A stretch of DNA of 64,000 nt from Candidatus Zixiibacteriota bacterium (lineage in GTDB: Bacteria; Zixibacteria; MSB-5A5; DG-27), in NCBI GenBank assembly GCA_030605835.1, contig JAUWHO010000035.1, positions 1-64,000 on the forward strand, in the 5' to 3' direction. The translations under genes and the position numbers were made by a program. Shown here in pieces: positions 1-64,000 of the stretch. How positions within the stretch are numbered: position 1 is the stretch's first letter; the number at the start of each line of letters is the position of its first letter. The notes under the pieces are model-generated. The model was not told the origin of the DNA and searched no databases. It was given only the letters and a program-made list of their open reading frames with translations.

Positions 1-587
1 AACGGCGCCTCGAGGCTATCCAGTTTTTCTAAAAGCCAGTCCAGGGAGGTTGGTCCACCCCTTACAGCTTTTGTCACCCAATCTTCTGTGGAGAGGTTTT
101 CATCGTCAACGCCGTCGCTTTCCATATACAATGTGAATAAACTCAGCATACCCGAAAGCGGATCGGCTTCCTTTGAATTATAGTCATCCCAATCTATATC
201 AACCGCCGCCCCATAATTTTTCAGCAACCAGCGGGCCATCTGGATGCCGTAAGAGTAATGGATCGTTGTATCAACGATGCCGGAATCATCTATCCGGTTG
301 TCATCGGGTCCGTTCTTTTCCCTGAAGTGCTTAATTCTTTTGGCGAAGTTGGCCAGCTCACCATCCACGAGTTTCAAGAGCCGGGGGTTATCGGGATAAG
401 CCTGCATGAAGCAGAGCGTATCGTGATATTTCAGAAGCAACACTGGATTTCTGATTCTTTTCTGTGCCAGCGCTCTGATGATAGCGGCCTTTTCCCTTGA
501 GTCTGCCGGAGAAAATGCGAACTTAAGACCCGCTAACGATTCTATCAGGTCCTTCGTCTTTGTGGCTGCCGATGATTTAGCTACCAT
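1..587 (-). CDS. hypothetical protein, N-terminal part (runs off the window)
   Basis: An uninterrupted reading frame of 195 codons starts at an ATG at 587-585 and is still open at base 1, so only the N-terminal part is seen. An AGAGGTG Shine-Dalgarno lies just upstream (about 594-600). The protein begins MVAKSSAATKTKDLIESLAG, is acidic and soluble-looking, with many Asp/Glu and Trp residues and no signal peptide or membrane segment. I do not recognise the family. It lies downstream of the attC-like site at 893-954 in the same orientation as the restriction-modification gene, so it may be cargo of the next cassette or the first flanking chromosomal gene. Codon use looks ordinary. Confidence 0.6.
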   Translation of the reverse strand, partial: MVAKSSAATKTKDLIESLAGLKFAFSPADSREKAAIIRALAQKRIRNPVLLLKYHDTLCFMQAYPDNPRLLKLVDGELANFAKRIKHFREKNGPDDNRIDDSGIVDTTIHYSYGIQMARWLLKNYGAAVDIDWDDYNSKEADPLSGMLSLFTLYMESDGVDDENLSTEDWVTKAVRGGPTSLDWLLEKLDSLEAP

Positions 588-689
588 TTTGGCACCTCTA
601 CAATCATAGAGTAAACAATATAATGCTAGTAGACGATTTAATTCAACTTTGTAATGATGGGCCTGAACCAATCACCGCCAGTTACAGTG

Positions 690-742
690 GTGTCGGGAGT
701 TTCCTCCCGACACTTGCCGTCAGGAGGCAATTCCTGACGGCA
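690..742. repeat. two adjacent perfect hairpins (REP-like)
   Basis: Two palindromes stand side by side: GTGTCGGGAG (690-699) pairs with CTCCCGACAC (704-713) over a 4-base loop, and TGCCGTCAGG (715-724) pairs with CCTGACGGCA (733-742) over an 8-base loop. No clear U-tract follows on either strand, so a simple terminator role is doubtful. The design, two short GC-rich hairpins in an intergenic gap, resembles REP elements and is echoed by unrelated hairpins elsewhere in this window. Confidence 0.7.
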
Positions 743-892
743 CTTATAGGGGCCGGCACCGATCGGCTTGCTATACCTTCATGAAATATGAAAGACGGCC
801 AGGTTTAATCCTCCTGCCCGCCTTCTCTTTCAGCTTGTCTGACGATGCTCGCTTAAGCCCCCGTAAGCGATTTTCTTTTAGTCTAATTAGCA

Positions 893-954
893 GTCTAACA
901 ATCAGCTAACAGGGCAGCGGTTTTTGCTCGTCTTGGTGGAGCGCGTTGTTGGGC
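893..954 (-). other. attC-like integron recombination site 1
   Basis: Read on the minus strand the site starts with an R'' box GCCCAAC (954-948, matches RYYYAAC), has a 5-base spacer, then L'' GCTCCAC, and ends with L' GTTAGC, a 5-base spacer TGATT and an R' box GTTAGAC (899-893, matches GTTRRRY). The restriction-modification stop codon (956-958) lies directly before it, the position an attC takes in a gene cassette. The L'/L'' pairing is imperfect (GCT/AGC and AC/GT only), so this copy may be partly decayed. The bases after R' (TGCTAATTA) are the same as after site 2. Confidence 0.5.
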
Positions 955-955
955 A

Positions 956-3900
956 TTATTTTATTTTAGTTAATGCATTAGTTATCTCTTCCAATTTCTT
1001 CTCTCGACTCAAAGCGTCTTTAGTGAAGTTTTTGAGGTCCTTAGGAACTGTAAGACCACAATCATTCAGCTTATCGATATCGAGATTATTAATGTTTTGC
1101 CCTCTGAGCCCAGCAACAAACCCCCGAAACTTTTTCGAAAGGAGTCTGTAAAATACTGCTTTTGCAAGGTATTTGTCGCGGAATCTAAAAATTCCGAGGA
1201 AGCCACCTACGGCATAGTTATCTAGATTTCTGTCTACCCAAATCACCTTACCTAAATGTTTTAGACTTCCGCTGGCATTTGAGATAATGATGTCCCCTGC
1301 GCGTGGCTGCAACTCCTTTGGGATCGTAAATTCGTTTCTTAGGTATAACAGTTTTTTACGCAAGTCAGTACGCGCTGTGTCGAGTGATAGGTTGCTTGCT
1401 GTAATGACACGTTTCTCTGTCTGGTAAGGCACTTCTGCTTCTCGTTTACCGTAAACCAATCCTGTCGTGTAAAACAGATCGCCACTTTCTCTCAATTCTG
1501 ATAAGGAAATGTCCATTTGTTCGTAGTCGTCGATAAAGTCACCCAAGGGTGAATTTGATTGCACAGAAAGATGACGAGAAGAAAAGAACTTGGATGGATT
1601 ATCCATCACGAGATTCTCTCGTTTCCTAATTGTATCCAAAAGAGGAACTCGTTTAAGATTCAAGGCGATTGAATCGTCGATTTCTAGTTCTCTTCCAAGA
1701 AACGCATTTCGAATATAGTAATCCAATTTACCTGCATCCTCTTCGCCACTGGAATCAAATAGTCTTGTTGCAATCTTACCGGAATCTGTTTTGAGAATCT
1801 CAATGCCTTCTTGGCCCCTCGACTTTGAGAACCTATATCCCAAAAACTCTTCTTGGTCTTTCTTTTCTCCCGAGTATCCTAGCAGTACATTTCTGTTATG
1901 ATCCATTATTTGAAGAAGAATTGCATAAGTTAACTCACCTAACTTGAGTAATGCATTCGCAGAAAACTCTGATATCATAACATCAAGTGCCGAAGAGTCA
2001 TCTGCAATTGATTTCAGAATTTGCTCGATCGGTACTTGTGTCTTTGAACCAATGTCTTCAAGATTCTTTCTTTCATTTGTTTTATTCAGATTCTTGGCCT
2101 TCTTTAGAGTATGGGTGATTGCACCTATATTTCGCTTCCGTGCAAACAGCGCGGTTGTTGTGGTATTAGTTGGCTTGAAAGTTTTATCGCGCAACTCTAC
2201 CACTGCGATAAGTTCAAAGCAGAAAAACAGTATTCTACGAGCACTAGTGTAAACACCGCTTTCATTATTCAAAATGCTCAGAGGCATGAAGAGGCCCATG
2301 TATCCATTGTCCTTTAAAAGTTGGAAAGCGCGTTCCAAAAAAAAGCATTCGATTTCGGAACTCTTGGAAGATACCTTTTTAGTTAGCGCAAAATCTTGTT
2401 CCCCATTTGTTAAATCCTTCTTAAAGCCGGAAATCGAAAATGGTGGATTAGAAACGAGTATGTCAAAGAGGCCTAATACTGGGCCCGGCTCTTCTTTCTT
2501 CAATAGTCCATGGAACCGGGTCTCTTTCTGAAAAGACCCCAGTCCATCAGAGTTTACGATCACGGCATCACCGTCTCCGTTCAAGAAAAGCGCAATCTTT
2601 GTGGTTTTTGCAAGGCGATAGTCTTTCTCTATGCCATAAACGTAATCTTTGGCCCAATAGAAATTATCTCTTATTGCTATAAAGTGTTTTTGAGCACGTC
2701 CCACCAAGCGCCTGTAATCTACTGATTTTATAACCTCCTCAATTTCATCTATGGATTCAGTTAGAAAGTGCCCAGCTCCGCAAGCAAAATCAATCACAGT
2801 CGGAATGATCTCCTGTGCTTTCCTGTTTATCGCCTCTTCAAAGAACTGCCTAACTGGAATGGAACGGATAAAAAACCTTGCAAGAGGTGTAGGTGTAAAA
2901 AACTGGCCTGCTCCTTGTTTAATTCCAGAGTTTAATAAGTCCTCAAAAAAATCACCAAGGAACTGGTGTTTTTGCGTGTATTTAATTTGATACCTTTGCA
3001 GTAGTTCTACAATCTCTCGAACAAGTGCAAAGTTATCAATGTAAGATTCCTTATTGTAAATATCTATAAAAGCGAATTCTGAGCAAGGGGAAAAATACTC
3101 TTCTTCGACAGAAAGCCCCAGGTAATCCTGAATTCCACGCTGATAAAGATGTGAAAGTCTCTTAATTAGGGCCTCATAATCATCATTTGGTTTCCATTGA
3201 AAATCTAGTATATCATTGAGATTGTGTGTATCCTCATCATAAATTTTGCAGACGAATAGGTTAAATATCTTATTGAATGCATTAGATTTATCTGAAATGG
3301 CATGTCGTCTAAGAATCTCAGCAAAGCTATGAAAAAGCCCTTTGCCGCTGTTTTCATCAAGTTCCTTAAGGTCTGATTTTTTAAGTTCAACACGTTGAAT
3401 GCTATAAGGGGATGCCTCTACCTCAAAGATTCCGCCAGTTATAAATGTCTTGTTCCAAGATTTGTGCAATTCTTCAATGTTGCTACCTTTGACGTCAGCC
3501 AGATCGATGGACTCAGATTGGTGCTCGATGTGCTCTAGAACTGAAGAGGTATAAAGAATAAGAAACTTAGTAGACCGCTCTTGTACAAGATAGCTAAAAA
3601 GTTGTCCGCCGTCTTCTAGGATATTGTTACGCTCTTTCTCATATTCTTCACCCCATGTTTTGCATTCAAGCATTGCGAAGATATCTCGGTTTTTATCCTT
3701 GATGAGGATGTCAAGACGGCCGCTTGTTCGGTGCCCAGATTTCCATGTTCTTTCCAGTTCAAGGGATTTAGGCCTATACCCTTTTCGCAGGAGCCTGATT
3801 ACGCACTCAAGAACAACCAAATTTTCATCTTGTGCTAAATTTGAGGTCGTCTTTCGCCAAACCTTAATCTTAGACCCGTAATCGATTTTCGATTTCTTTG

Positions 3901-4006
3901 GTTCTTCCGAATTGTATATGACAGAAATCTTGTACCCATTGATTTCGGAAACAAGAAAGCCACTGTTCTCCTCTGAAAAACCGATTTTTGTGAGCCTGTC
4001 TTTCAT
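956..4006 (-). CDS. single-chain restriction-modification enzyme (type IIG-like, nuclease-methylase-specificity fusion)
   Basis: About 1016 residues with three parts in one chain. Near the N-terminus is a PD-(D/E)XK nuclease of the HsdR-N kind (Asp99, then ECK at Glu114/Lys116). In the middle is an N6-adenine methylase with SAM motif DFACGAGHF near residue 400 and catalytic NPPF near residue 520. The last 200 residues (GDIIISN, RGQNINN) look like a type I HsdS-style target recognition domain. It should both cut and methylate one DNA site. I chose the ATG at 4006 because GAGG lies 6 bases before it; an in-frame ATG at 4018 has no such site. The gene is AT-rich compared with the rest of the window and ends at an attC-like site, which suggests acquisition by transfer. 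No separate subunit genes are present. Confidence 0.85.
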   Translation of the reverse strand: MKDRLTKIGFSEENSGFLVSEINGYKISVIYNSEEPKKSKIDYGSKIKVWRKTTSNLAQDENLVVLECVIRLLRKGYRPKSLELERTWKSGHRTSGRLDILIKDKNRDIFAMLECKTWGEEYEKERNNILEDGGQLFSYLVQERSTKFLILYTSSVLEHIEHQSESIDLADVKGSNIEELHKSWNKTFITGGIFEVEASPYSIQRVELKKSDLKELDENSGKGLFHSFAEILRRHAISDKSNAFNKIFNLFVCKIYDEDTHNLNDILDFQWKPNDDYEALIKRLSHLYQRGIQDYLGLSVEEEYFSPCSEFAFIDIYNKESYIDNFALVREIVELLQRYQIKYTQKHQFLGDFFEDLLNSGIKQGAGQFFTPTPLARFFIRSIPVRQFFEEAINRKAQEIIPTVIDFACGAGHFLTESIDEIEEVIKSVDYRRLVGRAQKHFIAIRDNFYWAKDYVYGIEKDYRLAKTTKIALFLNGDGDAVIVNSDGLGSFQKETRFHGLLKKEEPGPVLGLFDILVSNPPFSISGFKKDLTNGEQDFALTKKVSSKSSEIECFFLERAFQLLKDNGYMGLFMPLSILNNESGVYTSARRILFFCFELIAVVELRDKTFKPTNTTTTALFARKRNIGAITHTLKKAKNLNKTNERKNLEDIGSKTQVPIEQILKSIADDSSALDVMISEFSANALLKLGELTYAILLQIMDHNRNVLLGYSGEKKDQEEFLGYRFSKSRGQEGIEILKTDSGKIATRLFDSSGEEDAGKLDYYIRNAFLGRELEIDDSIALNLKRVPLLDTIRKRENLVMDNPSKFFSSRHLSVQSNSPLGDFIDDYEQMDISLSELRESGDLFYTTGLVYGKREAEVPYQTEKRVITASNLSLDTARTDLRKKLLYLRNEFTIPKELQPRAGDIIISNASGSLKHLGKVIWVDRNLDNYAVGGFLGIFRFRDKYLAKAVFYRLLSKKFRGFVAGLRGQNINNLDIDKLNDCGLTVPKDLKNFTKDALSREKKLEEITNALTKIK

Positions 4007-4236
4007 GAATAGCCTCATTCTAGTCTATGCGCTTGTTGTCCGTAAAGTTATTTCCTCTGCGCAACAATGATCATTTTGCTGCATATAACTTGATGGATCC
4101 AAGGACTTTGAATATGAGACCCCTACTGACCACGACAGGAGCAACACGCAAGCCATGGATTGTCAATGGCTTGGGCCCCAATCTTGCATCTCACCCGAGG
4201 TCTTATATGGATAAGCGTAACACACCCTCTTTCACG

Positions 4237-4374
4237 TCACAGGGACCCCATCAGACTCTTGACGCCCTTGCCGCCGCGGTTCAGATGCTTCGGTTTACTC
4301 CAGACAACCGATGAAGAGCACGAAGGCCTTCGATCCACTCTCGGAACAGATATGACGCCACCACTCTCCTGCAT
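4237..4374 (-). CDS. possible 45-residue protein in direct repeat copy 1
   Basis: Short frame opening MQESGGVISVPRVDRR, with GGAG six bases before its ATG and a sigma-70-like promoter 29 bases further up. The same frame is intact in the second repeat copy (5723-5881), with 11 codon changes in the shared 40 codons and no indel. Substitutions are not clearly biased to third positions, so protein selection is not shown. The product is basic and Ser-rich (SKPKHLNRGG), with no domain I recognise. It may be a leader ORF rather than a functional gene. Confidence 0.25.
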   Translation of the reverse strand: MQESGGVISVPRVDRRPSCSSSVVWSKPKHLNRGGKGVKSLMGSL

Positions 4375-4456
4375 GTATTTCTCCGGCTTTCGATGTATTT
4401 TACATATAGTATCTCTCTGACAAAAAGTCAAGAAAACCTCATCTTTTCAAGCCATT
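4254..4456. repeat. 203-bp direct repeat, copy 1
   Basis: This stretch matches 5761-5964 at roughly four of five positions with only a single-base length difference. The two copies lie about 1.5 kb apart in direct orientation and enclose the methyltransferase gene and two attC-like sites. On the minus strand each holds a promoter, a ribosome binding site and a short ORF. Similarity starts abruptly at GACTCTT and stops at AAGCCAT. Confidence 0.8.
4403..4431 (-). promoter_or_regulatory. sigma-70-like promoter in repeat copy 1
   Basis: On the minus strand TTGACT (4431-4426) and TATATG (4408-4403) are separated by exactly 17 bases. The equivalent boxes in repeat copy 2 keep the same spacing. It would read through the short ORF toward the restriction-modification gene, whose start is about 390 bases downstream. 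Confidence 0.5.
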
Positions 4457-4572
4457 CCCAAAAGTGCCTCTTGACTTCTGGCTCCAATGGTCCAACATCC
4501 TCTGAGGACATACACATAATATCCCTTAGGACTAATGTCCTGGTCAGCATTATTATTTCAGTTTAATTAGCA

Positions 4573-4645
4573 GTCTAACACTTAAAGCTCACCTGCCGCT
4601 ATGAGGCATAGCGAAATTGCGGTCACGTGGAGCGCCTGGTCAGGC
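4573..4645 (-). other. attC-like integron recombination site 2
   Basis: This is the best of the three sites. Minus strand: R'' GCCTGAC (4645-4639), 5-base spacer, L'' GCTCCAC, a central palindrome (CGCTATG / CATAGCG around CCT), L' GTGAGC, 7-base spacer, R' GTTAGAC (4579-4573). L'' pairs with L' except for one extrahelical C, the feature that orients attC recombination. The stop codon of the methyltransferase (TGA, 4642-4640) lies inside R''. Length is 73 bases, within the usual attC range. Confidence 0.65.
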
Positions 4646-5383
4646 TTTTTCTAAAATTGCTATTATATTGTTTCTGAGCCATCTCATCGGTTTTGTCATC
4701 AGGAGCCGTATCCAGAGAAGTTCCAAAATGACAATAGGTGGAATGATAACAAATTGCGCTGAAGAGCATATCATCCTTATTTTTTTAACTCGGAAGCCAC
4801 ACTGTTCTGATAGCTTTTCTATCTCTGACCTGGAATTGATTTTATAGAATGCAGGAAATACATCTTCTTCTTTGCGGCTTTGCAATAAAAATATGAGCTT
4901 ATCTTTTATTCGTTCAGGAATGAGCCTTGCCATGACAGTAACATAGCTTAGTTTATTTGGAGTGTGAAAAATCAACTTACCTCCGGGTTTCAATATTCTA
5001 TGAATTTCTTTCAATTGGATTTCTGGCCTGTTCAGATGTTCTAATACCATGTTGGAGGTTATCAAATCAAAAGAATTGTCAGAAAATGGTAGATTTGATA
5101 TATCACCCCTTATCTTATTTTCAATTGTTCTATGTTTTGTTAATGAATGGAAATCATAATCCAATCCCACAATTGTTTTGCATTTTTTTACTAATATTTT
5201 TTCTTCATCATATCGCCATGGAGGCAGCAGTTGATGCCCACAACCTAAATCCAGCCATATATAGTTGGTTTGACAATTATCTGCTAAAATCTCTTCATAG
5301 ATATATTGTGAATATTTAAGCTTTGGGGCGATTATTGATTGGGATTTCCAGTAAATTTTATACAATACATCTCGGTTAATCAT
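4640..5383 (-). CDS. class I SAM-dependent methyltransferase
   Basis: A 247-residue methyltransferase of the Methyltransf_11 type. The SAM-binding glycine loop is WLDLGCGHQ, followed by GLDYD at the end of strand 2, NLPFSDNSFDLI and the motif post-III ILKPGGKLIFHTPN. The C-terminus has a hydrophobic stretch (FVIIPPIVILELLW) that may touch membrane. The substrate is unknown; relatives act on quinones, sugars or lipids. I chose the ATG at 5383 because GGAG stands 5 bases before it; an in-frame ATG at 5410 lies inside the attC-like R' box region and has no such site. The gene sits between attC-like sites 3 and 2, so gene plus site 2 would form a cassette of about 0.83 kb. AT-rich like the restriction-modification gene. 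Confidence 0.75.
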   Translation of the reverse strand: MINRDVLYKIYWKSQSIIAPKLKYSQYIYEEILADNCQTNYIWLDLGCGHQLLPPWRYDEEKILVKKCKTIVGLDYDFHSLTKHRTIENKIRGDISNLPFSDNSFDLITSNMVLEHLNRPEIQLKEIHRILKPGGKLIFHTPNKLSYVTVMARLIPERIKDKLIFLLQSRKEEDVFPAFYKINSRSEIEKLSEQCGFRVKKIRMICSSAQFVIIPPIVILELLWIRLLMTKPMRWLRNNIIAILEKA

Positions 5384-5401
5384 GCTTTCTCCATAAAAAA
5401 A

Positions 5402-5482
5402 GCCTAACATTCTGCATGACCGGCTTTGGAAAGACGTGGGAAGCGCGGCTTTTCAAAGGACATGTCGATGCACTGGTTGGCA
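5402..5482 (-). other. attC-like integron recombination site 3
   Basis: Minus strand: R'' TGCCAAC (5482-5476, close to RYYYAAC), 5-base spacer, L'' CATCGAC, a long imperfect stem (CTTTGAAAAG / CTTTCCAAAG), L' GTCATG, 6-base spacer and R' GTTAGGC (5408-5402). L'' pairs with L' as three bases, an extrahelical C, three bases, the same geometry as site 2. Its R' box lies 19 bases before the methyltransferase start. Confidence 0.5.
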
Positions 5483-5655
5483 CTTTCTGGATCGGTGCTG
5501 ATGTGCTTCAACGTATGCACGAAGGACAGCGTTGATTCGGGCCTGATAACCCCAATACCCACGTTGGCCAATCCAGAATCACGGCCGCCTTGTATCACTG
5601 GAGTTGTGTCTTGGATATGTATTCCTGACCCGCGCCTCGAGCACCTCCTTTCCAT
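5404..5655 (-). CDS. possible cassette-encoded hypothetical protein
   Basis: An 83-codon frame starting MERRCSRRGSG and ending GHAEC with its TAG inside the R' box of attC-like site 3. Its last 26 or so residues are encoded by the recombination site itself, as is common for small integron cassette ORFs. The middle part (DTTPVIQGGRDSGLANVGIG) has no family that I recognise. No strong ribosome binding site is apparent before the first ATG. It could equally be non-coding. Confidence 0.3.
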   Translation of the reverse strand: MERRCSRRGSGIHIQDTTPVIQGGRDSGLANVGIGVIRPESTLSFVHTLKHISTDPESANQCIDMSFEKPRFPRLSKAGHAEC

Positions 5656-5722
5656 CTATTCGCAACGAGAGACCGGGAAGGTGTTCCTTCAGTGTAGTTG
5701 CTACGATTCACTCCCGTCTTTG

Positions 5723-5881
5723 CTATAATGTCTGGCGCAGCCCCACAAGGGCGTTCGGCGGACTCTTGAGGCCCTTCCCGCCGCGGTTCAGATGCTTCGG
5801 TTTACTACAGACAACTGATGAAGACCGCGAAGACCTTCGATCCAATCTCGGAACACATATGATGCCGCCACTCTGCTGCAT
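5723..5881 (-). CDS. possible 52-residue protein in direct repeat copy 2
   Basis: Counterpart of the short frame in repeat copy 1, beginning MQQSGGIICVPRLDRR after a GGAG six bases upstream. Frame and start are kept while the C-terminal tail past the repeat boundary differs (PPNALVGLRQTL). Function unknown. Its preservation in both copies is the only support. Confidence 0.25.
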   Translation of the reverse strand: MQQSGGIICVPRLDRRSSRSSSVVCSKPKHLNRGGKGLKSPPNALVGLRQTL

Positions 5882-5964
5882 GAATTTCTCCGGCTTTTCA
5901 GCCTATTTCACATATAATATATCCCTGATAGAAAACCAAGAAAACCCCATCTTTTCAAGCCATC
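5761..5964. repeat. 203-bp direct repeat, copy 2
   Basis: Second copy of the repeat at 4254-4456, same orientation. It lies upstream (in minus-strand sense) of the small ORF at 5404-5655 and marks the right edge of the AT-rich cassette block. Confidence 0.8.
5911..5939 (-). promoter_or_regulatory. sigma-70-like promoter in repeat copy 2
   Basis: TTGGTT (5939-5934) and TATATG (5916-5911) on the minus strand with a 17-base spacer, the same spacing as in repeat copy 1. Weaker -35 match than copy 1. Confidence 0.4.
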
Positions 5965-6022
5965 CTATGCCAACCCTTGAGTGCGGTGGAGAAAATGCCT
6001 GTGGATATCTTAATGGGGGAAT

Positions 6023-6109
6023 GCTTCTAGAATCTCCTTCGGTCTCTATTTCTACAAGCTCAGCGCTGGGGATTACTCCGAGTCCAACGAGAGGGACCCA
6101 AATGATTAG
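6023..6109 (+). pseudogene. remnant of a type IX-like C-terminal sorting domain
   Basis: The frame reads ASRISFGLYFYKLSAGDY followed by SESN and a garbled end before TAG. This closely matches the last third of the sorting domain on intact secreted proteins in this window (SSGVYFYRLTAGECTFTRK). There is no upstream frame, no start, and the usual basic final residues are lost by a frameshift. It is the tail of a decayed secreted-protein gene. Confidence 0.6.
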
Positions 6110-6293
6110 ACTCCCGTTATCAGCGCAATAACATATTAACCAACTGCCTGGCAGTTAGCTCTTGCTCAAGCACCGCTCTCTCCGAAGGCCTGGGGCCCGC
6201 CTGTTGTAAAGGAGCTCCCTCTCCGACCTTAGTGGCCGATTTCTCGCGGGCGATGCCGTCTCCAGCTCCTGTCGGAGGGAAACTCAAATAAGC

Positions 6294-6321
6294 TTGACCT
6301 CGTATGTAATTATGCTACCTT
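6294..6321 (+). promoter_or_regulatory. candidate promoter of the FHA-GAF-SpoIIE gene
   Basis: TTGACC (6294-6299), 16-base spacer and an extended -10, TGC followed by TACCTT (6316-6321). It would give a leader of about 40 bases before the ATG at 6366. It is also the reason for not starting the protein at 6294. Confidence 0.35.
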
Positions 6322-6365
6322 TTGATCGGCGGCGAGCCGGATCTAAAGCTTCACGAGGAACCGGT

Positions 6366-8012
6366 ATGATTGAATTGTTCAGTCCCTCAGCCAGAAAGCG
6401 TTACAATTGGGAGCTTTCAGAGGGGAGATATATACTTGGAAGAAGTCCGCAATCGGATTTGGTCATAGACGACAGTACGGTATCCCGGAGACATGCCCAG
6501 ATCGATATCGTCGATCCGCAGGGCATCATTTTGACTGATCTTGGCAGTCACAACGGAACGACCGTCAATGGTCACAGAGTCACGGCGCCCGCCGAGGTGC
6601 GGCTTGGTGACATCCTTACTTTCGGGAGAGTAGACCTCAAGATTGCCTCAACGGAACCCACCTCGGTGCCGGCTGGTTCAGTCGAGGTCGCTGACTTCGG
6701 CGAGGATTTGAGGAATGCCAGGATCCTACCCATAGAGGAGGCACTGCAACCCCTTCCAGCCGAGATCACTCGTGATCCCAGGGTCTTTAAGGCCTTTTCC
6801 GAGATGGGCAGGATGCTAATTCTGCCGGGGCCGGAGGAAGAAATGCTGGGTAAGGGCCTGAAACTACTCCAAGGGATCATCCCGGTGGAACGTGCCGCCA
6901 TTTTTCTGACCCGAGACCTGGAAGATGATGTTTCCCTCTCGGCCTGTTGTGTAGCAGGCGAGGCGAGTTCAGATTCATTCACTATCTCCAGGACCATCCT
7001 CGACGAGCTACTTGGACAGCAGAACGCCATCCTGATTGCTGACACCCAAACCGACACCAAATTTGCAGAGCAGAAGTCGATTGTGGAGTCAAGAATCAGA
7101 TCGGCGATGGCGGTGCCGTTGTACGATGAGGGAAAAGTCTTCGGCGTCTTGTATGCAGATACTACAAATCCCCTTCATCATTTCACCGAGGACTACCTCC
7201 GGATAACTGCGGCCTTTGGAAATATCCTGGCGGCAAAGATGGTCAATTGTAATCTCTTGAAGGAACGGCAGGCAAAGGAGGTCCTGGAGTCCGAATTGGC
7301 GGCGGCCTCTCAGATTCAGGAAAGGCTTCTGCCCAAGGAACTTCCCCACCTGGAGAGGTACAGCTTGAGTGCCTTCCAGATTCAAAGCAAACAGGTCGGA
7401 GGAGACCTCTACGATGTTGTCAGATTGAAGGATGGAAGGATCGTCTTTCTTCTGGCCGATGTTTCCGGCAAGGGGATGGGAGCAGCGCTTTTGGCTTCGA
7501 ATATTTTGGCCTCTTTCCGGGTGCTATACGGGGCAGAAGATTTTAGTCTCTTAGAGGCCACCGATCGTGTCTCCAGCCAGCTTTTGAGATCTACCCGCCC
7601 GGAGGATTTTGCCACCCTTTTCCTCGGGGTACTCTGTCCCCAGACTAACACCCTTCGATACCTCAACGCCGGCCACAATCCTCCCCTGCTGGTGCGGAAA
7701 GATGGTAGGGTGGAACATCTGGAGGCTTCCGGCATCCCCGTGGGGGCCTTCGATCTTGCCGAGTGGAGGGAGGAGACTTTGGAGCTCGGGGTCGGGGATT
7801 TTCTATTCGCATTCACCGACGGTATTCCCGAGGCGATGAATGCAAGGGAAGAGGAATTCGGTGACGAGAGCCTGGAGAGGGTGGTTCTGACCTGTCGGGA
7901 TCAGTCGCCCGAGGAGTTGACTGAATCGGTAATGCAGGAGGTCAAGAGGTTCATCGGAGAGGTTTCTCCCAGCGACGATACCACCTTACTGGTTCTGCGC
8001 CGAGAACAATAG
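6366..8012 (+). CDS. FHA-GAF-SpoIIE family protein serine/threonine phosphatase
   Basis: A 548-residue cytosolic signalling protein. An FHA domain (residues about 5-95; GRSPQSDL, SRRHAQ, LGSHNGT) binds phosphothreonine. A GAF domain follows (about 155-315), and the C-terminal 200 residues form a PP2C/SpoIIE phosphatase with the metal-binding acidic motifs ADVSGKG, TDGIPEA and DDTTLL. It should dephosphorylate a partner, perhaps an anti-sigma antagonist, in response to a GAF ligand. I chose the ATG at 6366 since GAGG lies 7 bases before it and the upstream codons are not FHA-like. A Ser/Thr kinase gene follows 96 bases later on the same strand, so kinase and FHA-phosphatase probably work on one pathway. 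Confidence 0.88.
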   Translation: MIELFSPSARKRYNWELSEGRYILGRSPQSDLVIDDSTVSRRHAQIDIVDPQGIILTDLGSHNGTTVNGHRVTAPAEVRLGDILTFGRVDLKIASTEPTSVPAGSVEVADFGEDLRNARILPIEEALQPLPAEITRDPRVFKAFSEMGRMLILPGPEEEMLGKGLKLLQGIIPVERAAIFLTRDLEDDVSLSACCVAGEASSDSFTISRTILDELLGQQNAILIADTQTDTKFAEQKSIVESRIRSAMAVPLYDEGKVFGVLYADTTNPLHHFTEDYLRITAAFGNILAAKMVNCNLLKERQAKEVLESELAAASQIQERLLPKELPHLERYSLSAFQIQSKQVGGDLYDVVRLKDGRIVFLLADVSGKGMGAALLASNILASFRVLYGAEDFSLLEATDRVSSQLLRSTRPEDFATLFLGVLCPQTNTLRYLNAGHNPPLLVRKDGRVEHLEASGIPVGAFDLAEWREETLELGVGDFLFAFTDGIPEAMNAREEEFGDESLERVVLTCRDQSPEELTESVMQEVKRFIGEVSPSDDTTLLVLRREQ

Positions 8013-8108
8013 CCGAAATAGATGTTGATTTAGTCTTACAATGCGCCTATTTTAGATAGTCACTGCAGTTTCTCTTGGCCGTTAGTCAATGTCGGTGGAG
8101 ACTTCACT

Positions 8109-11087
8109 ATGGCTTCGGAAGCCGGTGAAAACGGAAGGGACCGGACCGAATCATTTGCGGTGCTCTCCGAGGGCACTATTGTCGGCCACTCCAAGATCAT
8201 CAGGAAGATCGGTGTGGGCGGCATGGGGGAGGTTTTCCTTGCCCAGGACACTGAGCTCAACCGCCGGGTGGCCTTAAAATTCTTACCATTCCAGTATGCC
8301 TCCGATGAGGGCTTCAAAGCTCGTTTCAAGCGCGAAGCTCAAGCCACGGCGGCGCTGAGTCATCCCAATATTGTTACCATTCACGAAGTAGGCGAGTATC
8401 AGGGTCGCCCATTTTTCGCAATGGAGTATGTCGAGGGTTACTCTCTGAAGGAGTCTGCTCACCAGAAGGAGCTGTCCTTGGACCAGATCATCGATCTGGC
8501 TATTCAGATATGTGAAGGGCTGCAGGAGGCTCACGCCGCCAACATAGTTCATCGGGATATAAAGCCCTCCAACATCCTCATCAGCAAATCTGGTCGGCCT
8601 AAACTGGTGGACTTTGGTCTGGCTGCCATTAAGGGGGAGGAGAGACTTACCAAAGCCGGCACCACCATGGGCACCATCGGTTATATGTCTCCGGAGCAGG
8701 TGCAGGGCCAAGAGGTCGATCAGCGCTCGGACATCTTTTCTCTTGGGGTGGTGCTGTATGAGATGATCACCGGTCGGGCCCCCTTTAAGGGGGACACAGA
8801 GGCAGCGATATTGAACTCCATTTTGAGCGACACCCCTGAGCCGCTAGCTCGCTACAAGGCCAAGATTCCGGCGGGGCTGCAGGAAATCGTTGACAAAGCT
8901 CTAGACAAGGATTTGGAGACCCGCTATCAGACCGCTACCGGGGTTTTGGCTGACCTGAAGCGGGTGAAGAAGGCGACAGACTTGGGGCTGGCAACGCGGA
9001 CCTACATAGCTCCGCCCGGGAAACCTCGAAGCGGGGTCAAGAGGGTTTTAGTCCCGGGATTGATTCTGGCAGCTATTGTTTTTACGATTCTGATGCTGCA
9101 ACCCTGGAAGATTGAGCTACGTCCCACCCAGGATGTGGTCGCCGCTGAGAACCGTCTGGCGATCATGTATTTTGACAACCTGGCAGACCCTGAGGATACC
9201 CAAAGGCTCGGGGAGATAGTCACCAATCTGCTCATCGCTGATCTCTCAGAGTCGCGCTACGTTCAGGTGGTTTCCAGTCAGAGGCTATATGATATCCTGA
9301 AGCTGATCGGCAGAGAGGGGACGAAAAGAGTCAACAAGGACGTGGCCTCCCAAGTTGCCAGGAGGGCTCAGGCCAAATGGATGCTTCTGGGAAGCATCCT
9401 GCAGACCGAGCCTCAGATGGTTGTCACCTCCCAATTGGTAGAGACTGAGACCGGTAGCGCTGTGGCCTCCCAGCGGGTTGCCTGCGAGGTCGGAGAGGAC
9501 ATCTTCACGCTGGTTGACAAGCTCACGGTCGAGATCAAGAAAGACCTTGCACTTCCTGCGGCCGCACAACAGGAGCCCGACCGGCCGGTGGCGGAGGTCA
9601 CCACCCACTCGCCGGAAGCCTACCGCTACTATCTGGAGGGCCGTGAGTACAGCTCCAAGCTCTACAATGCGGAGGCCATGCGAAGCTACGAGAAGGCCGT
9701 GGAGCTCGACTCCACCTTTGCCATGGCTTACGCCAGATTGGCCATGTTTAGGGAAGGGCCGAAGCAAAAGGTGTTGATAGCAAAGGCCTTGGAGTACTCC
9801 GATAGGGCCAGCCAGAGGGAGAAGCAGTGGATCCGGGCGATCGATGCGCGTGCCTCCGGCGACTACCCTCGATACATTGAGGAGCTCCACAAGATAACTG
9901 ATGAGTATCCACACGACAAGGAGGCCTTCTATTGGATGGGCATTGCCTATTATATGTACCTGCGCGAGCCGGAGAAGGCCATCCCCTATTACAATAAGGC
10001 GATAGAGATAGATCCCCTGTACAAGGACCCGTATAACATGCTCGCTTACGCCTACGATCTCGTTGACGATTTCGAGAAATCGATCTGGGCCATCAACCAG
10101 TACATATCCCTGGCGCCCGATGAGGCCAATCCTTACGACTCCCGGGGAGACCTCTACGCATACAACGGCAGGATAGACCAGGCCATCGAATCGTACCGAA
10201 AGGCCCTGGAGAAAAAGCCCGATTTCTATCCCTCCCGGTTGAAACTGGGACACATGTATCTTTTTGAGAGAGAATATGCGAAGGCCGAAAGCAGCTATAA
10301 GGTCGTCGCCTCCAGCAGCGAAAAAGAAGCCCGCGCCGTCGGGCGACTGGCACTGTCCTTGGTCCCCTCATATCAGGGCAAGTTACAGGAGGCCCTTCAG
10401 GTCGTGGAGGCCGGCCTGGCCGCGGACAGAATGGAGCAGGCGGAAGCTAGAGAGCCTGAGAAGCACTACGCGAAAGCGTGGATCCACCTCTCCAGGAGAG
10501 AACCGGAACTGGCATTGAAGGAGGCTGAGCTTGCCGAAGAGTCCTACGACAGGCTTCATTCCGACGACCCCATGAGATACCGACCTGCACACGCCTTCTT
10601 TCTAGCGGAGGCTGGGCGAATTGCGGAAGCTGAAGAGCTGCTCCGGGAAATGAAAAAGGATATCAAGTTGGAGGATGTCTTCCTTATGCACCGTTACTGG
10701 GCGAGTTTGGGCGCCATCGAGTTGGTGAAGGGAAATGCCAACTCCGCCGTGGCCCATCTGGAGAGAGTGCAGAGAGAAAGTCCCTCTCCCGGTTTCGCAG
10801 TGGGCTATCGTCTGGCAGAAGCCTATCTGGAGTCGGGAAAGCTCGCAGAGGCGGTAGAGCTGCTTGAGAGCATGCTTTCTAAGTATGATGAAGAGAGGGC
10901 ATTTTGGGCTTTCGGGTCAGTCATGGCTCACTATCTGTTGGGGACAGCCTACGAGGAATCAGGCTGGACAAGCAAAGCCGTCGAGCAATACCAGCAGTTC
11001 CTTGACATCTTGAAGGATGCTGACCCCGGCATAGAGGCGATAGACGAGGCCGAAGAGCGGTTAGCACGGCTGAAGACGGCGTCTTGA
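8109..11087 (+). CDS. membrane Ser/Thr protein kinase with TolB-like and TPR domains
   Basis: A 992-residue protein. A Hanks-type kinase domain fills residues about 25-290 with the glycine loop IGVGGMGEVFLA, Lys in VALKF, catalytic HRDIKPSN (His148/Asp150) and VDFGLA. One membrane helix follows at about 311-330 (VLVPGLILAAIVFTILML). The outer part begins with a TolB/FlgO-like domain (LAIMYFDNLADPEDTQ) and continues as a long TPR array from about residue 500 to the end. The kinase lies in the cytosol and the TPRs in the periplasm, where they may sense protein partners. It lies downstream of the FHA-phosphatase gene in the same direction. GGTGGAG precedes the ATG by 9 bases. All kinase residues needed for activity appear present. 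Confidence 0.9.
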   Translation: MASEAGENGRDRTESFAVLSEGTIVGHSKIIRKIGVGGMGEVFLAQDTELNRRVALKFLPFQYASDEGFKARFKREAQATAALSHPNIVTIHEVGEYQGRPFFAMEYVEGYSLKESAHQKELSLDQIIDLAIQICEGLQEAHAANIVHRDIKPSNILISKSGRPKLVDFGLAAIKGEERLTKAGTTMGTIGYMSPEQVQGQEVDQRSDIFSLGVVLYEMITGRAPFKGDTEAAILNSILSDTPEPLARYKAKIPAGLQEIVDKALDKDLETRYQTATGVLADLKRVKKATDLGLATRTYIAPPGKPRSGVKRVLVPGLILAAIVFTILMLQPWKIELRPTQDVVAAENRLAIMYFDNLADPEDTQRLGEIVTNLLIADLSESRYVQVVSSQRLYDILKLIGREGTKRVNKDVASQVARRAQAKWMLLGSILQTEPQMVVTSQLVETETGSAVASQRVACEVGEDIFTLVDKLTVEIKKDLALPAAAQQEPDRPVAEVTTHSPEAYRYYLEGREYSSKLYNAEAMRSYEKAVELDSTFAMAYARLAMFREGPKQKVLIAKALEYSDRASQREKQWIRAIDARASGDYPRYIEELHKITDEYPHDKEAFYWMGIAYYMYLREPEKAIPYYNKAIEIDPLYKDPYNMLAYAYDLVDDFEKSIWAINQYISLAPDEANPYDSRGDLYAYNGRIDQAIESYRKALEKKPDFYPSRLKLGHMYLFEREYAKAESSYKVVASSSEKEARAVGRLALSLVPSYQGKLQEALQVVEAGLAADRMEQAEAREPEKHYAKAWIHLSRREPELALKEAELAEESYDRLHSDDPMRYRPAHAFFLAEAGRIAEAEELLREMKKDIKLEDVFLMHRYWASLGAIELVKGNANSAVAHLERVQRESPSPGFAVGYRLAEAYLESGKLAEAVELLESMLSKYDEERAFWAFGSVMAHYLLGTAYEESGWTSKAVEQYQQFLDILKDADPGIEAIDEAEERLARLKTAS

Positions 11088-11300
11088 GCACGATTGTCGG
11101 AGAGGGTCTAGTCGGAAGGGCAAATTTCTAAATCTGCTCATCACGCTTCAGGAATACTTCATAGGGCCTCAAGAATTCAGCCTCACCCTATTGAGCCTTC
11201 AACAAGGGACTGAATAATATTATAGCATTGCCTGAACTCTAAAATATGTTCGCCGGTGCCCGCGGCAGCCTATGTCGCTCCAGGGGCGAGAAATGATCAA

Positions 11301-11331
11301 CAAGAAAACCGCCGGCACGAATACCGGCGGT
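11301..11331 (-). terminator. Rho-independent terminator of the YHS-like gene
   Basis: ACCGCCGG (11308-11315) pairs with CCGGCGGT (11324-11331) over an 8-base loop. On the minus strand the stem is followed by TTTTCTT. It lies about 100 bases beyond the stop of the gene at 11428-11850. Confidence 0.75.
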
Positions 11332-11427
11332 CGGGGGTTGAGAGTCAGTCTCTTCTACAAGTAGCAGAGGGCAGTAAATCGCCGCAGCCTGTGAATAAGC
11401 TTCGAAGAGAAGCGTGATTGTGAAAAT

Positions 11428-11850
11428 CTACATATGGGATTCGCCCGGGCGCTCACCCTTTTCAAACTTCTTTTGGGCTTCGGCCATCGTCTTTTTCATC
11501 TTGCTCATATGCTTCTCTGGATCAGCCTGAAACGGCTTTTCACACCCGGCGCAGCAGTAGTAATAGCCCTTGCCATCGACCATCGAATAGGAGGTGCCCT
11601 CAGAGACCTTGAATGCTGAGCTGCTGATAGGGCAGACCGCATATTCATTTCCTTCCTCATCGACGGCAAAGACGTTAGCGAATTCTACCTCTTCCAGCTC
11701 CGATTCCTCCTCTGCTGAGGCTGGACTGATCGCGACTGAACCAGACTTCTCGGCGGAGCACGAAGCGCTACCGCATGCGTAAGCGTACCCAGAATAGCTG
11801 GCGATAAAGACAAATGCAAGGATCGCCACCAAAAGGAACTGCTTTCTCAT
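11428..11850 (-). CDS. exported YHS/TRASH-like metal-binding protein
   Basis: A 140-residue protein with an N-terminal signal peptide (MRKQFLLVAILAFVFIAS, likely cleaved near YAYA-CG). After an acidic linker comes a YHS/TRASH-like domain: CPISSSAF, then YYYCCAGCEKPFQADPEKHM, with a CxxC/CC cluster fit for a heavy metal such as copper or zinc. The C-terminal tail is Lys-rich. It probably binds or traffics metal in the periplasm. Start supported by AAGGAG before the ATG. Monocistronic, with its own terminator downstream. Neither neighbour suggests a more exact job. Confidence 0.75.
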   Translation of the reverse strand: MRKQFLLVAILAFVFIASYSGYAYACGSASCSAEKSGSVAISPASAEEESELEEVEFANVFAVDEEGNEYAVCPISSSAFKVSEGTSYSMVDGKGYYYCCAGCEKPFQADPEKHMSKMKKTMAEAQKKFEKGERPGESHM

Positions 11851-12241
11851 TTTTTTCTCCTTTCTCAGGACTTCTTGATCATCCGCATAGTCAACTTCAT
11901 AGCTTAAACTGGGTAACAGCGGAAGTTGTTCCTGTCTTCCGGCTTCTGCCTCGTGCTTGAACAGCAGGTTTCTAATTCCCCGTTGCTTACGGAGTTGCGA
12001 AAGCGACCGAGAGGCTCGGCGGATGAGTGATCAGATAATGGTCTGAGGCTGCCGCAACCGGCTCGCAACGGCGGGAATCGCAAATATCGACTCGTCCTTG
12101 TATGAAGATTCACTCAATGATAGCCCATACGTATTCTAGCAGACTGATTCTTCAGCCCTTGTTTTCTGTCTCTGTAGCGGAGCAGTTGAAAGTCGGACCT
12201 TTCAGGGAGTTAACACCATCCGGCTTTACGGTTTCTGCCAG
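11851..12241. other. intergenic stretch without a recognised gene
   Basis: No frame with a plausible protein, no tRNA and no clear promoter was found. It must contain the promoter for the minus-strand YHS-like gene. A weak palindrome near 12018-12035 is not convincing. Confidence 0.4.
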
Positions 12242-12475
12242 GTGTCAGGTATAGACTATACGATGACTGCCGGATCGGCTGCCGTCGACCATACATTATT
12301 GACAACGCTTCCAGAATTTTTGCTGTCAGCGAGCGATATTCATGGAGAATACGAACATCTGGTTGATATTCTGGCAAGCGGTGGTGTAATCGATGATGAC
12401 TATCAGTGGTCGGCGCAATTTATCACGTCTCAAGGCCAGGATCTGTCCACTTTGTGCTCAGACGCCACAATGTAA
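12242..12475 (+). pseudogene. metallophosphoesterase N-terminal remnant
   Basis: The frame contains SASDIHGEYEHLVDILASGG followed by VIDDDYQW, a clear match to the first metal-binding motif (D-x-H-G-E-Y) and its following helix in calcineurin-like phosphoesterases. Homology stops at once after this point: the expected GD-x-FDRG motif is missing and the frame ends 20 codons later. Only the first fifth or so of a gene of this family remains. It lies in a gene-poor zone with other debris. Confidence 0.5.
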
Positions 12476-12686
12476 TAATACCTCGGGTTTTGCCAAATCC
12501 CTGACCACTTGGCTAGGCCTAACCGGACCGCTGATATATGGTTCTCTTCTTTGCCACCCTCACGCCGTCATTCGGAGCTAAGTAGATGACAACCCTCTGT
12601 GGTATCGATATGCTCGAATATAGTGTTATGTCTAAGAAACCTATAATGGGAAAACTTCCGATCAAAACGGGGGTTATGAGCTTCTG

Positions 12687-12757
12687 GCGGCACCGACGAG
12701 ACCTCCCAATCTCAATCGGGGCGACCTACCCGACCTACAGTCGGGACGTTCTGACCA
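12687..12757. repeat. 71-bp palindrome-bearing repeat, copy A
   Basis: Matches 13002-13072 without gaps, offset 315 bases. It holds two palindromes; the second (CCCGAC ... GTCGGG, loop CTACA) is intact, the first (CCAAT ... ATCGG) has lost one pair. The stop codon of the GIY-YIG gene (12737-12735) lies inside the second palindrome. Confidence 0.8.
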
Positions 12758-12989
12758 ATAATTCTATTCTTATGCGGCTCTTCCAAGCCTTAATTTCTCG
12801 CTCGCGCCTTATCGCTTCAGATCGAGTAGAGTATTCCTCTGTATAAACTAGTTTCCACGGGATACCGATTTTAGTATATTTTGATCTCCCCGAGTTATGC
12901 CGTTTCAATCGATCGTCTAAATCAGATGTCACGCCTACGTAGTATTTGTTGATAGTCCGACTGAATAAAATATAAAGGAAATAAGACAT
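12735..12989 (-). CDS. solo GIY-YIG family nuclease
   Basis: An 84-residue protein made of a GIY-YIG domain only: YILFSRTINKYYVGVTSDLD carries the YIL/YVG signature, then RLKRHNSG, and EAIRREREIKAWK holds the catalytic Glu. Such solo domains (UPF0213-like) are common in uncultivated bacteria; their job is unsettled, with DNA nicking or repair proposed. I chose the ATG at 12989 where the domain begins; GAGG is only 2 bases away, so translation may be weak. The frame is also open upstream to 13109 through the repeat at 13002-13072. The last residues (VRTSRL) are encoded by the flanking repeat copy A. Together repeat and gene form a 315-base unit. Confidence 0.75.
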   Translation of the reverse strand: MSYFLYILFSRTINKYYVGVTSDLDDRLKRHNSGRSKYTKIGIPWKLVYTEEYSTRSEAIRREREIKAWKSRIRIELLVRTSRL

Positions 12990-13001
12990 CGCCTCAAAAA
13001 A

Positions 13002-13072
13002 GCGGGGCCGACGAGATTTCCCGATCTCAATCGGAGCGACCTTCCCGACCTGCAGTCGGGACGTTCTGACCA
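13002..13072. repeat. 71-bp palindrome-bearing repeat, copy B
   Basis: Direct copy of 12687-12757. Both palindromes are intact: CCGAT (13021-13025) with ATCGG (13030-13034), and CCCGAC (13044-13049) with GTCGGG (13055-13060). It lies immediately upstream of the GIY-YIG start. Confidence 0.8.
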
Positions 13073-13927
13073 GCATAAAAAAACGGGAGCTACGAGACGA
13101 GTTCATCAACTGGATTATGACCCAAAAGGCGGCTTAACATGCATTCTTCCAAGCGGGTAGCCCCGATTTCAGCCCAAGACAACAGAAGGGTTCGAAGTGG
13201 CGCTCCTACCCTCGCTGGCCGCGATGACAGAATGTCGGAAAACACCGAAGTTCTATGTGCGCTCAAAGAACTCCCGCGGCCGGACTATCTTAGAACTTTT
13301 GGGCCAGTGGTTGAGTATATAAAAGCAGTCCATCAATAGGAAGGCTGCCTCTGCCACATCTCCCTACCTTCTGCCAACCCTGTCGCCCCAGCGTACTATG
13401 CTCACGGCCGTTCCCGCTCGTGAAGCCAAAACTCGCCGCACTGGGTCACCAGAGGGGCACCACCTCCCCGCTCCGGTGGCAGGACAAGCATAAGAATCAG
13501 CCGGCTTGAAAACCAGTCTCAGTTTCTGACACCTATGCGGTTATGGGAAATGATCCTACGCCAATTAGGGAGATACCCCCCCTTCTCAGGGAGAAACGTC
13601 AGCAAGGAATCCATTTCGCTCGCCCGAGATCTTGGCCAAAAACATCGGAGCGACAAGACACTTCTTCAGGATCGCATAAGGAGGCACACAACACGAATTC
13701 ATCAACTGGATTCTTGTCCAGACGGCGACTTACCGCAGATTTGAGCCAACATCCTCGCGACACGGACAAGGCAGCCATACACTCTTCAGGAGAGAACCCG
13801 CGTCGCAACATGGGACTTGCTCAAGGCAAGTTTCCGTCAAAAGCTGCCCTACCAGAGCTACTCCTTTCCCGAAGGCATCCAGGCTCGACACTACCTTTGC
13901 GATTGCGATCCTCATCGCTGAGACCGA
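13073..13927. other. gene-poor stretch
   Basis: About 850 bases with only short frames on both strands. None shows a recognisable domain, a good ribosome binding site or matching codon use. No RNA gene was identified. It probably holds decayed sequence. Confidence 0.4.
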
Positions 13928-13958
13928 AAGCGGGCCGGGAGTGGATCCCGGCCCGCTT
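13928..13958 (-). terminator. terminator of the beta-propeller gene
   Basis: A 13-base stem, AAGCGGGCCGGGA (13928-13940) with TCCCGGCCCGCTT (13946-13958), over a 5-base loop. It lies 24 bases beyond the stop of the minus-strand gene and is followed on that strand by TTTCGG, a weak U-tract. Confidence 0.6.
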
Positions 13959-13981
13959 CCTGCGTAATGAGCAAGGTCAAC

Positions 13982-15991
13982 CTACTTGAGTAAGGTCATC
14001 CGCTTGGTGATCACATTAGCACCGCTGGTGAGCTTGTAGAAGTAAATACCGCTGGACACATCGGAAGCGTCCCAAGTTACTTCATGCTCGCCAACCTCTT
14101 GATATCCTTCAACCAACGTCTCCACTAGACGGCCAGTGACATCGTAGACGTTCAGGCTGACCTCACCAGCTTCAGCCAAATTGTAGCCGACCTCGGTGGT
14201 GGCGTTGAAGGGGTTGGGATAGTTCTGGGCTAAAGCAGTGATGGTGGGAAGTCCAACCTCCGGACGGTCGACCTCTTCCCACACCCACTCGGTGTTGTCG
14301 CCAACTTTCCAGGGGACGCACTGGACACAGGTGAAGTCCATGCAGCAGGAATAGGTAGTGCCACCCCAGCTGAAGCTGATGGAGGCGCTGTAAAGGCCAG
14401 GACCAGCGGCACCCGGAACCTTGAACCAGTAGTTGACCGTGTTAACTCCTGTCGGAACGCTCACGACGCCGGATTTGGGGGGTCCGAAAGGCGTAACGCA
14501 GCCATTGCCAGTATAACCCTGGAAGGTCATAGTGACGTTAAAGCCAGCGCCGGTGTTGTTGTTGGTGGTCACCAGGAAGAAGACGTTCTTACCACGGCAG
14601 AAAACCGGCGTCAGGTTCGTACAACTCATCTCCAGGGGTGCGGCCGGGCTATACTTTATGGTAGCGTAATCGCTGAAAGAGGTATCGCCAGGACTCGAGC
14701 CAGTGACATAGACGTTGCTCTCAGCATCAACCGCGAGGGCGGTGGGAACGTCCTCACTGTTTCCCGGCCCGTTATATCGGGCCACCCAAACCTGGTTCCC
14801 TGCAGAATCGTATTTTATGGTAGCGTAGTCGGCTGACCATCTGTTGTCCCAACTCTCTCCCGTGACGTAGACATTGCCCTGAGCGTCCACAGCGACAGCA
14901 TGAGCTTCCTCCTCGCCGCCGGTTGTTGCGTTGTAGCGAGCCGTCCACATCAGCGTGCAGCTGGGTGCATACTTAATAGTGAGGTAATCGCTGGGGAACG
15001 TTCCCAAGCTATCGCTGCGCCCAGTAACGTAGATGTTGCCCTCAGCATCCAGAGCCAGAGCATTAGCCTCATCCCTCCCACTTGCTGAGCCATCGTAGTG
15101 AACTACCCAGAACCGTGTGTATGGCCACACGCGCAAATACTTTATCGTGCAGTAGTCCCAGCCGGTGCCAGAGCCTGCGCTCTTGCCGGTCACGTAGCAG
15201 TAGGAGCGGTTCACTGCCACCGCAACAGCCTCATCCGAGCCGTTTACAATGGGTCTGTCATACCTAGCCGTCATCAGGACGGCACCGCCGGGGCTATACT
15301 TAATGGTGCAGTAATCGTAGCCTGTCCCAGAGCCTGTGCTCTTGCCGGTAACGTACACGTTGCCCACGTAGTCCAACGCTAGAGCACTCGCTTCATCAGT
15401 TCCGTTTGTCGGTGCGTTGTTGTAGCGATCTGCCCACACCAAGCCGCCGTTGGAGTTGTACTTTATGGTGTAGTAATCGTGGGCACTCCCAGTACTGTCG
15501 CTATAGCCGGTGACGTAGACGTTGCCCTCACCATCCACAGCCACATCCTTACCTACGTCGTCACGGCTTCTCTCGCTGTTGTTGTAGCGTCTTGTCCACA
15601 CTGTGTCGCCGTTGGAGTCATACTTTATGGTGGCGTAATCTGCCATTGTGTTAAGGCCCGCGCTCATGCCGGTGACGTAGACATTGCCCTCAGCATCCAC
15701 AGCTATGGCGTTAGCCACATCTTCGCCACCTGCGCCGTCGTAGCGAGCCGTCCAGACTGTGTCGCCGTCAGGGTCATACTTGATGGTGAGGTAATCTGTG
15801 CCGGTCCCTGAGCCTTGGCTGCCCCCGGTCACGTAGACATAGCCCTGGGCATCCATGGCGAGATCATTAGCGGCATCCCCGCCGTTTGCCGGGCCATTGT
15901 ATCGCGCCACCCACTCCTCGGCAATCTGCCCAAAGGCTGAACTAACAGCAAGGATCAGAATAATGGCTGTCAGATTTCTTATTGCAGACAT
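13982..15991 (-). CDS. secreted SBBP-repeat beta-propeller protein with type IX-like sorting domain
   Basis: A 669-residue exported protein. Signal peptide MSAIRNLTAIILILAVSSAFG is followed by eight SBBP repeats of about 50 residues, each with the core AxDAxGNVYVTG and xDYxTIKYxxxG, which should fold as a beta-propeller. Next is a Cys-containing Ig-like region (CTNLTPVFCRGKN, TYSCCMDFTCVQC). The last 75 residues are a sorting domain: NYPNPFNATTEVGYNL and SSGIYFYKL, ending MTLLK. It is probably delivered to the cell surface by a type IX-like system. AAGGAG stands 7 bases before the ATG at 15991, which decides this start over an upstream in-frame ATG at 16072. A strong hairpin lies downstream. 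Confidence 0.85.
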   Translation of the reverse strand: MSAIRNLTAIILILAVSSAFGQIAEEWVARYNGPANGGDAANDLAMDAQGYVYVTGGSQGSGTGTDYLTIKYDPDGDTVWTARYDGAGGEDVANAIAVDAEGNVYVTGMSAGLNTMADYATIKYDSNGDTVWTRRYNNSERSRDDVGKDVAVDGEGNVYVTGYSDSTGSAHDYYTIKYNSNGGLVWADRYNNAPTNGTDEASALALDYVGNVYVTGKSTGSGTGYDYCTIKYSPGGAVLMTARYDRPIVNGSDEAVAVAVNRSYCYVTGKSAGSGTGWDYCTIKYLRVWPYTRFWVVHYDGSASGRDEANALALDAEGNIYVTGRSDSLGTFPSDYLTIKYAPSCTLMWTARYNATTGGEEEAHAVAVDAQGNVYVTGESWDNRWSADYATIKYDSAGNQVWVARYNGPGNSEDVPTALAVDAESNVYVTGSSPGDTSFSDYATIKYSPAAPLEMSCTNLTPVFCRGKNVFFLVTTNNNTGAGFNVTMTFQGYTGNGCVTPFGPPKSGVVSVPTGVNTVNYWFKVPGAAGPGLYSASISFSWGGTTYSCCMDFTCVQCVPWKVGDNTEWVWEEVDRPEVGLPTITALAQNYPNPFNATTEVGYNLAEAGEVSLNVYDVTGRLVETLVEGYQEVGEHEVTWDASDVSSGIYFYKLTSGANVITKRMTLLK

Positions 15992-16524
15992 CTTAAATCT
16001 CCTTTTCTCAAAAGATTTCGTTAGATTTTGATTTCGAAGGCACTTGATTGTTAGCGTAATGATTCGGTTCATCTTAACTTACTCCTGTGAGTTCGGTTTA
16101 CGGTTCAGAAACTGATTCCTCTCTGCCGTCAGCCTTCTGGGCTGACGCCGACCGGCCGCCAATACTGGAACGTTGATCGGCAAACGCCAACCTCGGGCAT
16201 CCTGTATCACCTCCTTCAATTGGGTTAAAGATCTACTCATGCTACGCCTTCCTTCTTCTTTCATTGTTCTGATATTTCCCATTTCCGTCTATTTCCCAGG
16301 CTTTCTTGCTCACTCCGTCTACTAAGTGTCGGGAAGGTGCGATTTCTAACACCGGCGGCCCAAAATAATTGCCATCCTTCGCTTTCTATTTGTCCCCTAA
16401 AGGGACCCTGTCTTAGTCCCCGGATGGCAGTCCCAATGATTGGATGGATTTTTAAGAAATGTCTTGCTTATCGCAGAATCCGGTATGATATTGAATTGCT
16501 ATCAGTTCCATCCAGGTCGGGGTT
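15992..16524. other. divergent intergenic region
   Basis: Lies between the minus-strand propeller gene and the plus-strand sigma-factor operon, so it must carry promoters in both directions. I could not pick a convincing promoter pair by eye; a weak TTGCTT ... GATATT pair with 17 bases spacing exists near 16468-16496. No gene seen. Confidence 0.35.
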
Positions 16525-17067
16525 GTGAATATCAATTCACTATATGCAGGCTTTCAGTCGGGCGAAAAAGATGCAAGAGACCGTCTTTTCGAATACTTAC
16601 ATGTAAGATTTCGGCTCTTCGCGACACAAAGAATATGGAATGAACAGAACGCGGAGGAAATTGTGCAGGAAACTCTGATGACTATCTTCGAAAAATTGCC
16701 AGAAACCGAATTCGAATCCAGCTTCGCTTCATGGGCAAACAACATACTGGAGTTCAAAATTTCGAACTATATCAGGTCCAAGAAGCGCCGGGCTAATAAA
16801 ATGGCTCTGATATCCAATGAGAAAAAAGAGCAATCGTCGCTTTCTTTCACCCCAGACCCTGATTTGAAGCGGAGGCTTTTATCATGCCTGAAAAAAATCG
16901 GCAAATCCAATATCCGTTATGCTCGGATACTCAATCTCTCTTACCAGGGGTACAATGCGGCTGAAATCTGCGAGAAATTGAAGATTACGCTCAGCAATTT
17001 TTATGTGATATTATCCCGTTCCAGGTCCATCTTGGAATTATGCCTTGAGACCGGGAGGATTAAATGA
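16525..17067 (+). CDS. ECF-type RNA polymerase sigma factor
   Basis: A 180-residue sigma-70 family protein of extracytoplasmic-function type. Region 2 is at about residues 15-85, with WNEQNAEEIVQETLMTIFEK being region 2.2-like and the region 2.4 helix following (FASWANNILEFKISNYIRSK). Region 4 helix-turn-helix is at about 120-170 (YQGYNAAEICEKLKITLSNF). It should direct polymerase to a small regulon. GTG start. Its TGA overlaps the ATG of the anti-sigma gene (ATGA), so the two are translationally coupled, and a TPR-CHAT protease gene follows. The region 4 sequence is poor compared with classic RpoE. Confidence 0.8.
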   Translation: MNINSLYAGFQSGEKDARDRLFEYLHVRFRLFATQRIWNEQNAEEIVQETLMTIFEKLPETEFESSFASWANNILEFKISNYIRSKKRRANKMALISNEKKEQSSLSFTPDPDLKRRLLSCLKKIGKSNIRYARILNLSYQGYNAAEICEKLKITLSNFYVILSRSRSILELCLETGRIK

Positions 17068-17750
17068 TGGGTGAATGCAGGGATCGGTCTTTCCAGGATC
17101 TGCTTCATGCTTTTGAGTTAGGCCTTCTCTCCGATACCGACCGGAAGCGAGTTCAGGAACACCTTTTGGAATGCGAATACTGTTTTGGAAGGGTCAGCAA
17201 GCTGCAGGAGACGGCTCGGCTTATCAGAAGCGATGATGATGTGAAAGCGACGGTCGAGAGCATAATCAGGGAGGAAGCCAAGGCGAAACTAACCTGGGGG
17301 CAGTTCTTAAAACGCCTATGGCCAGAGACTGCTCCAACCAGGTTTCTAAAGCCGCTCGCTGTGGCTGCCTTGCTATTAATCCTGACATATCCAGTCTATA
17401 GAATCGCATTCGACACCGGTGAGAAACGGGGAACGCAGCAGATCATAAAGTTATATCCAGGGCGTGCCGCCACCCGAGCCCCCATAAGTTTGGCTGATGG
17501 CGGCCAGGCAGTGATAAATTTCGTGTTTGATGGAGGACAGCCTGGATATTCATACCAGGTTCGCATAAGTTCCTTCAAAGGCAAGGAGATATTTACCGAC
17601 GAGGACTATTCCGGTTTCAATGATTCCGGGCTGGGGAGTGTCACCATCCCTGTTGAAAGGTTCTCACGGGGTGTCTACATCTTAACAATTACCAACCCCC
17701 GCGGGATACCACCGGATAACCGGCAGGAGTATTATTTCAGGGTCGAATAG
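17064..17750 (+). CDS. zinc-finger anti-sigma factor with periplasmic domain
   Basis: A 228-residue membrane protein. The N-terminal cytosolic part has the zf-HC2 anti-sigma motif (FELGLLSDTDRKRVQEHLLE then CEYC: His-x3-Cys-x2-Cys). One membrane helix lies at about 96-113 (LAVAALLLILTYPVYRIAF). The outer part, about 110 residues, looks like an Ig-like beta-sandwich (GYSYQVRISS, SVTIPVERFSRGVYILTI). It should bind the sigma factor coded just before and release it on an envelope signal. GGGAGG lies 5 bases before the overlapping ATG. The exported CHAT protease coded next is a candidate for acting on its outer domain; that is inference. Confidence 0.8.
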   Translation: MMGECRDRSFQDLLHAFELGLLSDTDRKRVQEHLLECEYCFGRVSKLQETARLIRSDDDVKATVESIIREEAKAKLTWGQFLKRLWPETAPTRFLKPLAVAALLLILTYPVYRIAFDTGEKRGTQQIIKLYPGRAATRAPISLADGGQAVINFVFDGGQPGYSYQVRISSFKGKEIFTDEDYSGFNDSGLGSVTIPVERFSRGVYILTITNPRGIPPDNRQEYYFRVE

Positions 17751-17880
17751 CAGAGGCTAATTATTAGCTACCTCGTTTTGGGCGGTCAGTCCTTTGGGCT
17801 GGTCTAATCGTCTCGTCAGCTCGCAACAGCGGAGAGCCCCGGCAGGCAAGGTCATGACCTCTGCGGTTAAGGCGAACGGC

Positions 17881-20832
17881 ATGAGAAGGCTATCTTTAAT
17901 GTTGTTATTGGTTGCAGCGGCGATTTGGCTGCAATCATTGAGCGCCGAACCCGAAGGCGAAGTCAAAGATGACCCTGTGGTGGCGGAAATGAAAGCCCAA
18001 ATCCGTCAAGCAGGTTTGCGCGCCATCGCGGGCAGAATCGATACTGCCTTGACTCTGGCCCACATAGCTCTCAAAGAAGCAAGGGAGGAATTCGGGGCTT
18101 CAGATTCTACGGTCGCCTTTGCCTTGCGGGTATTGGGAATCTGTTATGTCCATAAAGGAGATTACACTCAATCCGAAACCTTCTTTAAAGAAGCGTTGGA
18201 CATATACAGAAATAGCTTTGGCTCCCGTGATTCACGGGTCGCCAAGTGTTTGGACAATTTGGGAGTTCTCTACACCGATCAGGGCAGGTACACGGAAGCG
18301 GAATCCCTTTTCAAACAGGCGCTGGAGATCAGCGAAGAAGCTCTGAGTTCTGATCATCTGGACGTGGCTGGCAACTTGAGCAATCTGGGAAGGGTGTACA
18401 AAGACCAGGGCAGGTACGGCGAAGCAGACATCCTTCTCGCACGGGCGCTGGAAATCAGAGAGAGAAGACTGGGCCCTGACGATCCGCGCGTGGCAAAAAC
18501 TCTGAGCAATCTAGGAATCATCTACAGAACACAAGGCAGATACGCTGAAGCAGAACCACTTCTCAGGCGGGCGCTTGAGATCAAAGAAAAGGCTCTAGAC
18601 CCTGACCATCTGAGCACGGGGAAAAGCCTGATCACTCTGGGGAACCTCTATTACGATCTGGGAAGGTATTCCGAAGCCGAGCACCTCCTTGGACGTGCAG
18701 TGGAGATTAATGAGAGAGCCCTGGGTCGTGACCACCCCGACCTGGGAAGAATCTTGATCTATTGGGGGCGCGCCTATAAAGAACAGGGCAAGTACGGTGA
18801 GGCGGAATCCCTGCTCGAACGGGCACTGCAAATATCCGAGAAGGGTTTGGGCTCTGACCATCCACAAGTTGCCTTAAGCTTGTTCTATCTGGGGGTGTTG
18901 AATAGAGAGCAGGGCAGGTGTGTCCACGCAGAATCGCTTTTCACGCGTTCCATACAGATTAGCGAACAAGTATTCGGTCCAAGTCATCCCGATGTAGCCC
19001 TTTGCCTGAATAACCTGGGGAAGCTTTTGGGCTCCGGCGACAAGTATAGTGAGAGCCTGACTTTCTATCAAAGAGCCCAAGAGGCCAGGCGTGATTTCAT
19101 CAACTACTGTTTCTCCTATGCCTCCGAAATTCAGAAGCTAACCTATGTGGAGAAGTATCCCCTGATAGATAATTCACTTCTCTCTTTGACCTTGGTTTAC
19201 AACACGCCTCGGTCCAAGAAACAGGCCTTGGAGATGCTTTTTGATGGGAAGGGGGTGGTGTTAGAGGCGGTCTCCAAGGAAAAGGAAGCGGCTTATTGCT
19301 CCTATGACAGCGCCACCATTCAGAAATTCGAGGAGCTCAGCTCCGTCGGCGGCAAGATCGCCACGATGGTCCTGGAGGGTCTCGGAAAGCTCCAACCTAA
19401 TGAATATAGAGATTCCTTACGGATTCTGACCGAGTACAAGGGAAAGCTAGAGGCTGAGCTAAGTCAGGCCTGTTCCGAATTCGCCGAGGCCCTGGCCCTC
19501 CGGGGAATACGGGTGGAAGATATAGCTGAAGCTCTGCCGGAGGGGAGTGTCCTTTGGGAAATAGTCAAATATGAACCTTACGATTTCAAGAAAATCGGGA
19601 GCTATAAAGAAAAGACCGGACTGCCGAGGTATATGGCGTTTCAGTTATCAAGGGATGGGAATATCGAGGTCGCAGATCTCGGTGAGGCTGCTGTAATCGA
19701 TTCGTTGGTGGCCGGGCATCGAAACAACATCTCGGATGCGAGAGAGACAATCTACGAGGGTGACGAAAAGAGTGCCGAGCAGGGGCTATCGGGAATAACC
19801 GGGCAGCTATATCATCTGGTATTTGCTCCCCTTGAAGGACATTTGAAAGGGAATAAGCGAATCTTTATCAGCCCCGACGGAGAACTCAACCTTCTGCCGT
19901 ATTATATACTCCCCTGCCCGGACGGGAAATATCTGATTGAGAAATACGGGATAAGCTATCTCTCATCGGGTCGGGATCTGGTGAAATACCACCATCCGGA
20001 CGAAACTGAAAGTGACTATGCGTTGGTAATGACAAATCCGGATTATAATATGGAATTAATTGCTCAAGCGGGACAATTGGCTGACTTGGAACCTGTCATT
20101 GGATCGTCTCATTCCTATAGCCCTGTGCGCGGTCCATCAGATAGGACAGAATGCTTGAGTAATCCATTCAATCCACTGCCCGCAACCCAGAAAGAAGGCA
20201 GGATTATTGCTGACTTGATCAAAGAGAAGGCGCAGCTTGAAACGTATCATCATTATGGTGCCAAGGCTTCAGAGGAAATTCTAAAGGGAATAGACATAGC
20301 CCCGAGAGTATTGCATCTGGCTACGCATGGATATTTTTGCCCCAAGGCCAGCTTCTCCGGTGGCGTTAAAATCTTTGAGAACCCACTTCTTTATTCCGGA
20401 TTGGCTTTATCAGGTGCGAATCGGATAATTATTGAGGAGACGGAAGGCTACTTGCAGGCTCCTCGAGCCGAAGATGGAATTCTAACCTCATTAGAAGTAT
20501 CCGGGTTGAATCTGGTAGGCACCGATTTGGTGGTACTGAGCGCCTGTCAGACTGGTGTGGGGGAGGTTAAGAACGGCGAGGGCGTATTCGGACTGAGGCG
20601 TTCGTTTCAACATGCCGGGGCGCGTTCAATTGCTATGAGTATGTGGGACATACCAGACAGGGAGACTGTGGAGCTGATGGATGATTTTTACAGGGAGTGG
20701 TTGTCGGGAGAATCAAAATCAAGGGCTTTGAGAAAATCGGCATTGAAGATTTTATCGGAGAGACGCAAGTCCAGGGGCGCTGCGCATCCTTTATTCTGGG
20801 GAGGCTTTGTCTTGGTAGGAAACCCGGACTAG
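17881..20832 (+). CDS. exported TPR-CHAT caspase-like protease
   Basis: A 983-residue protein. A signal peptide or anchor opens it (MRRLSLMLLLVAAAIWLQSL). Residues about 55-400 hold eight or nine 42-residue kinesin-light-chain-type TPRs (repeated core LGxxYxxQGRYxEAExLxxRALEI). After a helical linker, the C-terminal 350 residues form a CHAT domain, a clan CD cysteine peptidase, with catalytic His816 in LATHGYF and Cys889 in LSACQTG. Both residues are present, so activity is likely. I chose the ATG at 17881 because the signal peptide starts there with AAGG 8 bases upstream. It follows the ECF sigma and anti-sigma genes in the same direction, 130 bases after the latter. Related TPR-CHAT proteins are activated by partner binding and cut few substrates. 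Confidence 0.85.
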   Translation: MRRLSLMLLLVAAAIWLQSLSAEPEGEVKDDPVVAEMKAQIRQAGLRAIAGRIDTALTLAHIALKEAREEFGASDSTVAFALRVLGICYVHKGDYTQSETFFKEALDIYRNSFGSRDSRVAKCLDNLGVLYTDQGRYTEAESLFKQALEISEEALSSDHLDVAGNLSNLGRVYKDQGRYGEADILLARALEIRERRLGPDDPRVAKTLSNLGIIYRTQGRYAEAEPLLRRALEIKEKALDPDHLSTGKSLITLGNLYYDLGRYSEAEHLLGRAVEINERALGRDHPDLGRILIYWGRAYKEQGKYGEAESLLERALQISEKGLGSDHPQVALSLFYLGVLNREQGRCVHAESLFTRSIQISEQVFGPSHPDVALCLNNLGKLLGSGDKYSESLTFYQRAQEARRDFINYCFSYASEIQKLTYVEKYPLIDNSLLSLTLVYNTPRSKKQALEMLFDGKGVVLEAVSKEKEAAYCSYDSATIQKFEELSSVGGKIATMVLEGLGKLQPNEYRDSLRILTEYKGKLEAELSQACSEFAEALALRGIRVEDIAEALPEGSVLWEIVKYEPYDFKKIGSYKEKTGLPRYMAFQLSRDGNIEVADLGEAAVIDSLVAGHRNNISDARETIYEGDEKSAEQGLSGITGQLYHLVFAPLEGHLKGNKRIFISPDGELNLLPYYILPCPDGKYLIEKYGISYLSSGRDLVKYHHPDETESDYALVMTNPDYNMELIAQAGQLADLEPVIGSSHSYSPVRGPSDRTECLSNPFNPLPATQKEGRIIADLIKEKAQLETYHHYGAKASEEILKGIDIAPRVLHLATHGYFCPKASFSGGVKIFENPLLYSGLALSGANRIIIEETEGYLQAPRAEDGILTSLEVSGLNLVGTDLVVLSACQTGVGEVKNGEGVFGLRRSFQHAGARSIAMSMWDIPDRETVELMDDFYREWLSGESKSRALRKSALKILSERRKSRGAAHPLFWGGFVLVGNPD

Positions 20833-21021
20833 ACTCCAGGATATGGCAAGTCACCCTACTAACTGCAGTGCTCATTTCTCCCGACACGTGAGGGGATTCT
20901 AGTTTAGATGTTAACCAAAAGCGCCCAAAAAGGAAGCGTGTGCCGGCAGCGTTGAAAACGATTTGGGAAGAATTCAGATAGACCAGCTTCGAAAGGAGTT
21001 CTGCCGAGTAAAAGGCCTCTC

Positions 21022-21174
21022 GGGGTCGTGACTAAACCTGCGAGCACGTCTGACAACCAAGCGGCACCGCACTTGGCGAAGTGGGATGCCTCAGAAGTTT
21101 CCTCCGGCGTCTATTTCTGCAAGCTGACTGCTGATGATTTCACCGAGACCAAGAGGATGATGCTGGTGAAGTAA
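21022..21174 (+). pseudogene. remnant of a type IX-like C-terminal sorting domain
   Basis: The frame ends HLAKWDASEVSSGVYFCKLT and TKRMMLVK then TAA, a near-perfect final 35 residues of the sorting domain of the intact secreted proteins here. Upstream, the frame is open to 20956 but holds no start and does not resemble the expected NYPNPF part. The residue usually Tyr in YFYKL is Cys. A terminator-like hairpin follows, as in intact genes. This is the tail of a deleted secreted-protein gene. Confidence 0.65.
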
Positions 21175-21193
21175 ATCCAGCCGACAGTTGACA

Positions 21194-21233
21194 GCAAAAC
21201 GGGTCGGGAGTCTCACCGGCCCGTTTGCTCTTT
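21194..21233 (+). terminator. terminator after the sorting-domain remnant
   Basis: CGGGTCGG (21200-21207) pairs with CCGGCCCG (21216-21223) including one G-U pair, extended by AAA/TTT, and is followed by GCTCTTT. It would have ended transcription of the lost gene. Confidence 0.5.
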
Positions 21234-21331
21234 GCGTCATCCGCTGATTCTGGAAATGATCAGCCGGAAAGTTCTATAGTAATGTAGCCCCTCGTGCGCA
21301 ACTTGCAACGCTGCAAGGACTTACAAGTCAA

Positions 21332-21406
21332 CGGGGCCGACGAGACTCGAACTCGCGACCTCCGGCGTGACAGGCCGGCGTTCTAGCCAAACTGAACTAC
21401 GACCCC
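21332..21406 (-). tRNA. tRNA-Asp (anticodon GTC)
   Basis: Cloverleaf on the minus strand: acceptor GGGGTCG pairs with CGGCCCC, D-arm TAGTTCAGTTTGGCTAGA, anticodon loop CTGTCAC, T-loop GTTCGAGTC. No CCA is encoded. Confidence 0.93.
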
Positions 21407-21442
21407 GAAAGATTCCTGCTTCTTAAACTTCCCTGTCTTTTA

Positions 21443-21516
21443 TGGGCGATACTGGATTTGAACCAGTGACCTCCTGCTTGTAAGGCAGGCGCTCTCACCA
21501 TCTGAGCTAACCGCCC
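21443..21516 (-). tRNA. tRNA-Val (anticodon TAC)
   Basis: Minus strand: acceptor GGGCGGT pairs with ATCGCCC, anticodon stem CCTGC/GCAGG with loop CTTACAA, T-loop GTTCAAATC. CCA is not encoded. It lies 36 bases from the tRNA-Asp gene, in the same direction. Confidence 0.93.
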
Positions 21517-21539
21517 AGGTACTCAAAACGGAGAAAACG

Positions 21540-21779
21540 CTACCTCTCCCTCCTCTTCTTCCAATCGACAATTATCGACAAAGGTATCATGACACAATAG
21601 CCCAAAACAAGAAGTATCGGCGCCAGGGTAATTGAACCCATCCGCAGACTGATAAATCCAACAACGATAATCAGCAAACCCAAGGCAAACAGGTAGTAGT
21701 TCTTCTTGGTGAATCCTAAGGTGTCCTTCTCTCTTGCCTTGAGCTTCCTCGCCTTCACCGGCTTAGCCTTGACCGTCAT
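21540..21779 (-). CDS. small membrane protein, DUF3098-like
   Basis: 79 residues: a Lys/Arg-rich N-terminus (MTVKAKPVKARKLKAREKD), then FTKKNYYLFALGLLIIVVGF and a second helix ITLAPILLVLGYCVMIPLSI, ending in KKRRER. Two membrane helices with both ends in the cytosol are likely. The pattern resembles DUF3098 proteins, whose function is unknown. I chose the ATG at 21779 because AGAGG stands 7 bases upstream; the frame is open to 21839. The two tRNA genes follow directly in the same direction and may be co-transcribed. Confidence 0.7.
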   Translation of the reverse strand: MTVKAKPVKARKLKAREKDTLGFTKKNYYLFALGLLIIVVGFISLRMGSITLAPILLVLGYCVMIPLSIIVDWKKRRER

Positions 21780-22016
21780 ACCAAAACCTCTTTTATGGCA
21801 AGAGTCAAATTTAAGGGTAAATCCCCGTGAGTCAAGCAAAAACTTGGTTCAATAATCGAACTTGCCCTGGTAGCCAGAGCGCTCATCCGGCGGTGCTCCG
21901 ACGAGAAGACCAACTCAGGTTTTCATTTGACAGCGCCTATTCAGTTTACTATCATAAAAATTGAAGGATGATTTGGTCGCCTGGACTTAACGGCAAAGGG
22001 CCATTTCGATTTCCCA

Positions 22017-24185
22017 GTGAAGAAAACCTCTCGACCACCTAAAAAAGACCTGCTCCTTAAGATGCTCAAAGGAAAGGGGATCCTGCCGACTCGCCCCAAG
22101 ACCCTGGCGAAGCGATTGGGTGTCTCCAGCGACGTATACGTCGGCTTCAGAAAAACACTGAAAGAGCTGGTGAGCGAGGGCAAACTCATCAAGCTTCGAG
22201 GCGGTCGGCTCGCCCTGCCTGCTCAGGAGGAGCTCTTAACTGGAGACTTCCATGCAATAAGAAGTGGCGGCGGCTTCGTGATTCTGCCCGACAAGAAGGG
22301 AGACATATTCATCAGTGCCAGAAACGTGAGCCCGGCAATACACGGCGATAGGGTCCTGGTCAGACCGACGAAAACATCCATCGGCAGAGGCCCCGAAGGT
22401 CAGATTGTCAAAATCCTCGAGAGACCGTCAAGAATCCTCATAGGGAAATACGTTAAAAGCCGTTACGGCGACTTTGTGGTGCCGGATGACAAAAAACTTC
22501 CCCAGACTGTCTACGTTGAGGGAGACCGCAAGCTTAACGCCCAGAATGGCCAGAAGGTGGTGCTCTTGCTCTCCCCTTTCTCGCCCGAGACAAGTCAACG
22601 GCCGACTGGAAGAATTACAGAGATATTGGGCTTCCCCGGCGAACCCGGACTTGATATCACCGCCCTGATAAGAAGTTACGATCTCCCCACCTCCTTCTCT
22701 CCGAAAGTCCAGAGGCAGGCTAAAAGCGTTGCCAGAACGCTCTCTGAAAAGGACCTCTCCGGTCGTAGAGATTTCCGCAAAAAACTCTGCTTCACAATCG
22801 ACCCTGCCGACGCGAAGGACTATGATGATGCCATCTCCCTGGAGAGATTATCCAACGGCAACTGGCTTCTAGGGGTGCATATCGCGGATGTCTCCAACTA
22901 CGTCAGGGAGAATTCTGCCCTGGATGAGGAGGCGTTGTCTCGGGGCACCAGCGTCTATCTGGTAGACCGGGTAATTCCGATGTTGCCGGAGGAGCTCTCC
23001 AACGATATATGTAGCCTCAAGCCCAAGGAGGATCGTCTCGCCACCAGCTGTCTGATCGAGCTAAACGAAAACGCCAAATTGCTCCAGTCAGAGATATGCG
23101 AATCGGTCATCCGCAGTCGCTACCGGCTGAACTACGAGGAGGTTCAGGACTTCTTCGACAGACAGAAATTCAGATATAGGTCCAAGAAACTTCAGGAAAC
23201 CCTCGCTGATATGCTGAATCTGAGCCGCAAGCTCTTAGAGAATCGAACCAGAAATGGTAGCCTGGATTTCGACCTTCCGGAGGCGAAGATAACTCTGGCG
23301 GAGGATGGCAGCGTCATCGAGATCTTCAAGGAGGTTCGGCTTGAGAGCCACCGCCTGATCGAAGAGTTTATGCTCCTGGCCAATAAAACCGTTGCGACCA
23401 GAGCGGCTGGCTGGGGGCTGCCTCTCCTTTTTCGGGTGCACGAGAAACCGAAGGCAGAAAAGATCGAGAATTTCGAGGCTTTGCTCCGAGACCTAGGTTA
23501 CCACTTCAGATTCAAGGGGGAGGTCACCCCGAAGAAGATCCAACGGGTTCTGAAAGCTGTGGAGGGCAAACCGGAGGAGAACTTAGTGAACGAACTTCTG
23601 CTCCGCTCCATGATGAAAGCGTGCTACCAGCCAGACAACATCGGGCATTTCGCTTTGGCTTTTCCCCTCTACACTCACTTCACCTCCCCGATCCGCCGCT
23701 ATCCCGACATGATTGTTCATCGAATCCTGAAGCTCTACATGAATCGGGAATTCACCTCCCGAAGAAAGAGGGATTTCGCAAGGATTCTCCGCCGGGTGGG
23801 AGAGCACACCTCAGAGAGAGAAATAATCGCCGAGCAGGCCGAAAGAGATTCCATACGGGTCAAACAGATCGCATACATCGCCGACCGTCTGGGAGAAATT
23901 TATTCCGGGGTGATTTCCGGGGTGACCAAATACGGCCTCTTCGTCAAAATTGATAATCTGCTGATAGAGGGTCTGGTCCCGGTCAAGGAGTTAAGCGACG
24001 ACTATTACTATTTCGACCCCGAGGCTCACCGACTGGTTGGCAGGCGGGGGGGGAAGACTCATCGGCTGGGGGACTCCGTCACGGTTCTGGTGAATCGCGT
24101 CGATCGGGAGAGAAGGGAGGTCGACTTCGTATTGGTACAAGACGGCAGACCCCAGGTTCAGCAAAGACGCAAGGGCAACATCTGA
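22017..24185 (+). CDS. rnr: ribonuclease R
   Basis: A 722-residue RNase II/RNB family 3'-5' exoribonuclease that degrades structured RNA. In order: an N-terminal winged helix (about 1-65), cold-shock domains (about 75-215), the RNB catalytic domain with the Asp-rich active site FTIDPADAKDYDDAISL (about residue 262), YTHFTSPIRRYPDMIVHR, and an S1 domain near the C-terminus (YSGVISGVTKYGLFVKID). GTG start at 22017. Length and motif order are typical. It is followed by a sigma-54 activator gene 81 bases later, which may share its transcript but has no clear functional tie. Confidence 0.93.
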   Translation: MKKTSRPPKKDLLLKMLKGKGILPTRPKTLAKRLGVSSDVYVGFRKTLKELVSEGKLIKLRGGRLALPAQEELLTGDFHAIRSGGGFVILPDKKGDIFISARNVSPAIHGDRVLVRPTKTSIGRGPEGQIVKILERPSRILIGKYVKSRYGDFVVPDDKKLPQTVYVEGDRKLNAQNGQKVVLLLSPFSPETSQRPTGRITEILGFPGEPGLDITALIRSYDLPTSFSPKVQRQAKSVARTLSEKDLSGRRDFRKKLCFTIDPADAKDYDDAISLERLSNGNWLLGVHIADVSNYVRENSALDEEALSRGTSVYLVDRVIPMLPEELSNDICSLKPKEDRLATSCLIELNENAKLLQSEICESVIRSRYRLNYEEVQDFFDRQKFRYRSKKLQETLADMLNLSRKLLENRTRNGSLDFDLPEAKITLAEDGSVIEIFKEVRLESHRLIEEFMLLANKTVATRAAGWGLPLLFRVHEKPKAEKIENFEALLRDLGYHFRFKGEVTPKKIQRVLKAVEGKPEENLVNELLLRSMMKACYQPDNIGHFALAFPLYTHFTSPIRRYPDMIVHRILKLYMNREFTSRRKRDFARILRRVGEHTSEREIIAEQAERDSIRVKQIAYIADRLGEIYSGVISGVTKYGLFVKIDNLLIEGLVPVKELSDDYYYFDPEAHRLVGRRGGKTHRLGDSVTVLVNRVDRERREVDFVLVQDGRPQVQQRRKGNI

Positions 24186-24266
24186 CGCCGGAAGAGGCCG
24201 GTCAGAACCTGATCCCTTTCAGAAGAGTTATCCCCAGCAGCATAGTCAGTCAGAACCTAAAAGAAG

Positions 24267-25739
24267 ATGAACAGGCTTCTGATAATCAGCAAAAATGAGG
24301 AGCGAAGGGAGATTCTCGAACAGATTCTGAGAGAGCCATCCCTCACAATCGAGACCGGAACTGACCCCGGCTTCGCCCTTAAGAGGTTGAGGGAGGAGAC
24401 CTTCTCGATGGTCATCTTCGATCGCGAGAGTATAGAGGTGAGCCTGGAAACCTTCGCCAGAAAGGTTCTCTCGAGAAGTCCCCTCTCTTCTCTGGTTTTG
24501 ATGTCTCCGCAAGATGAGGAGGTTTCAGATATCCATGAGAATGTCGAGGAGGTAGTCTACTTTCCCTTTCAAAGTGAACAAGTTGAGACCAAGCTTTTAA
24601 AGCTTTTGAAGGACAAAGAGTCTCTCCAGAGATGCAAATTAGTGGGGAGGTCGGCTCAACTCAAGCGGGTTGCGGGGACGATACTTTCGAGCGCCCCCAC
24701 AGATATTACGGTTCTGATCACCGGAGAATCTGGCACCGGCAAGGAAGTGGTGGCTTCCGCAATCCATGACAACAGTGCGAGGAGAAGGGGACCACTTATT
24801 GCAGTAAACTGCGGAGCCATCGCCCAGGGAATTTTAGAGTCTGAGCTTTTCGGTCACGAGAGGGGTGCCTTCACCGGCGCGGTCGCCCGGAGAAAGGGGA
24901 TGTTTGAAACTGCCGATGGTGGCACCATCTTTCTCGACGAGATCGCAGAGGTGCCGCTCGCCACCCAGGTTAAGCTCTTGAGGGTGATCGAACAGAAAAG
25001 CTTCATGCGGGTCGGTGGCAGCGAGAACATCTCCGTCGATCTTCGGGTTGTGGCCGCCACCAGCAAAGACCTGTTGGAGGAGGTTGAAAACGGAAATTTC
25101 CGCAGGGATCTATATTTTCGACTCAGCGTCGTCAAAATCGAGCTGGCCCCTTTAAGGGAGAGAACCGAAGACATCTCCCCTTTAGTCTACCACTTCCTCA
25201 AGCAGTTATCCCGGGAGAAAAAGTACGAGTACCCGCCAGTGGGCGAGGAGGTTTTTAACTTGCTTAAGAGCTATCACTGGCCCGGCAACGTTCGGGAGCT
25301 TCGAAACCTTCTGGAAAGCCTGGCGGTGCTCTCCCCGGAGGGAAAAATAGGCGCCGAGGAAGTTGCTCGCTACATCCAGAAACAGGCGCAGTTCAACAAG
25401 AGTCTGCCGGTGGTGACCGGCAGAAGTCTGGAAGCGTCCGAGCATCAACTCATGCTTCAGGCCCTTATGAGTTTGAAGGCGGAGATCACCGCCCTGCGCA
25501 ATCTGATTTTCAAAGGACTGGAATCGGTGCCCACGGTGGAGGCTCATGAGGTCGGCGCAGATTGGCAAGCGCGGGGACAACAAGAGGTGAAACCCGCCCC
25601 CAGCATGGAGGAGATGGAAAAGCAACTCATCGCCCGAACCTTGAGAGAGGTGGGCGGCAACCGCAGAAAGGCCGCAAAGCTTTTGGGCATCGGGGAAAGG
25701 ACTCTATATCGGAAGCTGGATAAGTATGGCTTGAGCTGA
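24267..25739 (+). CDS. NtrC-family sigma-54-dependent activator with degenerate receiver
   Basis: A 490-residue regulator. Residues 1-115 look like a receiver domain: the phospho-acceptor Asp52 is present (VIFDRES), but the acidic pair reads KNE instead of DDE and the conserved Lys before PF is Phe (YFPFQ). The AAA+ domain (about 125-360) has Walker A GESGTGKE, the sigma-54 contact loop GAFTGA and the R-finger region. A Fis-type helix-turn-helix closes it (NRRKAAKLLGIGERTLYRKL). It should activate sigma-54 promoters, perhaps without normal phosphorylation. No histidine kinase is adjacent; the only one in the window is PilS at 53791-55599. Confidence 0.88.
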   Translation: MNRLLIISKNEERREILEQILREPSLTIETGTDPGFALKRLREETFSMVIFDRESIEVSLETFARKVLSRSPLSSLVLMSPQDEEVSDIHENVEEVVYFPFQSEQVETKLLKLLKDKESLQRCKLVGRSAQLKRVAGTILSSAPTDITVLITGESGTGKEVVASAIHDNSARRRGPLIAVNCGAIAQGILESELFGHERGAFTGAVARRKGMFETADGGTIFLDEIAEVPLATQVKLLRVIEQKSFMRVGGSENISVDLRVVAATSKDLLEEVENGNFRRDLYFRLSVVKIELAPLRERTEDISPLVYHFLKQLSREKKYEYPPVGEEVFNLLKSYHWPGNVRELRNLLESLAVLSPEGKIGAEEVARYIQKQAQFNKSLPVVTGRSLEASEHQLMLQALMSLKAEITALRNLIFKGLESVPTVEAHEVGADWQARGQQEVKPAPSMEEMEKQLIARTLREVGGNRRKAAKLLGIGERTLYRKLDKYGLS

Positions 25740-25774
25740 GGGGCTGGTTTGCACAGCTAATGAGAAAATGTAGC

Positions 25775-25792
25775 GGAGACCTTTAGGTCTCC
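25775..25792. repeat. short perfect hairpin
   Basis: GGAGACC (25775-25781) and GGTCTCC (25786-25792) around TTTA. It lies between the activator gene and the barrel-protein gene, 24 bases before the start of the latter. No U-tract, so probably a REP-like palindrome. Confidence 0.55.
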
Positions 25793-25815
25793 AATTCACC
25801 TCGGTCACAGTAGTC

Positions 25816-27525
25816 TTGAGAGGCACCCATCATTACGCAACCTTCCTGTTGACGCTCATCTTGAGCTTCACAAAGGTGGGCTTTTCCCAGACCGTCTTCG
25901 AGACCTATCTGGAATCCGAGGAGGAGATAAGCCAAGCCTATTATGGCGGCGAGCTAACCCACGAGCAGTATCAGGACCTGTTGGATCTGTACTTCAACCA
26001 GGTAGATCTTGGAGACCAAGATCTGTCAAGACTTGAAATAATCCCCGGGGCGACGAAATCTGATCTGGAGAGGATCAGAGAGATCTTCGAAGAGGAAAAC
26101 AACCCTGAGAGGATCGTAAGAACTCTCAGAGAAGACTTAGACTTAAGACAGTACCTCCCTTTCATGAATGTGGAATCCCCGAGCAAAAGAGGGATGAACC
26201 TACGAGCCTACTGGCAGACGAATGTCGATCTGGCGGAGGGAACAACCCAATCTGGAGGCGACAGGAGTTACTTTCAGTTGCGAATGAAGCTCAAACCCCA
26301 TTATGAGATTCTCTTTCAGGGAGAAAGGCGATATTTCGGACGAATGGATGTCTCCAAAAGATACATCAAAGTGCAGAATCGGGGATTGATTCGGGAATTG
26401 ATTCTCGGCAATTTCACCGCCGAATATGGCAACGGCCTCAATCTTGGCAGATACGACTACTGGCGCTACAACACCGACTCCTATCAAGAAGAAGAGGGTG
26501 ATTTCCTCATCCCGAATTCAACCTGGTATAACGGAATCAAAGCCTCTCTGTTCAATGGGAGACTCCGTCCCGATATTATTTACTCCTATTATGAAGGCGA
26601 TTCCCTGAAAAGAAACCTGGTCGGTGCCAATTTGAGTTGGGAGGCAGGCCGACTCTCCCCCGGAGTCGCTTATAGTCTTGATTTGACGGAAGATGAAGAT
26701 GGAAATGAGCTTGAGAACGAGTGTATCAGTCTGCACGCTCGTTTGAGAGGTGGAAAGAGGGAGGTCAAAGGAGAGGTTGCCCTCCTGAACTGGGATTACG
26801 GCGCTGTCAATCTGCAGTTCCTGTTAAGAGAGAGAAACTACTCCACAGAGTTCACATTCTGGGGCTATTCAAATAACTTCGTTAACTTCCACACCTCCTC
26901 CCGGGCCAATCCCGATTACTTCACAGTCTATTTCGACGAGGTTGACTACGATTTCCGTTCCCCTCAAGCGGGGGAGATTGGATTTTCAAGCTCCAACAGA
27001 TTCAAAATCACCGATCGGCTTCAGGGAAAAGCGAATTTTTCCGGCTGGGGCAATCAGGTGAGAAATACCAACAACCACGACCTGCAATTGGGCTTCATCG
27101 CCCATTTGAGCGAACCCTTCTCGCTCCGGTTCGACCAGTTCATAAAGAGTAGAGACAACCAAGAGGAACCGTATCAGAGCTACACCTCCCAGATTGAGGC
27201 TCAGAGTTATCACCTCAAAGATTTCCCAATCCAGACTAAGGTCTCTTATAACCTGAAAGATTATGAGGTCACCGGAAGAAGAAGTTATACATACTTCTGG
27301 CTCAGGATCGGTATCTTGAATCTGAAACCACTTGAAATATTCTCCCGGATAAAATATGTTTATCGAGAGTTGAAATATTCGACCAAGAAGTATTGTGAAT
27401 TCTATCTGGAGGAGAATCTGGACTTCTGGGAGGGTTTCAATCTCTCGGCGAAATACCGGGCCAATTATCGGGGACTTGTCGCCGAGGATAAGGAAATCCG
27501 GGTCCGGCTGCAGGCTCTCTGGTGA
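25816..27525 (+). CDS. outer-membrane beta-barrel protein
   Basis: A 569-residue exported protein. It opens with a hydrophobic signal (FLLTLILSFTKVGFSQ), then an acidic helical part of about 120 residues (helix-hairpin-helix-like LEIIPGATKSDLERI), followed by about 420 residues of alternating aromatic/polar strands typical of an outer-membrane barrel, ending in a hydrophobic residue pair, LQALW, with a C-terminal aromatic residue as in many barrels. TTG start. No named family recognised with certainty. It heads a run of three envelope genes in the same direction (25816, 27697, 28615), which may work together at the cell surface. Confidence 0.65.
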   Translation: MRGTHHYATFLLTLILSFTKVGFSQTVFETYLESEEEISQAYYGGELTHEQYQDLLDLYFNQVDLGDQDLSRLEIIPGATKSDLERIREIFEEENNPERIVRTLREDLDLRQYLPFMNVESPSKRGMNLRAYWQTNVDLAEGTTQSGGDRSYFQLRMKLKPHYEILFQGERRYFGRMDVSKRYIKVQNRGLIRELILGNFTAEYGNGLNLGRYDYWRYNTDSYQEEEGDFLIPNSTWYNGIKASLFNGRLRPDIIYSYYEGDSLKRNLVGANLSWEAGRLSPGVAYSLDLTEDEDGNELENECISLHARLRGGKREVKGEVALLNWDYGAVNLQFLLRERNYSTEFTFWGYSNNFVNFHTSSRANPDYFTVYFDEVDYDFRSPQAGEIGFSSSNRFKITDRLQGKANFSGWGNQVRNTNNHDLQLGFIAHLSEPFSLRFDQFIKSRDNQEEPYQSYTSQIEAQSYHLKDFPIQTKVSYNLKDYEVTGRRSYTYFWLRIGILNLKPLEIFSRIKYVYRELKYSTKKYCEFYLEENLDFWEGFNLSAKYRANYRGLVAEDKEIRVRLQALW

Positions 27526-27530
27526 GACAA

Positions 27531-27638
27531 CCCAGTGGGAGCCGCCAGAGGCGGCCCGCCTCGGGCGGGAGGCCACTGGGCTACCCCAACCGAGGGCTTT
27601 TGTCCCACTGGGTAGCCGCCTGGCCTCCGCCAGGGGGA
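27531..27638. repeat. nested palindromes (branched structure)
   Basis: CCCAGTGG (27531-27538) pairs with CCACTGGG (27573-27580) and encloses two more hairpins: GCCGCC/GGCGGC (27541-27555) and CCCGCC/GGGCGG (27555-27569). A further hairpin CCTGGC/GCCAGG lies near 27620-27635, and CCCACTGGG recurs near 27604. The RNA or single strand could form a cloverleaf-like shape. It fills most of the gap between two genes. Confidence 0.6.
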
Positions 27639-27696
27639 ATGTTTCTAATCAGTTGCTTTCTTCCAATCACGTTCACGGAGAGGACTTAACACCACA

Positions 27697-28563
27697 GTGA
27701 GAAGAACCTTTCCAATCTACCTTTTGCTTCTTACCTGCCTCTTCAACGAAGCGAGAGGCCAAGTAGTCTTCAGCGAGGTTTTGGCCAACGAGCCGGGAAG
27801 TTGGGTCTATCTGGAGTGGGTGGAGCTTTTCAATCGTGGCGAAACTGAAGTCGATCTCTCTGGGTGGTCTTTCATCGAGGGAGGTGACACCACCGAGTTA
27901 CCCGAAGAAGCCATGATCTCTGGAAGAGGCTTTTTAGTTCTGGCGCGACACCTTCTCACCTCCAGCGAGGAGATGAGCTTCGAGAGATACTGGGGAGACA
28001 GCTCCGGGGTGTGGGGAGATGCTGCCGGTGAAAGCTATCCTGCCTTCGAAGTTAAGATGAGCCTCGGGAATCCGGAGGGGGAGGTGACTCTGTGGGATGG
28101 CAGTTCGCATGAGACCTCCTTTTCGTGGAATTCTGACGCCGGAGGTGGCGTCTCCTGGGAGAGAATTGATTTGGATGGCCCCGATGTGCCCACAAACTGG
28201 TGGCCCTGCCCGGATCCCAGGGGCTCCACGCCAGGATGGGGGCAAAGCCACCACGATTACAGCCCGGAGAGGTTCATAATTGAGGTCCACCCTGAAGTCC
28301 TCGTCGGGGGAGAGGAGAGCGCCACTATAACATACCAGTTGCCTCCCAACACCGAGCTGACCTTAAAACTCTACGATATTGAGGGGAGGCTGCGTAAGAC
28401 CTTTGAGATCACCGCGCAAAAGCAAATTGGGGAGTTGGAATGGAACGGCGCAGACGATAACGGTCAACTTCTCCCCGGGGGAGTCTATATCCTTTACGCT
28501 ACGACCTCCGGGGGCCATTCGGGTGATAAGACCATCACCATAGCTATCGCGAAAAGATTTTGA
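27697..28563 (+). CDS. secreted lamin-tail-domain protein with FlgD-like Ig tail
   Basis: 288 residues. Signal peptide (IYLLLLTCLFNEARG) then a lamin-tail domain (VVFSEVLANEPGSWVYLEWV, ELFNRG, VDLSGWSFIEGG; about 20-150). The C-terminal 90 residues are a FlgD/sorting-like Ig domain (TITYQLPPNTELTLKLYDIE, GQLLPGGVYILYAT). It lacks the NYPNPF motif of the other secreted proteins. GTG start. It stands between two outer-membrane protein genes with the same direction. Lamin-tail domains on bacterial surface proteins are thought to serve in adhesion or calcium-dependent assembly; the role here is unknown. Confidence 0.75.
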   Translation: MRRTFPIYLLLLTCLFNEARGQVVFSEVLANEPGSWVYLEWVELFNRGETEVDLSGWSFIEGGDTTELPEEAMISGRGFLVLARHLLTSSEEMSFERYWGDSSGVWGDAAGESYPAFEVKMSLGNPEGEVTLWDGSSHETSFSWNSDAGGGVSWERIDLDGPDVPTNWWPCPDPRGSTPGWGQSHHDYSPERFIIEVHPEVLVGGEESATITYQLPPNTELTLKLYDIEGRLRKTFEITAQKQIGELEWNGADDNGQLLPGGVYILYATTSGGHSGDKTITIAIAKRF

Positions 28564-28614
28564 GATTAGCCGAAGAGCGACTGAAACTCTGAATAGGTCA
28601 TTCAAGCTCAGTAA

Positions 28615-29448
28615 TTGAGAATCATACTCACAGCCTTTCTTCTTTTGTTGCTTTTGTCCTCCCAGGCTTTTTCCTTTTTCTCCAGGACCGAGACCTCCGC
28701 CGCCAATTTGGCCATCGGGGGCGGAGACCTCTGCAACATTGCGTCCCCAGGGGTTGTCTTTTCAAATCCTGCCTCCCTGGGGATGATTCAAACAGGTTCT
28801 CTTCACAGTTCGTATAAGAATTACTACAATATCGGGAGACTCTCCTGTTACAGCCTGTCTCTAATAGTGCCGCATGAGTCCATGGGAGTGGGCATCTATT
28901 ACGAGAGCTTCGGCGAGGCCTCTTTCTATCGGGAGCAGGAGGTTTCTCTCTCCCTGGGAGGGCAGGTATATGGAGGGCTTTACCTCGGTGCCAGCTTCAA
29001 ACATCTCCAACTGTCGATCGACGGAGGCAGGTTTTCCCGCAAGGGAACCAGCGGGGATTTGGGTCTGGGATACGATACCCGGGAGGGCCTACTCCTGGGG
29101 CTCTGCTTTCGGAACCTCTTGTCAGCTGGAGGCACCAGAGACGATTTTGACCTCAATACCATAACTCAGATGGGAATCGGAATTTTCCCTTACGAGAATC
29201 TTTATTTTTCTCTATCTTACTCTCACAGTGATTATGTTAGATGCTGGTATTTCGGTCAGGAGCTCTCTCTTTCGGATTACGCCCAACTCCGTTGTGGGCT
29301 GCAGAGCGACCCCACCAGATACACCGCCGGATTTGGGATCTCTTGGGAGAGGTTTGCTCTGGATCTGGCCTACCAGAGTCATCCGGTCTTGGGAGCCACC
29401 TCCCAGATCGATTTGAGGGTGGAGCTATTCAATAGGGAGAGAAGATGA
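28615..29448 (+). CDS. PorV/PorQ (UPF0164)-like outer-membrane protein
   Basis: 277 residues. Signal peptide MRIILTAFLLLLLLSSQAFS, then the family signature of Ala/Gly-rich SAANLAIGGG and VVFSNPASLG, followed by regular beta strands to the end. This matches the PorV/PorQ/UPF0164 family, which in Bacteroidetes shuttles or anchors type IX cargo in the outer membrane; a link to the sorting-domain proteins in this window is likely but inferred. TTG start. Its stop overlaps the dGTPase ATG (ATGA), so the two are translationally coupled in spite of unrelated jobs. Confidence 0.7.
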   Translation: MRIILTAFLLLLLLSSQAFSFFSRTETSAANLAIGGGDLCNIASPGVVFSNPASLGMIQTGSLHSSYKNYYNIGRLSCYSLSLIVPHESMGVGIYYESFGEASFYREQEVSLSLGGQVYGGLYLGASFKHLQLSIDGGRFSRKGTSGDLGLGYDTREGLLLGLCFRNLLSAGGTRDDFDLNTITQMGIGIFPYENLYFSLSYSHSDYVRCWYFGQELSLSDYAQLRCGLQSDPTRYTAGFGISWERFALDLAYQSHPVLGATSQIDLRVELFNRERR

Positions 29449-30593
29449 TTCGGACTTTGCTTGAGGATAACGAGGAAAAGTTCTTGGCGCCGTACGCCTG
29501 CAAGAGTCGTCACACTCGGGGGAGGAGATACCCGGAGGAGAAACATCCCTACCGCACCGATTTTCAGCGGGATCGGGAGAGGATAGTTTACTCTTCCGCA
29601 TTTCGCCGTCTTGAATACAAGACCCAGGTCTTCGTGAACCACGAGGGGGACCATTACCGTACGCGGTTGACCCATAGCATCGAAGTCGCTCAGATTGCCC
29701 GCAGCATTGCCAGGGCGCTACGACTCAACGAAGACCTCGCAGAAGCTATCTCGTTGGTTCACGATTTGGGCCACACCCCCTTTGGTCACTCCGGGGAGGA
29801 GAAATTGAAGGAGCTGATGGAGGAGGTCGGTGGCTTCGAACACAACTGCCAGACTCTTCGGGTAGTCGATCTCCTGGAGGAGAGATACCCCGACTTCCCG
29901 GGTTTGAACCTCTGCTTCGAAGTCCGTGAGGGAATCATGAAGCACGAGACCATATACGACAAGCCTCCCCCCGGCGAATTCAACCCCGAGGAGCAGCCGA
30001 CTCTGGAGTGTCAGGCGGTCAGCTTCGCGGATGAGATCGCATATAACTGCCACGATGTGGACGATGGCCTCTATTCAGGGGTCCTGACCGAGGAACAGCT
30101 GGCGGATCTCGACATCTGGAAACAGTTGAAACAGAAAGCGGGCAATGTTTACCTGCAGTTGCCGGAGCGGGGCCGCCGCAAGCTGATGGTTAAGCTCCTG
30201 ATCAACGAGCTGGTGACCGACCTCATAAGCGAGTCCGAAAGGAAGATGAGCCAACACGGGATTCAGAGCCTGGAGGAGATTCGCTCCCAACCGGAGGGAC
30301 TCCTCACCTTCAGCAAGGAGAGGGGAAGGCAGAACTCCCAACTAAGGACCTTCCTTTTCGCCAACATGTACACACACCACAAGATGCTCAGAATGTCGGA
30401 CAAGGCCAAAAGGACCATCGAACAGCTCTTTGAGGCCTACCAGAGGAATCACGATCTTTTGCCCCCCTGGATCCGAGAAAGGATTGACGGGGACCACCCC
30501 CTTATTGTGATAGGGGATTACATCGCCGGCATGACCGACCGTTTCGCCATGCTGGAGCACAAGCGGCTCCATGATCCCTACGAGCTGGTTTAG
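29445..30593 (+). CDS. dgt: deoxyguanosinetriphosphate triphosphohydrolase-like HD protein
   Basis: A 382-residue HD-domain enzyme of the dGTPase family, which splits dNTPs to nucleoside and triphosphate. The N-terminus YACKSRHTRGRRYPEEKHPY and FQRDRERIVYSSAFRRLEYK are diagnostic, followed by the HD motif (RLTHSIEVAQIARSIA, then LVHDLGHTPFGHSGEEKL) and the C-terminal ADEIAYNCHDVDDG. All metal ligands are present. Length fits the shorter, non-E. coli type. It starts within the end of the PorV-like gene. Confidence 0.9.
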   Translation: MIRTLLEDNEEKFLAPYACKSRHTRGRRYPEEKHPYRTDFQRDRERIVYSSAFRRLEYKTQVFVNHEGDHYRTRLTHSIEVAQIARSIARALRLNEDLAEAISLVHDLGHTPFGHSGEEKLKELMEEVGGFEHNCQTLRVVDLLEERYPDFPGLNLCFEVREGIMKHETIYDKPPPGEFNPEEQPTLECQAVSFADEIAYNCHDVDDGLYSGVLTEEQLADLDIWKQLKQKAGNVYLQLPERGRRKLMVKLLINELVTDLISESERKMSQHGIQSLEEIRSQPEGLLTFSKERGRQNSQLRTFLFANMYTHHKMLRMSDKAKRTIEQLFEAYQRNHDLLPPWIRERIDGDHPLIVIGDYIAGMTDRFAMLEHKRLHDPYELV

Positions 30594-30722
30594 GCCCAAC
30601 TCCAGGAAAACCTTGCAGATACTGGATGGATTTGCTATATATTTGAAGGCTCGGTGCAATTTCAGGGTGATATCAAAGCTTAAACATACTCTCTGCCTAA
30701 CCGATTCAAAAGGACTGCAATC

Positions 30723-31193
30723 ATGAATTACGAAGTCAAACAGATAAATGTCTGGAGTGCCATCAAGGTCTCCTTCATCATCAACGCCATTTTGGGAGTC
30801 CTGCTGGGGCTTCTGGTGGGCCTGATAATGTTGTTTTTCAGCGCCCTGATATCGAGATTAGCTTACCTCCCCGCGGGACAGACCGATTTCGGGCTCTTCA
30901 CCGGAGTGGCCTCCATTATTATCTTCCCCGTGATTTACGGGGTGTTCGGTGGCATTGTTAATGGGATAATCGTCACCGGACTTTTCTGCCTCATCTATAA
31001 TCTGATTGCCAGGGCCACCGGAGGGGTGGTTCTGGAGTTGAAGGGCGCGGAGCTCCCCCCCCAACAGGCAGGCCCAACTACCTATCAGAGGCCCCAACCG
31101 ATAAAGGAGCCGACAGAACCACCTCCTCCCCCGGAAGAGAGAAAAGAACCTCCCCCAGAGACAGAAGCCGGAGGTCCCGTTGTCACCCCCTAG
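30723..31193 (+). CDS. small membrane protein with proline-rich tail (DUF3566-like)
   Basis: 156 residues. A short cytosolic start (MNYEVKQINVWSAIKVSF) is followed by three hydrophobic helices within residues 15-105 (ILGVLLGLLVGLIMLFFSAL; GVASIIIFPVIYGVFGGIVN; GIIVTGLFCLIYNLIA) and a Pro/Glu-rich tail of about 45 residues. The layout recalls DUF3566 membrane proteins, function unknown. AAAGGA lies 8 bases before the ATG. Its last 14 bases overlap the start of gltX, so the genes are probably coupled. Confidence 0.6.
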   Translation: MNYEVKQINVWSAIKVSFIINAILGVLLGLLVGLIMLFFSALISRLAYLPAGQTDFGLFTGVASIIIFPVIYGVFGGIVNGIIVTGLFCLIYNLIARATGGVVLELKGAELPPQQAGPTTYQRPQPIKEPTEPPPPPEERKEPPPETEAGGPVVTP

Positions 31194-32658
31194 CGAGGTC
31201 AGAGTTCGTATAGCCCCCAGTCCCTCCGGCTTCCTACACGTGGGGACGGCTCGAACCTCGATTTACAACTGGCTCTTCGCCCGACATCACAGGGGAAAGT
31301 TCATCCTCAGGATTGAGGACACTGATTTAGAGAGGTCAGACCCCGAACTGGTGGAAGTCATCTTAGAGGGCCTCCGCTGGTTGGGGCTCAACTGGGATGA
31401 GCAGCCCTATTATCAATCCAAAAGGTTCGAGGTCTATCCGAGCTATGCCGAGAAATTACTCCAGCAGGGAAAGGCCTATCATTGTTACTGCTCTCCGGAG
31501 CTATTAAAGCAGAAACGTGAAGAGGCCATAAGGGAAAAGCGTTCAGTGAAGTATGACCGCCACTGCCTGCGTCTCAGCGAGGAGGAAAAAAAGAGGCTCG
31601 AGGCGGAGGCGCCTCCCAAGGCCATCAGAATCAAAATCCCTCCAGGGGAGACGAGCTTTCACGACCTGGTTTACGGAGATTTATCATATGATAATGCCGA
31701 CATCGACGATCTCATCATCATGCGCTCTGACGGTCGGCCCACTTACAACTTCGCCTGTGTGGTCGACGATTACGAGATGAAAATCAGCCACGTAATCAGA
31801 GGCAACGACCACATCCCCAATACCTATAAACAGCTCCTCTTATATGAGGCTTTAGGAATCACCCCCCCGCAGTTCGCACACCTCCCCTTGAGTCTGGGGA
31901 TCGACCGCTCCAAGATCTCCAAAAGAGATGGCGCCGTTGCCATCACCGACTATCGCCAGATGGGTTTTCTGCCGGAGGCGATGGTCAATTTCCTGGCGCT
32001 TTTAGGGTGGTCTCCGGGCGATGACCGGGAGCTAATGTCGACATCAGAGCTCATCGAAGCCTTCTCATTAGAACGGGTATCACAATCTAACCCGGTGTTC
32101 GACATCGAAAAGCTCAAATGGATGAACGGCGAGTATATCCGCTCCAGGGACGACAACGAACTGGTTCCCCTGGCGGCACCCTTTCTGATCGAGGCCGGCT
32201 TGACCACCAAGTTAGCGGTGGAGATCCGCTGGGAGTATATGAAAAAGGTGGTGGGGCTTCTGAAGGGGAGGTGCCGGCTTTTGACCGATTTCGCCGAACT
32301 GGGGAGGTATTTCTTCACCGACAAGTTCGACTACGAGCCCGAGGGAGTGAAAAAACATTTCTCCTCCCCAGAATGCAACCCTTGGCTGGCGAGTTTGGCG
32401 GAGCGTTACTCGAGCTTGCAGAAGTTTGATCTTCAGGCAATAGAGACCTCCTTGCGCGGTCTGGCAGAAGAGCTCGGAATCTCCGCCGCAAAATTGATTC
32501 ATCCCACCCGTCTGGCGACTACGGGAATGACCAAAGGGCCTTCTCTGTTTGAGCTGTTGGAAGTACTGGGTCGGGAAGAGGTCGTAGAAAGGTTAGAAAG
32601 GGCCGTCGACTTCATAAGAGGAAACCCCACCCCCGCCGATAAAACCGACACGGGGTAA
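31180..32658 (+). CDS. gltX: glutamyl-tRNA synthetase
   Basis: A 492-residue class I aminoacyl-tRNA synthetase that charges tRNA-Glu. HIGH-type motif in RIAPSPSGFLHVGTART, the KMSKS loop as SKISKRDGA, and FILRIEDTDLERS in the Glu pocket. The C-terminal half is the anticodon-binding helical domain. A TTG start at 31180 is supported by GGAGG 5 bases before it (within the preceding gene). Whether it also charges tRNA-Gln cannot be told from here; gatCAB is not in the window. Confidence 0.93.
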   Translation: MSPPSEVRVRIAPSPSGFLHVGTARTSIYNWLFARHHRGKFILRIEDTDLERSDPELVEVILEGLRWLGLNWDEQPYYQSKRFEVYPSYAEKLLQQGKAYHCYCSPELLKQKREEAIREKRSVKYDRHCLRLSEEEKKRLEAEAPPKAIRIKIPPGETSFHDLVYGDLSYDNADIDDLIIMRSDGRPTYNFACVVDDYEMKISHVIRGNDHIPNTYKQLLLYEALGITPPQFAHLPLSLGIDRSKISKRDGAVAITDYRQMGFLPEAMVNFLALLGWSPGDDRELMSTSELIEAFSLERVSQSNPVFDIEKLKWMNGEYIRSRDDNELVPLAAPFLIEAGLTTKLAVEIRWEYMKKVVGLLKGRCRLLTDFAELGRYFFTDKFDYEPEGVKKHFSSPECNPWLASLAERYSSLQKFDLQAIETSLRGLAEELGISAAKLIHPTRLATTGMTKGPSLFELLEVLGREEVVERLERAVDFIRGNPTPADKTDTG

Positions 32659-32671
32659 TCCCCACTCTGAA

Positions 32672-32821
32672 ATGGCAAAATCTCGACAGTTCTATTACAA
32701 CAAGAAGTGGAACCAGCTTCGACGGGCGAGGGTCTTCTCCAAAGTCAGATTCTTCGGTCGCAGAAGGAAGTGGAACATAAAGACCTTCTGGTGGAGAAGA
32801 AAAAGAGGCTTTAAAAGCTAA
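32672..32821 (+). CDS. 49-residue strongly basic small protein
   Basis: A short frame of 50 codons begins 14 bases after the gltX stop. The product starts MAKSRQFYYNKKWNQLRRAR and ends WWRRKRGFKS. About 40 percent of residues are Lys or Arg and it carries several Trp, Tyr and Phe, a make-up typical of small RNA- or ribosome-binding proteins. There is no signal peptide. No good Shine-Dalgarno precedes it (a GGGGTAATCCCC palindrome does), so it may depend on coupling to gltX. I do not recognise a family. Confidence 0.45.
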   Translation: MAKSRQFYYNKKWNQLRRARVFSKVRFFGRRRKWNIKTFWWRRKRGFKS

Positions 32822-32967
32822 CATTAAAACCCTAAGCTGGGTTGGTCAAAAAAGCTTAGATTCTTTCACGCAAAAAATCTCCCCTTTCATCAACATCTCC
32901 ATCTAAGGTAAAATCTGAAACATACTTGAGACCCTAAACAGTTAGTTAAGGATCAAGCCCTGATGCT

Positions 32968-32992
32968 GGGGCAGGAGTTGAACTCCTGCCCC
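32968..32992. repeat. GGGGCAGGAG hairpin, copy 1 of 3
   Basis: Perfect palindrome: GGGGCAGGAG and CTCCTGCCCC around TTGAA. Copies 2 and 3 stand at 35478-35502 and 38109-38133, each just after a beta-helix gene. This one stands before the first gene. Confidence 0.8.
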
Positions 32993-33014
32993 CACAAAAT
33001 CGCACCGAAAATCC

Positions 33015-33042
33015 TTGACCTCAGGGGCTAGTGAGCTATCTT
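33015..33042 (+). promoter_or_regulatory. candidate promoter of the first beta-helix gene
   Basis: TTGACC (33015-33020), 16-base spacer, TATCTT (33037-33042), about 68 bases before the start codon. The same boxes are kept at 35526-35553 before the paralogue, within a largely identical upstream region. Confidence 0.4.
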
Positions 33043-33110
33043 GTCAATAGAAGGAAGCTTTTCATGTTGAGTCAGTGAGGAATCGGCTCTAAATTGTTGT
33101 GGGGTGTCTC

Positions 33111-35468
33111 ATGAGAGCGCTAGTTATTCCAATCCTGCTCTGGATCGCAGTATTGCCCGCCATCGTCTCGGCGATTGAAGTGTCCGGCGATGTCTGGGGA
33201 ACCTGGTCTCCGGTGAATAACCCTTACGAGGTGGTGGGGCTACTGCGGGTGCCGCCGGAATCGACCCTAGTGATGGAGCCGGGAGTCTTCGTTAATTTTA
33301 AGGTACACTGCAAGTTCATTATTGACGAGAACGCTGTCTTGCATGCCGTGGGAACCGAGCAGGATTCTATCATTTTCACCGCCGAGAACCACGCAATTGG
33401 CTGGCGTGGAATACGTTTTATTCACGCCAAAGACACTTCCCAACTGAGCTACTGTAGATTAGAATATGGACGAGCCACAGGAAACTGGCCACACCGCGGT
33501 GCCGGAGCCATTTATTGCTACTACTGCAGCCCAACCATAAGCTCTAATACCATCAGTAACAATTCAACCCTCCATGAGGGCGGCGGCATTTCCTGCGACA
33601 ACTCAAGTCCTACGATAATAGGCAATACTATTAGCGGAAACTACGCCGACTCCCTAGGCGGGGGGATTTTTTGCCACCATTCCAATCCAACCGTGAGCCG
33701 CAACGTGATTACTAGTAATTCGGCTGGACACTCGTATTACGATTATAGCAGAGGCGGCGGGATCTACTGCTATGATTCTAGCCCCACAATAAGTGATAAT
33801 ATCATCACTGGTAATAGCGCCGTAGATTATGGCGGCGGAATTTTCTGTGGATCTTATTCCAGCCCTATCATAAGTGGCAATTTCATCAGCAATAACACAA
33901 GCTGGTACGCAGGTGGCGGCATTTGTTGCAGAGGCGGTTCAACCCCTGCGATACGCGATAATACGATTAAAGGGAACTACGCCAGCGATTTCGGGGGTGG
34001 GATTTCTTGCGAGCTTTCTGATGCAACGATAAGCAATAATACCATCAGCGAAAACGTCGGTGCAGACTTTGGTGGCGGAGTTTACTGCGAAGATTCGAGC
34101 CCAACGATAAGTGGCAATACCATCACTGGAAATTCGGGTGCCTATGCTGGTGGTCTGGCTATTACCCGATGCAGCGGAACAATAGTCGACAACTTCATCA
34201 GTGGGAATTGGGCTGGCTCGTGTACTGACGGACACGGCGGAGGCCTTTGCTGCTACAGTTCTGACCTAGTAATCAGCAACAACGTCATCAGAGGCAACAA
34301 TTCTTTCTACGGCGGAGGCCTCGTTTTCATGGAGTCTTCACCCATCATTGATCATTGCCTCATAACCAGCAATGGTGCCGAGTCGCTCGGCGCCGCCATC
34401 TACTGCGTTGACGCTTCTCCCACCTTCGTGAACAACACCATCAGTGGAAACATCACGTGGGAAGGCCAAGCCGGCGGCATTTACAGTCAAGCTTCAAACC
34501 TGACAGTTCTTAACACAATCCTCTGGGGAGACAGCGCCGCCGCCCAGCCCTTTGAAATCCTCCTGGATTCACTTTCGACTCTGGATATCACATACTCAGA
34601 TATTCAGGGCGGCTGGTCTGGGCAGGGCAATATCGATGCTGACCCGATATTTGCTGGGCCATACAACAAAGACTTCTACTTGAGGTGGCATTCCCCCTGC
34701 ATCGATGCCGGAGACCCAGACCCTCAATACAACGACCCCGATGGCACCAGAAACGACATCGGTGCCCGCTACTTCAACCAAGATGTTGCTGGAATTGTAG
34801 AGCTTTATCCTCACGACACTCTGATTGTCATCCCACCTGAAGGCGGAGACATCATTTATGATGGCTGGGTCTTCAATTTCTTGGGTCGCCCCGGCAGCGC
34901 TGATATCTGGACCTACGCCTTTGTTCCGGAGATAGGACAGTATGGTCCTTTAGACCTTTACGAGAGTGTGAGAATTCCAGCCGACAGCCTCGGTAAAAAC
35001 CAGATCACTCAGCATGTCCCGGGAGTTGCTCCGCAAGGGGACTATGTCTTTGTCGCCTACGTTGGTAACTATCCCAGCACTATAATCGACTCCTCCTGTT
35101 TCTATTTTACTAAGACTGGTTCGGTTGCAGGTGGGATAGCCGATTGGCAAAGTCTCAAGGGTTGGTTCGCTGGAGGTTTGGCGTCAAAGGAGAGTGGTCT
35201 GCCAACTCACTACGCCTTGTGCCAGAACTATCCCAATCCTTTCAATGCCACCACTATCATCAACTACCAATTGCCTGTTGATGGCTACGTTAAGCTGGAG
35301 ATTTTCAATCTTTTCGGCCAGAGGCTGGCAACATTGGTGGACTTCAGGCAGCAAGGAGGAAACAGGTCAGTCATCTGGGATGCCAGTAGATTTTCCTCGG
35401 GAGTCTATTTCTACAGACTGACCGCCGGAGAATGCACGTTTACAAGAAAGATGGTTCTCTCGAGATAA
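33111..35468 (+). CDS. secreted right-handed beta-helix protein with type IX-like sorting domain (paralogue 1)
   Basis: 785 residues. Signal peptide MRALVIPILLWIAVLPAIVSA, a short conserved domain (VSGDVWGTWSPVNNPYEVVG), then a parallel beta-helix of many 20-30 residue coils with the core GGGIxCxxSSPTISxNTIxxN (about 120-480). A conserved spacer follows, and the last 80 residues are the sorting domain (NYPNPFNATTIINYQLPVDG, SSGVYFYRL, TRKMVLSR). Cys residues recur in register along the helix and may form ladders. It should be exported and anchored at the surface. The ATG at 33111 has GGGG 6 bases upstream; an in-frame GTG lies at 33099. A near-twin follows at 35622-38099. Confidence 0.85.
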   Translation: MRALVIPILLWIAVLPAIVSAIEVSGDVWGTWSPVNNPYEVVGLLRVPPESTLVMEPGVFVNFKVHCKFIIDENAVLHAVGTEQDSIIFTAENHAIGWRGIRFIHAKDTSQLSYCRLEYGRATGNWPHRGAGAIYCYYCSPTISSNTISNNSTLHEGGGISCDNSSPTIIGNTISGNYADSLGGGIFCHHSNPTVSRNVITSNSAGHSYYDYSRGGGIYCYDSSPTISDNIITGNSAVDYGGGIFCGSYSSPIISGNFISNNTSWYAGGGICCRGGSTPAIRDNTIKGNYASDFGGGISCELSDATISNNTISENVGADFGGGVYCEDSSPTISGNTITGNSGAYAGGLAITRCSGTIVDNFISGNWAGSCTDGHGGGLCCYSSDLVISNNVIRGNNSFYGGGLVFMESSPIIDHCLITSNGAESLGAAIYCVDASPTFVNNTISGNITWEGQAGGIYSQASNLTVLNTILWGDSAAAQPFEILLDSLSTLDITYSDIQGGWSGQGNIDADPIFAGPYNKDFYLRWHSPCIDAGDPDPQYNDPDGTRNDIGARYFNQDVAGIVELYPHDTLIVIPPEGGDIIYDGWVFNFLGRPGSADIWTYAFVPEIGQYGPLDLYESVRIPADSLGKNQITQHVPGVAPQGDYVFVAYVGNYPSTIIDSSCFYFTKTGSVAGGIADWQSLKGWFAGGLASKESGLPTHYALCQNYPNPFNATTIINYQLPVDGYVKLEIFNLFGQRLATLVDFRQQGGNRSVIWDASRFSSGVYFYRLTAGECTFTRKMVLSR

Positions 35469-35477
35469 CTACAAGCT

Positions 35478-35502
35478 GGGGCAGGAGTTGAACTCCTGCC
35501 CC
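35478..35502. repeat. GGGGCAGGAG hairpin, copy 2 of 3
   Basis: Same sequence as copy 1, ten bases after the stop of paralogue 1. It may act as the gene's terminator although the following CCTTCC is a poor U-tract. Confidence 0.8.
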
Positions 35503-35525
35503 TTCCAAATCTTACCAGAAAATGC

Positions 35526-35553
35526 TTGACCTCAGGGGCTAGTGAGCTATCTT
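35526..35553 (+). promoter_or_regulatory. candidate promoter of the second beta-helix gene
   Basis: TTGACC (35526-35531), 16-base spacer, TATCTT (35548-35553), identical in spacing and sequence to the boxes before paralogue 1. Confidence 0.4.
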
Positions 35554-35621
35554 GTCATTAGAAGGAAGCTTTTCGCGTTGAGTCAGTGAGGAATTGGCTC
35601 TAAATTGTTGTGGGGTGTCTC

Positions 35622-38099
35622 ATGAGAGCGCTAGTTATTCCAATCCTGCTCTGGATCGCAGTATTGCCCGTCATCGTCTCGGCGATTGAAGTGTCCGGCG
35701 ATGTCTGGGGAGTCTGGTCTCCGGTGAACAACCCTTACGAGGTGGTCGGGGAAATAAGGGTGCCGCCGGAATCGACCCTGGTCATTGAGCCAGGAGTGTT
35801 TGTTGATTTCCAGGGTCATTACAAGTTCATCGTGGACACGTTGGCTATGCTTCAGGCAATTGGGACAGAAACGGACTCGATTTACTTCACGACCGATGAT
35901 ACTGCCACGGGCTGGCACGGGATACGCTTCCTTTATGCTGACGACAATTCGCAGATAACTTATAGCTGCCTGGAATATGGTAAGGCAACTGGAGATGGGC
36001 ATGATCGCAACGGCGGAGCCATTTACTGCTACTATTCGGGGGCGGCCGTAAGGAACAATACCATAAGCCATAATCACGCCTCCTCTTATGGAGCTGGAGT
36101 TTATTGCAGTTATTCGAGCATCTCCATAGACAACAACGTCATAACCGATAATAGGGCTTATTCGCATGGTGGCGGCGTCCACGCTGGCAATTCGACTGTC
36201 ACCATAAGCAGCAATGTTATCAGCGGAAACGTGGGTCGCTGTGGCGGCGGCGTTTACTGTTCCGGCTCGAACGCAAGAATAAGCAATAACACCATCAGTG
36301 CAAACACCGCTACCAGTCTTTGGGGCGGGGACGGAGGTGGAATGTCTTGCTGGTCCTGTGACCTCACGGTGACGAATAACACTATCATTGAGAACCGCGC
36401 TGAAGATGGCAACGGGGGGATTGAGTGTCTCTATACTGATGGAACGATAAGCGGTAATACAATCGCTGACAATCGCGCGGCCTCTATCGGTGGAATTGGC
36501 TGCTACCAATGTAACCTGACAATAAGCAGTAATACCATAAGAGGAAATCAAGCGACTGGAAGTCCTTATTTCGGCGGGGGATACGCCGGAGGGATTTGCT
36601 GCAGTTCCGACGGCTCAACCATAACTGACAATACCATCGAGGAGAACTGGGCGGGGTGGTGTGGCGGCGGGATTTATTGCGACCATTCTGATCTCGAAAT
36701 AGACAATAATACTGTCGTGGGGAATTGGGCGCTTTACTACGGCGGCGGCATCGACTGCTACATGTCTGACCCCACCATAAGCAACAGCACCATCAAGAGT
36801 AATTATGCAGGTCTCTACGGTGGAGGCATTTCTTGTTACGGTTCCGATCCGATAATGACAGGTAATACTATCGACGACAATTTCAGCGAGACCGGGGGCG
36901 GTGGGATTTTCTGCGAGTTTTCGCACCCGATAGTCAAATATAACATCCTCAGCAACAATAGCACCTGGGGATCTGGCGGCGGTGTCCTTTGTGTTCGCTA
37001 CTCTGACCCATCCCTGGTCAATAACACGATTACCGCAAATTCAGCCTTTTACGGTGGTGGTTTTGCCTGTCGGCGTTATTCTAACCCTACCATAATAAAC
37101 ACGATTCTCTGGGCGGATACTGCTATTAGTGGCCCTGAGATCCATATGTCAGTGAGTCACGGGGGACCCTGCACCTTGTTCGTCAGCTACAGCGATGTTG
37201 ACGGAGGGGAAGGCAACGTTTATGTCGAGCCGGGATGTTACCTGAGCTGGGGGGAGGGTAACATCGATGCTGACCCGCTCTTTGCTGGGCCATACAACGA
37301 AGACTTCTACCTGAGATGGCATTCCCGCTGCATCGATGCCGGAGACCCAGACCCTCAATACAACGACCCCGATGGCACCAGAAACGACATCGGTGCCTGC
37401 TACTTCAACCAAGATGTTGCTGGAATTGTAGAGGTTTATCCTCACGACACTCTGATTGTCATCCCACCTGAAGGCGGAGACATCATTTATGATGGCTGGG
37501 TCTTCAATTTCTTCGGTCAGCCCGGCAGGGCTGATATCTGGACGTACGCCTTTGTTCCGGAGATGGGACAGTATGGTCCTCTAAGCCTTTACGAGAATGT
37601 GAGAATTCCAGCCGACAGCCTCGGTAAAAACCAGATCACTCAGCATGTCCCGGGAGTTGCTCCGGAAGGGGACTATGTCTTTGTCGCCTACGTTGGCAAC
37701 TATCCCAGCACCATAATCGACTCCTCCTGTTTCTATTTTACTAAGACTGGTTCGGTTGCAGGTGGTATAGCCGCTTGGCAGAGTCTCAAGGGTTGGTTCG
37801 CTGGAGGTTTGGCGTCAAAGGAGAGTGGTCTGCCAACTCACTACGCCTTGCGCCAAAACTATCCTAATCCGTTCAATGCCACCACTATCATCAACTACCA
37901 GTTGCCTGTTGCTGCTTACGTCAAGCTGGAGATTTACAATCTCTTCGGTCAGAAGCTGGCAACATTGGTGGACTTCAGGCAGCAAGGAGGAAACAGGTCA
38001 GTCATCTGGGATGCCTCGAAATTCTCGTCAGGCATCTATTTTTACCGCCTCACGGCAGGAGACTATACGTTTACTAGAAAGATGGTTCTCTCGAAATAA
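35622..38099 (+). CDS. secreted right-handed beta-helix protein with type IX-like sorting domain (paralogue 2)
   Basis: 825 residues with the same plan as paralogue 1: signal peptide, VSGDVWG domain, beta-helix of GGGIxC coils (about 125-510), spacer and sorting domain ending TRKMVLSK. The leader, the first 50 residues and the last 260 or so residues are almost the same as in paralogue 1 at DNA level, while the helix coils differ in number, order and sequence. This mosaic suggests that the ends are kept alike by gene conversion or that the duplication is recent and the coils reshuffle fast. ATG at 35622 chosen as in paralogue 1. Confidence 0.85.
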   Translation: MRALVIPILLWIAVLPVIVSAIEVSGDVWGVWSPVNNPYEVVGEIRVPPESTLVIEPGVFVDFQGHYKFIVDTLAMLQAIGTETDSIYFTTDDTATGWHGIRFLYADDNSQITYSCLEYGKATGDGHDRNGGAIYCYYSGAAVRNNTISHNHASSYGAGVYCSYSSISIDNNVITDNRAYSHGGGVHAGNSTVTISSNVISGNVGRCGGGVYCSGSNARISNNTISANTATSLWGGDGGGMSCWSCDLTVTNNTIIENRAEDGNGGIECLYTDGTISGNTIADNRAASIGGIGCYQCNLTISSNTIRGNQATGSPYFGGGYAGGICCSSDGSTITDNTIEENWAGWCGGGIYCDHSDLEIDNNTVVGNWALYYGGGIDCYMSDPTISNSTIKSNYAGLYGGGISCYGSDPIMTGNTIDDNFSETGGGGIFCEFSHPIVKYNILSNNSTWGSGGGVLCVRYSDPSLVNNTITANSAFYGGGFACRRYSNPTIINTILWADTAISGPEIHMSVSHGGPCTLFVSYSDVDGGEGNVYVEPGCYLSWGEGNIDADPLFAGPYNEDFYLRWHSRCIDAGDPDPQYNDPDGTRNDIGACYFNQDVAGIVEVYPHDTLIVIPPEGGDIIYDGWVFNFFGQPGRADIWTYAFVPEMGQYGPLSLYENVRIPADSLGKNQITQHVPGVAPEGDYVFVAYVGNYPSTIIDSSCFYFTKTGSVAGGIAAWQSLKGWFAGGLASKESGLPTHYALRQNYPNPFNATTIINYQLPVAAYVKLEIYNLFGQKLATLVDFRQQGGNRSVIWDASKFSSGIYFYRLTAGDYTFTRKMVLSK

Positions 38100-38108
38100 C
38101 TACAAGCT

Positions 38109-38133
38109 GGTGCAGGAGTTGAACTCCTGCACC
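38109..38133. repeat. GGTGCAGGAG hairpin, copy 3 of 3
   Basis: As copies 1 and 2 but both arms are changed in step: GGTGCAGGAG pairs with CTCCTGCACC, so a G-C pair has become T-A. It stands nine bases after the stop of paralogue 2. Confidence 0.8.
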
Positions 38134-38188
38134 TTCCATCATACTAGACTCCAATCATTCGCCCGGATAAATTTCAACCCTCAGGAGT

Positions 38189-39310
38189 TCATTTCTTCTT
38201 CTCTCCTGGACCCTTGCCTGCTGTAGTCATATAGCTAAACACTGCTTCCGGTCCGCCCCTCTTCTCGATATCGAGCATCTTTCTCAACCCCTTCCCGTAA
38301 ACGTCCTCTCGCTTGAGCATAACTTTCTGTTTATACTCAAACTTGACGTGGTCCAGGAACTTGTAGCTCACCCACTCTGCGAACCCCTCGAGGTCGATCG
38401 CCTCTAAATCGAAGCCGCAGTTCTCGGCCTGCCAGGCATGAGCAATCTCGTGCGGCAGAACCTGAAAGATTTCTCCCTGCCTCAGGCCATATAGTATTAG
38501 GACCTTGAAATCATCATTCCTGCGGACAAAAAGCCCGGACTGATCCTCACTGCCATGCTTGTTTTCCTCCTTGAGACGGTCTTTGCCAACAAGGAGGTAT
38601 TTCACCCGGTGCTTGACCTTCATTCCCAGGTCCTCTCCCATGAATTTCAAAACCGTCTCTTTGAAGGGGAGAACGTCCTCGAGCTTGTAATATCCCTTCG
38701 GGAGACAGTCTTTGCAGATGATACGCCCATCGTCCAGAAGAACCGAGTCCTGTCCCACCGGCGCACCACACACCTCACAATGATGATAAACCTGCACACA
38801 ATGTAGACAGTATCTCTTGGATTGGTCGTTGTCGTAGATGAGATACTCGCCCAGTATGGGCTCTCCGCAGGTGTAACACTTATCCCCCTTCTGGTAGCAA
38901 TCACCACAGACCTTTTGACCGTAAACGTCGTGATATCCCTTCAGGGGGATACCACAGCTGACACATTTATGAGGCCGCCTCAGACAGTTTGAACAGACTT
39001 TGCGGTCGCCAGAGAAGATCTTGTATTCTCCCAGGATCAGCTCTCCACAGAGATCACAAACGACGGCTTTGTCGTAGCATTGGAGGCAGACTTTCTTGCC
39101 ACCGACAGTCCTGAACTCCTTCATCGGAACACTGCAGAGAGCACACTTCGGCGAAGTCTGATAACATTCCTTGCAGACTGTTAAACCGCTCTCAAAGACG
39201 TAATAGTCACCGGTGATGCTCTCTCCGCAAAAGTGACATTTGACCTCGTCAGCATTTGCTGTAACACAGAGGAGAACAACCAGAAGCAAAAAGAAGAAGA
39301 GAGATCTCAT
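38189..39310 (-). CDS. exported LIM-like zinc-knuckle protein with DA1-like metallopeptidase
   Basis: 373 residues. Signal peptide MRSLFFFLLLVVLLCVTANA, then six zinc knuckles of LIM type over residues about 22-215, each CxxC...CxxC (for example CHFCGESI and VCKECY). The C-terminal part is a DA1-like gluzincin: HEIAH in LPHEIAHAWQ and a downstream Glu in LEGFAEW as third ligand. Eukaryotic DA1 also joins LIM domains to such a peptidase and is activated by ubiquitin; the bacterial proteins are exported and their substrate is unknown. The ATG at 39310 is chosen for the signal peptide; a TTG-started extension to 39352 would spoil it. Last gene of a minus-strand run (41541-38189). Confidence 0.8.
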   Translation of the reverse strand: MRSLFFFLLLVVLLCVTANADEVKCHFCGESITGDYYVFESGLTVCKECYQTSPKCALCSVPMKEFRTVGGKKVCLQCYDKAVVCDLCGELILGEYKIFSGDRKVCSNCLRRPHKCVSCGIPLKGYHDVYGQKVCGDCYQKGDKCYTCGEPILGEYLIYDNDQSKRYCLHCVQVYHHCEVCGAPVGQDSVLLDDGRIICKDCLPKGYYKLEDVLPFKETVLKFMGEDLGMKVKHRVKYLLVGKDRLKEENKHGSEDQSGLFVRRNDDFKVLILYGLRQGEIFQVLPHEIAHAWQAENCGFDLEAIDLEGFAEWVSYKFLDHVKFEYKQKVMLKREDVYGKGLRKMLDIEKRGGPEAVFSYMTTAGKGPGEKKK

Positions 39311-39354
39311 AGCGAGAATCGAACGGGACTTATGAGCCTGTGAAGGTCGCAAGA

Positions 39355-40188
39355 CTATGACCCCTTGAGATAGCTTTCTAAATTGCTGAGTGAAAGAATG
39401 GTCTGAGCCCGGTTACGCATCTCTATGATGAAATAAGCCTCACTGTCCACCAAAAGACGGAAAATGGGAGAGAAGTCGATTTCGCCGGTGCCGATGGCCA
39501 GATGAGTCTTTCCCTCCCGGCGGTCATGAAGGTGGACAACCCTTATCTTATCCAGGTGTGACTCGAAGAAGCTGGAGGTCTCCTTCTGAGCTTCTGAGTC
39601 TCCACCACCTGCATGGGCCACATCCCAGGTGAGATAAAGCTCGTTCTCGGACAGCACCGTCTCGATGACCTCCTTAACAGCCTCATCCAGATGGTAAGTG
39701 TTCTCGATGCACAAGCTTATCCTCGCCTCAGCGTGGGAGGATAGGTTGCGCAACGAGCTCTTTAAAGCCTCGAAGTAGGTCTGGGGATAATGCTTCTTCA
39801 GAAAGTAGACTTTGTTCTCGCCAGCGTGAAAGAAGGCCACCCTGCCGGGATGAATCGTAAAGGTCTTTCCCCCCAGATCGTGTGCGAAATCGATCATCTC
39901 CCGCAGGCGGAGGATGCTGGCTTCCCGGATCACCCGATGGCGCGGCATCAGGCTCACGTCCACCGGACCGTGAAAAGAGAGGCTCACCCCTTTGCTTTCA
40001 GAATAAGCCTTGATGGAGGCCCGCTCTTGAGGAGTAAAATTCTCCGGGAAGAAGCGGGAGCGGTTTAGATTAATCTCCGCAATCCTGAAGCCGTGCTGAA
40101 CCGCGAAGTCGACGCTGTCCTCAATGGTGTCGCCTTGGTAGGGATCGGCGAAGCCGAGGCGCGGCCGTATCTTTTCATACAGGCTCAC
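39355..40188 (-). CDS. sugar phosphate isomerase/epimerase family TIM-barrel protein
   Basis: 277 residues of the AP-endonuclease-2/xylose isomerase-like barrel family. Metal-binding residues are visible in ISLCIENTYH (Glu), LTWDVAHAGG (Asp, His), VVHLHDRR (His, Asp) and YFIIEMRN (Glu). Such enzymes isomerise or epimerise sugars or inositols; a DNA-repair role (endonuclease IV) is less likely as the length and residues fit the sugar branch. GTG start at 40188. It is packed between ogt and the LIM/DA1-like gene in one direction with gaps below 50 bases. Confidence 0.8.
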   Translation of the reverse strand: MSLYEKIRPRLGFADPYQGDTIEDSVDFAVQHGFRIAEINLNRSRFFPENFTPQERASIKAYSESKGVSLSFHGPVDVSLMPRHRVIREASILRLREMIDFAHDLGGKTFTIHPGRVAFFHAGENKVYFLKKHYPQTYFEALKSSLRNLSSHAEARISLCIENTYHLDEAVKEVIETVLSENELYLTWDVAHAGGGDSEAQKETSSFFESHLDKIRVVHLHDRREGKTHLAIGTGEIDFSPIFRLLVDSEAYFIIEMRNRAQTILSLSNLESYLKGS

Positions 40189-40194
40189 CAGGAA

Positions 40195-40710
40195 TCAGAC
40201 TTTTACTCCCTCTAAATCCAGTAGCATTCTCTTATACTTCAAGCCGCCGGAATAGCCACCGAGCTTCCCATCGGAGGCTAAAACCCGATGACAGGGGATG
40301 ATTATGGGAAGTGGGTTTTTTGCCATCACCTGACCTACGGCCCTGGCTCCCCCGGGACAACCGCAACTTCTCGCCAACTCCCCGTACGTGACCGTCTTCC
40401 CGTACGGTATCTTAGAGGTTTTCAGAAGCACCCGGCGGCTGAAAGGGGCTTTCTCTCGAAGATCCAATTTGACGTTGAACTTCTTTCTTCGACCCTGGAG
40501 GTATTCCTTCAACTGCCGGGATACCGTGTTGAGCTTGGGTCTATCCCTTGTGATTTCGGCACCGGGTTGGATCTTGTCCAACAGCCTCCGAGGATGCTTG
40601 CCTCTGACCGGGAATTGAATCCTGAAGAGCCCAGCTTCAGTGCTGGCGATCAATACCTCACCAAAGGTCCTTGTCCTCAGAATGTCGTAATAGACCTTTC
40701 CCCTCCTCAT
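40195..40710 (-). CDS. ogt: methylated-DNA-[protein]-cysteine S-methyltransferase
   Basis: A 171-residue suicide enzyme that removes O6-methyl groups from guanine. The active-site Cys is in IPCHRVLASDGKLGGYSGGL, preceded by the DNA-binding helix-turn-helix IPYGKTVTYGELARSCG and the arginine finger in GGARAVGQVM. The N-terminal half is shorter and poorly conserved, as usual. The ATG at 40710 suits the AAAGG upstream better than a GTG at 40719, which would touch it. It follows the nitrilase gene within 25 bases. Confidence 0.9.
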   Translation of the reverse strand: MRRGKVYYDILRTRTFGEVLIASTEAGLFRIQFPVRGKHPRRLLDKIQPGAEITRDRPKLNTVSRQLKEYLQGRRKKFNVKLDLREKAPFSRRVLLKTSKIPYGKTVTYGELARSCGCPGGARAVGQVMAKNPLPIIIPCHRVLASDGKLGGYSGGLKYKRMLLDLEGVKV

Positions 40711-40731
40711 TGCACACACCTTTCGCTTATC

Positions 40732-41541
40732 TCACTGTGGATATCTGTCTTTTCTCTCGAAGTCGAACTCCCAATCTGCAGGAGTCATTTCCGGAACCTC
40801 ACCTCTCCAGTTTTTCAGCATTCTTAGGTTCAGAGTCGCCGTTAGGATCTGTTTCTTGTCCTCGCGGGCAAAATCCACCCTCCTTATGACTCCCCAGGGA
40901 GCGGCGATTAGGCTTCGACCTTGAAGCCTTCGGTTCATGAGGTTTCCTGCGGCACATGTCTTCACAACATAGGCGCATGACTCGTGAGCGCCAGTGACGA
41001 AGATCTTCAGGTCGCGTTCCTTTTTGGCCTCCACCGTGTCGTCCTCTCTGAAGGGCGATGTGGTAGGGCAGAAAATGATCTGTGGCTTAAAAGCTCGCAT
41101 TTCCTTGAATATGCCGGGGATCAAGACGTCGGCGCAGATGAGCACACCCACTCTGACGCCGTCCAGCTCGAGAACCTGGAGGTCTTTCCCGGGAGAGATG
41201 CCGAACGTGGCCTCCCGGCCGAAGGGATTCCTCTTGCGGTAGAAACCGACCTCTGCGCCTTTCGAATAGATGAAACAGGTGTTGTGAAGCTTATCTTGAA
41301 CCTTTTCCACCATACTCCCCCCGATGACGACGCAATCCAAGCGTCGAGACAGATCCGCCAGCCACTCTTTGTTTTGCGCAGTCTGTTCTGCGGTCTCAAT
41401 CGGAGTGTTGACGTTCTCTCCAACGAAGAAATACTCAGGCAGACACATAAAATCGGGATTTTCCTTCTGTATTATCTCGAGATCATCTTCCGGAATCCCC
41501 TCTCCCGGCGCTTGCTGATATGAGATTACTTTTCTTTGCAT
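40732..41541 (-). CDS. carbon-nitrogen hydrolase (nitrilase superfamily)
   Basis: 269 residues. The Glu-Lys-Cys triad is visible: Glu in MCLPEYFF, Lys in YRKRNPFG and Cys in VLICADVLIPG. The superfamily hydrolyses nitriles, amides or carbamoyl groups; the substrate cannot be read from the sequence. The Cys motif ICADV replaces the common ICYD, so it falls outside the best-known amidase branches. It heads the minus-strand run ending in the LIM/DA1-like gene. Confidence 0.85.
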   Translation of the reverse strand: MQRKVISYQQAPGEGIPEDDLEIIQKENPDFMCLPEYFFVGENVNTPIETAEQTAQNKEWLADLSRRLDCVVIGGSMVEKVQDKLHNTCFIYSKGAEVGFYRKRNPFGREATFGISPGKDLQVLELDGVRVGVLICADVLIPGIFKEMRAFKPQIIFCPTTSPFREDDTVEAKKERDLKIFVTGAHESCAYVVKTCAAGNLMNRRLQGRSLIAAPWGVIRRVDFAREDKKQILTATLNLRMLKNWRGEVPEMTPADWEFDFERKDRYPQ

Positions 41542-41698
41542 GACTCTCGGAGTTGTTGCAAATACGACCTCCGCGACAAGTCAATATAGCCTAATCCTGT
41601 GGGGAAGTCGAGCTGATCGTCAGCGCTGTCGAGTGATGGACGTAGTCATTTGATAGCGGAATCGGCGAGAGGCGATTCATCGCGGTCGTGATTCAGTA

Positions 41699-42370
41699 TC
41701 ACTCTTCGATCTCAACCAACGTACCTATCTTCACCAGATCGAATAGCTCAATGACATCGTCGTTTTTCATTCTTATGCAACCGTGTGATGCCGGCTTTCC
41801 GATCAGTCCCTCTTCTGGTGTTCCGTGGAGATAGGTACAACGATGGCGTGAATCAATCCCTTCGCCCTTATTGACCCCGGGCTCTAATCCCTCCAGACAC
41901 ATTATGCGAGTGATCACAAAGTCCTGCTCCACGTCGGTGCTGTCGTGAGAGATTTTTGCGATTCTGCCGGTGCTTATGCGGGCTTTGAATATGGTGCCAA
42001 TTTTGACACCTTCGCCCACTTTCTCATAGATCCGGTGTGTCCCTGAAGGGGTCTTGTTACTCCCTTCCTTGTTGCCTATTCCATACTTGGAAGTAGAAAC
42101 AGGGTAGGTTCTGATAGCTTCCTCCTCTTTAACCACATAGAGTTTTTGCTGGGTGACCTCGACGATGAGCACCAATTCATCGGGTTTAAGCCGATATTGC
42201 GTTACGAGTTTTCTCAGGGGGCTTCTCCATTCTGAAAGCTCTTCCTGAGGAGCTGCATTTTTCATGGTATCTTTAGCCTCCCCGCTATGGTCAGACGTTG
42301 AGCAATCGTTAATGAGTAAGACCCAGAATAGGAAAGGGAATATCTTGAGCGACCGCAAACTGGAGATCAT
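41699..42370 (-). CDS. L,D-transpeptidase (YkuD family)
   Basis: 223 residues. An N-terminal hydrophobic signal with a Cys at its end (FLFWVLLINDCS), a poor lipobox, suggests export. The YkuD domain spans about 65-220: LIVEVTQQKLYVVKE at the start and the catalytic HG...SHGCIRM motif (YLHGTPEEGLIGKPASHGC in register). It should cross-link or modify peptidoglycan through a Cys nucleophile. It stands alone, on the minus strand, with 157 and 169 base gaps to its neighbours. Confidence 0.87.
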   Translation of the reverse strand: MISSLRSLKIFPFLFWVLLINDCSTSDHSGEAKDTMKNAAPQEELSEWRSPLRKLVTQYRLKPDELVLIVEVTQQKLYVVKEEEAIRTYPVSTSKYGIGNKEGSNKTPSGTHRIYEKVGEGVKIGTIFKARISTGRIAKISHDSTDVEQDFVITRIMCLEGLEPGVNKGEGIDSRHRCTYLHGTPEEGLIGKPASHGCIRMKNDDVIELFDLVKIGTLVEIEE

Positions 42371-42539
42371 AACACTCGTGTGGACGTGTCCCCCTCTCTA
42401 GAGTATAGAATGTTCTGATCTAACAGAGCCAAGTAACGGAAAGCTTTGGCTTGCCATGACTCTATTGCTGACTGCAGGGTTTTGGAAAGCTGAAGACCAT
42501 CCGGCTCGTATGAGTTTCCGCTACAACGCCACAGAAGTC

Positions 42540-43376
42540 TCACACGATTTTCTTGACCTCGATTTTGTCCTCGGTTTTCCCTAACTTGCAGATTTTCACT
42601 TCGAGATCGTGATCGAAAGCCAAAAGCCAGCCATCGTTAACGCAACGTTGGATAATCTCCTTTTTGCGCTCCATGGTCTCAAGAGGATTAAGGTCGACGC
42701 CGGCGATATAGGGTGCCTTAAGATGAGCGCTCATGGGAATGATATCAGCGGGACAGATGAGAATTTGGCCTCTGGACTCCACTATAATCGCCTGATGCCC
42801 GGGAGTGTGCCCCCCGGTTTTCCAGACTCTTATCCCCTTAGTGATTTCGACATCACCGTCGATGGTCTCCAACGTTCCGGTTTCTTGAAGCACTATCAAG
42901 TTGTCAGTGAGATAGGTGGCGGCAGTTCTCTCATTGGGGTGCGTGGCATCCTCCCACTCCTGCTTCTGAACGTAGTGTTTTGCCCTCGGGAACCTGAGAA
43001 CCTTCTCGCCATCGGCATCCAGCTTGATGGCGCCGGTGCAATGGTCTGCGTGAAGATGGGTGAAGACAACATCGCCGATGTCATCGGGCTTCAAGCCGTG
43101 CTTGGCTAGCTCGCTCTCCAGATTGGAGGAGCCCCTCTGGCCGTAGATTTTTCTCATCTTATCGTTCAGAGAGTCCCCCAAACCGGCATCAATCAGGACA
43201 TTTGCGTCGCCGGTCTTGACTAAGAGAAGATTGAGGTGCATCGTGATGAGGTTGTTCTCGTCAGCGGGGACAAGCCTCGACCACAGAATCTTGGGCACCA
43301 CCCCGAACATAGTCCCGCCATCGAGGTGGAAGACGTTTTCGAGTAAAGGGTAAACTTCGAAATCGCCCAATTTCAT
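42540..43376 (-). CDS. MBL-fold metallohydrolase
   Basis: 278 residues with the full zinc motif THLHADHCTG, a later His in TGGHTPGHQAIIV, the bridging Asp in ICPADIIP and the last His in FDHDLEV. It belongs to the quorum-quenching lactonase/ glyoxalase II-like branch by general pattern. It lies 36 bases after the acyl-CoA dehydrogenase gene and may be the last gene of the B12-mutase block, perhaps a thioester or lactone hydrolase; that is inference. Confidence 0.82.
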   Translation of the reverse strand: MKLGDFEVYPLLENVFHLDGGTMFGVVPKILWSRLVPADENNLITMHLNLLLVKTGDANVLIDAGLGDSLNDKMRKIYGQRGSSNLESELAKHGLKPDDIGDVVFTHLHADHCTGAIKLDADGEKVLRFPRAKHYVQKQEWEDATHPNERTAATYLTDNLIVLQETGTLETIDGDVEITKGIRVWKTGGHTPGHQAIIVESRGQILICPADIIPMSAHLKAPYIAGVDLNPLETMERKKEIIQRCVNDGWLLAFDHDLEVKICKLGKTEDKIEVKKIV

Positions 43377-43412
43377 CTTGTCAGCTCTTCTACCGTTGGA
43401 TATAGTGTCCGC

Positions 43413-44561
43413 TCACCTCAAAAGGCTGGAGGCGATAACCAGCCTCTGGATCTCGGAGGTGCCTTCGTAGATCTCAGTAACCCTCTGATCCCGGTAGAGC
43501 TTCCCGATTATGGAGAATTCCTCGATGAAACCGTAACCACCGTGAATCTGTAAGGCTTCGTCGACGCAGAAGTGGGCAGCCTCGGAGGCAAACAACTTGG
43601 CGTGGCAGGCCTCCAACGAGAAACGTTTGCCTTCGTCCTGGAGCACGGCGGCCTTGTATGTCAGAAGCCGGGCGGCCTCCACCTGGGTGGACATGTCCGC
43701 AATCTTCCACTGGATTGCCTGCAATTTGGCGATCGGCGAACCGAACTGCACCCTCTTTTTGGCGTAGCTTATGGATTCGTCCAGGGCTCTCTGACAAATT
43801 CCAACCCCTTGAGCGGCAACTCCGATCCGGGCTCCGTCCAGGGTCTGCATGGCGTAGCGGAAGCCCTTGCCGGGCTCACCCAAAAGGTTCTGCTTGGGGA
43901 CTTTCACATCCTTAAACCAGATTCTGCCGGTGGTGGCAGCCTTCATTCCCATCTTGTATTCCAGGGTTTTCTGCTCGATTCCGGGAGAATCCATATCCAC
44001 AATGATTGCGGAAACTTTATCTCTGACGCCCTCCTCCTGGATTCGGCAGAAGACCACCCCGGTGTCGCAGACATCGCCGTGCATGATGAATATTTTCTCA
44101 CCGTTGAGGATATAGTGGTCACCCTCTGGCACCGCTGAGGCTTTCTGGTTGGCGGCATCGGAGCCGGCTTCCGGTTCCGTCAAAACGAAAGATAGAACCG
44201 TCTCTCCCTTTGCCGCCGGGGGAAGATACTTCTTCTTTTGCTCCTCATTCCCGAAGGCGATAATAGGATAGGCGGCCAGCTCTTGCACCGCTGCCAGAAG
44301 GCAGGTCGGCGGATCGTAGTATGCTAACTCCTCCATGAGGGTGGCATACTCCAAGTTGCTGTACCCACCCCCACCATATTCTTTTGGAAAGGCGTACCCG
44401 ATGAATCCAGCATCTCCCAGCTTCTTGAAGAAATCCTTGGGGAAAACCTGAGGTTCCGGTCGTCGGTCTAAGTCCTTCGCTACCGGAACAACCTCTTTTT
44501 CGCAGAATTCTTTCGCCTTCTCGCGGGCTGCTTCTTGTTTGGGGTCGATATTGTATGGCAT
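43413..44561 (-). CDS. acyl-CoA dehydrogenase
   Basis: A 382-residue flavoenzyme that makes the alpha-beta double bond in acyl-CoA thioesters. Family signatures: FVLTEPEAGSDAANQKASA in the substrate/FAD region, GRIWFKDVKVPKQNLLGEPG in the middle, RVQFGSPIAKLQAIQWKIAD and the C-terminal YRDQRVTEIYEGTSEIQRLV with the catalytic-base Glu region. Length is typical of short/branched-chain types. GGAGGAG precedes the ATG. With the isobutyryl-CoA-type mutase genes upstream, butyryl-CoA or isobutyryl-CoA are likely substrates. Confidence 0.92.
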   Translation of the reverse strand: MPYNIDPKQEAAREKAKEFCEKEVVPVAKDLDRRPEPQVFPKDFFKKLGDAGFIGYAFPKEYGGGGYSNLEYATLMEELAYYDPPTCLLAAVQELAAYPIIAFGNEEQKKKYLPPAAKGETVLSFVLTEPEAGSDAANQKASAVPEGDHYILNGEKIFIMHGDVCDTGVVFCRIQEEGVRDKVSAIIVDMDSPGIEQKTLEYKMGMKAATTGRIWFKDVKVPKQNLLGEPGKGFRYAMQTLDGARIGVAAQGVGICQRALDESISYAKKRVQFGSPIAKLQAIQWKIADMSTQVEAARLLTYKAAVLQDEGKRFSLEACHAKLFASEAAHFCVDEALQIHGGYGFIEEFSIIGKLYRDQRVTEIYEGTSEIQRLVIASSLLR

Positions 44562-44759
44562 TTCTCCTCCGTATAGATCTTAATTTGAAACTGCTTTCAA
44601 TCAAAGACGCCCTGCCGTAGCTCTCCGGCATCTAAGCGAGAAAGCTAAAGATAGTCTCCGGCTTGGACTTCCACAAAATATTGAGGGGAGCTAAGAATGG
44701 CAAGAGTATTCGTGGGGCTCGGCGGGGATATCCGACCGCGCCAAAACAAGAGAGGTCGC

Positions 44760-45179
44760 TCAGAAGACCTTCTCTTCCTTGCGGCGACCTGGTATGGTCT
44801 TTTTGAGATAGTCGATAATCTCCCTGGTGGAGGCGCCAGGGGTGTACAGTTTACCGACCCCCATAGCTTCAAGCTCTTCTATATCCTTCTCTGGGATAAT
44901 GCCGCCTCCGAAAACGAGAATGCGGCCGGCTCCCTTTCGCTTCAAGAGGTCCAGAACTGCCGGGAAAAGGGTCATGTGCGCCCCGGAGAGGATGCTCAAC
45001 CCGATGGCGTCGACATCCTCCTGGATGGAGGCTGCCACTATCATCTCTGGGGTCTGCCTCAGACCGGTGTAGATGACCTCCATGCCGGCATCCCGCAGGG
45101 CGGAGGCGACCACCTTTATGCCACGGTCGTGCCCATCCAACCCCGGTTTGGCTAAAAGTATGCGGAATTTCTTCTGCAT
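44760..45179 (-). CDS. icmB: B12-binding small subunit of an acyl-CoA mutase
   Basis: 139 residues making up the cobalamin-binding domain alone. The cobalt-ligand motif [13 protein letters not shown] (D-x-H-x-x-G) is present, followed by the Ser-Leu loop ([10 protein letters not shown]) and the GG loop (VFGGGIIP). It pairs with the large subunit at 45942-47702 to form a coenzyme-B12 mutase. The gene name follows the active-site reading of the large subunit; the small subunit by itself would also fit methylmalonyl-CoA mutase. A lipoprotein gene is inserted between the two. Confidence 0.85.
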
Positions 45180-45360
45180 CCATTTCTCCGTCGAAATCTA
45201 TCTTCTGGGTGAATTTACAGCTAAACGCTTACATCAACGTATCTGACAGTGGGCCTCCGAATCTGTGACTGTTGCTGTGTCACCTCTCATTTCACAATAT
45301 CCGAAGTATCTCCTTCGCTGACCGCAACAACAACGGGAAGCAACGATCACAACTTACCAA

Positions 45361-45774
45361 TCACTGCGGGCCTACCGATATATGACCTCCACTTTTCACC
45401 ACAATACCCATATTGCCGTTAACGGTGGCGTCAGCGATGCCATCGAAAAGCGGGTTTTCTGGGTCATCAGGGTCGTTCTCCTGGGAACGATAGCTGACCG
45501 AGACGACATCGCCTCCCTTGAAGAGGTAAGTCTGAGCTGGATCCAGCAGACTCTTGAAGGTATAGTCAGATCCGGGGAAGAGGGTGCTGTTCAAGACTTG
45601 CGGGGCGCTGTCGCTACCTCTCTGGTGGGTGTAGCTGGAGATTAGGATCACGACCCCGGAGCTGTTCCGCATCATCACTTTACCGTTTCTTTTTTCCTCA
45701 GTAGAGGTGGGATTCTGACAATAGCAGATCGCCAGAGCCAACACCATTAGAAATGTAAGAACATTTCTTTTCAT
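45361..45774 (-). CDS. putative lipoprotein
   Basis: 137 residues. A signal (MKRNVLTFLMVLALAICYC) with Cys residues at its end suggests a lipid anchor. The mature part is beta-rich with many Ser/Asn (VVILISSYTHQRGSDSAPQV, SLLDPAQTYLFKGGDVVSVS). I do not recognise the family; transthyretin-like or small Ig-like folds are possible. GGAG lies 7 bases before the ATG and is partly enclosed in the hairpin of the repeat at 45781-45810. It interrupts the mutase subunit genes and probably has no part in their work. Confidence 0.6.
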   Translation of the reverse strand: MKRNVLTFLMVLALAICYCQNPTSTEEKRNGKVMMRNSSGVVILISSYTHQRGSDSAPQVLNSTLFPGSDYTFKSLLDPAQTYLFKGGDVVSVSYRSQENDPDDPENPLFDGIADATVNGNMGIVVKSGGHISVGPQ

Positions 45775-45780
45775 ATGAGG

Positions 45781-45937
45781 TCTCCAGGTTGAGACAACCT
45801 GGGCTACGTCTCTTCTTTTTGATCTATCGGGGCGGATAAATTCCGCCCCCTACGGCTCTTTCTATTTTCCCCTGCCTACTATCTACTACCTCCTGTCTGC
45901 TATAAACTCTCCAGGTTGAGACAACCTGGGCTACGTC
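45781..45937. repeat. hairpin cluster with a 30-bp direct repeat
   Basis: The hairpin CCAGGTTG-AGA-CAACCTGG occurs at 45784-45802 and 45911-45929, each within a 30-base identical unit (45781-45810 and 45908-45937). Between them lies another hairpin, GGGGCGGA / TCCGCCCC (45829-45849). They fill the gap between the mutase large-subunit gene and the lipoprotein gene. Confidence 0.75.
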
Positions 45938-45941
45938 CACT

Positions 45942-47702
45942 TCAAAAGATGGGTGGTTCGGTATATTCGCCGAAGACCGATTTTAGCACCTCCACGATCT
46001 CCCCCTCGGTGGCATAGGAGCGGACACACTCCAACAACACGGGCATGTGGTTATCATTTCCCCGGACGGCTTTCTTTAGCTCCGCCAGGGTGCGTTTGAC
46101 CTTGTCGTTATCTCTACTCTGGCGAACCTCCTTGAGCGCTTGACACTGTTCCCTCTCGACCCGCTCGTCAATCTCTAAGAGGGGGATTTCTACTTCCTCC
46201 CCTTCGATCACGTAATCGTTGACCCCAACGATGATCCGCTCCTTCTTCTCGATCTCCCTCTGATAGCGATAAGCGCTATCGGCGATCTCCCGCTGGAAGT
46301 AACCCTGCTCGATGCATCTTAACACCCCACCTCGCTTATCAATCTCCTCGAAATATCTCTCGGCCTGCCCTTCCAATCGGTCGGTGAGGGCCTCGAGGTA
46401 GTATGAACCTGCCAGAGGGTCGATGGTATTGGCGGCTCCGATCTCGTGGGAGATTATCTGCTGCGAGCGAAGGGCGATGGTCACCGCCTTCTCGGAGGGG
46501 AGGGCCAAGGTTTCGTCCATACTGTTGGTGTGCAGGGATTGAGTCCCTCCCAAAACCCCCGCCAACGCTTCGAAGGCGGTGCGAACGATGTTGTTTTCGG
46601 GCTGCTGGGCGGTCATGGAACAGCCGGCAGTCTGGGTGTGGAACCTCAAAAGCCAGGAGGCCTCCTTCTTGGCCTTATACCTCTCTCGCATGTGCCGGGC
46701 CCAGATTCTCCGAGCAGCTCGGTATTTGGCGATCTCCTCGAAAAGATCCAGGTGGGCGTTGAAGAAATACGACAATCGAGGCGCAAAGGTATCGACCTCC
46801 ATGCCGGCCTTAATCCCCGCCTCCACGTATGCGAAACCATCAGCCAAGGTGAAGGCCAGCTCCTGAGCCGCAGTCGCCCCCGCCTCCCGGATGTGATAAC
46901 CGGAGATGGAGATGGTGTTCCACTTGGGGACATGCTCGGCACAGAACTCCATTATGTCGGTGATTAATCGCATCGACGGTTCGGGGGGATAGATCCATTC
47001 CTTCTGGGCGATATACTCCTTGAGGATGTCGTTCTGCAGAGTTCCGGTCAGCTTCTCAGAGGCCACCCCCTGCTTTTCTCCCACCACCACATACATCGCC
47101 AAAAGGATCGAAGAGGGGGCATTAATGGTCATGGAGGTGGAGATTCTGTCGAGGCAAATGCCATCGAAGATGATCTCCATGTCTTTCAGGGAGTCGACCG
47201 CAACTCCGCATTTACCGACCTCCCCTTTACTCCGAGGGTGGTCGGAATCGTAACCCATCAGAGTGGGAAGGTCGAAGGCCACCGAGAGCCCGGTCTGGCC
47301 CTGCTTCAAGAGGTAGTGATATCTCTGGTTAGTCTCCCTGGGGGTGGCGAATCCCGAAAACTGGCGCATGGTCCAGATTCTCCCCCGATACATGGTCGGG
47401 TGAACTCCGCGAGTGTATGGATATTGCCCTGGAAAGCCGAGCTTATCTACATATTTAGGTCCGATCCTTTCCACCTCGCCGGAGTCCAGGGGAGTGTATA
47501 GAGGCTTGACCTCCTCCATGGAGACGGTGGTGAACTTGCGCTTTTCTTTCCTGCCGGTTCCCTTAAAAGACTCCTCCCACTGGCGATGAGCCTGCTTGAA
47601 GTTGCGGTTCTTCTCTTCTATGACCTCAGAGCCGAGGTCCCCCTCACCGGCGGCGAGAGGTTTACCTTCTACCGACAAGCTCGATTTCGGGTTCCTTTTC
47701 AT
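45942..47702 (-). CDS. icmA: coenzyme B12-dependent acyl-CoA mutase large subunit, isobutyryl-CoA mutase-like
   Basis: 586 residues of the methylmalonyl-CoA mutase family barrel, without a B12 domain. Family signatures are [28 protein letters not shown] and [12 protein letters not shown]. Aligned without gaps to Propionibacterium MCM, the residue for Tyr89 is Phe115 (RQFSGF) and that for Arg207 is Gln233 ([10 protein letters not shown]); His270 matches His244. Phe plus Gln is the known signature of isobutyryl-CoA mutase, which interconverts isobutyryl- and butyryl-CoA, whereas Arg is needed to bind the methylmalonyl carboxylate. The MeaB chaperone gene is 38 bases upstream and acyl-CoA dehydrogenase downstream, in agreement with branched-chain or fatty-acid metabolism. 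Most automatic annotation would call it mutA. Confidence 0.85.
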
Positions 47703-47740
47703 TGCAGAATACCTCTATCAAATACTAACGTCTGAAAACG

Positions 47741-48688
47741 TTAGTTGTCCCTCACCTCGATTCTCGAGAAAACCTCCCTGCCCGAAGAGTAGGGGTCCTT
47801 TTCCCCTCTATAAATCTCCTCGATCAAAGATTCCAGCCTCGGAGAGGGCAGCAATCGAGTGAGCATCAACTCCTGAAACTGCCGGCTGACGATTCTGGAG
47901 AGCTCGGTGCGAATTTGGTTCTTCCGATGCTTCTCGTAGACGGGATGGGAGCTGATGTAGCTTTGATGTTGGATGATCTTCTCTAGAAGGGCCTCCGTGC
48001 CGACGTTGTTTACGGCCTCGGTCGCCACCACCGGTATTCCCCAGCCGTCCTGGTTCCCCCTGATCTCTAAAACCATCTCCAACTCGGAAAGTAATCTCCC
48101 CGCTCCCAGGCGGTCGGATTTGTTCACCACGAAAATGTCCCCGATCTCCATCAATCCCGCCTTCATCATCTGAACGGAATCCCCGAATTCGGGAACCAAT
48201 ACGACCACGGTGGTGTCGCAGAGGTCGGCGACGTCCAACTCCGCCTGCCCCACCCCCACGGTCTCAATCAGAATATACTCCTTCCCGAAGGCGTCCAAAA
48301 CTAAGGTGACCTCGCTGGTGGTTTGAGCCAAACCTCCGGTGGAACCCCGGGTGGCCATGCTTCTGATGAAGACGTTGGGAAGAAGCGATATGTCCTGCAT
48401 CCTGATGCGGTCCCCCAAAAGGGCCCCGCCGGTGAAGGGGCTGGTGGGGTCCACCGCAATGATGCCCAGTTCCTTATCCCCGGCGGCCAGCTTTGAGGAT
48501 ATCTTGTCGGCGATGGTGCTTTTGCCGGCTCCCGGAGGTCCCGTGATTCCGATTTTGTAAGCTTTGCCGGCGTGGGGATAGAGTCGGCCCAAAAGCTTCT
48601 GATAACCCGGCTCTTGATTCTCGATGTAGGAGATCACTTTCGATAGCGCCACCCCGTCCTTCTGAAAGAATCTGTCGAGCAAAGACAT
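47741..48688 (-). CDS. meaB: MeaB/ArgK-type G-protein chaperone of B12 mutases
   Basis: A 315-residue GTPase of the G3E group that loads and protects B12 mutases. Walker A GITGPPGAGKSTIADKI, switch region DPTSPFTGGALLGDRIRM, the Glu/Gly motif IETVGVGQAE and the specificity motif NKSD are all present. It lies immediately upstream of the mutase large subunit (38-base gap) and serves it directly. Confidence 0.92.
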   Translation of the reverse strand: MSLLDRFFQKDGVALSKVISYIENQEPGYQKLLGRLYPHAGKAYKIGITGPPGAGKSTIADKISSKLAAGDKELGIIAVDPTSPFTGGALLGDRIRMQDISLLPNVFIRSMATRGSTGGLAQTTSEVTLVLDAFGKEYILIETVGVGQAELDVADLCDTTVVVLVPEFGDSVQMMKAGLMEIGDIFVVNKSDRLGAGRLLSELEMVLEIRGNQDGWGIPVVATEAVNNVGTEALLEKIIQHQSYISSHPVYEKHRKNQIRTELSRIVSRQFQELMLTRLLPSPRLESLIEEIYRGEKDPYSSGREVFSRIEVRDN

Positions 48689-48752
48689 CTTTGCGCTGCA
48701 TTATGGAGAAGCCCAAGAGAGGCTTAAACCTCCTCGTCTCCTCATTGGAAGT

Positions 48753-50540
48753 TCAGAGGATCTTTATATCCTTTGTCCTCAGTTGCAGTCTGAGTGTATC
48801 GTTCCAGTAGTTCCTTTCGACCACGTAAGCCATGTCGATATAGGCCGGCGCTCTCCCCCAGGCAGAGCCACCCTTGGCGGACATGTTCATCCAGCGGAGA
48901 TAGTCGCCCAGGCCGAAGCCGATGCAATCGAAGATCTCCCCATCCTTTCTCACCTTGAACTTGAGGTGGTTGTTGCCGACGATATACGGTTGTCCCACCA
49001 CCTCCAGTCCCCGGGACAGGAAAACCGGGCGCATGTTCTGAGGGCCAAAGGGGGCAAATCTCTCCAGGCTGTCGACTACCTTTTCATCTATCTGAAATAG
49101 GTCCGCCTCGACGTCGATCTGAAGCTTGGGGAGGAGGTCCTTAGAGCTCAACGCCTTCTCGGAGACCCTCTTTAACCTCTCCCGAAAGTCGTTAATCTTG
49201 TCGGCAGCGATAGACAGCCCGGCGGCGTATTTGTGGCCTCCGTAACGGATCAGATCCCCCTCGCACTCCTTCAGGGCATCGTATAGATGGAAGCCGGGGA
49301 TGCTCCGGGCAGAGCCCTTGCCCTCCTTCCCCTCCACCGCGATCAACACCGTCGGGCGGTGATATCTCTCCACGATGCGGGAGGCCACGATTCCGATCAC
49401 TCCCTGATGCCAGCCGGAAGCCGCTAAGACGATGGCCTTATCACACTCTAAATCAACGCTCTCCTCGATCTGCTCTAAGGCCTCTTCTAAGGTCTGCGCA
49501 TCGATGCTCTTGCGTCGGCGATTTTCCTGATTCAGGACTCTGGCGATGGCGGAGGCCTGCTCTTCGTTTTTGGTGGTCAGAAGTCTGATCGCCTTTTCGG
49601 CGTTTCCTAACCTCCCGACGGCGTTTATCCTCGGGGCTAACATGAATACGATCTGCCCGGTGCCGATGGGGCGTCCTAAAAGCCCGGAGATAAATATGAG
49701 GGCTTTGAGTCCCGGCTTGGAGGTTCTGGCCAGTTGATTCATCCCGAACTTGGTCACAACCCGATTCTCACCTCTGAGGGGAACGATGTCTGCCACCGTC
49801 CCCAGGGCCACCAAGTCCAAATGCTCCTCCAGCTCGGAGCCGTCCTGCCCCAGCCTCTGGTGAAGTGCCTGAGAGAGCTTGAAGGCGATCCCCACCCCGG
49901 CCAGCTCGCCTACCGGAACGTTGGAACTCCCCTCTGCGGAGACGGACCCTTCGGCTTTGGGATTGAGTATCGCTAAGGCCTCCGGAAGGGTGTCCGCAGG
50001 CTCGTGGTGGTCGGTAATGATGCAGTCGATCCCCAACTGCTTGGCGTAATCGACCTCCTCCCGGGCGGTGATTCCGCAATCCACGGAGATCAAAAGCCTC
50101 ACCCCGCGGCTTTTCGCCTCCTCGATCCCCTCCCTGGAGAAACCGTAACCCTCCGTCAGGCGGTTGGGGAGATAGTAGCTGACCTCCGCTCCCAACTTAT
50201 TTAAGACCAGAAAAACAAGAGAGGTGGCGGTGATGCCGTCGACATCGTAGTCGCCGTAGATCATGATCTTCTCTTGATTCTTCAGGGCTTCGACGATGCG
50301 ATCGACCGCCTTGGACATGTCTCTGAAGATGTAAGGGTCGGAGAGATGGGACAGATCCGGATTGAGAAAAACATCCACTTCCTGAAGATCGACCAGACCC
50401 CGGTTGACCAGGATTTTTGCCACCACCTCCGGAATCTGGAAGTTCTCGGCTAAAAGCTGGACTGCATCAGGCTCCGGCTCCGGAGCCTGCACCCAAGAGA
50501 GCCCACCTTCTCTGAAGTAACCTTTGCCCGATTTCGCCAT
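48753..50540 (-). CDS. recJ: single-stranded-DNA-specific exonuclease RecJ
   Basis: A 595-residue DHH-family 5'-3' exonuclease of recombination and mismatch repair. Motif I is IYGDYDVDGITATSLV, motif II VDCGI, motif III TDHHEPAD and motif IV near GTVADIV; the DHHA1 part contains YGGHKYAAGLSI. The C-terminal OB-like domain follows. Length is typical. It lies upstream of meaB in the same direction, 64 bases away. Confidence 0.93.
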   Translation of the reverse strand: MAKSGKGYFREGGLSWVQAPEPEPDAVQLLAENFQIPEVVAKILVNRGLVDLQEVDVFLNPDLSHLSDPYIFRDMSKAVDRIVEALKNQEKIMIYGDYDVDGITATSLVFLVLNKLGAEVSYYLPNRLTEGYGFSREGIEEAKSRGVRLLISVDCGITAREEVDYAKQLGIDCIITDHHEPADTLPEALAILNPKAEGSVSAEGSSNVPVGELAGVGIAFKLSQALHQRLGQDGSELEEHLDLVALGTVADIVPLRGENRVVTKFGMNQLARTSKPGLKALIFISGLLGRPIGTGQIVFMLAPRINAVGRLGNAEKAIRLLTTKNEEQASAIARVLNQENRRRKSIDAQTLEEALEQIEESVDLECDKAIVLAASGWHQGVIGIVASRIVERYHRPTVLIAVEGKEGKGSARSIPGFHLYDALKECEGDLIRYGGHKYAAGLSIAADKINDFRERLKRVSEKALSSKDLLPKLQIDVEADLFQIDEKVVDSLERFAPFGPQNMRPVFLSRGLEVVGQPYIVGNNHLKFKVRKDGEIFDCIGFGLGDYLRWMNMSAKGGSAWGRAPAYIDMAYVVERNYWNDTLRLQLRTKDIKIL

Positions 50541-50560
50541 AACAGAATAGAATCGGAAAC

Positions 50561-50921
50561 GCAGCAGACCGTAAGCCGGGTTCTGTGTCTGGCGACCATC
50601 TATCTGGGCCCGGAGTCACCTTCGGGCTCAAGCGGCCTACCCAGGAGTAAAAAGCGAGGCGGGCTACCTCTTCTCCTCTATTTGGCCTTGCTTTCGGGTG
50701 GGGTTTGCCGTGCCTCCGAAGTCACCTCCGGAGCGGTGGTCTCTTACACCACCTTTTCACCTTCGCTCGCGGGAGTATTGCAACCTCCACGGGCTGTATG
50801 TTTTCTGTGGCACTCTCCGTCGGATCACTCCGCCCTGAAGTTATCAGGCACCCTGCCCTGGAAAGCCCGGACTTTCCTCCCCCCGTCAGAGCTGACGGGA
50901 GGCGATCGCCTGGCCTGCTGC
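50561..50921 (-). ncRNA. rnpB: RNase P RNA (bacterial type A)
   Basis: On the minus strand the 5' part has GAGGAAAGTCCGGGC and the 3' part has ACAGAACCCGGCTTACGGTC, the universal P4 and end signatures. The P1 stem is GCAGCAGGCC (50921-50912) with GGTCTGCTGC (50570-50561). Internal GAGAGTGCCACAGAAAACA and AAGGTGAAA also match. It is the catalytic RNA that matures tRNA 5' ends. Ends are set by P1 and may be off by a few bases. Confidence 0.93.
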
Positions 50922-51014
50922 ATCTCCTCTTTTAATAATACCCAAAAGGAGCCCCACTGTCAAGGGATAGTTTTCGTAATTTGATGTCCTCCTGAAAGTT
51001 ATCCCAACAGAAAC

Positions 51015-52478
51015 TTAACGGTTCACCCGGTAGTTGGGGGCCTCTTTGGTGATGGTGACACCGTGGGGATGGCTCTCTCGCCAGCCCGCACCGGTTATCC
51101 GCAGGAACTTGGCCTCCCTTCTCAGGTCGGCGAGGTTCTTGGCCCCACAGATCCCCATTCCGGATCTGAGCCCCCCGATCAATTGAAATATCGACTCCGA
51201 GAGGGGTCCTCTGTAGGGGACTCGCCCCTCCACCCCCTCCGGGACCAGTTTATCCGGTTCCTTGCTCTCTTGATGGTAGCGGTCCCCGGAGCCAACCTTC
51301 AGAGCCTCCACCGAGCCCATACCTCGGTACACCTTGAAGGTTCTTCCCTCGAAGAGAACCGTCTCCCCGGGAGATTCCTGGGTGCCAGCGAAAAGTCCCC
51401 CGATCATAACCACCTCGGCACCGGCAGCCAAGGCCTTGGTGATATCTCCGGAATATCTGATGCCTCCGTCGGCGATGAGAGGCCTGTCATGTTCAGCACA
51501 TACGGAAGCACAGTCCATGATCGCGGTCAACTGCGGCACCCCCACCCCGGCGATGACCCGAGTGGTACAGATTGAGCCCGGTCCCACTCCCACCTTGACG
51601 CTGTCGGCTCCGGCCTCGATGAGAGCCCGGGCACCCCGGGGGGTAGCAACGTTGCCCGATATCAGCTCGGTGTTGGGGAATTTCTCCTTCAGCTTCGTGG
51701 TCGCTTGCAGCACCCCCTGGGAATGCCCGTGCGATACGTCCACCACCAGAAGGTCAACCCCGGCCTGGACCAGAGCAGAGGCCCGGTCGATGTAATCCTC
51801 ACCCACCCCCACCGCGGCTCCCACCAACAGCCTCCCCCTACTATCCTTGGCGGCATCCGGATATTGAATCTTTTTCATTATGTCTTTGACGGTGATCATC
51901 CCTTTGAGATTCATCTCTACGTCCACCACCAGGAGCTTCTCGATCCGATGGCGGTGCAAAAGCCCCTTGGCCTCCTCCAGGGTTATGCCCTCGGAGGCGG
52001 TGATGAGCTCATCCTTGGTCATGATCTGGGCAATCCGCTGATCCAAGTTCTCCACGAAGCGAAGGTCACGGTTGGTGAGAATTCCAACCAACTTCCCCCG
52101 GGAGGTGATGGGGATGCCGGAGATCGAGAACCTTTTCATATACTCTAAAGCTTTGGAGATCTTCTGCTCCGGCGGCAGGGTGATGGGGTCCACGATCATC
52201 CCCGATTCCGAGCGCTTCACCTTCTCCACCTCCAGCGCTTGAGCATCCAGAGGCAGATTGCGATGGATCACTCCCAGGCCACCCGCCCGGGCAATCGCGA
52301 TTGCCAGCTCCGACTCCGTGACGGTATCCATGGCGGCCGAGATGATGGGGAGGTTCAAGCCGATCTTGGGGGTCAGTCTGGTTTTGATCTCTGTCTCTCT
52401 TGGTAAAACCTCGGAATAGGAGGGAACCAGGAGGACATCGTCGAAGGTCAAGGCCTCCTTTTCAATTGTCGGGGACAT
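51015..52478 (-). CDS. guaB: inosine-5'-monophosphate dehydrogenase
   Basis: A 487-residue enzyme for the NAD-dependent step from IMP to XMP in guanine nucleotide synthesis. The barrel carries the catalytic Cys loop [19 protein letters not shown]; two CBS domains are inserted at about 95-205 ([39 protein letters not shown]). The C-terminus has the mobile flap (YRGMGSVEA) and GRVPYRGPL. Its ATG directly follows the TAG of the zinc-ribbon gene, so the two are coupled. Confidence 0.95.
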
Positions 52479-53192
52479 CTATTGTTCCTCCTCTGACCAG
52501 ACTAAGATCCGCCCGCAGTTATCGCAGGCATAGATACGGTCCCCCTTTTTCATCTCCTGAATTCTCTGGGGAGGCACCTGTTTGAAGCAGCCTCCGCAGG
52601 AACGCTTCTTGATCATAACCACCGCAGCCCCCCTCTTTCCCCTCCGCACCCGCTCGTAGGTCGACATCACCCTTCTGGAGACGTGGGAGGCGACATTCTG
52701 CCTCTGGGTCTGTCGGGATTTGATCTTGTCCTCGATGGAGTCCAACTCCTTTCGCAGCCCCACCAGCTGGGAGAGGTGCGATTTCTCCATCCCCCCACAC
52801 TTCTCCTGGACCTCCTTTAGTTGCTCGCCGGTGACCTCCTGCTGCTCCAAGACCTGAATCAACGCCTCTTCGTTCTCAGAGATCTTCTCCTTGACGTGGC
52901 TTATCTGCGCGGTTAGGGCGTCGTATTCCTTGTTGGTCTTTATCTCGCGCATCCTCTTTCTGCTTCTCTGGAGCTCCTCCTGATTGACGTCGATTTCCAG
53001 CTCCAAACGTTTCTTCTCCCTCTCCAGGGAAACCAGGCCCTGCTCGAGATCCTCCACCTCCTGCTTACATCCGGAGACTTCCCTCTCTAAGTTGTCGATC
53101 ATATCCGGCAGATAGACCTTGGAACTTTCCAACTCCGCAAGCTGCTCATCGATCTCCTGAAGTTCTAAGAGGAGTTTCAAATCTCTCTGCAT
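52479..53192 (-). CDS. coiled-coil zinc-ribbon protein (CdsZ/zf-RING_7-like)
   Basis: 237 residues. Residues 1-175 form a long antiparallel coiled coil rich in Glu, Lys and Leu (MQRDLKLLLELQEIDEQLAE). The C-terminus has a C4 zinc ribbon: SCGGCFKQVPPQ then YACDNCGRIL. This is the widespread family earlier known as YbgI-neighbour or HP0958-like; the Helicobacter member binds RNA polymerase sigma-54 and flaA mRNA. Its role here is unproven. It shares a stop-start junction with guaB. Confidence 0.82.
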   Translation of the reverse strand: MQRDLKLLLELQEIDEQLAELESSKVYLPDMIDNLEREVSGCKQEVEDLEQGLVSLEREKKRLELEIDVNQEELQRSRKRMREIKTNKEYDALTAQISHVKEKISENEEALIQVLEQQEVTGEQLKEVQEKCGGMEKSHLSQLVGLRKELDSIEDKIKSRQTQRQNVASHVSRRVMSTYERVRRGKRGAAVVMIKKRSCGGCFKQVPPQRIQEMKKGDRIYACDNCGRILVWSEEEQ

Positions 53193-53239
53193 CTATCTCT
53201 CCAATCTACGTTGAGAAATCGTTGGCGGGGAAACTTCAG

Positions 53240-53273
53240 CGAAAATGAAAATGCACCCAGATGATGGGTGCGT
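53240..53273 (-). terminator. Rho-independent terminator of the tRNA transcript
   Basis: GCACCCA (53253-53259) pairs with TGGGTGC (53265-53271); on the minus strand the stem is followed by ATTTTCATTTTC. It lies about 180 bases beyond the tRNA-Val 3' end and 50 bases before the zinc-ribbon start. Confidence 0.7.
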
Positions 53274-53450
53274 CTTAAAGTCTTCGACGATACCGGCAGC
53301 AGACGGAATCGACAGTTGAACCTTCTCTGAGGCGGGCGATTTCGATTTTCGCCGGCAGAGACCGCCAACCTGCAAGCCAACCCTACCGGCAGAGATTCCT
53401 GGATTTTTCTTGCCTCCACAGAGGCGAAATAGTTGCGCAATTCTCAATGG

Positions 53451-53524
53451 TGGGCAATACTGGATTTGAACCAGTGACCTCTCGGATGTGAACCGAACGC
53501 TCTAACCAGCTGAGCTAATTGCCC
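53451..53524 (-). tRNA. tRNA-Val (anticodon CAC)
   Basis: Minus strand: acceptor GGGCAAT pairs with ATTGCCC, anticodon loop TTCACAT, T-loop GTTCAAATC, discriminator A. CCA not encoded. The TAC-reading tRNA-Val is at 21443-21516. Confidence 0.93.
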
Positions 53525-53550
53525 TACGGTCGACAAATCTAAAACCTCTG

Positions 53551-53624
53551 TGGGCCCAGTAGGACTCGAACCTACGACCCACTGATTATGAGTCAGTTGC
53601 TCTAACCAACTGAGCTATGGGCCC
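53551..53624 (-). tRNA. tRNA with CAT anticodon (elongator Met or Ile2)
   Basis: Minus strand: acceptor GGGCCCA pairs with TGGGCCC, anticodon stem ACTGA/TCAGT with loop CTCATAA, T-loop GTTCGAGTC, discriminator A. The first pair is Watson-Crick, so it is not initiator tRNA. Whether C34 is changed to lysidine (Ile2) cannot be read reliably. Confidence 0.9.
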
Positions 53625-53790
53625 ATTTATTCTATCAATAAGCTTTACTCCCCCCTTAGTCAAGGATTTTGTCTGCCCTGGTCGAAATTTATCTTCCGCA
53701 GCAACGGTGAGTGGTTAAACTTAAGCAGCAAGTGGCGAGGAGAAGGCGGCTTGAAAGACGAAGACCTCTGTTAGTAGCTTCGGTCTCCTG

Positions 53791-55599
53791 TTAGCTTGGA
53801 ATTTTTTCCCTGGCAAGCCTTCTTTCCGGTTTGGGGGTCGGTTCTGTCCGTCTCCCGCAGTTCTTGAGATAGACCGTGAAGATCGTCCCCTCTCTGCCGC
53901 TGTAAAGTGAGAGGTGCGCCTGCAAGCTCTCCGCCAGCCTCTGCACCACCGCCAACCCCAAACCGGTTCCCTCCGATTTCGTCGTGTAGAAGGGCTGAAA
54001 GAGCTTATTCAAGATCTCCTCGGGAATGCCCTCCCCGCTGTCGATGACGTTAACCGCGCAGAGGTTGTTGGCCTCGATGAGATCCCTCTCCTGAGAGCTG
54101 TCCATCTTCTTTAGTCTGTCCTCAAAGGGGCTGGATGGTAGATATTTGAAGCCGGTGTCCACCATCCCCTCGGTGATCTTGATCTCGCCCCCTTCGGGAC
54201 CGAAGGCCTGCTGGGAGTTCAAAACCAAATTCAGAAAGAGCTGTTTCACCTGGTTCTCCTCGCCCAAGATCCTTAGCTCTGGATCTTCGAACTCGATTCT
54301 GCAGGTGATGTTGGGTCGATAGGAGGGGTGTTCTCGTGCGATGGCGAAGACTTCCTCCAGGAGGGGAAAGAGCTTTACCTCCTCCTGCGTGGCCACCTGA
54401 ATTCCGGAGTAGCGCAGGATGCCCGAAAGCACCTGATTCAGGCGCGTGGACTCCTTGAGGACTAACTCCATCAACCTCTGATTTTGTCCGCTGAGGTCCA
54501 GCTCCGAGCTTAGAACCTGCACCGATCCACTGATGGCCGCCAGAGGGTTTCTGATTTCGTGGGCGATGCTCGCCGAAAGCTGCCCCACCGCCGCCAGGCG
54601 GTCGCCAAGCCTCACCCTCTCCTCTAGCATCTTGACCCGAGTGAGATCGGTAAACTGAACCACCAGACCACCGAAGACTTTCCCCTCATCCAAAAAGGGA
54701 GTTATTGACAGCCCCAGGGGGATCTCCCTTTTACCTTCCCTGGCGATTCTGATCTCAGTTCGCTCCTGACATAGCTGCCTCTCCAAGGAATCAGCCACTA
54801 ACTCCCCCAGACTCAGTAAGCCGCCGGTGAGAACTTCGCTGTAGTGGCGTTCCTTGGTCTGTTGCCTCCCCACCCCCAGGATTGCCTCCGCGGATCTGTT
54901 GAAATGAACGATCCTCCCCTCTGCATCGATGCTGACCAAGCCGGAGTGCATCTGTTCGATTATCTCCTCCGTCTCCAGCCTGGTGTGCCTGAGCTCGTCG
55001 GAGGTCAGCGATAGCTCCCGGGTTTTGCGATGCAACTTCTCCGCCATATATCCGACGTTGAAAGCTATTATGAGAAAGATGAAGATGTTCAGCGCCAGGG
55101 TGGAGAAATCGGCAGAGGAGCTGCCGTAGAATCGGGCCAGATTCGAAAGGGTGGGAAAAGCTATAGCCCTTTCGAAGGAGCTTCCCAGGACCACGAAGAG
55201 GTAAAAGACACTTCCGGTGGCTGCCGCCAGCATGGAGCCCTTCAATTGGCAAATTAGCCCCGCAGAAGCAATCGAGAGCACGAAGAATAAGGAGAAGGGA
55301 CTGTCGATGCCTCCGGAGTGATTGACGATAGCGGCTTCTATTCCCAACTCCAGTATGACGTGGAAGAGCAAAAGCAGCTTGATCGACGAGCGCCGCAGAA
55401 GATTTCTCCCCAGAGAGACACCCAAGACGAAGACGGCGACGCTGATGCTGTAAGCCACTAAAAGATAGTGAACGAAGGTGTCGTGCCACAGAAATACCAG
55501 ACAGGTTCCGGTCAAAAGAAGGAAGACGAAAAAGCGGGACAGGATCAGGGAATTGAGATCCTCGGATAAGGGATTCAGTGCCCGCAGTCTCTCTCTCAT
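53791..55599 (-). CDS. pilS: PilS-like sensor histidine kinase
   Basis: 602 residues. Six hydrophobic helices in about residues 20-190 (FVFLLLTGTCLVFLW to FLIIAFNVGYMAE), a PAS domain (about 210-325; GLVSIDAEGRIVHFN), the HisKA dimer helix with phospho-His in ASIAHEIRNPLAAISG (about 350), and a HATPase domain with N box LFLNLVLNSQQAF, DSGEGIPEE and GTGLGLAVVQRL. The plan is that of PilS/NtrB, which controls pilin through a sigma-54 activator PilR. It starts right at the stop of pilC (TAG then ATG). No pilR follows; tRNA genes do. The activator at 24267-25739 could be the partner, but its receiver is degenerate. Confidence 0.87.
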   Translation of the reverse strand: MRERLRALNPLSEDLNSLILSRFFVFLLLTGTCLVFLWHDTFVHYLLVAYSISVAVFVLGVSLGRNLLRRSSIKLLLLFHVILELGIEAAIVNHSGGIDSPFSLFFVLSIASAGLICQLKGSMLAAATGSVFYLFVVLGSSFERAIAFPTLSNLARFYGSSSADFSTLALNIFIFLIIAFNVGYMAEKLHRKTRELSLTSDELRHTRLETEEIIEQMHSGLVSIDAEGRIVHFNRSAEAILGVGRQQTKERHYSEVLTGGLLSLGELVADSLERQLCQERTEIRIAREGKREIPLGLSITPFLDEGKVFGGLVVQFTDLTRVKMLEERVRLGDRLAAVGQLSASIAHEIRNPLAAISGSVQVLSSELDLSGQNQRLMELVLKESTRLNQVLSGILRYSGIQVATQEEVKLFPLLEEVFAIAREHPSYRPNITCRIEFEDPELRILGEENQVKQLFLNLVLNSQQAFGPEGGEIKITEGMVDTGFKYLPSSPFEDRLKKMDSSQERDLIEANNLCAVNVIDSGEGIPEEILNKLFQPFYTTKSEGTGLGLAVVQRLAESLQAHLSLYSGREGTIFTVYLKNCGRRTEPTPKPERRLAREKIPS

Positions 55600-56802
55600 C
55601 TAACTTATTGCTCCGATGATGTCGAACATCGGCAGATACATGGCAATCAGGATGCCTCCCATGACCATCCCTAAAATCACGATGATCACCGGCTCGATTA
55701 TGGAGGTTATGGCGGCGACGGCGGCGTCTACCTCCTCGTCATAGAAATCCGCGATTTTGGCGAGCATCTCGTCCAGGCCGCCGGTTTTCTCCCCCACCGA
55801 GATCATCTGGGTGACCATCGGGGGGAATATCCCCGTCTCCTTCAGGGGGGTGGTGATGGTCTCCCCCCCGGCGATGGAGATGGCGGCCTTCTGTATGGCT
55901 TGGTGCAAAACCAGGTTGCCGGCAGTTTTGGCGGTGATCTCTAAGGCCTCCAGAATCGGGACCCCACTGGAGATCAGGGTTCCCAGAGTACGACTGAAGC
56001 GGGAGATGGCGGTTTTGCGGACGAGACTGCCCAGAAGAGGCAGCCTCAGTTTAAGCCTGTCAACCAAAAGCCTCCCCGAAGGGTAGCGGACGAAGAACTT
56101 ATACCCGATGGCCAACACCACCAAGGTGACTATCCCCAGGAGGAAGTTCGATTTGATAGCCTGAGAGATGGTAAGCACTACCTTGGTGGGCGCCGGAAGC
56201 TCAGCCCCCAGACCCGCAAACATCTTGGAGAAAATGGGAACTATAAAGGTCAGCATGGCAATGGTGGCCCCCAGGGCCACGAAGCTGACCACTGCTGGAT
56301 AGGCCATGGCACCCTTCACCTTGCGCCTCAAACGCTCGGCTTTCTCGAGAAAGCTGGCCAGGCGGTTCAGAATCACATCTAAGGCCCCACCGACCTCTCC
56401 AGCCTCCACCATGCTGACGTAAAGGTCGTCGAAGGTTCTCTTGTGTTTGGACAAACCCTCGGAAAGGCTATCCCCCCCCTGAACCGATTCCTTCACCGCG
56501 GCAATCACCTTACGAAATTCGGCGCTCTCCATCTGCTGGGAGAGAATCTCTAAACATTGCACCATGGGAAGTCCGGCACCGATCATGGTGGAGAACTGGC
56601 GAGTGAAACGGGAGATATGGACCTTTTTGATCCTCCCGAATCGCAGATCTATCTTTATCTCGGAGGGCTTCTGGGTCACCGAGGTGGTGAGGATTTTCTT
56701 CTTTCGCAGCTGGCGTATCAGCTCCTCCTTGCTTTTCGCCTTCATCTCCCCGGCGACTGCGGCCCCGCCGATCGACTTTCCCTTGTATTCAAATATTGGC
56801 AC
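55600..56802 (-). CDS. pilC: type IV pilus inner-membrane platform protein PilC
   Basis: A 400-residue type II secretion F-domain protein. Two GspF domains are each closed by long hydrophobic helices (VVSFVALGATIAMLTFIVPI at about 175 and IEPVIIVILGMVMGGILIAM at about 370). The motif FTRQFSTMIGAGLPMVQCLE is typical. It is the platform that links pilus ATPases with the growing fibre. GTG start with GGAG 7 bases before it. Between pilT and pilS. Confidence 0.92.
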   Translation of the reverse strand: MPIFEYKGKSIGGAAVAGEMKAKSKEELIRQLRKKKILTTSVTQKPSEIKIDLRFGRIKKVHISRFTRQFSTMIGAGLPMVQCLEILSQQMESAEFRKVIAAVKESVQGGDSLSEGLSKHKRTFDDLYVSMVEAGEVGGALDVILNRLASFLEKAERLRRKVKGAMAYPAVVSFVALGATIAMLTFIVPIFSKMFAGLGAELPAPTKVVLTISQAIKSNFLLGIVTLVVLAIGYKFFVRYPSGRLLVDRLKLRLPLLGSLVRKTAISRFSRTLGTLISSGVPILEALEITAKTAGNLVLHQAIQKAAISIAGGETITTPLKETGIFPPMVTQMISVGEKTGGLDEMLAKIADFYDEEVDAAVAAITSIIEPVIIVILGMVMGGILIAMYLPMFDIIGAIS

Positions 56803-56826
56803 CTTCTGTCTCCAAAATTATCAAGG

Positions 56827-57915
56827 TTAAAAAGTTTTCAACAGACTCTTTGCTTGCGGCTGACGGCTTAGCAAGTCATTCAGCTCCCCGAGGTCGCTGG
56901 AGCGCGACATCGCCTCCTGAACCGTTGTTCTCCCGGCTTTGCACCGTTCCGCCAGCGACTGATTCATGGTCTTCATCCCATATTTGGCACCGGCCTGGAT
57001 GAGGCTGTAAATCTGATGCACCTTGTTGTCGCGAATCACGGCCCGGATGGCGGGAGTACAGATTAGAACTTCCAGCGCCAGAACTCTCCCGCCCCCAATT
57101 CTGGGTAGAAGCTGTTGACAGACCACCGCTTGCATACAGAACGAGAGCTGCGTCCGCACCTGCTGTTGGCGGTTGCTGGGAAAGACATCGATTATGCGGT
57201 TAATGCTCTCGGCGGCGGAGTTGGTGTGCAAGGTCCCGAAGACCAAGTGTCCGGTCTCGGAGATATTCAGGGCAGCCTCGATGGTTTCCAGATCCCGCAT
57301 CTCCCCGATGAGGACGACATCGGGATCCTGGCGGAGCGCGTATTTCAGTGCGGAGGCAAAGGAGATTGTATCCGAGTGCACCTCTCGCTGATTGATCAGG
57401 CAGCTGCCATGAGAATGTAAGAACTCGATGGGATCCTCCACGGTGAGAATATGGAGGTGTTTCTCGCTGTTGATTCTGTCTACCAGTGCCGCCAGGGTGC
57501 TGGATTTGCCGCTGCCGGTGGTACCTGTGATCAACACCAAGCCCCGGGGCAATTTGGCCAGTTCGGCCACCGCATCGGGCACTCCTAACTCTCGGAAACC
57601 CATGATCTTGAAGGGGATGAGACGTATGGCTGCGGAGACGTTGCCTCTCTGCATAAAAATGTTACAGCGGAAGCGGGCCAAACCCTCAATTCCGAACGAC
57701 AAATCCAGCTCGCTATCCTGCTCGAATTTCTTCTTCTGCTTTTCGGTCATGATATTGTAAGCCAGCCGGCGAGTGTCCTCCGGAGACAGAGCTTCGGTGC
57801 CCTGGCACTGCAGTTGGCCGTCGAGGCGGAATTGCGGAGGGCTACCGACACTGAGGTGCAAATCGGAGGCCTTACCCTTCACCATCTTCTGGAGAAGTTC
57901 CTGAAGCGAATACAT
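56827..57915 (-). CDS. pilT: pilus retraction ATPase PilT
   Basis: A 362-residue hexameric ATPase that drives pilus retraction. Walker A ITGTTGSGKSSTLAALVD, Asp box TVEDPIEFLH, Walker B QDPDVVLIGEMRDLETIEAA, His box GHLVFGTLHTNSA and the C-terminal AIRAVIRDNKVHQ, close to the AIRNLIRE motif of PilT. The ATG at 57915 has GGGGG 7 bases upstream; a TTG at 57921 is too near it. Placed between pilB and pilC. Confidence 0.93.
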   Translation of the reverse strand: MYSLQELLQKMVKGKASDLHLSVGSPPQFRLDGQLQCQGTEALSPEDTRRLAYNIMTEKQKKKFEQDSELDLSFGIEGLARFRCNIFMQRGNVSAAIRLIPFKIMGFRELGVPDAVAELAKLPRGLVLITGTTGSGKSSTLAALVDRINSEKHLHILTVEDPIEFLHSHGSCLINQREVHSDTISFASALKYALRQDPDVVLIGEMRDLETIEAALNISETGHLVFGTLHTNSAAESINRIIDVFPSNRQQQVRTQLSFCMQAVVCQQLLPRIGGGRVLALEVLICTPAIRAVIRDNKVHQIYSLIQAGAKYGMKTMNQSLAERCKAGRTTVQEAMSRSSDLGELNDLLSRQPQAKSLLKTF

Positions 57916-58046
57916 ACGCAAACCCCCATTTATGCCCCAGCAGCGAAATCGTACACAATCACTGGGGCGGTCTCGATTCCTCTTCTGATATTATCGACTG
58001 TGGAAACGCTTTCTTGAAACAGAGACGCCCGCTACCACAGAGGGCG

Positions 58047-59741
58047 TTAGACCGTGGTTGCCGCCAGAACCTCCTCTATACTCGTAATTCCGTTGAAGAG
58101 CTTCTCCACCGCCGCCACCCTCAGGGTCATCATCCCCTCCTTTATGGCCTGTTCTCGGATTTCCTGCTCCGGAGCTCTGGCCACAATCATGCTCTCGATT
58201 CTGGAGGAGACGGGCATAACTTCAAATATCCCGGTTCGCCCGGAATAGCCGGATTTATTGCAGGTCGCGCATCCCCTCCCGCGGTAAATCCTTCTGCCTC
58301 GAAGATCCTCTTCCGCCAAGTCCAGGTGGCTGAGAAGCTCTTCGGGGTTTTCGACCTCCTCCTTGCAGCGAGTACAGATTTTGCGCACCATCCTCTGCGC
58401 CATTATGAGCCTGGTTCCGGAGGCCACCAAGTATTCGGGAATTCCCATGTCCACCAAACGATTGATGGTGGAGGGGGCATCGTTGGTATGGAGGGTGGAG
58501 AAGACCAGATGCCCGGTCAAGGCCGCCCGGATGGCTATCTCGGCAGTCTCCAGATCTCGAATCTCACCCACCATGATGATGTCGGGGTCCTGGCGCAGAA
58601 AGGAGCGCAGGGAGGCGGCAAAGGTCAAACCGATGCCACTTTTGACCAAGACCTGATTTATCCCCTCGAAATTGAACTCTACCGGGTCTTCGGCGGTCAT
58701 TATGTTGACGTTGGGAGTACTTATAGTCTTCAACGCAGAATACAGAGTAGTAGTCTTTCCGGAGCCAGTAGGCCCGGTGACCAGAATCATTCCGTAGGGG
58801 AGACTAATAGCCTTGGAGAAGCTTTTCAGTGCAACCTCCGGGAAGCCCAGCTTGGTCAAATCCACCATCAAGCTCTGGGGATCCAATATCCGCATCACAA
58901 CCTTCTCCCCGAAGATGGTGGGCAGGACCGAGAGTCGCAGATCGATGGCCCGCCCCCTCAACTTCACCTTGATACGACCGTCCTGAGGCAGTCTCCTCTC
59001 GGATATGTCCAATTCCGCCATGATCTTCACCCGCGAAACAATGGCGGCGCGGTATTTGAAGGGGATCTGGGAAACTTCCACCAACTCTCCATCGATGCGG
59101 TAGCGAACCCGAATCTTCTTCTCATAGGTCTCGATATGGATGTCGGAGGCTCTCTTGTTGATGGCCTCCGAGAGGATGGAGTCGACCAGCCTCACCAGAG
59201 GTTTATCCTCGATCATAGACTGCAGATCGACCTCGTCGGAGAGCTCCTGGTCGCTCTCAATGATCTCCAAGCCGTCCTCCCCCAGATCCTTTATGATTTC
59301 CTCCAAGTTCCCCTTATCCTGATAGAGCTCGTCAATCGCCTTTTGAATGGAGCTCTCCGAGCAGATGACGGGCTGAATGGTGTAACCGGTTATGAACTTC
59401 AGGGCGTCGAGCACATATATGTTTCGGGGGTCGGACAGGGCTACAATCAGGGTCTTCTTGATCTTGCCGATGGCAATGACGTTGAATTTCTTGGCGATAT
59501 CGAGGGGGATCAATTTGACGATTTCGGGATTTAGCTCGATGTCGGAGGGCTTGACGTAGGCGATATTCAGTTGTTTTCCGAGATACTCATAGACTGTATC
59601 CTCATCCGGGACCGCCCCCATTGTCACCAAGATTTGCCCCAGCTTCTCGTCGCTTTTGCGCTGGATCTTGAGGGCCTCTTCGAGCTGCTTCTCGGAGATG
59701 ACCCCGGAGGATACTAAGAGCTGTCCTAATTTTGTGGCCAT
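58047..59741 (-). CDS. pilB: pilus assembly ATPase PilB
   Basis: 564 residues. An N-terminal MshEN domain (about 1-150; LGQLLVSSGVISEKQLEEAL) is followed by the secretion ATPase core: Walker A VTGPTGSGKTTTLYSAL, MTAEDPVEFNFEGINQV, Walker B QDPDIIMVGEIRDLETAEIA, and a four-Cys zinc site ICTRCKEE/GCATCNKSG. MshEN domains of this type often bind cyclic di-GMP. First gene of the pilB-pilT-pilC-pilS run. No pilin, pilM-Q or pilD gene is in the window. Confidence 0.93.
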   Translation of the reverse strand: MATKLGQLLVSSGVISEKQLEEALKIQRKSDEKLGQILVTMGAVPDEDTVYEYLGKQLNIAYVKPSDIELNPEIVKLIPLDIAKKFNVIAIGKIKKTLIVALSDPRNIYVLDALKFITGYTIQPVICSESSIQKAIDELYQDKGNLEEIIKDLGEDGLEIIESDQELSDEVDLQSMIEDKPLVRLVDSILSEAINKRASDIHIETYEKKIRVRYRIDGELVEVSQIPFKYRAAIVSRVKIMAELDISERRLPQDGRIKVKLRGRAIDLRLSVLPTIFGEKVVMRILDPQSLMVDLTKLGFPEVALKSFSKAISLPYGMILVTGPTGSGKTTTLYSALKTISTPNVNIMTAEDPVEFNFEGINQVLVKSGIGLTFAASLRSFLRQDPDIIMVGEIRDLETAEIAIRAALTGHLVFSTLHTNDAPSTINRLVDMGIPEYLVASGTRLIMAQRMVRKICTRCKEEVENPEELLSHLDLAEEDLRGRRIYRGRGCATCNKSGYSGRTGIFEVMPVSSRIESMIVARAPEQEIREQAIKEGMMTLRVAAVEKLFNGITSIEEVLAATTV

Positions 59742-60031
59742 AGTTTCAGAACGATCGTGGTACTACTCTCCCCCCTCCTAGATTCTATCTAGTCTGCGCC
59801 CGCGCCATCAAGAGGTTTACATGACTCGACCACCCAAAAACCCCATGGGGGAGATCAATCTGGCGAAATCCCCCCACCTCGACATACCCCAAGGCGTCTC
59901 CGGGACTACGGTTATAAAATCGGCACCATCGAGCCCCCAATTAGTGAATCCGAAAACCTTTATGCTACATCGGAAAGCTGAGGTTTCAATCTATCGGTTT
60001 TTTCCCTCACGGAAATGCTCGGAAGACAGAC

Positions 60032-62425
60032 TTACCTCCCCCCGCAACCGCTGAGGAACGTTTCCACAATCAGGTTCTCTCCGCCCGTTTCCACCGTGAT
60101 TGCACCACAATGCCTGCTCTTAAAAACGAGTGATCGCGGCACCGCTTCGAAAAGGGGGATTTTGATCCTGGGGGCTTCTTCAGCCTCCATCGACCGCCGG
60201 GGATAGGAAAAACCGCCACCGGTGAGAAGTAGCAGCTTGGCCCTGGACAGGGGGACAGCCCCCTGGAGAGTTTCTCTGATTTCTATTAAATCGATTCCCT
60301 CAAGAGGTCGTGAAGTCAACAGCTCGATGAGTTCATGTTCTTCGAGAGCTCCAGCCAAAAGAAACCTCGCCCCTCGATACTCCAATAAGTAAGCTAAGTG
60401 TTGAGACTCTTGAACCCCATTCTGGGAGAGAAGAACCGAGAGTTTGAGCCCGTCTGGAAAGAGAATCTCCAGAGACCCTTCAACCTCTCGGTAGCCGCCA
60501 TCCCTCAAAAGCTCTGCGCTGATGACACCGGATGCGCCCGGGACGGCCAAAATGTCTTTGACCTTTATCTCTTCCAGTACTGCCTGCATCCCCCCCGTGA
60601 GACCGGATTCGTGCCCGGAGATGAACAGGTAGTCAAGGGAGGCAAACCTCCCTTCGAGGAGGAAGGGGAGTATCACCCGCTCGCCATAATCATAAGTTCT
60701 GGTTTTACCTCCGCAGTCGAATAGCAATCTTTTGCCGGAGGGGGTCTCCACGAAAACGGAACGGCCATAGCCGACGTCTAAGGCTACGAGCCTTAAGTTT
60801 CCTTTTCCGGCCCCGAGAAGGTGGCTCCAGACTCCAAGATTGAGAAAGATCAAGGTCGAAAAGATGGTTAGTCTACGCATCTTCGGGTTTCCCCTCCAGC
60901 TTGGAATCGCCCATAGAATGAGAAAGAAGAAGATTATGGAGAGAAGCGAAGGGGTAACGATTCTCGGATTGGCAAAAGGGAGATGGCCGAAAAAGTTGAC
61001 CGTGGATATGGTGAACAACAGAACTAACTCTAAAGGGAACGCTATTATACTTGCTGCAAATGAACTCAGAATGCTCACCAGCGAGAGAATCACGCCTCCG
61101 TAAACCGCCACCATCACCAGGGCAATAACCGGCAGGTTGGCGATAAACGAGACCAGTGGGAAGTTGTTGAAGTGGTAGGCGATGATGGGCGCGGTGGCAA
61201 GCTGTGCCGCCAGTGTTATCAAAAAGATGGAATAACAATATATCCAGACTTTCCGAGGCCACCTTTTCCGCTTGGGAGAGGGGATAGACACTTTCGTCAA
61301 TAGATAAGCGATCCCGGTGGTGGCCGCAAAGGATAGCTGAAAGCCGATATCGTAAAGCCATAGAGGATTGACCATCAGGATGACCAGGGCGGTGAAGGCG
61401 ATGATGTTTAAGAGATCCAGATCTCTGGTGAAAACGTATGCCAGGATGACCAGAGTAGCCATGATCGTGGCTCTCACCACCGAGGGCTCATTCCGGGTGA
61501 TGAAGCAGAAGATTATTATCAAGGGGACAATGAGAATCAAACTGATGCTTTTGCGGAGGCGGAGGAGTTTCCCGAAGATGAAAAGGAACAGAATCAGCAC
61601 CAAGCCGACGTTCGAGCCGGAAACTGCTAGGAGATGCAACGTCCCGGTCTTTCTGAACATCTCGTAGATCTCCTTCGGGATATCCCGTCTCTCGCCGAGG
61701 ATGAACCCCGCCAGAAGCGCCCTGGTCTCCGGGGAGGGGAGGTGGGAGTAAGTCTCCATCAACTTCCCCCTCAGGGGAATTATAATTTTGGAGATAAAGG
61801 GACTGCCGCCACCGGGAGATAGAATCTCAACATCCTCAGGGAATTTGACACTCATCGTGGCGAAGATCTCTTTTCTGGCTAAATAATCACGATAGTCGAA
61901 GCCCCCGGGATTTCGGGAGGAGAAGGGGATGTTCAGATAACCACGATAGCGGATTAAATCACCATAATCGAACCTGAAAGTCGGCTTTCTGATTCTCAGG
62001 CGGATTTTACCGGAGGTCTCCAGCCAGCCGACTCCGGCATCGATTCTGTCGACACTAACGCTCAGATAGGTTTTGGTGTCGCGCACGTCCGGCTGCAAAG
62101 ATATCCGCCCTTCAATGGTGACTCTTCGGTTCAGGCCGGCGAAGTTCTTTATATGATTGGAGGGGAACTCCCGGGTCTTGATTTCGTAACGCAAGAGCCC
62201 TCCCACTACGATTATCAAAGGGATGAGGATTTTCAGGGATAGGGATTTATCCCTTAGATAAAGGAGTACGGCAATGAATAGTGAGAGGACGAGAAGAACC
62301 CAGCACAGGAAGATGGAGGGATTTGAGTAATTCCCGAGGAGAATCCCAAGCAGGAGAAAAACTAAGACATATAAGGCCGGTCGCCGGGGGAAGGTCTGAG
62401 GTAGTGACGTTACAGATTCGCACAT
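60032..62425 (-). CDS. comEC: ComEC/Rec2-type DNA uptake channel
   Basis: About 797 residues. N-terminal membrane helices (YVLVFLLLGILLGNYS), the OB-like DUF4131 part (about 65-200), the Competence core with the motif GFILGERRDIPKEIYEMFRK and TGTLHLLAVSGSNVGLVL plus about eight helices, and a C-terminal MBL-fold domain. That domain lacks the HxHxDH zinc motif: the strand reads LFISGHESGLTGG, and DVGYGRS replaces DVGQGD. It should form the inner-membrane pore for DNA uptake, with the pilus genes nearby. The ATG at 62425 gives the normal length; a frame extending to 62719 adds about 98 unlike residues. Confidence 0.87.
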   Translation of the reverse strand: MCESVTSLPQTFPRRPALYVLVFLLLGILLGNYSNPSIFLCWVLLVLSLFIAVLLYLRDKSLSLKILIPLIIVVGGLLRYEIKTREFPSNHIKNFAGLNRRVTIEGRISLQPDVRDTKTYLSVSVDRIDAGVGWLETSGKIRLRIRKPTFRFDYGDLIRYRGYLNIPFSSRNPGGFDYRDYLARKEIFATMSVKFPEDVEILSPGGGSPFISKIIIPLRGKLMETYSHLPSPETRALLAGFILGERRDIPKEIYEMFRKTGTLHLLAVSGSNVGLVLILFLFIFGKLLRLRKSISLILIVPLIIIFCFITRNEPSVVRATIMATLVILAYVFTRDLDLLNIIAFTALVILMVNPLWLYDIGFQLSFAATTGIAYLLTKVSIPSPKRKRWPRKVWIYCYSIFLITLAAQLATAPIIAYHFNNFPLVSFIANLPVIALVMVAVYGGVILSLVSILSSFAASIIAFPLELVLLFTISTVNFFGHLPFANPRIVTPSLLSIIFFFLILWAIPSWRGNPKMRRLTIFSTLIFLNLGVWSHLLGAGKGNLRLVALDVGYGRSVFVETPSGKRLLFDCGGKTRTYDYGERVILPFLLEGRFASLDYLFISGHESGLTGGMQAVLEEIKVKDILAVPGASGVISAELLRDGGYREVEGSLEILFPDGLKLSVLLSQNGVQESQHLAYLLEYRGARFLLAGALEEHELIELLTSRPLEGIDLIEIRETLQGAVPLSRAKLLLLTGGGFSYPRRSMEAEEAPRIKIPLFEAVPRSLVFKSRHCGAITVETGGENLIVETFLSGCGGR

Positions 62426-62758
62426 AAACACTGCTGGTCGTTGCCCCAAATATACAGAATTATGTTCTGAATAAGGAATAGAAATGTAGAGCCAATTACC
62501 TCTTGAAGGCCACTGTTGACAATGCGATCTAGGAACTGTAACATCTAAAAGGTGCAGGAAAGCTACCGCCGAGAACAACAGGTAAAGGAGGAACTCCTGA
62601 CGACGCAGAAAGAGAGAATTAAAAACGGCAACTGACAGCGTATTTGCGGTTCGCACCGCTCCCCCTGATATCTTTTCCCCTCTGGCGCAAACTTCAGATA
62701 CGCGCCAACTGTTGGGCAAGATTGGCGAATCAGAGATAAACTAAAGAGGAGGTTACAA
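62426..62758. other. divergent intergenic region
   Basis: Lies between comEC (minus) and the radical SAM gene (plus). It should hold promoters for both. The comEC frame stays open to 62719 but the extra residues are not family-like. AGAGGAGG at 62744-62751 is the ribosome binding site of the radical SAM gene. Confidence 0.35.
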
Positions 62759-63772
62759 TTGAGAATCGATCCCAAAATTGAGTCTATTCTGGATAAGACC
62801 CTGTCAGGAGAAGAGATCTGTCGTGAGGAAGCAGTGGAACTGATGAAGGCTGATAAAAACTCGCACGATATGTATGCTCTCATGTCAGTGGCAAACGCAT
62901 TGACCAGACAGCAATTCGGTGATAGGGGCGAAGTATACGCTCAAGTGGGCATAAACCTGTGGCCGTGTCCCAAGAGCTGCGCTTTCTGTTCCTTTGGCGA
63001 GAAATGGAATATGATCAAGTCACCCACAGAGTTCGGCCTTGAGGAGGTTGTTCTCAGGGCGAAGGCATTCGAAGATGCCGGGGCAAATGCCATCTTCTTG
63101 ATGACTACCGCAGACTATCCGCTTGACCGTTACCTCGAGATTGCAAAAGCTGTGCGGAAAGCCATTTCGCCAGACATGCCAATGGTTGCCAATATAGGAG
63201 ATTTCGGGCCGCAGCAGGCCAAGGAGTTACTGAACGCAGGATTCCAGGCTGTCTACCATGTGTTTCGGTTGCGTGAAGGTAAGGATACCGAAATAGACCC
63301 TGGGGCTAGACTGCGGACTCTCAAAGCCACAAGAGATTGTGATCTTGACCTCGGATACTGCGTCGAACCCATCGGGCCAGAACATTCTCCGGAAGAACTG
63401 GTTGAGGAGATGTTTCGGGGAAAAGAATACGGTGCCATTAATCACGCATCTATGTGGCGAGTTCCCGTTTCCGGAGTTCCCCTTGCAAAATTCGGGAACA
63501 TATCTCAGTGGAGCTTAGCTAAGGTGGTCGCCGTTACAAGAATAGTTGCTGGGGACTCCATAAGAGCCATGGGTGTTCATGAAGCAAGGATACTGCCCTT
63601 GCGAACAGGGGCGAATCAGATTTACGCTGAAACGGGCCCCAATCCCAGGGATACGATTGAGGATACTTCAAAAGGGATAGGTTTCTCTGTAGAGGCCTGT
63701 AAAAACTTGTTGAGGGAAGCAGGCTACACCCCTCTGGAGGGCCCCACCAGAGTATTTCAAGGGCGTTTTTGA
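62759..63772 (+). CDS. radical SAM enzyme, BioB/HydE/PylB-like
   Basis: 337 residues. The 4Fe-4S ligands are in CPKSCAFCSFG (C-x3-C-x2-C, about residues 72-79). Upstream sequence (ILDKTLSGEEICREEAVELM) is the BioB-type N-terminal helix region, and the C-terminal PLRTGANQIYAETGPNPRDT resembles the BATS domain end of this superfamily. No family member can be named: biotin synthase itself has different Cys/Arg residues for the 2Fe-2S cluster, which I do not see here. TTG start with a strong AGAGGAGG before it. The next genes are beyond the window. Confidence 0.8.
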   Translation: MRIDPKIESILDKTLSGEEICREEAVELMKADKNSHDMYALMSVANALTRQQFGDRGEVYAQVGINLWPCPKSCAFCSFGEKWNMIKSPTEFGLEEVVLRAKAFEDAGANAIFLMTTADYPLDRYLEIAKAVRKAISPDMPMVANIGDFGPQQAKELLNAGFQAVYHVFRLREGKDTEIDPGARLRTLKATRDCDLDLGYCVEPIGPEHSPEELVEEMFRGKEYGAINHASMWRVPVSGVPLAKFGNISQWSLAKVVAVTRIVAGDSIRAMGVHEARILPLRTGANQIYAETGPNPRDTIEDTSKGIGFSVEACKNLLREAGYTPLEGPTRVFQGRF

Positions 63773-64000
63773 ACTGGCAGCTTTATCTTGACGTAGAATC
63801 ATTCTGTAACTCTCGATAGTATCACGCTGACGATTCAACACGTCAATTTCCAGCGGCGGTGGGGCCAGAACCATAAGACTATATTCCCCTTGACAATTAT
63901 CTGTTAAAGCAGTATTAGTTGTAACAAGGCGAGTAAAAATACTTTTCAAACAGAAAAAAATGCGACTCAGGGTGCACAAAGAAAGTGGACGGTGTGAGGA

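Follow-up and report, generated by a model that had tools for sequence, protein, structure and literature searches.

A small chromosomal array of integron cassettes without an integrase very probably (about 0.92 in our estimate) occupies the low-GC block near the start of the window, i.e. the whole 64,000-nucleotide stretch of a Candidatus Zixiibacteriota genome that was analysed. Such clusters of attC sites lacking an integron integrase are known as CALINs (IntegronFinder 2.0, PMC9024848; PMC8618304; PMC9668308). As in the CALINs described previously (PMC9024848, PMC8618304), at least two attC sites less than 4 kb apart share one orientation, no integrase gene lies nearby, and the cassettes are few: the array comprises three attC sites in about 5.2 kb. 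An earlier reading made from the sequence only had proposed a CALIN-type array, and this is strengthened by the spacing of the three sites (all less than 4 kb apart), the lack of IntI in the genome, the presence of a second array and the existence of related attC sites in the phylum. The same reading had equated the array with an AT-rich block at 1 to 5.97 kb. Its low GC content holds (41% in the island versus 53%), whereas bases 1-893 turned out to be flank containing the start of a backbone gene, so that the island is trimmed to about 893-6090 (Table 1).

CALINs as such are well known, and the window array is a small CALIN in a little-studied phylum. The CALINs and integrons reported from archaeal MAGs are likewise patchy in little-studied MAGs and mostly CALINs (PMC9668308), whereas the host here is bacterial. 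The new detail is a leader repeat that opens both arrays of the genome and also sits in the restriction-modification (R-M) cassette.

Table 1. Features of the window array, its flanks and the second array on contig C32
Feature	Position	Strand	Remarks
Left flank, N-terminal part of conserved backbone gene (~590 aa)	3..671	-	homologues in 20/133 phylum genomes
attC site 1	893..954	-	weakest; 5/6 L pairs, poor central stem
R-M cassette	899..4578	-	3680 bp; limits set by the G/TT crossover expected in site 2 and in site 1
Type IIG R-M gene, 1020 aa	956..4018	-	PADLOC REase_MTase_IIG, E 6.5e-161; Pfam N6_Mtase, 1.3e-17
Leader repeat copy B	4254..4455		in R-M cassette, upstream of gene; 87% identity to copy A
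attC site 2	4573..4645	-	strongest; covariance model R2, 20.6 bits
Methyltransferase cassette	4579..5407	-	829 bp; R' positions in sites 3 and 2
Class I SAM methyltransferase gene	4640..5410	-	Pfam Methyltransf_11, 9.2e-20
attC site 3	5402..5482	-	log-odds score 24.7; bottom-strand fold z -3.1
83-aa ORF across site 3	5404..5655	-	no family match; coding status doubtful
Leader repeat copy A	5761..6072		5' end of window array; 82% identical to C32 copy over 302 bp
Decayed C-terminal sorting-tail relic	6018..6092	+	adjoins leader; matches ends of tail-bearing C32 genes
Right flank, FHA-GAF-SpoIIE gene	6294..8012	+	GC 54%; treated as backbone
Second array (C32)	50508-52927 (L047 9508-11927)		no integrase; two attC, TIR-domain genes of 145, 127 and 281 aa, leader repeat
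C32 attC sites	51571-51500 and 50637-50508	-	behind two small TIR genes and the 281-aa TIR gene
Leader repeat copy C	C32 52626-52927		5' end of C32 array

Anatomy of the sites and content of the cassettes

The three attC-like sites that had been placed on one strand were recovered at the same coordinates, all with attC geometry and on the minus strand, separated by gaps of 3.6 kb and 0.76 kb. Each consists of an R'' (RYYYAAC) and an R' (GTTRRRY) box around L''/L' arms with an extrahelical base in L'', with departures in the R'' boxes of sites 2 and 3 and one mismatch in the arms of site 1. The L arms comprise three bases, an extrahelical C and three bases, and the R''-L'' spacer is always 5 nt, as in 16/16 of the attC sites used for training. 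Site 1 (GCCCAAC-AACGC-GCT[C]CAC ... GTTAGC-TGATT-GTTAGAC) forms 5/6 L pairs, with a single C:T mismatch. Site 2 (GCCTGAC-CAGGC-GCT[C]CAC ... GTGAGC-TTTAAGT-GTTAGAC) and site 3 (TGCCAAC-CAGTG-CAT[C]GAC ... GTCATG-CAGAAT-GTTAGGC) form 6/6 each, which bears out the pairing of 3 + C + 3 bases claimed earlier for these two sites. The R'' box of site 2 is one position off RYYYAAC; that of site 3 is off consensus and pairs imperfectly with R'. Stop codons lie in or next to all three sites, as had been noticed, and genes end at two of them: the R-M stop adjoins site 1 (TAATGCCCAAC) and the methyltransferase TGA falls within the site 2 R'' box (GCCTGAC). The small ORF of doubtful coding status extends across site 3 as far as a stop in the R' box.

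The extrahelical bases are read by IntI when it binds the bottom strand in its folded form, and the sites best excised by IntI1 have a second extrahelical base six nucleotides past the first, giving T-N6-G on that strand (PMC3053210). Site 2 has C-N6-A at this place and the C32 sites both have G-N6-A; the second position is G in site 1 and T in site 3. When folded as single-stranded DNA and compared with shuffles, the bottom strand has z-scores of -3.1 for site 3, -3.4 for a C32 site, -1.3 for site 2 and -0.06 for site 1, whose stability is thus not above that of shuffled sequence; the minimum-energy fold of site 2 leaves the R boxes unpaired. Sites 2 and 3 are firmly assigned as attC-type sites. 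Site 1 is a probable attC, chiefly from its position, its orientation and its left half (GCCCAACAACGCGCTCCACC), identical at 18/20 positions to an attC left half in a genome of the same genus (G006).

Read on the minus strand, the order is leader repeat, a gene-less or decayed first cassette, site 3, methyltransferase, site 2, a copy of the leader repeat, type IIG R-M gene, site 1 and backbone. The repeated cassette starts are spaced 3680 bp apart, equal to the length of the R-M cassette. Two features count against a cassette reading: the R-M cassette is large (3.7 kb) and starts with 560 bp of untranslated sequence, and the first cassette lacks a convincing gene. In the proposed scenario, the genes would each have arrived as a circular cassette through an IntI that worked in trans or was lost later, two of the routes put forward for CALIN formation (PMC8618304). 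Recombination would have occurred on the folded bottom strand (the plus strand of the window), with the crossover in GTTRRRY after the G and before the TT. At present the cassettes are probably fixed; excision and shuffling could occur should an IntI enter the cell.

The R-M protein has the predicted attributes of a type IIG enzyme, a single chain combining nuclease, N6-adenine methylase and target-recognition regions, with a weak type I specificity match at residues 850-992. A search with a cut-off of E 1e-50 gave no homolog in any of the remaining 132 genomes of the phylum. A relative with 78% amino acid and 75.5% nucleotide identity is present in a Ca. Poribacteria MAG (L029 107-3154), where the likeness is limited to the ORF, the flanks differ and a strict scan found no attC. 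To judge from this identity, the gene appears to have been exchanged between phyla. The cassette methyltransferase is a class I enzyme of generic type, whose start more likely lies at about 5382, after GGAG. Together with the TIR-domain proteins of C32, the R-M gene suggests that both arrays carry predicted phage-defence cargo, in the case of the R-M gene with a 78% identical relative in another phylum.

The leader repeat and the second array

The second array lies on C32 in an island of 36-43% GC, and its site at 50508-50637 was recognized only by reading the region. The proteins encoded beside it have Por_Secre_tail or FlgD_ig tails, compatible with the earlier description of the host as 'FCB-like' and no test of FCB affiliation. 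The leader repeat is 200-300 bp long, occurs in three copies in the genome and was not detected in the other 132 phylum genomes; copies A and C pass into a sorting-tail gene relic. In this respect the two arrays differ from known CALINs (PMC9024848, PMC8618304), since both open with the same leader and a fragment of it is also found inside a cassette. Copy B resembles the leader piece inside a downstream cassette in the Delta-attI-type cassettes of mobile integrons (PMC12901181), a resemblance only; the leader copies here lack a conserved GTTRRRY core.

The recurrence of a leader followed by a sorting-tail relic at the 5' end of both arrays is what would be expected if the attC sites were real and leader plus array had been copied or moved as one segment, rather than assembled cassette by cassette at this locus. 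Such block movement is an unlikely alternative: the block yielded no transposase gene, the leader is not flanked by terminal inverted repeats, the two arrays contain different cassettes, and the Poribacteria R-M homolog is alike in the ORF only and not in its flanks. The leader itself could represent the duplicated edge of a locus, a fragment that is mobile, or a platform resembling attI. Among candidate identities, a known RNA was rejected with nothing above the gathering score, a MITE because terminal inverted repeats are lacking, and attI because no GTTRRRY is conserved among the copies. We give little credence to a more specific proposal, in which the leader would be a common insertion platform, attI-like or promoter-bearing, used to build arrays with an outside integrase and carried into the R-M cassette.

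Edges of the array and search for an integrase

Assembly-by-cassette without a resident integrase also has to be distinguished from a complete integron that was cut in two during assembly, with the integrase lying past the contig start. The contig end is only 893 bp from site 1, and draft genomes are known to inflate CALIN counts (PMC9024848). However, a conserved backbone gene separates site 1 from that end. The start of the window contig and that of contig C50 of the same genome (1-145 in each) share a 145-bp overlap within a single gene (94.5% identity), which points to an assembly break caused by strain variation, and the left-flank gene probably continues on C50, as judged from this overlap. 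The array would then end at site 1, with the contig break inside the backbone. Moreover, an integron carries its integrase on the attI side, opposite to this contig end, and what follows there is the 6294-8012 gene and 58 kb of higher-GC DNA. The genome search for intI that had been recommended was negative, an IntI profile run against the whole genome (96% complete) matching only XerC and XerD. A complete integron is marked by an intI gene with an adjacent attI; no intI was recovered here, and an attI is not recognizable in its absence. With backbone genes at both edges of the array, a contig-split integron is very improbable.

Two further observations concern the left edge. Between site 1 and the backbone gene, positions 689-775 form a double-hairpin element with a weak match to IMES-4 (26.6 bits versus a gathering score of 48). 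In two genomes of the phylum (G115 and G116; L094 7838-8485 and L095 10584-11081), the homolog of the left-flank gene has as its neighbour a methyltransferase with about 33% identity to that of the cassette, which could be a coincidence.

Model support and relatives in the phylum

A log-odds scorer trained only on 16 attC sites of class 1 and Thiodictyon arrays that have an integrase ranks site 2 first in the 64-kb window (26.0), site 3 second (24.7) and site 1 fourth (22.1), all inside the leave-one-out range of known attC sites (21-32). Scores of at least 22 are rare in simulated sequence and in 174 kb of same-phylum DNA. From the latter, 0.015 matches scoring at least 22.1 are expected per strand per 5.1 kb, so that the Poisson chance of three such sites on one strand in 5.1 kb is about 5e-7. 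Among the covariance models, R1 limited the central stem to 8 nt, had no room for long sites and recovered none of the sites; it was replaced by R2, trained on known sites only with a 32-nt centre and hence independent of the window. R2 recovered the array of the integrase-bearing Kovacikia plasmid used as positive control. A covariance search had been suggested for bases 1-6300 and the flanking contig; in the window, R2 detects site 2 (20.6 bits, E 0.0027), sites 1 and 3 being within its noise. For these two, detection comes solely from the log-odds scorer and from model R3, which included them in its training and finds them by construction. Elsewhere in the genome, R2 matches C32:51500-51571 (29.2 bits). 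Having a covariance match in the window and a second array on C32, the genome shows the opposite of what had been named as refutation, i.e. no match to any site and no similar sites elsewhere. The first pass of the genome-wide model search scored part of the candidates, and weak attC sites elsewhere were possibly missed. A match at C32:66803-66870, with a comparable covariance score, was rejected as attC, as it lies inside a coding gene and has no R boxes.

Chance hairpins with attC-like boxes in an ordinary defence island are a very improbable explanation, for although site 1 by itself could be accidental and the C32 coding stretch reaches a comparable score, three collinear sites share one spacer and lie at gene ends (~5e-7), site 2 has full-length relatives in five other genomes of the phylum, and the genome holds a second array.

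When applied to the phylum, R3 gave 37 attC-like matches in 21 of the 133 genomes (own genome included), against an expectation of about 1.3 at the per-genome threshold of E 0.01; nine of the matches are in G111. The log-odds scorer backs sites in G006, G111, G005, G102, G103, G002, G015 and G108, many with scores of 20-29. Only G108 has an IntI above the cut-off (L028 15953-17067, G108:C318), as frames of 144 and 227 aa at a contig end. With attC-like sites in 21/133 genomes and an integrase above the cut-off in one, arrays outnumber recognizable integrases in the phylum where these integron cassettes are now placed, a tendency rather than a measurement because many of its genomes are incomplete. 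The expectation that more sites in the genome would end in GTTAGAC-TGCTAATTA failed: there are only two copies, both in the window array, and matches in relatives with 2 mismatches allowed are at control level, so that the extension is not a genome-wide motif. The site 2 family pattern has no exact match in viral contigs. Within the phylum, site 2 aligns over its whole length, at 67-78% identity, with the attC family GCGCTGCACCTGACCGC...GCGGCAGGTGAGC of G111, G005, G102, G103 and G002, in which the extrahelical L'' base is G, whereas it is C in site 2.
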